In this document: in pieces, positions 1-23,519 of the stretch
Numbering within the stretch: the stretch's first letter is position 1
Layout: every line of letters begins with the position of its first letter
Origin: a virus
Virus record (IMG/VR): IMGVR_UViG_3300028287_000033
Coordinates: 1-23,519 of that record
DNA length: 23,519 nt
Reading direction: 5' to 3' (one strand)
Notes under the pieces: generated by a model
Database searches by the model: none
What the model was told of the DNA's origin: nothing
The model's input: only the letters and a program-made list of their open reading frames with translations
Position numbers and translations under genes: made by a program

Positions 1-14
1 AGGGAGATGAAATA

Positions 15-230
15 ATGCCTTGGAAGTTTAAGAACAGCGAAGAGGAGTGGGGCGGTCAGACTCATGAGTTGGCTGGTCGCACTTTTACTGGAGCTACCCG
101 AACCCCTCAATCGCAGCCCCTCGTATGGATTGAAGCGGAGCCTAAGAAACCAACTCCACCTCCTTCTAAGCCTAAGCGGCCCCGAAAAAAGCAACCACCA
201 AAGCCGAAGGGCGCAACAGCATGGGACTAA
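15..230 (+). CDS. Small basic, proline-rich protein of unknown function
   Basis: I do not recognise this 71-aa protein. The N-terminal half is mixed and contains several Trp residues. From about residue 43 the sequence is a low-complexity Lys/Pro/Arg tail, of the kind that often contacts nucleic acid. The start is ATG preceded by AGGGAG at 1-6, about 8 nt away, a good ribosome site. The ATG overlaps by 1 nt a TAA at 13-15 in another frame, so it may be coupled to a gene whose last codons lie at the window edge. The next gene starts 3 nt after its stop. It sits at the head of the packaging genes, so a role in packaging or DNA binding is possible but only inferred from position. Confidence 0.7.
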   Translation: MPWKFKNSEEEWGGQTHELAGRTFTGATRTPQSQPLVWIEAEPKKPTPPPSKPKRPRKKQPPKPKGATAWD

Positions 231-233
231 ATC

Positions 234-479
234 ATGGCTGATATGAAGGTTAAGTTTACTCAAGCCCGCTATGAAGAGTTGAGCAAGCAACTCGACGAGG
301 CTGAAAGAAAAAGCAACAACACTTTGTTCAAGAAGGTGCAGCGAAAAGTGCGCAGTCTTTACATGAGCAAGGACCAGATGCAGGATTTGAGCGAGAAAGA
401 GAAGGCGAGCCAGCGTGCAATTACTGGCAAGCACTACTCATTGCTGAAGCGCGTCCGCCAAATGGAAGGGCAGATGTGA
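234..479 (+). CDS. Small charged helical protein, upstream of terminase
   Basis: This 81-aa product is very rich in Lys, Glu, Gln and Arg, is predicted mostly helical, and has no Cys or membrane segment. It starts 3 nt after the preceding stop, and its TGA is directly followed by the ATG of the next gene. I do not recognise the family. Small terminase subunits are similar in size (T7 gp18 is 89 aa), helical and charged, and sit near the large subunit, so that is a candidate role. No specific motif supports it. Confidence 0.65.
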   Translation: MADMKVKFTQARYEELSKQLDEAERKSNNTLFKKVQRKVRSLYMSKDQMQDLSEKEKASQRAITGKHYSLLKRVRQMEGQM

Positions 480-674
480 ATGAGTTTCCTCAATACCCTT
501 TCTCAGCCTGAGCGAGATACCTTACGGCGCGTTGTTAAGCGGGTGCATATGCAACACCACCCTACAGATTTCGTAACCAACTACGAAGCTGACAAGATCA
601 TCGAGACTATGGCCCCAGAGGTCATTGAGGGTATGATTAAAGCTGGAACTGATCGCGGGATTAGAGATTGGTAG
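480..674 (+). CDS. Small conserved-looking phage protein just before terminase
   Basis: This is a 64-aa soluble protein. A helical N-terminus is followed by a His-rich stretch (VKRVHMQHHP, about residues 19-28) and then a segment resembling a short hypothetical protein often found next to the large terminase gene in marine podoviruses (DFVTNYEADKIIETMAPEVIEGMIKAGTDRG). That resemblance is from memory, not a search. A GGAAGGG-like ribosome site lies about 11 nt upstream inside the preceding gene. Its last 7 nt overlap the TTG start of the terminase. The function is unknown; a small-terminase or packaging-accessory role is a guess from position. Confidence 0.65.
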   Translation: MSFLNTLSQPERDTLRRVVKRVHMQHHPTDFVTNYEADKIIETMAPEVIEGMIKAGTDRGIRDW

Positions 675-2191
675 ACTTCAAATACAAACCTGACGGTGAT
701 GTGCTGAAGGCGTTTATGAAAGACGATACGTTCTTTCGTGGCATTCGCGGCCCTGTGGGGTCTGGCAAGTCCGTTGGTTGTTGTATCGAGGTGTTTCGAC
801 GGGCGCTTGCGCAGAAGAAAAACCCAGAAGGTATCCGCAAAAGCCGATGGGCTATCATTCGCAACACCAACCCGCAGCTTCGCACTACTACCATCAAGAC
901 TTGGCTCGACTGGTTTCCCGAATCAGACTGGGGCAGGTTTACTTGGTCTGTTCCATACACGCACCACATTAAGAAAGGTGACATTGACCTTGAAGTTATC
1001 TTCCTTGCGCTTGATCGACCCGAAGATGTTAAGAAACTGCTCTCCTTGGAGCTTACTGGCATCTGGATTAACGAGGCTCGCGAGCTTTCTAAGAGTATTA
1101 TTGACGCCTGCACGATGCGTGTTGGTCGCTTTCCTTCTATGCGTGATGGCGGTCCTAGTTGGACTGGCGTTATTGCCGATACCAACGCCCCCGAAGAGGA
1201 TCATTGGTGGCCGATTATGTCTGGTGAGGTTCCAATCCCAGATCATATACCGCGTGAGCAAGCTAAGATGCTGGTTACGCCAGACAACTGGCGTTTCTAT
1301 ACCCAGCCCTCTGGCATGGAAGAGGTTCGCAACAAAGAAGGCGAGCTAGAAAAGTACATTCCCAGCAAAAGTGCTGAGAATCAGGCCAATATGATGAAGA
1401 GTTACTACCCTAACTTGATTCAAGGTAAGACTAAGAGCTGGATTGACGTCTACGTTATGAATCGCTTAGGTCATATCCAAGACGGAAAGCCTGTATACCC
1501 TATGTTTGCGCCAGATGTTCACGTTGCTAGCGAAGAAATACCTATTGCCGCTGGGTTGCCAGTGTATGTGGGCGTTGACTTTGGCCTGACCCCCGCTGCT
1601 GTCTTTGGTCAGAAGGTGCGCGGTAGGTGGCTGCTACAATCTGAGATCGTTGCTATTGATATGGGAGTTGTTCGCTTCGCTGAGGTGATGCGCAACGAAC
1701 TTGCCACACGTTTCGCTGCCGCTGGGGAGGCCATCATCTATGGCGACCCCGCTGGTGATTTTAGAGCGCAGACTGATGAATCCACTCCGTTTCACATTCT
1801 GCGCGGCGCTGGCTTGAAAGCGTTTCCTGCGCCTTCCAACTCTGTTGACCTTCGTCTTGAGGCTGTCTCCTCCCAGCTAACCAAGATGGTAGAGGGTAAG
1901 CCAGCGCTATTAATTGATAGACGCTGCCCTCAGCTTATTAAGGGCTTTGAGGGTGGTTATGCGTACAAACGAATGGAAGTTAGCGGTGAAAGATACGCAG
2001 ACAAGCCTGATAAGAATATGTTTAGTCACGTTCATGACGCGGCTCAGTACTTATTTCTTGGGGCTGGCGAAGGCAGGGCTTTGATGAATAGCCAAAAACC
2101 TGCTAGAGCGATTGTAGCTCAACGCAACTTCGATGTTTTTAGTCGGAAGTCAACAACACGTCGCAGCAACAATATGCGATCACGAATGTAA
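668..2191 (+). CDS. terL: Terminase large subunit (packaging ATPase/nuclease)
   Basis: This 507-aa DNA-packaging motor subunit hydrolyses ATP to drive DNA into the prohead through the portal and cuts concatemers. The N-terminal ATPase has a Walker A motif, GPVGSGKS, at residues 28-35. A Walker B-like strand with acidic residues (GIWINEARE) follows at about residues 132-140. The C-terminal RuvC/RNase H-like nuclease shows an acidic strand (YVGVDFGLTP, about 299-308), a second acidic site (IYGDPAGD, about 358-365) and a late Asp in SHVHDAAQYL near residue 456. The length fits the T7 gp19 type (586 aa) on the short side. The start appears to be TTG at 668, with GGGA about 8 nt upstream; the nearest ATG (codon 17) would leave only 11 residues before the Walker A loop. 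It overlaps the preceding gene by 7 nt. Confidence 0.95.
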   Translation: MVDFKYKPDGDVLKAFMKDDTFFRGIRGPVGSGKSVGCCIEVFRRALAQKKNPEGIRKSRWAIIRNTNPQLRTTTIKTWLDWFPESDWGRFTWSVPYTHHIKKGDIDLEVIFLALDRPEDVKKLLSLELTGIWINEARELSKSIIDACTMRVGRFPSMRDGGPSWTGVIADTNAPEEDHWWPIMSGEVPIPDHIPREQAKMLVTPDNWRFYTQPSGMEEVRNKEGELEKYIPSKSAENQANMMKSYYPNLIQGKTKSWIDVYVMNRLGHIQDGKPVYPMFAPDVHVASEEIPIAAGLPVYVGVDFGLTPAAVFGQKVRGRWLLQSEIVAIDMGVVRFAEVMRNELATRFAAAGEAIIYGDPAGDFRAQTDESTPFHILRGAGLKAFPAPSNSVDLRLEAVSSQLTKMVEGKPALLIDRRCPQLIKGFEGGYAYKRMEVSGERYADKPDKNMFSHVHDAAQYLFLGAGEGRALMNSQKPARAIVAQRNFDVFSRKSTTRRSNNMRSRM

Positions 2192-2202
2192 AGGATACCA
2201 TC

Positions 2203-2427
2203 ATGTGTTTTGGACCAAGCAAACAAGAAAAAGAAGCAGCCGTTACTCAAAGGGAAGAGGCTGACGTTCAAAAGCGGGAAGTTGTAGAGGATCGCGCTAA
2301 ACAGAAAGTCGACGACATTGAAGAGGCGGTAGAGGCTAAGACCAAAAGACGCGGAATGCGCGGGGGGGCTGGGCGGCGATCATTGTTTCGCGCTGGTGGC
2401 GGTGGATTTTTAGGTAGGTTTGGATAA
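2203..2427 (+). CDS. Small charged protein with Gly/Arg-rich tail
   Basis: This 74-aa protein lies between terminase and portal. Residues 7-45 are an alternating Glu/Lys/Gln helix, probably a coiled coil. Residues 46-74 are rich in Gly and Arg (RRGMRGGAGRR, then GGGGFLGRFG). The start has AAAGGA 7 nt upstream. The stop TAA shares its last base with the portal ATG (TAATG), so the two are probably translationally coupled. Small proteins of this composition occur at this position in marine podoviruses. No function is known to me; the tail could bind nucleic acid or insert in the connector, which is speculative. Confidence 0.75.
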   Translation: MCFGPSKQEKEAAVTQREEADVQKREVVEDRAKQKVDDIEEAVEAKTKRRGMRGGAGRRSLFRAGGGGFLGRFG

Positions 2428-3956
2428 TGGACAAGCTCGCAAAAGAGTACATTGAGAAGTACAATAAGGCTAAAGCCTTTCGCGAAAACTGGGTTCCTTT
2501 GTTTGAGGAGTGCTACGAGTATGCGCTGCCTCAGCGTGAGTCTTTTTACTATGAGGAAGCTGGTCAGCGTCGAGATCAAAAGATTTTCGATGAGACTGCT
2601 GTTGTCGGTGTGCAAGAGTTTGCGAGCAGACTTCAAGCGGGACTGGTTCCTAACTTTGCGCGTTGGGCCGACCTTATGTCTGGCAGTGAAGTGCCCCCCG
2701 AACAGCGTGAAGAAATTGATAACGAGCTTGATGCTGTAACCGATTACGTCTTTGAGGTTCTTCAGAACTCTAACTTTAGCCAAGAGGTTCATGAATCATT
2801 CATGGACTTGGCAGTGGGCACAGGTGTTCTCTGCGTTGAAGAGGGGGATGCAGTCAGCCCTGTTGTCTTTTCTGCTATTCCGCTGCCTCACGTGGTTCTT
2901 GATACTGGGCCTGATGATCGTATCGACCATGTGTTTCGTGAGCGTAAGAAGGTTAAGTTCGATCATCTGGAGCTAATGTATCCCAACTCTACTTTTAGTC
3001 CCAAGGTGATGACCATGATGGGACGCAACCAAGAGACTACAGTCTTGGAGGTTGTTTGTCGCGACTACTCTCGCAAGAACGAGGAGGCATATGTTCACTA
3101 CGCAATCTGTATGACTACAGATACTGTCATTCATAAGAAGGAGATGCGCGGTCTTGGCTCCAATCCATTCATCTGCTTCCGATGGTCTAAGTGCGCTGGT
3201 GAAATCTATGGTCGCGGCCCGCTGATCAATGCGCTTGCCGCAATCAAAACTACGAATCTTACTATCGAGTTAATCCTTGAGAACGCACAGATGTCTATCT
3301 CTGGAATCTACACGATGGAAGATGATGGCGTTATCAACCCTGATACAATTCAGTTGGTCCCGGGGTCTATCATTCCAAAAGCAATGGGCAGTCAGGGCTT
3401 GCAGCCAATACAGGCTGCTGGGCGCTTTGATGTTGCCCAGCTTGTTCTTAGCGACATGCGCCTAAACATTAAGCGGGCGCTTTACAATGATATGCTTGGC
3501 AATCCAGACAAGACACCAGCTACAGCAACGGAAGTTGCAGAACGTATGGCTGACCTTTCTCGTCGTGTTGGCTCTGCATTTGGTCGATTGCAAGCTGAGT
3601 TGGTGCAACCAGTTCTTCAGCGTGTGATTTATATTCTGAAGAAGCAGGGACGCATCGAGGTTCCTACTGTTAATGGTCGTGAGGTGAAGGTTCGCTCTGT
3701 GTCTCCACTCGCTCAAGCGCAAGCTAACCAAGACATTTCTAGTGTTGCTCGTTACCTTGAGTTGGTTGGCGGCGTGTTTGGACCAGAGATGTTGCAGCTT
3801 CTAATCGACGGAGAAAAGACTGCGGTTCACTTAGCCAAAAAGTTTGGGGTTCCAGAAAGTTTGATTCGTGATGAAGAACAGCGTAAACAAATAGCTGCAA
3901 TGGCGCAGCAGATGGCGCAGCAACAGCAGGGTGCAATGGTTGAGCAACAAGATTAA
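2427..3956 (+). CDS. Portal (head-to-tail connector) protein, T7 gp8-like
   Basis: This 509-aa protein would form the dodecameric ring at one capsid vertex, where terminase docks during packaging and the tail attaches afterwards. It matches the podovirus head-tail connector family (T7 gp8, about 536 aa). The recognisable features are an N-terminal helical segment beginning MDKLAKEYIEKYNKAK, the WADLMSG region, the NPFICFRWSK segment followed by YGRGP (about residues 249-265), and the late PATATEVAERMADLSRR helix (about 363-379) that is typical of the family. The C-terminus is Gln/Met-rich. It is coupled to the upstream small gene by a TAATG overlap and overlaps the downstream Bbp19-like gene by up to 26 nt, in standard head-module order. 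Confidence 0.95.
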   Translation: MDKLAKEYIEKYNKAKAFRENWVPLFEECYEYALPQRESFYYEEAGQRRDQKIFDETAVVGVQEFASRLQAGLVPNFARWADLMSGSEVPPEQREEIDNELDAVTDYVFEVLQNSNFSQEVHESFMDLAVGTGVLCVEEGDAVSPVVFSAIPLPHVVLDTGPDDRIDHVFRERKKVKFDHLELMYPNSTFSPKVMTMMGRNQETTVLEVVCRDYSRKNEEAYVHYAICMTTDTVIHKKEMRGLGSNPFICFRWSKCAGEIYGRGPLINALAAIKTTNLTIELILENAQMSISGIYTMEDDGVINPDTIQLVPGSIIPKAMGSQGLQPIQAAGRFDVAQLVLSDMRLNIKRALYNDMLGNPDKTPATATEVAERMADLSRRVGSAFGRLQAELVQPVLQRVIYILKKQGRIEVPTVNGREVKVRSVSPLAQAQANQDISSVARYLELVGGVFGPEMLQLLIDGEKTAVHLAKKFGVPESLIRDEEQRKQIAAMAQQMAQQQQGAMVEQQD

Positions 3957-4197
3957 CATTGGAATAGACGGGTATCAGCGCAAATCTGAAGATGATGTAA
4001 TCGTCAGCAAGAATGTTGCAAAGGTATTTGAATCGCCTACGGGCAAAGAGGTTCTACGTTATTTGCGTTCAATCACTATCGAGATGGTGAATGGACCAAG
4101 TGTGACTACGGAAGAGTTACGTCACCTTGAAGGTCAGCGATATATCGTTGGCCTTATCGAGCAACGTATTGCGCATGGACATAGGAGTAAAACATGA
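3931..4197 (+). CDS. Bbp19-like small phage structural-module protein
   Basis: This is an 88-aa soluble protein. The core FESPTGKEVLRYLRSIT, followed by EELRHLEGQRYIVGLIEQRI (about residues 33-82), resembles the Bbp19-type phage domain, whose usual pattern is F-x-T/S-x-x-G-K-x-V-L, then G-Q-R, then a C-terminal helix. Such genes sit between portal and scaffold or capsid genes, as here; their exact role is not established. The start is uncertain: GTG at 3931 has no properly spaced ribosome site, while TTG at 3940 has CAGG 9 nt upstream. Either start lies inside the portal gene's last codons. Its TGA overlaps the scaffold ATG (ATGA). Confidence 0.8.
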   Translation: MQWLSNKINIGIDGYQRKSEDDVIVSKNVAKVFESPTGKEVLRYLRSITIEMVNGPSVTTEELRHLEGQRYIVGLIEQRIAHGHRSKT

Positions 4198-4934
4198 GTG
4201 AACAGGAAGCAGCGATTGAAGTAGCAGAGGCCGATGGTCGTGACTTTGTTACCCAAGAAGATGTACAAAAAGTGGAAGGCCCCTCGTCAGATCGACCTGA
4301 GTGGCTCCCTGAAAAGTTCAAGTCACCAGAAGATTTAGCTAAATCTTATACTGAGTTGTCTCAAAAGCTGGGCGGCAAGGAAGAAGACATTCGCAGTGCG
4401 CTCATGGAGGAAATCCAGAAGGAAGCGTTTAGTGAGCGTCCTGAGTCTGCTGGAGATTATCAGCTGCCCGAAACGGTTGACGCAGAAGAGGCGGTAGATA
4501 ACGACTTGCTGAAGTGGTGGTCTGATCATTCCTTCGAAAATGGTTACTCACAAGAAGAGTTCCAGCAAGGCATTGAGATGTACTCTCAAGCTGTGATGGG
4601 CAATCAGCCAGACCTTGAAGTAGAAGCTGCAAAGCTAGGTGACAATGCCGAGGCTCGCATCGAATCAGCGTCTGCCTTTGCTAGTAAGTTTTTCCCCGAA
4701 GAGACATTGCCAGCTATCGAGCGAATGTGCGAAAGTCACTCTGGAATACTTGCACTTGAAGCAATTCAAGAGGCACTGAAGGATGGCAACTTTTCTGGCA
4801 ACACTCAACCTGCCGCGCAAACATCAGAGCGTGAGCTTCGGGAGATGATGAATGATCCAAGGTACTGGAAAGACAAAGACCCTGCCTACATCAAGGAAGT
4901 TACAGAAGGCTTCCAGCAAATCTACCGAGGTTAA
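4194..4934 (+). CDS. Capsid assembly scaffolding protein, T7 gp9-like
   Basis: This 246-aa acidic protein would act as the internal scaffold guiding procapsid assembly before being expelled. The composition (Glu/Asp/Gln-rich, no Cys-rich or membrane segment) and the N-terminal motif RPEWLPEKFKSPEDLAKSYTEL (about residues 34-55) are hallmarks of podovirus scaffolds, as is a C-terminal helical segment ending in MNDPRYWKDKDPAYI...FQQIYRG that would bind the capsid shell. ATG at 4194 has AGGAG at 4183-4187 and an ATGA overlap with the previous gene. It is followed by the gp13-like gene, whose start lies inside this CDS, and by a strong hairpin just after the stop. Confidence 0.93.
   Translation: MSEQEAAIEVAEADGRDFVTQEDVQKVEGPSSDRPEWLPEKFKSPEDLAKSYTELSQKLGGKEEDIRSALMEEIQKEAFSERPESAGDYQLPETVDAEEAVDNDLLKWWSDHSFENGYSQEEFQQGIEMYSQAVMGNQPDLEVEAAKLGDNAEARIESASAFASKFFPEETLPAIERMCESHSGILALEAIQEALKDGNFSGNTQPAAQTSERELREMMNDPRYWKDKDPAYIKEVTEGFQQIYRG
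4841..4844 (+). promoter_or_regulatory. Ribosome binding site that sets the gp13-like start inside the scaffold gene
   Basis: GGAG lies 7 nt upstream of ATG 4852, within the scaffold coding sequence. The conserved part of the gp13-like protein begins just after the scaffold stop, with no ATG, GTG or TTG codon in its frame between 4855 and 4974. This site therefore supports an internal, overlapping start. Confidence 0.6.
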
Positions 4935-5445
4935 GGTTCTAAAGAGGGGTAAGTTCTATCTTACCCCTTTTACTTTGGATCACATTGACGAGGTGGTTGA
5001 GCACCTTAGCAAAGAGAACAGGCGAGAGCTAAAGTTGCTAGGCCACCTTGATCTAAGGCAAGCAATGAAAGAGATGTACGAAACTTCAGAGTGCTACATT
5101 TGCCGTAAAGAAGGTGAGTCATTCATAATGGTGGGCGGGCTTTGGTTTGACCACGACGCAGAGACCCCTCAGATGTTTGCCATGTTCTCGGATAAGATCA
5201 GAGAAAACTTTCACGCTATGGCTCGCGGATCAAAGATGCTGGTGAGCTTCTTCGACCAAGCACATGATGGCATGTCTATGACGATAAATGCTGATTATGA
5301 GTTTATTCTGGACTGGGCTGCATGGCTAAACTTCGAAACTGTAGGTATTTATGCTAGCGGCTCTGAGAAGTATGTTGATTTTGTGCGTTGCAATCCTGAC
5401 AGAAAGAATGCTTATGATGCCGCATCACGGCCCCTGATGCACTGA
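4852..5445 (+). CDS. T7 gp13-like GNAT-fold virion-assembly protein
   Basis: This 197-aa product has a conserved part, from about residue 33 (FYLTPFTLDHIDEVVEHL, then RRELKLLG) to residue 190, that resembles the T7 gp13 family (DUF2833), a GNAT acetyltransferase-like fold. Supporting segments are CYICRKEGESFIMVGGLW, TPQMFAMFSD and WAAWLNFETVGIY, followed by a late VRCNPDRK. T7 gp13 is an essential assembly factor; any enzymatic activity here is unproven. The start is ATG 4852 with GGAG 7 nt upstream, giving an 83-nt overlap with the scaffold gene in the +1 frame. The first 25 or so residues are encoded by the scaffold overlap and look unconserved. A 12-bp hairpin lies in codons 31-40. The alternative is a +1 frameshift from the scaffold, which I consider less likely. 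Confidence 0.8.
   Translation: MIQGTGKTKTLPTSRKLQKASSKSTEVKVLKRGKFYLTPFTLDHIDEVVEHLSKENRRELKLLGHLDLRQAMKEMYETSECYICRKEGESFIMVGGLWFDHDAETPQMFAMFSDKIRENFHAMARGSKMLVSFFDQAHDGMSMTINADYEFILDWAAWLNFETVGIYASGSEKYVDFVRCNPDRKNAYDAASRPLMH
4942..4971 (+). terminator. Strong hairpin just after the scaffold stop, possible attenuator
   Basis: AAGAGGGGTAAG (4942-4953), loop TTCTAT, then CTTACCCCTTTT (4960-4971) gives a 12-bp stem with one G-U pair and a short U-run. It looks like a Rho-independent terminator but lies inside the reading frame of the gp13-like gene and upstream of the capsid gene. It may attenuate transcription, serve as an RNA-processing site, or modulate translation of the overlapping gene. 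Confidence 0.55.
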
Positions 5446-5525
5446 TTGGCCCCTCTGGGATACCCAAGTTGACGTGAGAGATGTGGACACCCGTAGCAAA
5501 CTGAAACTTCAATAGGACTGAAAAA

Positions 5526-6335
5526 ATGGCTAATACAATCGACCAAGCCTTCATCAAGCAGTTCGAGACAGAAGTTCACATGGCGTATCAGCGCATGGGT
5601 TCCAAGCTACGGAACACTGTTCGCTCTACCAATGTGACTGGCTCTGTTGCTCGATTCCAAGTTATTGGTAAAGGCACTGCAAACACTAAATCCCGCAATG
5701 GTAACGTAACTCCAATGGAGTTGGCGCACACCAATGTTGAAGCAACTGTAGCTGACTTCTACGCGCCAGAGTTTATTGATAAGCTCGACGAGATGAAGAT
5801 CAACATCAACGAGCGTCAAGCTGTTGCGCAATCTGCTGCTGCTGCTCTTGGTCGCAAGACTGATGAAATCCTTATTACAGCAATGGACGCGGGCGCTAAC
5901 GCAACTCAGATTGCTGACGTCTCTGGTGCGCTTGAAAAAGCTGACTTGCTTACATTGTTTGAGACATTCGGCGCTGCCGACATTCCAGAAGATGGACAGC
6001 GTTATCTCGCTATGTCCCCTGCTGGTTTTGCTGACTTGTTTAACATCAACGAGTTCGCATCCTCAGACTATGTTGGCCCGCAGAACCTGCCGTTTGCAGG
6101 TGGCATGACAATGAAAGAGTTCTTGGGCTTCAAGATTTTCTCAACGTCTGCTGTAGCTGGCGGCAAAAACTTTGCTTACCACACAAGCTCTGTTGGCTTG
6201 GGCATCAACGCTGATGTCACCACTGAGGTCAACTACGTGCCTGAGAAGGTTTCGCACTTGACCACATCTATGATGTCGATGGGGGCTATCGTCATTGACG
6301 ACGATGGCGTCTACGAAGTCCTAGACAACAACTAA
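5526..6335 (+). CDS. Major capsid protein (HK97-fold)
   Basis: This 269-aa protein is assigned as the main head protein by its position between scaffold and tail tubular protein A and by its composition and organisation. It has a helical N-terminus, a basic region, a spine-helix-like segment (INERQAVAQSAAAALGRKTDEIL, about residues 94-116), an AMSPAGFADL segment near 160-169, and a C-terminal beta-rich part ending in DDGVYEVLDNN. It is shorter than T7 gp10A (345 aa) but similar to short capsid proteins of other marine podoviruses. ATG 5526 has AGGA with an A-rich spacer. An 80-nt intergenic gap precedes it and a strong terminator follows. I see no gp10B-like frameshift extension. Confidence 0.9.
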   Translation: MANTIDQAFIKQFETEVHMAYQRMGSKLRNTVRSTNVTGSVARFQVIGKGTANTKSRNGNVTPMELAHTNVEATVADFYAPEFIDKLDEMKININERQAVAQSAAAALGRKTDEILITAMDAGANATQIADVSGALEKADLLTLFETFGAADIPEDGQRYLAMSPAGFADLFNINEFASSDYVGPQNLPFAGGMTMKEFLGFKIFSTSAVAGGKNFAYHTSSVGLGINADVTTEVNYVPEKVSHLTTSMMSMGAIVIDDDGVYEVLDNN

Positions 6336-6342
6336 GAATGGG

Positions 6343-6369
6343 CGGGGGGTTTAGGCCCCCCGACTTTTT
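6343..6369 (+). terminator. Rho-independent terminator after the capsid gene
   Basis: The stem C-GGGGGG (6343-6349) pairs with CCCCCC-G (6356-6362) across a TTTAGG loop, followed by AC and five T residues (6365-6369). This is a strong intrinsic terminator 7 nt after the capsid stop, the same relative place as T7's T-phi terminator between genes 10 and 11. The ATG of the next gene begins at the base right after the U-tract. Confidence 0.92.
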
Positions 6370-6954
6370 ATGCCAGATGTAGCAAACACACCGATTAAAA
6401 TCTGCTCTCGCGCATCCCTCTTGATTGGGGGAGACGCGATTCAGTCTTTCAACGATGGCACAGCCGAAGCATCAGTTAGCTCGGCTATGTACGAGGACAT
6501 GGCTCGTTCTGCTTTGACCAACTCACGTTGGCGCTTTGCTACAGATCAGCAGGTTCTTGCTCGACTATCTCAGGCACCTACTGGTCGTTGGGAGGCAGCA
6601 TATCAACTCCCCTCTGAGATGATAATGCTCAATGTTTTGACCGTGAATGACCTGCCTATTAAGTATGACCTCTATGGCGCAAAGGCATTTTGCAATGAGC
6701 CTCCTAACTCTGAGGTTGTTGCTGACTATGTTTTCCGTGCAAAGGAAGCGTCTTGGCCCCCATACTTTACTACAGCAGTGGAGTATATGATGGCTGGTGT
6801 TCTCGCTGTATCTGTTGCGCGAGATGCTGCCCTTGCACAATTGATGGAGGAAAAGGCTAATTATCAGATGCGTCAAGCGCGTCGGCTACACTCACAGCAG
6901 CAAACAACACGTAAGCTTAATACATCGAGGTTTATTTCTGAAAGGCGCAGCTAA
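6370..6954 (+). CDS. Tail tubular protein A (adaptor/gatekeeper), T7 gp11-like
   Basis: This 194-aa adaptor ring protein sits between portal and nozzle in short-tailed phages. The N-terminus (TPIKICSRASLLIGGDAIQSF, then DGTAEA and MYEDMARSAL) and the RWRFATDQQVLARL / YQLPSEMI segments are characteristic of the gp11 family, as is its helical C-terminus rich in Gln and Arg. The start ATG lies right after the terminator U-tract and has no Shine-Dalgarno sequence; only an AGG in the terminator loop lies 14 nt upstream. The conserved N-terminus still requires this start. Its stop overlaps the tubular B start (TAATG). Expression probably depends on terminator read-through. Confidence 0.92.
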   Translation: MPDVANTPIKICSRASLLIGGDAIQSFNDGTAEASVSSAMYEDMARSALTNSRWRFATDQQVLARLSQAPTGRWEAAYQLPSEMIMLNVLTVNDLPIKYDLYGAKAFCNEPPNSEVVADYVFRAKEASWPPYFTTAVEYMMAGVLAVSVARDAALAQLMEEKANYQMRQARRLHSQQQTTRKLNTSRFISERRS

Positions 6955-9146
6955 TGCAAAAAGTAAGAGTTCCCATTAGCGGCTTTCAGTACGGTGAAGT
7001 AAGTGACTCATTGCTTATGAGGACTGATTCGCCTGTTTATGCTCAGTCAGCACAGCGCATAGAAAATATGGTGGTTATGGCTGAGGGTTCTGTAAGGAAG
7101 CGTTACGGCTTAAAGCACATTTATGATTACGGATTAAGCGGGGCGGGTGTTGCGCAGTCTCATTTGTTTAGGTTCGTCTTTGACGCGAATGAGGAATATG
7201 TAATCTCTGTTGAAGAGGGGAAGGTTCGCTGCTTTCAGCTTGAGGCAAACGGTGTTGTCACTCTTGTTGATACGATCACGCAAGACACTGACGGGAACAA
7301 TCTTCCGTTTGATGAGGATTATATTCAGCAGTACACTTCAAGCCAATATGGCGATGTTATGTTTATCTGCCATCCCCTGTTTGCACCTCGAATGCTGACC
7401 CGAACTTCTCTTACCAGCTTTGAAGTTAGCGTCTTTACCTTTGACAGTAGGGCCGATGGAAAAGCGGTTTACCAGCCCTACACTAAATTTCACGCTCAAG
7501 GGGTAACGCTTAATCCGTCTGGGACGACTGGATCAATTAATCTTACCACTAGTAGCGCTTATTGGGTTCCAAATCATGTAGGCTCAATCGTTCGATACGG
7601 CTCTTCTGAAATTGAAATTACTTCGTACACATCTGCAACCCGAGTCTCTGGCATCGTTGTAGACAAATTAAAGCTAAGGCTTACTGTAGATAATCCCCTA
7701 AGAACTACAGATGGCAGTAGTACTGTTGAGGTTACTCAAATTGATCATGGCTTTGGTGGGGGTGAGGCTATTATTATTTCTGGCGCTTCCGCAACTGGTG
7801 GCATTAACACTGGCAACATAAATGGTAGCTTTACTGTTTCTGGGATTATCGACGACAACACCTACACTTACACTGCTGGCGGCGCTGCAAGTGACTCAGA
7901 AGACGGGGGAGGTGTTGTTTACGTTAGCAGTCACGCCCCTACTTCTGACTGGGATGAGCAGTCTTGGTCCGCTGTCCGTGGATACCCTGCGGCTGTAACC
8001 TTCCATGAGAATCGACTTTGCTTTGGCGGCACCCTTTCTGAGCCTGACTCAGTATGGATGAGTCAGATTGGCAGGTTCTTTAACTTCGATGTTGGTGAGG
8101 CTCTAGACGATGAGTCGATTGCTCTCGTAGCAGCCACTGGAGATGTGAATGAAATTAGATACTTGGTGTCTAATCGCGACTTGCAAGTCTTCACTGCTTC
8201 AGGCGAGCTTTATATCCCTACGTTCCTGAACCAAGGAATCACGCCAGTTAATGCGCAAATCCGAAAGCAGACGCCATATGGCGCAGAGCACGTTAAGCCT
8301 GTTTCTATAGATGGTGCTACAATCTTTGTAGCAAATAATGGCAAGGTTGTTCGAGAGTATCTCTACACTGACAGCGAGGATGCTTATACATCCAGCGCTG
8401 TCTCTACGCTTGCATCCCACATAATAGATGACCCTAGATGCATGACGGTTGCGCACAGTGCTTTTGGCTTACCTGACTCATATGCGATAATTACCTTGGG
8501 TAGTGGTGACGCGGTATTGTTTACATCCAACCGCGCTGAGCGTCGGGCTGCTTGGACGCGAGTAACAACTGATGGGTCTTTCTGTTCAGTGGTTGCTATT
8601 GAAGATCGTATCTTTGCTAATGTGTATGACTCTAATGGGAACCTGCATCTGTGTGAGTTTTCTGAAGATGTGGGTTTGGACTTTTGGGTTTACGGAGCAG
8701 TCACCTCTGGGGCGCTTGATGTTAGTTCAAAATATTCTAATGGAGACGTCGTTACCATTGTTGGTATTGAAGGGTCTACGCAATCTCACCTTGGCTCATT
8801 TACTGTAAACAGCAACAACGAGATTGATCTTGGACTCTACGGCAACATTACTCACGCCTACGCGGGGAAGAAGTTTACGGCTAAGATTGTAACAAATCCT
8901 ATCGACTCAAACATGGGTACTGGTCCCTCTACGGGTGAAATCAGGGGGTTAGCTAATGTCGTGGTTGACGTAAAGGAGGTTGGATCAATGAAGGTAAATA
9001 CAAGGCCATTGGTTACTGAGGGCCTCTTTACGGGTAAGAAGGAATTTAGAGTCTTGGGCTACGATAGAAATCCGCAGGTCACAATCGAGCAGGACGATCC
9101 GTTGGGCCTACAGGTAAACGGTATAGTAGCGGAGTTAGTAGTCTAA
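6954..9146 (+). CDS. Tail tubular protein B (nozzle), T7 gp12-like
   Basis: This 730-aa protein would form the hexameric tail nozzle that binds tubular protein A and anchors the fibres. T7 gp12 is 794 aa. Recognisable features are the N-terminal FQYGEVSDSLLMRTDSPVYAQSAQRIENM and VRKRYGLKHI segments, WDEQSWSAVRGYPAAVTFHENRLCFGG near residues 333-359, the conserved SNRDLQVFTASGELYIP stretch (about 406-422) and the late AYAGKKFTAKI region. The fold is beta-rich with no membrane segment. It is linked by TAATG overlaps at both ends, to tubular A and to the gp14-like gene. Confidence 0.93.
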   Translation: MQKVRVPISGFQYGEVSDSLLMRTDSPVYAQSAQRIENMVVMAEGSVRKRYGLKHIYDYGLSGAGVAQSHLFRFVFDANEEYVISVEEGKVRCFQLEANGVVTLVDTITQDTDGNNLPFDEDYIQQYTSSQYGDVMFICHPLFAPRMLTRTSLTSFEVSVFTFDSRADGKAVYQPYTKFHAQGVTLNPSGTTGSINLTTSSAYWVPNHVGSIVRYGSSEIEITSYTSATRVSGIVVDKLKLRLTVDNPLRTTDGSSTVEVTQIDHGFGGGEAIIISGASATGGINTGNINGSFTVSGIIDDNTYTYTAGGAASDSEDGGGVVYVSSHAPTSDWDEQSWSAVRGYPAAVTFHENRLCFGGTLSEPDSVWMSQIGRFFNFDVGEALDDESIALVAATGDVNEIRYLVSNRDLQVFTASGELYIPTFLNQGITPVNAQIRKQTPYGAEHVKPVSIDGATIFVANNGKVVREYLYTDSEDAYTSSAVSTLASHIIDDPRCMTVAHSAFGLPDSYAIITLGSGDAVLFTSNRAERRAAWTRVTTDGSFCSVVAIEDRIFANVYDSNGNLHLCEFSEDVGLDFWVYGAVTSGALDVSSKYSNGDVVTIVGIEGSTQSHLGSFTVNSNNEIDLGLYGNITHAYAGKKFTAKIVTNPIDSNMGTGPSTGEIRGLANVVVDVKEVGSMKVNTRPLVTEGLFTGKKEFRVLGYDRNPQVTIEQDDPLGLQVNGIVAELVV

Positions 9147-9592
9147 TGGCTTTCCCAATGTTAATGTTAGCGGCTGCTGGTGTTCAGGCGGGTGCTTCTA
9201 TTCTAGGTGGAATCGGAGCAAAACAGAGCGCTCAGCTTAATGCTTTCAACCTAGGCACCGAAAAGAGGCTAAGTCAGGCTGAAGCTGCGCAGAGAAACAA
9301 TGATCGCATGGAGCTTTACCGCTCTAATCTTTCTGCAAACATCGCCTCATTTGCTGCACAGGGTCGTGACATTGGAGCGGATCGTTCGGTTAGCGCGTTC
9401 CTTGATCGTCAAAGAGAGATTGCTGTTAGTGACACTGAGCGTTCTAACTTCATGGCTATGATGGAAGGCTTAAAGATAGACTCTCAAGCTGCTGCAACTC
9501 GACAAGAAGGCAGGGCAGCAATGGGCGCTGGGTTCATAGATGGTTTCACTACTATGGCGAGTGGCTTACACAAATACGGCCAAGTCAAATGA
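9146..9592 (+). CDS. Internal virion protein, T7 gp14-like
   Basis: This 148-aa protein has a hydrophobic Ala/Gly-rich N-terminus (MAFPMLMLAAAGVQAGASILGG) followed by a helical, Gln/Ala-rich body with FAAQGRDIGADRSVSAFLDRQ (about residues 70-90). This layout matches the podovirus inner-core protein that is ejected first and placed in the outer membrane in T7 (gp14, 196 aa). It is coupled to the nozzle gene by TAATG and precedes the two large ejection proteins, as in T7. Assignment rests on size, hydrophobic N-terminus and gene order more than on a catalytic motif. Confidence 0.85.
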   Translation: MAFPMLMLAAAGVQAGASILGGIGAKQSAQLNAFNLGTEKRLSQAEAAQRNNDRMELYRSNLSANIASFAAQGRDIGADRSVSAFLDRQREIAVSDTERSNFMAMMEGLKIDSQAAATRQEGRAAMGAGFIDGFTTMASGLHKYGQVK

Positions 9593-9612
9593 CCGAAGGG
9601 GTAGATTAAAAC

Positions 9613-12600
9613 ATGGCAGTCATTCGCGAAAAGCGTCAGTTTCAAATTGGCCGCATTGGGGTAGCTAGGGCTTCTCAAAGCGGGCGCGTAGTTGGCGATG
9701 CTATCTCGCGATCAGCCAATATTCTTGGCGATATGTTTTACCGTGAAGCCGCTGCCGAAGCAGAGAAGGCCGGTACTGAAGCCGCTCAGTCTGTTGATCG
9801 GGAGCAGGTAATTACCATTAACCCAGAGACGGGAGAGCCAGAGGCTTATGCTGCTCCTGCTGGTATGGGTTCTATTGGTACAGACGCTTACCAGCGCGTT
9901 GTCATGCGCAGGTTTCAGCAGAGCATTGAAGACGAGATAAGAAACAAAGGCAAAGAGATTGCTGTTCGATACGAGAATAGCGCCAATGGTGTTGCTCTTT
10001 ATGAGTCAGCAATGTCTGACTACTTGGCCTCGATGACCAATGTTGCCCAAGACCAGTTCAAGGGTTTCATTACTGACGTAGGCACTACTTATCTAAATGC
10101 TACGACAACCAACATGCGCGTTGCTCAGGTTAAACGAGAGCGTATTGTTGCTAGGCGCTCTCAAGAAGCCGCCGTTTCAGATGGTCTTCAGAATATTGAA
10201 GCTATGGTTGCTCAGATGGGACCAGCCGCTCTTAATGGCCCAACAGTAACTAACGGCGTTATTCAATCCGTATCAGCTACAAATTCTGATGGTGGTAAGG
10301 CTGGTCTGTTTAGCCCGTCTGAAGTTAATGGACACGACTCAGCAACGCGCCTTGCAATCACTAGAGGTTTGGTTCGACACGCCTCTCAGCAATCAGATGA
10401 CCCTGATACTCTTAGGCTTCTTCAGCAAGCGATTGGCACACAGAACCCAAACGCAGTTCCAGATGAGTTCTCAGCAGTTGCCGATGCTATGCGAGGCTTT
10501 GGTTCTGATTACTCAGGTCTTGCTAAGTTAGAGCAGTTTTCTGATGGCCTTCTTGGTGATCAGGTTCAGTACACAGAAGTAGTTCAGCGCAGAGAGACAG
10601 AGGCTCAGAAGGCTGAAGATGCCCTAACTGTCTTTGATATGCAGAACGATGTTGCTGGCCTTACGCTGTCAGCAAAAGCCTTTTCTGTTAACCGAGGTCC
10701 GCTTGCTGTTGCTAACCGCTCTCGAGATGATTGGTCTGCTTTTACTGAACGCGCTCGCTCTCAACTTGCTGCTGGTGATAAGGCTATATCAGACCAGACT
10801 CTTGAAGAGCGCGATGCAGTCTTAGAAGCACAGGCAAGTGGCTTATATGCTCGAGCATTAAGTGGTCTATCGACTGACGATACTGACGCTCTTGAAAATG
10901 CTATTGCAAATCGTAACCCAATGCTTGCACCCGAAAGCGCACGACTTGAGTTGAACGCATTAATGCGTATGGAGGCTGCAACGGGTCAGCCTATCCTAGA
11001 AAACTTTATGCCTGAGATTAGCTCTTATCGCAGTTCTGCTGGTAAGAATGTTGATTCAATCAATCAGGTTGCCGCTTCTCAGCAAGCGCTTGAAGTAGAC
11101 CTTCGTTCAATTCTTTATGCCGAGGATGTTGAAGGTACGTTGGGGGAGCGTGTTTCTCAGATTAATTCTATTGAAAATCTGAAAGACAACGAGCGTCAGG
11201 CTATGATTAGTTCTGCGTATCTCAACGCTGGAACTAACAACCTTAATACTTTCTTTGCTAACGGCAGCTTAAATGAAGATCAGCTTCGAGAAGCGCGTAG
11301 TGTATTTGAGGGCGGCTCATTCCAAACGGGTGTGCTGTCTAATGCCCAAGTAGACCAGATCAATCAGGCCCGAGCATATGCTCAAGACGCTGGTAAGCTC
11401 AGTCAGCTTCGCACCACATTCAACAGTCAAGTTGGCACTGTAAATAGCCGCATTAAGGCGCAAGAAGAGGCTACTCAGGCTTCATTGCAAAAGGCTTCGA
11501 TTGAAATGGGTCAGGCAAGCCCGACTATTAAGTCCGACCGAGAAGTCTATGAGGAAATGCTTAGCGATAAGTATGCAAATGGTCAGGACATTTCTGCTCT
11601 TTGGGGAAGCACAGAGTCAGTAACAAACCCTGTTGCTCTCAATATTTTAAACGATGTCACCCAGAAAGGTGTTTTACCTCAATCACTTCACAATACACTT
11701 ACCTCGCTTGCCGAGGGTGAGTTTCGCATTGGCAATCCAAATGCTGTTCTTTCTCACTACATGAACGTGCGTGATTATCAGTTTGAAGGTCAAAGCATTA
11801 ATAATCGCGCAATCAATTCTTTGTCTCAAGCTCAGATTGCTATGCTTAACTATCTTGCCGACGTTGTTGATGTTGAGGGTAATATTAGCGGGGATAAGAT
11901 GGCTGCTATCTACAATCAAAAAGTTGAGTTTGATCGCAACCCGACGAAACAAGAGAGCGTAAAGCAACTCCTAGATGCTCCCCTTGAGGAGTTTGTTCTT
12001 AGCCTCGATGGTATGAAAGAGGCTCCTTATTCTGCTGTAAACGCAATTGCGTCTGCCACTCTAAGCCTTGCCTCGATGGGTGCCTCACGTCGTGAGATCA
12101 AGCGTCGTCTAGAGGACCAAATGGAAAGAACATATCCAGATGGTCAGGGTTACGTTGTTAATCCAAATGGCGGTGAGCGCACTAAGTTTTCTTTGGGTCA
12201 AGTAGCTCAAGGAAATGAGAAGCTGTTTAAAAATCATGTTCGGGACATTGTCTCGAGGACTACCAACCTAACAAACTTTTCTTTTGGTGGGGACCTCGTG
12301 CGAGCGACTACAGGTAGGCCAGGATTTATTCCTGCCGAAGATACTGTTTATCTAGTTCCACTCGATGAATCTAGTAACGGCGAAGTCCGATACCTTGTGA
12401 AGCGTATGCGCCCATTAGAAGAAGGTGGCGATGAGGTGCTTAACGGTACGTTTGCTGAGGGCGAAACATCCTACACCGCTCCAGTTATTATTAGTAACAG
12501 AGACTCTGAGTTTACTGATGCGGTTAGAAACGTTCAGCTTATTCAGCAGTCACAGGAAATTAAAAAGGCTAAAGAAGCTGAAGCATTCTCTGGCACTGGT

Positions 12601-12642
12601 AGAGGCTCCTTCCTTGGAACAATCTTTGGGACAAATGACTAA
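9613..12642 (+). CDS. Large internal virion (ejection) protein, T7 gp15-like
   Basis: This 1009-aa, mostly helical, Ala/Gln/Ser-rich protein is the middle of the three internal core proteins. In T7, gp15 (747 aa) and gp16 form the periplasmic/inner-membrane channel for genome entry. The N-terminus is basic (VIREKRQFQIGRIGVARASQSGR) and the body contains many amphipathic helices. No membrane segment or enzyme motif is visible. The start ATG 9613 has AAGGGG about 11 nt upstream, 20 nt after the previous stop. The stop TAA overlaps the next ATG. It is longer than T7 gp15, as is common in marine podoviruses. Confidence 0.85.
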   Translation: MAVIREKRQFQIGRIGVARASQSGRVVGDAISRSANILGDMFYREAAAEAEKAGTEAAQSVDREQVITINPETGEPEAYAAPAGMGSIGTDAYQRVVMRRFQQSIEDEIRNKGKEIAVRYENSANGVALYESAMSDYLASMTNVAQDQFKGFITDVGTTYLNATTTNMRVAQVKRERIVARRSQEAAVSDGLQNIEAMVAQMGPAALNGPTVTNGVIQSVSATNSDGGKAGLFSPSEVNGHDSATRLAITRGLVRHASQQSDDPDTLRLLQQAIGTQNPNAVPDEFSAVADAMRGFGSDYSGLAKLEQFSDGLLGDQVQYTEVVQRRETEAQKAEDALTVFDMQNDVAGLTLSAKAFSVNRGPLAVANRSRDDWSAFTERARSQLAAGDKAISDQTLEERDAVLEAQASGLYARALSGLSTDDTDALENAIANRNPMLAPESARLELNALMRMEAATGQPILENFMPEISSYRSSAGKNVDSINQVAASQQALEVDLRSILYAEDVEGTLGERVSQINSIENLKDNERQAMISSAYLNAGTNNLNTFFANGSLNEDQLREARSVFEGGSFQTGVLSNAQVDQINQARAYAQDAGKLSQLRTTFNSQVGTVNSRIKAQEEATQASLQKASIEMGQASPTIKSDREVYEEMLSDKYANGQDISALWGSTESVTNPVALNILNDVTQKGVLPQSLHNTLTSLAEGEFRIGNPNAVLSHYMNVRDYQFEGQSINNRAINSLSQAQIAMLNYLADVVDVEGNISGDKMAAIYNQKVEFDRNPTKQESVKQLLDAPLEEFVLSLDGMKEAPYSAVNAIASATLSLASMGASRREIKRRLEDQMERTYPDGQGYVVNPNGGERTKFSLGQVAQGNEKLFKNHVRDIVSRTTNLTNFSFGGDLVRATTGRPGFIPAEDTVYLVPLDESSNGEVRYLVKRMRPLEEGGDEVLNGTFAEGETSYTAPVIISNRDSEFTDAVRNVQLIQQSQEIKKAKEAEAFSGTGRGSFLGTIFGTND

Positions 12643-15600
12643 TGGCTGATCTCAACCGCTACTCTCCCGCCCTCTTTGAACGCACTATTGTTTCAGAGAA
12701 ATCATCTTTTGGGGAGGCCGCTGGTGCTACATTAGGGCTTCGGTTCGCCCCTGCGATTGATAGTGCTGCGACGGGGATTAAGTACGCGGGGCAGGAGCGT
12801 GATCCCAACTTTAAGTGGGAAGATAATCTTGGCGATTATGGCCTCTATGCTACAAGCCTGTACGGCGCAAAGAACGCACAGCATATGGCGCAGTTGAAAG
12901 CAAACATTGATCGAAGCATTCAGCGCCGAGAAGTTTTGTCCAACTCTACTATGATGACCCAGCTGGGTGCTGGCTTAGTTGATCCTATTAACTTCGTTGC
13001 CCTCCCCCTTGGCGGTCCAAGTTTAGGTTTTTTAAAATCTGCGGTTCGTGTGGGTGTCGGCACTGCTGCTGTTGAGGGTACTGCTGAAGCTATTAACTTA
13101 CAGCTAGACCCAGTTAAAACTCTTGAAGAAGCTACAATAAACACTGCTTCTGCTGCGCTGTTTGGGGGCGTGTTGGGTGGTGCGGTCAGCATCCCAATGT
13201 CACGTCGGGCTGCTGCATTTGAAAGGGTAAACAAGTCAAACGCTGAGATGTTTGATATGGTTAATCGCATCGAGAACTTAGATGGGCTAACGCCAAGCGA
13301 TATTCGCAGCGCCCCTGTAAGAACAGAGCGACCCCTTGGCTCCTTAGAAGATGCTGAGATTAGAGAAACCATTCGGACCTATGAGGCTGACGCGCAAAAG
13401 ATTGAGGCTGACGGTGCGGCTGAGAGAGCAAGTGAGGTTAGAAATGAAGCTCGATCCTATCGAAATGAGTTGGGTCTTCGTCAGCTAGAGGCTGATAACA
13501 TTGACCTCGATAACCCTTATGATCTCAAGTCAAACTGGTTCATCAACAGCCCGCTCTACAAGGCGGTTTCTACGCCTATGAAGCGCACCTTGCAGGGTAA
13601 GTACCCCAACGCTGTAAAGGAGTCATTCCTACGCGCCTTTGGCGATAATGGCATGACCCTAGCGATGAACTCGATTGGCCTTCCTACGCCTCAGTCTGTG
13701 GCTGTAAGGACTGCTGTGTCTGCTGGTCGGTGGGTCAAGGCTCAGGATGAGATGGTAAAGTTGTGGGCTGCTGATACTGACGCATCTGTGGCCTCCCGCT
13801 TGGATATAAACTTTAGCGATGTTGCTCGTCGCGGAATGCGTTCTGACCAGACCTACAGGCAGTGGCTTACCAATGTGAGTGAGAAGCGCTTGCGTGGTGT
13901 CACTGACCTGAATGAGAATGAGTTGAAGGCTTCAAGTGTTATCAACAAATACTTTGAAGATGCAGAGGCTCGACTTCAGGAGGTTGGTCTTCTTAGCGAT
14001 GCCAAGGGTATGGCTCGCCAGATTGAGATGCTCGAGCTTGAAATTGCTGGATTAAAGTCCAGCCTAGCTGATGTACGCAAGACTTCCATGGAATATGAAA
14101 TGGTTGATGCTCGCATTAAGAAGCTAGAGGGCAGAATGTCTGGGCTTGATGGTATGCGATCAGAGCCTAATGCAGCCTTTGATAAGGATGTTTTCTTCCC
14201 ACGCTTCTTTGACAAGGGCGCTATCCGCAACCGCCGAGAAGAGTTTTCTAATGTTCTCTACAACTGGTTTGAAAAGAACCCGTATGTTTACCGCATGGAT
14301 GGCGACACGCCTGTAAAGATAGACCTTAGCACTAACCCAGAAAAGATCATGGAGCGCGTTAATCAAACGATTGATGGCATTCTTGGTGAGGCTGATCCCC
14401 TCAACCTAGATACTGTTTCATTTGGTATGGGTCGATCCAAGCACTTTCGCAGTCGTCAGCTAGATATTCCAAACAAGCTAGTCACTGACTTTATGATGAA
14501 AGACCCGCTGGCTGTAATGAAGACCTATGCTGCGCGGATCGAGCCTCGATATGAGTTTGCTAAACAGTTTGGCAAAGACCTCGATGGTGTTCGCTTCGAC
14601 ATTGAGCGTGCTATGGTTAAGGATGGTAAGAGTCGAGCAGAGATCAACAAAGTAATGCGCGACTTCAACCATATGTATGATCGCACTATTGGTACTGTCT
14701 TAGAAAACCCAGACGCTCTTAGCCAGAAGGCTGCGTTTGTTCTTCGTGAGGCTGCTTCGTTTAGTTACATGGGTTCCTCTGGTCTTGCTGCTATCCCTGA
14801 CTTTGGGCGTATCGTTATGGAATACGATATGGATAACGTCTGGAAAGGCGTCCAAGCGCTGCTGGATAAAGAGCGTGTCAACATGAACGTTGATGAGGTT
14901 CGGCTTGCTGGTGAAGCAATCGACATTCTTAAAGGCAGCGCCCACATGCGATTGATGGAGGATATGTCTAACAACATTGATGCCAACGATCTTTTAAGTC
15001 AGACGCGAAACGCCTTCTACATTCTCAATGGCCTCGCTCCCTTGACTACGCTGGCAAAGCAGCTTGCTGGTGTTATCGATGCGCACACCATCATCGACTA
15101 CTCAATTAAGTTGGGCAAAGGCCAGCTTGATGATCAAGGCGTTGAATGGCTTGCGCGGTACGGCATCGGCAAAGAAATGGCAGAGAAGATTGCTAGAGCA
15201 CCTTATGAGAAGACAGAGAATGGCTTCTACATGGCTAACACTGAGCAGTGGGCAGATAGCATTTACATCCCTGAAATCGAAGGTAAGCAGGTTCGTCTGA
15301 TTGAACTGAATGAGGACGGCACACCTGTTGGTAAGTCGCGCAATGGTCGATACATTCCCGCATTCTATAACGATAAAAGAAAGACGATTAACTTTGATCG
15401 GGACTATATCGAAGGTGAGATGTTTGAAAGTAAGGGTTGGCTAGCGCCTAAGATGCAGGGCGTAAATGCGTTGCCTGATATCTTCAAGACTCCAAAGCAG
15501 TGGGCTAACTTTGTTATGCTCCATGAAATCAATCACTCTCGTTTCCGTCCAGAAGATGTTGGAATATTCGCTGATCTTGCTTTGCAGGAGCCTATAGTTA

Positions 15601-16667
15601 TTCAAGCCGCTTCTGACAAATTTACCTTTGAAAGAACATACTATTCTGTTGGCATGATGCGCCGAGAGTTTGAGCAAATCGAAGTTGATGTTGCGCGGCA
15701 GGCTGAGTTGTTATCGGCGTTTCGTGATGCCAGTGTTCGGCCTCGTGAAGTTGAAGATTTAATCCAAAACTACGAGCAGAATATTGCTATCCTAGATCAG
15801 CTTGCAGAAGCTCTGGATAAGCCTGAATATAAAGCAAGAGGTCAGCTTGAGGACTCTTCTGGTCGAATTAGGCAGTTTAGCAAAGAACAGAAAGCTAATT
15901 ACGAGAATCGTATTAACGAGCTTGCTATGAAGGACTATCGTGAGGCTCAGACCCTCAATGAAGAGACGGTTACTCAGTTCCGCGCAGCTCTTAACAGCGG
16001 TGTTCTTAATACTATTATGTCAGGCACTCCTGCCGATAAGCCCATCATTACTGATGGTATAGTCTACATCCCAATGAGTGTGGCCTCTAAGTTTGGCATG
16101 AAAGAACACCCTAAGTTCAAAGGCTACGCTCGCATTGAGAATGGCCTGATGGGCTTGCCTTTCCAGTTCTACAGCTTTGTCCTTGCAAACGTGAACAAGA
16201 CCGTTGGTGCGCTGGCTCAGGGTCAGATTAAGAACCGTGCGATTGGCTCTGCTACGATGATGGGCTTGGCCTATATGTCTTTGCAGCTACGAACGCCTGA
16301 GTACATTTGGAATGATATGAGTGCGCAAGATCGCTTTGCTCGCAGCTTTGATATGAGCGGGATTATGGCTCTGTACTCAGATGTATTCTACACTGCTATG
16401 CATACGTCATTGGCGCTCGGCGGTCCTAACATTACTGGTGGCTTGCTGTCTCCCAAGTTCAATCAACAGGCTAGTGTTGCTGATGCAATTACTGGGCTTG
16501 CTGGCGCTGGTCCGTCTTGGGGCTACGATACTGCTAAGGGTGTAGTTAATTTTGCCAGCGGCAACTACGGCGAGGGCGGCAAGGATATTGTGCGCAACCT
16601 ACCATTTGCTCGTATGTGGTTTCTCAAGGATGATGTGAATCAGATCACTAACGCTTGGGCTAACTGA
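12642..16667 (+). CDS. Giant internal virion protein, T7 gp16-like, with HExxH peptidase-like domain
   Basis: This 1341-aa protein (T7 gp16 is 1318 aa) should be the inner-core ejection protein that enters the host cytoplasmic membrane. The order seen is an N-terminal region with Gly/Ala-rich helices (about residues 110-190), a coiled coil at about 455-500, a zinc-peptidase-like motif HEINH at 961-965 preceded by KTPKQWANFVML, a Glu-bearing helix YENRINELAM near 1087-1096, and a C-terminal region typical of gp16-like proteins (GLPFQFYSFVLANVNKTVGAL to NAWAN). I see no soluble lytic transglycosylase signature at the N-terminus, unlike T7 gp16. The zinc site is inferred. It is coupled to the gp15-like gene by TAATG. 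Confidence 0.88.
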   Translation: MADLNRYSPALFERTIVSEKSSFGEAAGATLGLRFAPAIDSAATGIKYAGQERDPNFKWEDNLGDYGLYATSLYGAKNAQHMAQLKANIDRSIQRREVLSNSTMMTQLGAGLVDPINFVALPLGGPSLGFLKSAVRVGVGTAAVEGTAEAINLQLDPVKTLEEATINTASAALFGGVLGGAVSIPMSRRAAAFERVNKSNAEMFDMVNRIENLDGLTPSDIRSAPVRTERPLGSLEDAEIRETIRTYEADAQKIEADGAAERASEVRNEARSYRNELGLRQLEADNIDLDNPYDLKSNWFINSPLYKAVSTPMKRTLQGKYPNAVKESFLRAFGDNGMTLAMNSIGLPTPQSVAVRTAVSAGRWVKAQDEMVKLWAADTDASVASRLDINFSDVARRGMRSDQTYRQWLTNVSEKRLRGVTDLNENELKASSVINKYFEDAEARLQEVGLLSDAKGMARQIEMLELEIAGLKSSLADVRKTSMEYEMVDARIKKLEGRMSGLDGMRSEPNAAFDKDVFFPRFFDKGAIRNRREEFSNVLYNWFEKNPYVYRMDGDTPVKIDLSTNPEKIMERVNQTIDGILGEADPLNLDTVSFGMGRSKHFRSRQLDIPNKLVTDFMMKDPLAVMKTYAARIEPRYEFAKQFGKDLDGVRFDIERAMVKDGKSRAEINKVMRDFNHMYDRTIGTVLENPDALSQKAAFVLREAASFSYMGSSGLAAIPDFGRIVMEYDMDNVWKGVQALLDKERVNMNVDEVRLAGEAIDILKGSAHMRLMEDMSNNIDANDLLSQTRNAFYILNGLAPLTTLAKQLAGVIDAHTIIDYSIKLGKGQLDDQGVEWLARYGIGKEMAEKIARAPYEKTENGFYMANTEQWADSIYIPEIEGKQVRLIELNEDGTPVGKSRNGRYIPAFYNDKRKTINFDRDYIEGEMFESKGWLAPKMQGVNALPDIFKTPKQWANFVMLHEINHSRFRPEDVGIFADLALQEPIVIQAASDKFTFERTYYSVGMMRREFEQIEVDVARQAELLSAFRDASVRPREVEDLIQNYEQNIAILDQLAEALDKPEYKARGQLEDSSGRIRQFSKEQKANYENRINELAMKDYREAQTLNEETVTQFRAALNSGVLNTIMSGTPADKPIITDGIVYIPMSVASKFGMKEHPKFKGYARIENGLMGLPFQFYSFVLANVNKTVGALAQGQIKNRAIGSATMMGLAYMSLQLRTPEYIWNDMSAQDRFARSFDMSGIMALYSDVFYTAMHTSLALGGPNITGGLLSPKFNQQASVADAITGLAGAGPSWGYDTAKGVVNFASGNYGEGGKDIVRNLPFARMWFLKDDVNQITNAWAN

Positions 16668-16738
16668 TTTGTCCTAGTATCTTTGTGCGTTGATCGGCCT
16701 TGGTTTAGTGTGTGAGAAAGCAACAAACGAGGTGAACA

Positions 16739-18436
16739 ATGACCATTGATATTTCAAACAACGATCCGCGCATCTCTTATAGCGTTGCGTCTGGCGTTAC
16801 CCAAGATACCTTTGCAGTACCGTTTGAGTTCTTTGAGGACTCAGACTTAAATGTCTATGTTGATGGTGTTCTTAAAACCATTACTGCTGACTACGAATTA
16901 AGTGGCGGGGGTGGATCAACAGGCACAGTCTCTATAACTGTTGTTGGTGCATCTGGTGGCTCAACCGTTTCACTTACCCGCGACACTGTTATTGAGCGGA
17001 TAACCGACTTCACTGCTGGCGTAGATATTAACCGTGCTGCTCTTAATACTCAGCTGGATACGCTAACTGCTATTTCTGCTGATGTTAAAGATTTAGCGGA
17101 GCGAGCGATTCGCGTTGAAGATGTTGAGGTTGCGCCTAACCTTGTGCTTCCAAGCATCGCAAATCGTCTTGGCAAAACTTTAGCGTTCAATTCAACTACA
17201 GGTGCAGTGGAGGCTGGGCCTTCAGTTGGTGATGTTCAGAATGCGTCAGCAAACGCAGCAACGGCAACGACAAAAGCATCTGAGGCTGCATTATCCGCTA
17301 CATCTGCCGCCAACTCTGCTGCTGCGGCTGCTTCTGCGTTTGATAACTTCGATGACACTTATCTTGGCAGCAAAACATCTGATCCTACAGTAGATAACGA
17401 TGGCGATCCCTTGACTGAGGGGGACTTGTACTTCAACAGCAGCAACAATGAGATGCGCGTGTATGATGGCGCAAACTGGATTGCCGCTTCTTCTTCAGGA
17501 ACAGCTTCGCTTATTAACTACAACTATACAGCAACCGCGTCTCAAACTGTATTTAGTGGTGCTGATGATAATGCGCTAAGTCTGTCATACATTCAGGCTA
17601 ATATCATCGTAACACTGAATGGAGTTTTCCTTGAGGGTGGCGGCACAGACTACACAGCCACAGATGGAATAAGTATCACCTTAACCTCTGCGGCTTCTGC
17701 TGGTGATGATCTAAACATTGTATCCTTCAAGTCTTTTACAGTCGCTGACGTATACACCAAGACACAATCCGACAGCCGTTACATTGCCGACATAGAGATA
17801 ACTAAGACATTACTCACGACAGGCACTGCGGCAACATACACGACACCCACAGACGCTTTTGCGATTGTGGTTGAAGTGTTAGGTGCGGGTGGCGGCGGCG
17901 GTGGTGTTGACGGTCAGGGTGCCGACAAGGCTGCTTGCGGTATCGCAGGCGGTGCTGGTGGTTATAGCCAAAAGACGATTATGAACCCCGCTAGTTCGTA
18001 CACGTACACAATCGGTGCTGGTGGCGCTGGCGGTGCTGCGGGTGCTAATACTGGATCAACAGGGGGAACGACATCTTTCGCAGATGGCGCTTCTGTGACA
18101 TTATCTGGTTCTGGTGGCGTAGGTGGTACAGGGCGGGTCGCTGGTGGCAACACTACAAACGGTGGAGTATTAGGTGGTGTAGCGTCTGGCGGTGATCTGA
18201 ACATTCAAGGGCAATGTAGCACCGCTGGGTCCACAGTTGGTGGTGATAAAGCAGCTCTATCAACAGGTGGTAGCACAAAGTACGGGGCTGGTGCCGTAGC
18301 CAGTAGCACTACGGCTCAAAGTGGGGCAGGGTTTGGTTCAGGTGGTGGCGCACCGTCTCTTGTAAACGTAACCAGCAACTTGGCAGGGGCCGCTGGTCAG
18401 GATGGAGTTATTGTAATCACGGAGTACAGATCATGA
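16739..18436 (+). CDS. Tail fibre protein with T7 gp17-like N-terminus and Gly-rich tip
   Basis: This 565-aa receptor-binding fibre has four visible parts. Residues 1-125 match the T7 fibre N-terminal tail-attachment domain (ISYSVASGVTQDTFAVPFEFF, VYVDGVLKTITADYEL, DFTAGVDINRAALNTQLD). Residues about 168-203 form an Ala/Ser/Thr-rich coiled segment. Residues about 219-250 hold a common marine fibre motif (DNDGDPLTEGDLYFNSSNNEMRVYDGANW), and a second beta domain covers about 260-345. From residue 381 the tip is strongly Gly-rich, ending GQDGVIVITEYRS, comparable to Gly-rich receptor-binding tips of other adhesins. The start has GAGGTGAA upstream. A 71-nt gap precedes it, and the stop overlaps the next ATG (ATGA). 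Confidence 0.9.
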   Translation: MTIDISNNDPRISYSVASGVTQDTFAVPFEFFEDSDLNVYVDGVLKTITADYELSGGGGSTGTVSITVVGASGGSTVSLTRDTVIERITDFTAGVDINRAALNTQLDTLTAISADVKDLAERAIRVEDVEVAPNLVLPSIANRLGKTLAFNSTTGAVEAGPSVGDVQNASANAATATTKASEAALSATSAANSAAAAASAFDNFDDTYLGSKTSDPTVDNDGDPLTEGDLYFNSSNNEMRVYDGANWIAASSSGTASLINYNYTATASQTVFSGADDNALSLSYIQANIIVTLNGVFLEGGGTDYTATDGISITLTSAASAGDDLNIVSFKSFTVADVYTKTQSDSRYIADIEITKTLLTTGTAATYTTPTDAFAIVVEVLGAGGGGGGVDGQGADKAACGIAGGAGGYSQKTIMNPASSYTYTIGAGGAGGAAGANTGSTGGTTSFADGASVTLSGSGGVGGTGRVAGGNTTNGGVLGGVASGGDLNIQGQCSTAGSTVGGDKAALSTGGSTKYGAGAVASSTTAQSGAGFGSGGGAPSLVNVTSNLAGAAGQDGVIVITEYRS

Positions 18437-18774
18437 GTTATGCTGTTCAAGTCGAAAATAATGTAGTTACTCAAGTCGGTATTCTGGCGCAGGGTCAAAG
18501 CGTTCCTGATGGCTGGGTACAATCTGACACGCTGGTCGGTATTGGTTACTCCTACGCTAACGGGGGCTTTTGGCCTCCAGCCCCTGACACACCTAGTCCA
18601 GAGGAAGTAGTTGCAGAAGAGATAGCAGAGTTGAAGCAGATGCTGCGAGACACTGACTACGTTGCACTTCCTGACTACGATCAGGATAAGCCAGATGTTC
18701 TAGCAAACAGGCAGGCTTGGCGTGAGGCAATCAGAACGTTAGAACTGGACCTAGCCACCCTGCTTGGAGAGTAA
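18433..18774 (+). CDS. Tail-assembly chaperone-like protein following the fibre gene
   Basis: This is a 113-aa protein. The N-terminal half resembles a small beta domain (YAVQVENNVVTQVGIL, then GYSYANGGFWPP). The C-terminal half has the pattern LKQMLRDTDYVALPDYDQ...WREAIRTLE (about residues 68-104), which matches the phage tail-assembly chaperone (APC/XkdW-like) motif: R..LL..TDW..LPD followed by W..YR..LR. Such proteins follow fibre genes and probably help fold or attach the fibre tip. The gene is coupled to the fibre by an ATGA overlap. The domain call is from motif memory. Confidence 0.8.
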   Translation: MSYAVQVENNVVTQVGILAQGQSVPDGWVQSDTLVGIGYSYANGGFWPPAPDTPSPEEVVAEEIAELKQMLRDTDYVALPDYDQDKPDVLANRQAWREAIRTLELDLATLLGE

Positions 18775-18777
18775 CTG

Positions 18778-19266
18778 ATGCCCAAAGCTTTAGGCATCAA
18801 AGGCACATACCAAGCCATTAGGTCAGCGAACGGACCAGCGCAGCATATTGCTGTGGCACTGGTCGGTCTGACCTATGCTGGTATGTTCATCGGTATGGTG
18901 CCTCACGTTATCCTGTGGGCTTGGGTTGCTTCATCTGTGCTTGTTCTGATCGCCACAGTGTGGCTCAAGAAGGTCTGGCTGAAGCGCTCCCTGATCTTGG
19001 ACTTCACGCTTTCGTGTATGATCCTGACGTTTTACTTTATGCACGAACCTGAGCCAACTGGCCCAATCTATTATGTCATGGCGGCTGATGGTATGCAGAT
19101 GGCCGACAGGGGAGGGCATGGGATGAATGCAATCTACAAGTTTTCTCACGCTTTGGCGTGTGTTATGATGGCAGGGTGGTCACTGTATTTATCCAATTTG
19201 GTTCAGCGACAACTGTTAGAGGCCCAGCGCTTTGAAGTAGCCTTCGATGGGGAAGTTTTAAAATGA
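18778..19266 (+). CDS. Polytopic membrane protein at the head of the lysis genes
   Basis: This 162-aa protein has about four hydrophobic segments: roughly residues 23-42, 44-62, 71-87 and 124-142. A short loop bears HEPEPTGPIYYVMAADGMQMADRGGHG. It starts 3 nt after the chaperone-like gene with GGAG upstream, and its stop overlaps the next start by ATGA. The position directly before the coiled-coil and amidase genes suggests a lysis or holin-type role. The size and charged central loop are unusual for a classic holin, and I do not recognise the family, so the function remains open. Confidence 0.75.
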   Translation: MPKALGIKGTYQAIRSANGPAQHIAVALVGLTYAGMFIGMVPHVILWAWVASSVLVLIATVWLKKVWLKRSLILDFTLSCMILTFYFMHEPEPTGPIYYVMAADGMQMADRGGHGMNAIYKFSHALACVMMAGWSLYLSNLVQRQLLEAQRFEVAFDGEVLK

Positions 19267-19562
19267 ATATAGACATGCAGATGTTAATGCCCGTCATTAT
19301 AGCGCTGATCGGCGCTGGTGGTTTGTGGCAGCTACTCAGCCTGAAGGCCAAGCAGGGACATGAGGCTTTGATGAAAGACCGATCTGAGCGCAGCGAGTTC
19401 AATGACACGCTTAAACTGCAAGTTGATCGTTTAGCGGATCAGGTGAATACGCTTGTGTCAGAGAAAGAAGACCTGCTGAAGAGCATGGGCGACCTGAAGG
19501 CAGACCTCGCGGCTGCGCAGGCAACGATCAAGTCGCTTCAAGAGCAGATGATGAGGAAGTAG
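19263..19562 (+). CDS. Membrane-anchored coiled-coil protein of the lysis module
   Basis: This 99-aa protein has one N-terminal transmembrane segment (MLMPVIIALIGAGGLWQLL, about residues 8-26) followed by a long helical coiled coil (about 45-97) with heptad-like Leu spacing. In many marine phages a protein of this shape precedes the endolysin and is annotated as a holin or unknown. A bona fide Rz/Rz1 pair exists downstream, so it is probably not the inner-membrane spanin. The gene overlaps the upstream membrane-protein gene (ATGA) and ends 2 nt before the amidase start. A holin or holin-partner role is inferred from position. Confidence 0.8.
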   Translation: MNIDMQMLMPVIIALIGAGGLWQLLSLKAKQGHEALMKDRSERSEFNDTLKLQVDRLADQVNTLVSEKEDLLKSMGDLKADLAAAQATIKSLQEQMMRK

Positions 19563-19564
19563 CC

Positions 19565-20224
19565 ATGAGACATCTCGACAGCATCTACATACACTGCACG
19601 GCTACGAGGGCCGAGTGGTGGGCAGACCGACGCTCTAGCGAGAAAGCCGCTGAGTGCAAGCGCTGGCACCTTGATCGAGGGTGGAGCGACGTGGGCTACC
19701 ACTACTTCGTGGATCGCGATGGCACTATCACCGAAGGTCGCCCTATCGAGAAGACGCCAGCCGCTCAGAAGGGCCACAACACAGGCTCTATAGCTATTGC
19801 GCTTTGGGGTGGTCACGGCGGCAACCAAGACGATAAGTTCGAAGACCACTTTACGCCAGAGCAGGACCGAGCGCTGCGCAAGCTGATCGCTCAACGGCGT
19901 ATGGAGTACCCATCAATCACAAAGGTGCGAGGGCATAACGAGGTGAGCGCCAAGCAGTGTCCTTGTTTTCAGGTGGCACCATGGATGAACGGCGCAGAGG
20001 CCGAGAAGAAGCCAGCGCGCAAACGCATTTCTCAGACCAAGACAGTCCGCAGTTCTACTGTTGCAAAGCTAGCGACGTTAGCCTCACCTGCAACGATTGC
20101 CACTGTCGGTGGGCTGGAGTGGCAGAAGCTGCTTATCATGGGCGTGTTCGCTTTGGTAGCGATGATGGCCTTGGGCGTGATTGATTTGGAGCGCCTCAAA
20201 AAGTGGAACTTGGGAGACCGCTGA
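19565..20224 (+). CDS. N-acetylmuramoyl-L-alanine amidase (endolysin) with C-terminal membrane segment
   Basis: This 219-aa zinc amidase would cut the bond between muramic acid and L-Ala in peptidoglycan. The first 140 residues align by eye with T7 lysozyme: HCTAT with zinc ligand H10, GWSDVGYHYFVDRDG with catalytic Y45, NTGSIAIALWGG, RGHNEV with ligand H124, and K130-Q-C132 with catalytic Lys and ligand Cys. All key residues are present. Unlike T7 lysozyme (151 aa), it continues with a basic linker (about 145-162) and a hydrophobic segment (about 189-206) followed by a charged end, so it is probably membrane-tethered. GAGGAAG precedes the start. Its stop TGA shares two bases with the Rz start (TGATG). 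Confidence 0.93.
   Translation: MRHLDSIYIHCTATRAEWWADRRSSEKAAECKRWHLDRGWSDVGYHYFVDRDGTITEGRPIEKTPAAQKGHNTGSIAIALWGGHGGNQDDKFEDHFTPEQDRALRKLIAQRRMEYPSITKVRGHNEVSAKQCPCFQVAPWMNGAEAEKKPARKRISQTKTVRSSTVAKLATLASPATIATVGGLEWQKLLIMGVFALVAMMALGVIDLERLKKWNLGDR
20212..20216 (+). promoter_or_regulatory. Ribosome binding site that fixes the Rz start
   Basis: GGGAG lies 7 nt before ATG 20224. This favours that start over an upstream ATG at 20203, which has no such site and would overlap the amidase by 22 nt. Confidence 0.65.
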
Positions 20225-20460
20225 TGTTTCTGCTAGGTAAGTTGAAGATATACGCTGCGCTGCTAGGTGCTGCCGCGCTTGCCGCTATCACGGTATACTA
20301 CAGAGGCAGGGCTGATGGTCGAGAAGACTTAGAGTACGAGATCAAAGATGATCGACTGGATAAGCTGCTGACCGCAAAAGAGGTTTATGATGATTTACAA
20401 AATATGTCTGATGATGACATTTTTGTCCGCGCTAGTCGCTGGGTGCGGGACAACAATTAG
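20224..20460 (+). CDS. Rz-like inner-membrane spanin
   Basis: This is a 78-aa protein with a single N-terminal transmembrane segment (about residues 7-26) followed by a periplasmic helical region (GRADGREDLEYEIKDDRLDKLLTAKEVYDDL) and a C-terminal SRWVRDNN. The pattern with acidic DDD and terminal RWVR matches the short Rz-like inner-membrane spanins of proteobacterial phages. These pair with an outer-membrane lipoprotein to fuse the two membranes in the last step of lysis. Its 3' half contains the start of the Rz1-like gene in another frame, the classic nested arrangement. Confidence 0.87.
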   Translation: MFLLGKLKIYAALLGAAALAAITVYYRGRADGREDLEYEIKDDRLDKLLTAKEVYDDLQNMSDDDIFVRASRWVRDNN

Positions 20461-20599
20461 CGGCGACAGTTACTGTGACCTGTCGCGCAGTATTATGTTT
20501 GGCCAGCAATCAGTGATTGATGACCTCGCAGTGTCTGATCCTCAATTGCTGCGCCAAATTGTGATCCATAACGAAACCCGTCAGGCTATCTGCAAATGA
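20387..20599 (+). CDS. Rz1-like outer-membrane spanin lipoprotein
   Basis: This 70-aa protein begins inside Rz in the +1 frame and extends past its end. Residues 1-20 form a lipoprotein signal peptide with lipobox L-V-A-G-C, giving lipidated Cys at residue 20. The mature part contains SYCDLSRSIMFGQQ and ends IVIHNETRQAICK, which resembles Rz1-like proteins (DYC...HNE...C) of marine and alphaproteobacterial phages. The start is either ATG 20387 or 20390; AGAGG lies 3 or 6 nt upstream, favouring the second. The TGA overlaps the next start (ATGA). The arrangement strongly indicates a Gram-negative host. Confidence 0.87.
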   Translation: MMIYKICLMMTFLSALVAGCGTTISGDSYCDLSRSIMFGQQSVIDDLAVSDPQLLRQIVIHNETRQAICK

Positions 20600-21696
20600 C
20601 ACCTAAGCAGAAAGAGGTTTGGGATTTACATCTCAAGGGAAGGTCGGGCAGGTCCATTGCAAAGGAGCTTGGCCTTGCTGAGAATAGCGTCCGCCAAAGG
20701 CTAAAGTATGCGCGCAGACATGCGGAAGCAGACGCAGCCATCCAAGGTGCTATGAGTTCCGTTGGCATGTCAGACGCTGGCCCACTGCACTCAGGCTGGA
20801 TCAAGAGTGAGGGCGCATCCCTTTACTTTCAGATGCCAAGAGATGCCGAGGCTAATGTCAGCGAGATCGTCCGCGAGGCTTTCGAGGATATACCCCCCTG
20901 CCCTGCGATCCCAAGCCCACGCGAGTTCACAAGCGGGTTGCTGACTGTCTACCCAATCTTTGACGCCCACATTGGAATGCGTGCCAGCGCTGATGAGAGC
21001 GGTGAGGACATGGACAACGATATCGCAGAGCGTCGTATTGCAGGCGGTGTGGGGCAGTGCATCGCATCCTCACCAGCTTCTGAGAAGGCTGTCATCCTGA
21101 TCGGCGGTGATGCGCTGCACGCTAACGATCAGACAGCGCAGACGCCGCAGTCGAAACACGTATTAGACGTGGCATCTAGTTTCAGCGAGGCGCTGGACGT
21201 TGCCATTCGAACATTCGCGGCTTGTGTTGAGATGGCCGCAGTCAAGCACAACAGCGTGATCGTGAGCGTCATCCAAGGCAACCATGACCGCGATGCTTTC
21301 TTGGCTATTATGTACGCTCTGCGCGAGCGCTACAGAGACAACCCGCGCATTGAAGTGCAGCGCAAGAGCGGTGAGTTCTTTGTAATGGAGTGGGGCAAGG
21401 TAATGATCGCCTCACATCACGGCGACAAGGCTAAGGCAGAGCGGCTCGTAATGCATATGGCTGACGAGTGGGCTGAGATGTGGGGGAAAACGCGCTTTAG
21501 ATACTATTTTACGGGACACATGCACCACACAAAAATGCAGGATATTGGCGGCGTGCAAGTTGAGCAGCTAAGAGCAGCGGCACCGCGAGACGCCTATGCG
21601 GCATCCCACAGTTATTCTTCTCGCTCTGAAATGCAGGCCATCACTTACCACAAAGACAGTGGCGAGGTGAGCCGCGTCAAAGTATCTCTAGGCTGA
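20596..21696 (+). CDS. Helix-turn-helix / calcineurin-like metallophosphoesterase fusion
   Basis: This is a 366-aa protein. Residues 1-45 form a sigma-4/LuxR-like helix-turn-helix (GRSGRSIAKELGLAENSVRQRLK). From about 115 there is a metallophosphoesterase domain with every expected metal motif: D123-x-H125 (FDAH), GGD at 170-172, GNHD at 228-231, HHGD at 274-277 and GHMHH at 307-311. It could cleave phosphodiester bonds in DNA or RNA; the substrate is unknown. Similar fusions occur in phages and prophages, usually near packaging or lysis genes. It is coupled to Rz1 by ATGA and is the last gene of the rightward operon, overlapping the convergent leftward gene by 9 bp. Confidence 0.88.
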   Translation: MTPKQKEVWDLHLKGRSGRSIAKELGLAENSVRQRLKYARRHAEADAAIQGAMSSVGMSDAGPLHSGWIKSEGASLYFQMPRDAEANVSEIVREAFEDIPPCPAIPSPREFTSGLLTVYPIFDAHIGMRASADESGEDMDNDIAERRIAGGVGQCIASSPASEKAVILIGGDALHANDQTAQTPQSKHVLDVASSFSEALDVAIRTFAACVEMAAVKHNSVIVSVIQGNHDRDAFLAIMYALRERYRDNPRIEVQRKSGEFFVMEWGKVMIASHHGDKAKAERLVMHMADEWAEMWGKTRFRYYFTGHMHHTKMQDIGGVQVEQLRAAAPRDAYAASHSYSSRSEMQAITYHKDSGEVSRVKVSLG

Positions 21697-22056
21697 CGTT
21701 TCCTGCTCAGCTTCCTCGATTTCTTCGTAATAAGCATCGAGCATTATTGATATTGCAAATTCGCTAACGCTGACGTCGAGCGTGTGCTGCTGAACCCACT
21801 TCAAAAACAAAGGGCTGTGCGGTATCAAGGCTCTGCGCAACGTTCCAAAATTCATTCCGCGAAACTGCGCTGTTGCATTCCTGCGCCGCTCAACTAAACC
21901 ATTGTCCGTTGCCCTTCGCACTACGCGAGAAACCTGTGACGGTGTGATGTTTAGTCGGGCTGCGATTTCTGTAAGTTTAAGACGTGGACTAGACTGCCGA
22001 TACAGCGGTTCGATCTGCTTCCATCTCAAGTTAAACGGTTGCTTGTGATTGTGCAT
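21688..22056 (-). CDS. Winged-helix-like transcriptional regulator
   Basis: This is a 122-aa basic protein. Residues about 24-58 form a winged-helix pattern (KLTEIAARLNITPSQVSRVVRRATDNGLVERRR), as in MarR/GntR-type DNA-binding domains. The C-terminal part has a helical acidic end (DAYYEEIEEAEQE). It is the last gene of the leftward cluster and its 3' end overlaps the 3' end of the rightward metallophosphoesterase gene. The start ATG at 22056-22054 shares one base with the TAA of the preceding 58-aa gene. A GAG lies about 7 nt upstream. A role in switching phage gene expression is inferred from fold and position only. Confidence 0.78.
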   Translation of the reverse strand: MHNHKQPFNLRWKQIEPLYRQSSPRLKLTEIAARLNITPSQVSRVVRRATDNGLVERRRNATAQFRGMNFGTLRRALIPHSPLFLKWVQQHTLDVSVSEFAISIMLDAYYEEIEEAEQETSA

Positions 22057-22232
22057 TATGTTCTCATTTCTTTCAGAAGTTTGATTTTGTCTTTACGCAA
22101 GCGCTCTACTTGGGCAGTGAGCCGCTTGATTTCTGTTGCTTGCAGCGCTGCTTTAGATTGCCACTTCTTGGCGTTGGCCGCTTCGATGTTGAGGCTGTGC
22201 AGTAATGATCTGACCGTTTCGCTTTCGCTCAT
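22056..22232 (-). CDS. Short coiled-coil protein (58 aa)
   Basis: Reading leftward from ATG at 22232-22230 gives a 58-aa protein beginning MSESETVRSLLHSL and ending LLKEMRT, with TAA at 22058-22056. It is highly charged and helical with Leu/Ile spacing suggesting a coiled coil. Its start overlaps the upstream gene's TGA (ATGA), and its stop overlaps the downstream ATG (TAATG), so both junctions behave like those of true genes here. The function is unknown. Small coiled-coil proteins between regulators can be oligomerisation partners, which is speculation. Confidence 0.72.
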   Translation of the reverse strand: MSESETVRSLLHSLNIEAANAKKWQSKAALQATEIKRLTAQVERLRKDKIKLLKEMRT

Positions 22233-22417
22233 ATGTCGAACCCTTCCTGCCGGCGGTTGCTCACGAACTTTGCTAAGTCGCTCTTGGCAAGCCAGTATCG
22301 CTGCGATGCGCTGGGCGATGCGTCAGTCTTTAACTGGGCTTCCATCCAGAAGTCTGCTTGCTGTCTCAGGAACTTGAGTTCAGCTTGAAGCGCTGGCGAT
22401 AATTCTTTTCGTATCAT
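22229..22417 (-). CDS. Small hypothetical protein
   Basis: This is a 62-aa soluble protein with a charged helical N-terminus (PALQAELKFLRQQADFWMEAQ) and a basic C-terminus (SNRRQEGFDI). I do not recognise it. The start ATG 22417-22415 has GAGAGG about 10 nt upstream, and the stop TGA overlaps the 58-aa gene's start. It follows the XRE-type gene after a 44-nt gap. The coding assignment is supported by the tight coupling on its 3' side. Confidence 0.65.
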   Translation of the reverse strand: MIRKELSPALQAELKFLRQQADFWMEAQLKTDASPSASQRYWLAKSDLAKFVSNRRQEGFDI

Positions 22418-22461
22418 TTGTCGTCTAGCCTCTCATCGGTTAAAGTTTTGACGTTTCAATT

Positions 22462-22647
22462 TCACCAAGCAAAACCACGAAGCATCAGCGTGATTGCGTA
22501 GGCCGCTACAGGGTTGAGCGGGCGGTCCCCTGCTTCCCAGCGGCGAATGGTGCGTTTGCCGTGGTCGCCCATGCCCCATTCGTCTGCAAGCGCCCGCTGG
22601 CTGTAGCGCAAGGCTAGGCGGGCCTGTTTGAATTGTTCTTTAGTCAC
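22462..22647 (-). CDS. XRE-type helix-turn-helix DNA-binding protein
   Basis: This is a 61-aa protein from the GTG start: VTKEQFKQARLALRYSQRALADEW, then RTIRRWEAGDRPLNP, a Cro/C1-type helix-turn-helix with the R-x-W-E-x-G recognition helix. I chose GTG 22647-22645 because a full AAAGGAGG ribosome site lies 7 nt upstream (22662-22655). An in-frame ATG at 22695 would add 16 residues (MKTRGFDPATNKGGLH) and would overlap the preceding gene's TGA by ATGA. A hairpin lies between the two starts. It probably regulates phage promoters. Confidence 0.82.
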   Translation of the reverse strand: MTKEQFKQARLALRYSQRALADEWGMGDHGKRTIRRWEAGDRPLNPVAAYAITLMLRGFAW

Positions 22648-22654
22648 GTGTAGT

Positions 22655-22662
22655 CCTCCTTT
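22655..22662 (-). promoter_or_regulatory. Full-length Shine-Dalgarno for the GTG start of the XRE gene
   Basis: On the minus strand, AAAGGAGG is followed by a 7-nt spacer and GTG. This is the best ribosome site I see in the window and supports the internal GTG start over the upstream ATG. Confidence 0.75.
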
Positions 22663-22669
22663 GTTGGTG

Positions 22670-22687
22670 GCGGGGTCGAAGCCCCGC
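22670..22687. promoter_or_regulatory. GC-rich hairpin between the two candidate XRE starts
   Basis: GCGGGG (22670-22675) and CCCCGC (22682-22687) form a perfect 6-bp stem with a 6-nt loop. Read on the plus strand it is followed by GTTTTC, a weak terminator look. On the minus strand it lies between the ATG start and the GTG start of the XRE gene and could affect which start is used. Confidence 0.45.
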
Positions 22688-22691
22688 GTTT

Positions 22692-22916
22692 TCATTTCAT
22701 TCTCTCTTTGTGTCTCTTTATTCCGTTGAGTACGGAAGTGTAGTCTCTGTTCATTAGCTTGGTTATTTCTGTGATAGAGTAAGAGTTGTTGTGCAGTATG
22801 AACATAATTTCATGCCTTGCTCTTACCTCTGGTGCAGTACGAATGTGGCTTAAGACTCTATCGCTAGGCAAGCGATGCTTCCATGAAACCATCTCTACAA
22901 TTTGTTGGAAGTTCAT
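22692..22916 (-). CDS. Stand-alone DnaA domain IV-like DNA-binding protein
   Basis: This 74-aa protein resembles the C-terminal DnaA-box-binding domain of DnaA without the AAA+ part. The N-terminal helices (VSWKHRLPSDRVLSHIR) correspond to the start of domain IV. The central helix EVRARHEIMFILHNN carries R34, near the position of the DNA-contacting Arg in DnaA. SITEITKLM is the turn region, and NRDYTSVLNGIKRH (56-69) corresponds to the signature RDHTTVLHA. I chose ATG 22916 because GGAG lies 6 nt upstream; the ATG at 22928 follows the terminator and has no ribosome site. The stop overlaps the ATG of the longer XRE form. Confidence 0.82.
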   Translation of the reverse strand: MNFQQIVEMVSWKHRLPSDRVLSHIRTAPEVRARHEIMFILHNNSYSITEITKLMNRDYTSVLNGIKRHKERMK

Positions 22917-22933
22917 CTGGTTCTCCATCAGAT

Positions 22934-22961
22934 AAAAAAAGGGCGGGGCCTAAACCCCGCC
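22934..22961 (-). terminator. Rho-independent terminator after the SSB-like gene
   Basis: On the minus strand, GGCGGGG, loop TTTAGG, CCCCGCC is followed by C and seven T residues (22940-22934). The 7-bp stem is perfect. It lies 28 nt after the SSB-like stop and only 18 nt before the chosen DnaA-IV start. Its loop is identical to the one of the capsid terminator. Confidence 0.92.
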
Positions 22962-22989
22962 TAGTTAGAGGCGATCGGAGCAGATCAGT

Positions 22990-23364
22990 TCAAAACGGAA
23001 TGCCATCATCTAAAACAGGCTTCGCTTGCGGGGAGGACGCCGCGCCCTGCTGCTTGTCTGAGACATTGAACGTCATGTACGGCTTATCATCCTTCATTTT
23101 TTTCCATGCGGCAAGACGTTTTGTTTCACCAAGCGGACCAGTGTAGTCTGGTGCTGCTTCATTGCCCTTCTTATCGTTCTCAAACAGGACGCCTACCTTT
23201 TGATAAACCTCGATGAGTGTCTTGCCATCGCGGGTCTGGTCCTTGACCAGCGTGACCTTCATCTCTTCACCAGAGTTATCGACCTTGCCTTGCAAGATCA
23301 GGGATTGAGTTGGGAATGGTGCGAATGCTGCGCCACGGTTCGTGTTATCGTAGTCGTTTGCCAT
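22990..23364 (-). CDS. SSB-like protein with acidic C-terminal tip
   Basis: This is a 124-aa protein. The ending DDGIPF is the classic acidic tip by which bacterial SSB proteins recruit repair and replication partners. The body has beta-rich segments (QSLILQGKVDN, TLVKDQTRDGKTLIEVYQKV), then KKGNEAAPDYTGPLG and RLAAWKKMKDDKPYMTFNV, which resembles small phage proteins that mimic OB-fold ssDNA binders. I chose ATG 23364-23362 with AAAGGAG 8 nt upstream; the ATG at 23391 has no ribosome site. It probably coats phage ssDNA, though the fold needs confirmation. Confidence 0.72.
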   Translation of the reverse strand: MANDYDNTNRGAAFAPFPTQSLILQGKVDNSGEEMKVTLVKDQTRDGKTLIEVYQKVGVLFENDKKGNEAAPDYTGPLGETKRLAAWKKMKDDKPYMTFNVSDKQQGAASSPQAKPVLDDGIPF

Positions 23365-23393
23365 GCTTCTGGCTCCTTTGTTGTTATTCATTT

Positions 23394-23415
23394 AAAAGTT
23401 AGTTTGCGAACTAAC
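23394..23415 (-). terminator. AT-rich hairpin with U-run, possible weak terminator
   Basis: On the minus strand, GTTAGTT, loop CGCA, AACTAAC is followed by TTTT (23397-23394). The 7-bp stem is AT-rich, so the terminator would be weak. It lies between the gene ending at 23423 and the SSB-like gene. Confidence 0.5.
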
Positions 23416-23422
23416 CCCATCG

Positions 23423-23519
23423 TTACCAATTGTTGCTATTTTGTGACTGCTTACCTCCTCCATCATACTTGTTGCCATCCATCTTCCCAAGGAAGACATC
23501 AGCATCGCATCCGATATGG
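23423..23519 (-). CDS. 3' end of an unidentified leftward gene, cut by the window edge
   Basis: From the right edge one minus-strand frame reads HIGCDADVFLGKMDGNKYD, then GGGKQSQNSNNW, and stops at TAA (23425-23423). The Gly/Asn/Gln-rich end is typical of a flexible protein tail. It is followed by a hairpin and then the SSB-like gene, which fits a real gene of the same operon. Only 31 residues are visible, so the family cannot be assigned. Confidence 0.5.
   Translation of the reverse strand, partial: HIGCDADVFLGKMDGNKYDGGGKQSQNSNNW

Follow-up and report, generated by a model that had tools for sequence, protein, structure and literature searches.

Proteins of the gp16 type are known for crossing the cell envelope and pulling in the phage DNA, and the locus described here raises the question of what an HExxH motif would do in such a protein. 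The window (the whole stretch of viral DNA analysed, 23,519 nucleotides) encodes a 1341-aa gp16-like ejection protein whose only HExxH is HEINH. We lean towards the reading that residues 874-1109 form a zincin-like metallopeptidase of the polyvalent type, which would be ejected, act on the cytoplasmic side and most likely cleave a host protein early.

The window contains a T7-like structural block comprising terminase, portal, scaffold, capsid, tail tubes, gp14-like, gp15-like (probable) and gp16-like proteins, tail fibre, amidase and exonuclease (Table 1). Membership of the 1341-aa protein in the gp16-like family follows from its match to the PHROG 342 profile, and it shows 26% identity over 65% to a protein of Pelagibacter phage Hodr. 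Hodr's portal and the window's share 63% identity, so the host is likely marine and perhaps of SAR11 type. No DNA match to the window was found among 50,697 phage records.

Table 1. Positions in the window of the gp16-like gene, its predicted metallopeptidase module and selected surrounding genes.
Feature	Position	Strand	Basis
gp14-like internal virion protein, 148 aa	9146..9592	+	PHROG 418, E 7e-5
Probable gp15-like ejection protein, 1009 aa	9613..12642	+	Lies between gp14-like and gp16-like genes; gp15 identity inferred from gene order
gp16-like ejection (internal virion) protein, 1341 aa, carrying the module	12642..16667	+	PHROG 342, E 3.1e-37, residues 13-871
First part of zincin-like module, residues 874-975 (beta strands, helix, HExxH helix)	15261..15566	+	Homologue alignment; AF2 models; absent in L009-L012
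HEINH, residues 961-965 (two predicted zinc ligands and catalytic Glu)	15522..15536	+	Invariant in homologue alignments A2 and A3
Nested insert, 103 aa, residues 976-1078 (predicted beta hairpin and antiparallel helical hairpin)	15567..15875	+	Absent in L002/L003; AF2
Glu helix, residues 1079-1109, with YENRIN	15876..15968	+	Glu kept in 45/45 sampled domains; AF2 helix
Glu-1088 codon (GAG), predicted third zinc ligand	15903..15905	+	Sequence reading
N-acetylmuramoyl-L-alanine amidase, separate gene	19565-20224		PF01510, E 3.5e-16

Chance is expected from composition to produce 0.004 HExxH motifs per protein, and one was present in 17 of 5000 shuffles. An earlier note on this DNA had placed HEINH at residues 961-965, where its codons are indeed found, with KTPKQWANFVML before it; in the translation this stretch directly adjoins the motif on its N-terminal side. 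The note had also proposed structure prediction and an alignment of homologues as checks. AlphaFold2 (AF2) modelling of a relative with the compact form of the domain, using 41 diverse sequences, gave a pLDDT of 92.4 and a pTM of 0.86; its beta strands and a first helix are followed by the HExxH helix and then the Glu helix. The window's own model (pLDDT 77) contained the same elements together with a beta hairpin and a helical hairpin formed by the insert. The beta-like stretch noticed earlier at about residues 902-930 coincides with AF2 strands at about 907-910 and 915-918, and Glu-1088, the candidate third ligand, sits in an AF2 helix. In the proposed active site His-961, His-965 and Glu-1088 would hold zinc and Glu-962 would activate water. 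The confidently predicted fold of the compact relative is compatible with a meeting of the three ligands.

Conservation was analysed among relatives recovered from viral contig scans, which showed about 35-85% identity in their best segment; HExxH was kept in every relative whose contig extends to the site. A sample independent of the motif was drawn with the upstream pattern KAWTKP[KR]xxxGV, which gave 46 loci, or 45 domains after one spurious 60-aa frame was left out. HExxH, lying within one helix in the AF2 models, was present in 44 of these, and the Glu of the later helix in all 45. The residues corresponding to H961, E962, H965 and E1088 are thus retained, and the zincin-like domain first suggested from the sequence agrees with both the homologues and the predicted fold. 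Values of dN/dS were 0.01-0.22 (estimable pairs only). The module is probably an active zinc protease.

A direct search with the pattern HExxH...YE(N/D)xIN revealed at least 120 stretches in viral contigs, and among the matches listed nearly all also carry the upstream stretch, which lies outside the pattern. In bacterial and archaeal genomes (257 Gb) a slightly stricter pattern matched four times, each time spuriously, so that as far as this pattern reaches the module looks specific to viruses. A bacterial origin was rejected, the four genome matches being tiny out-of-context frames, and no plasmid relatives of the module were found. Xanthomonas phage X1 gave a weak match without HExxH and was discarded.

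Searches of the module against Pfam, PHROGs, NCBIfam and PDB sequence profiles returned nothing significant. A fold search with the insert-bearing window model also returned nothing, the helical insert dominating, and the compact relative's model was used in its place. This model matched other phage giant proteins (best E 1e-6) and nothing in the PDB, so that neither sequence-profile nor fold searches of the PDB found a solved homologue. The best named structural match outside the family was a SprT-like phage protein, A0A7M1RXV6 (E 0.055, probability 0.95), a weak match below significance to what is, unlike the module, a separate 101-aa protein.

We then compared the module with the zincin-like metallopeptidases of polyvalent proteins (MPTase; Iyer et al. 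2017, PMC5512222; Pfam PF18818), for which 12 clades have been published and in which the inserts between the two helices vary. Both occur in phage-delivered proteins and both run from an HExxH helix to a Glu helix (PMC5512222). The published MPTase core has a lone helix on the N-terminal side of its sheet (PMC5512222), and the module agrees with it approximately (beta sheet, one helix, HExxH helix, Glu helix), the order having been compared by eye. In contrast, PF18818 did not match the window or eight related records, even at E 10. It also fails to match N4, an accepted MPTase, and therefore covers only part of the class. In a term search of PMC5512222, neither gp16 nor ejection or internal virion proteins came up. 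The N4 virion RNA polymerase likewise carries an HExxH zincin-like domain, C1, inside an ejected phage protein (PMC12633501, PMC8472413), but this carrier differs from the gp16-like scaffold; homology of C1 to the module was rejected (no hmmsearch match, hhalign probability 1.9). Judged by its predicted fold, the module is zincin-like, a variant of the polyvalent MPTase kind outside PF18818.

Placement of the module was surveyed in 133 non-redundant ORFs. The gp16 scaffold was matched in about 100 of them; the module occupied the window's site in 60 ORFs and several earlier sites in other gp16-like ORFs, and was absent from the gp16-like proteins L009-L012. As read from these sequences, the module is widespread among uncultured phages and so far has no family name. 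The gp16 scaffold bears a conserved, unannotated predicted protease module in about 100 sampled proteins of uncultured viruses, and a degenerate form of it in one cultured isolate. That isolate is Hodr (L008). No other cultured relative with the domain was found, and in Hodr the domain lies at another gp16 site (residues ~275-361 of its gp16-like protein). The remaining 33 ORFs had no detectable gp16 scaffold, and many were very large. The module was seen in eight phage proteins of about 2100-3300 aa (L065, L088, L093, L094, L148, L161, L166 and L217); most of these lacked a scaffold match when tested, and they are likely polyvalent proteins. One protein found later exceeds 3300 aa.

T7 gp16 is partially similar to the window protein as an ejection-protein scaffold, but has an N-terminal transglycosylase (PMC8954989) and no described zincin. 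When the module sites of gp16-like proteins were aligned to it, they fell at about 408-503, 704-709, 822-841, 994-1026 and 1067, all within or at the edge of residues 411-1118, a part that lies between two membrane regions and that published topology places in the host cytoplasm (PMC8954989). This clustering is only suggestive, since the alignment is weak (scaffold profile versus T7 gp16, E 1e-7 and 0.0016) and roughly 60% of the scaffold falls in the cytoplasm-assigned part regardless. By analogy with the T7 topology, a module built into the C-terminal third of the gp16-like protein would be packaged in the head, ejected with the DNA and carried to the inner membrane's cytoplasmic side, and would most likely cleave a host protein there early in infection. 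It is a compact, testable candidate for an enzyme that marine phages put to work in the opening minutes of an infection.

The main rival to a protease of the host cytoplasm is self-processing, in which the module would cleave its own gp16 or a partner among the virion proteins and so release or refold parts. The cut could come ahead of packaging, inside the head or during ejection. Self-processing has been proposed for polyvalent-protein MPTases, with the processing of P1 DdrB as precedent (PMC5512222), and is in keeping with a module found inside the scaffold at several sites. However, the N4 virion RNA polymerase, which bears an MPTase, is packaged unprocessed (PMC5512222), and a cut at the window's site would detach a conserved C-terminal segment. 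We regard self-processing as possible but rather doubtful. We consider it unlikely that the domain plays no enzymatic part and is structural, whether zinc-stabilised or dead. Such a role would account for the Hodr copy, which has lost both zinc histidines (KEVYR) while retaining FENRIN, and for L193, the one domain of the 45 without HExxH, which reads HEAEN; as the Hodr copy indicates, the domain may serve some lineages in a non-catalytic way. The catalytic Glu would be dispensable at a structural site, however, and this residue and all ligands are kept almost throughout a sample that is very diverse.

We also considered whether a peptidoglycan endopeptidase or envelope protease might stand in for a missing transglycosylase during passage through the periplasm. 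The earlier note had seen no transglycosylase signature at the N-terminus, and none was found: Pfam had no match in the 1341-aa or the adjoining 1009-aa protein, and PHROG 342 ('with endolysin domain') aligned to the 1341-aa protein only from profile position 215. Such a domain is not universal among gp16-like proteins. Pfam and NCBIfam searches detected no peptidoglycan hydrolase domain in the 1009-aa protein, neither a transglycosylase nor a lysozyme domain was detected in the window's ejection proteins or in the upstream proteins from five relatives, and the window's amidase, probably its endolysin, is a separate gene. In contrast, every site that was mapped belongs to the portion of gp16 assigned to the cytoplasm, which makes a protein target likelier than peptidoglycan crosslinks, a substrate the note had entertained, and the same module occurs in many giant proteins that are not gp16. 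A role in the envelope is accordingly quite improbable. A non-peptidase HExxH enzyme, such as the alpha-ketoglutarate-dependent HExxH hydroxylases noted in the N4 polymerase paper (PMC12633501), is very improbable, as the small predicted fold agrees with the published MPTase core and other HExxH enzymes gave no fold match.

If the module is a protease acting on the host, the exchangeable insert beside its active site may determine which substrates are cut or bring in a second activity. The long insertion suspected earlier between HExxH and the Glu helix is borne out by the closest relatives, L002/L003, which lack its 103 residues. The compact arrangement of HExxH and YE(N/D)RxN mentioned in the same note is also real, most relatives having 18-27 residues from the start of HExxH to YEN. 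Longer spacings were found in the window (126), L028/L029 (131), L030 (137), L043 (138) and L051 (264), and L004, whose contig stops within the domain, has a long insert as well. The window and L028/L029 inserts are diverged copies (about 27% identity), those of L004 and L030 form a common second type, and those of L043 and L051 look, by inspection, unrelated to the other types. L051 and L054 are 92% identical in the N-terminal part and 98% in the C-terminal part, and only L051 has a 245-aa insert. L006, whose C-terminal scaffold is 95% identical to the window's, carries a much diverged, different HExxH...YENRI domain at the window's site (residues ~40-240 of a partial gp16 ORF) and, on this comparison, represents module replacement there. 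These comparisons indicate that a zincin is retained at the site while its sequence and inserts are swapped. From the aligned sequences, the position separating the two zinc helices is an insertion hotspot within the clade, and illustrates module exchange inside one single functional domain.

More tentatively, marine T7-like phages might inject a cytoplasmic protease that is retuned by insert swapping, some inserts being second effectors (ADP-ribosyltransferase-like in L051), and gp16 would then be a modular platform for early-infection effectors; we think this broader picture conceivable but on balance doubtful. The L051 insert had no family match in Pfam, PHROG, NCBIfam or PDB and the L043 insert had none either. 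The ART-PolyVal model matched neither at E 10, so the ADP-ribosyltransferase reading of both is by eye only. In L051 the insert (gp16 ORF residues ~1011-1255) resembles the H-Y-D type, with YFVHFTR, VMYFTQD and SDFFVFNKDKV. The different insert of L043 (gp16 ORF residues ~1013-1130; TRIYRFAV...GRWFSDDLEEAQWY...EKELFVS) appears faintly ADP-ribosyltransferase-like.
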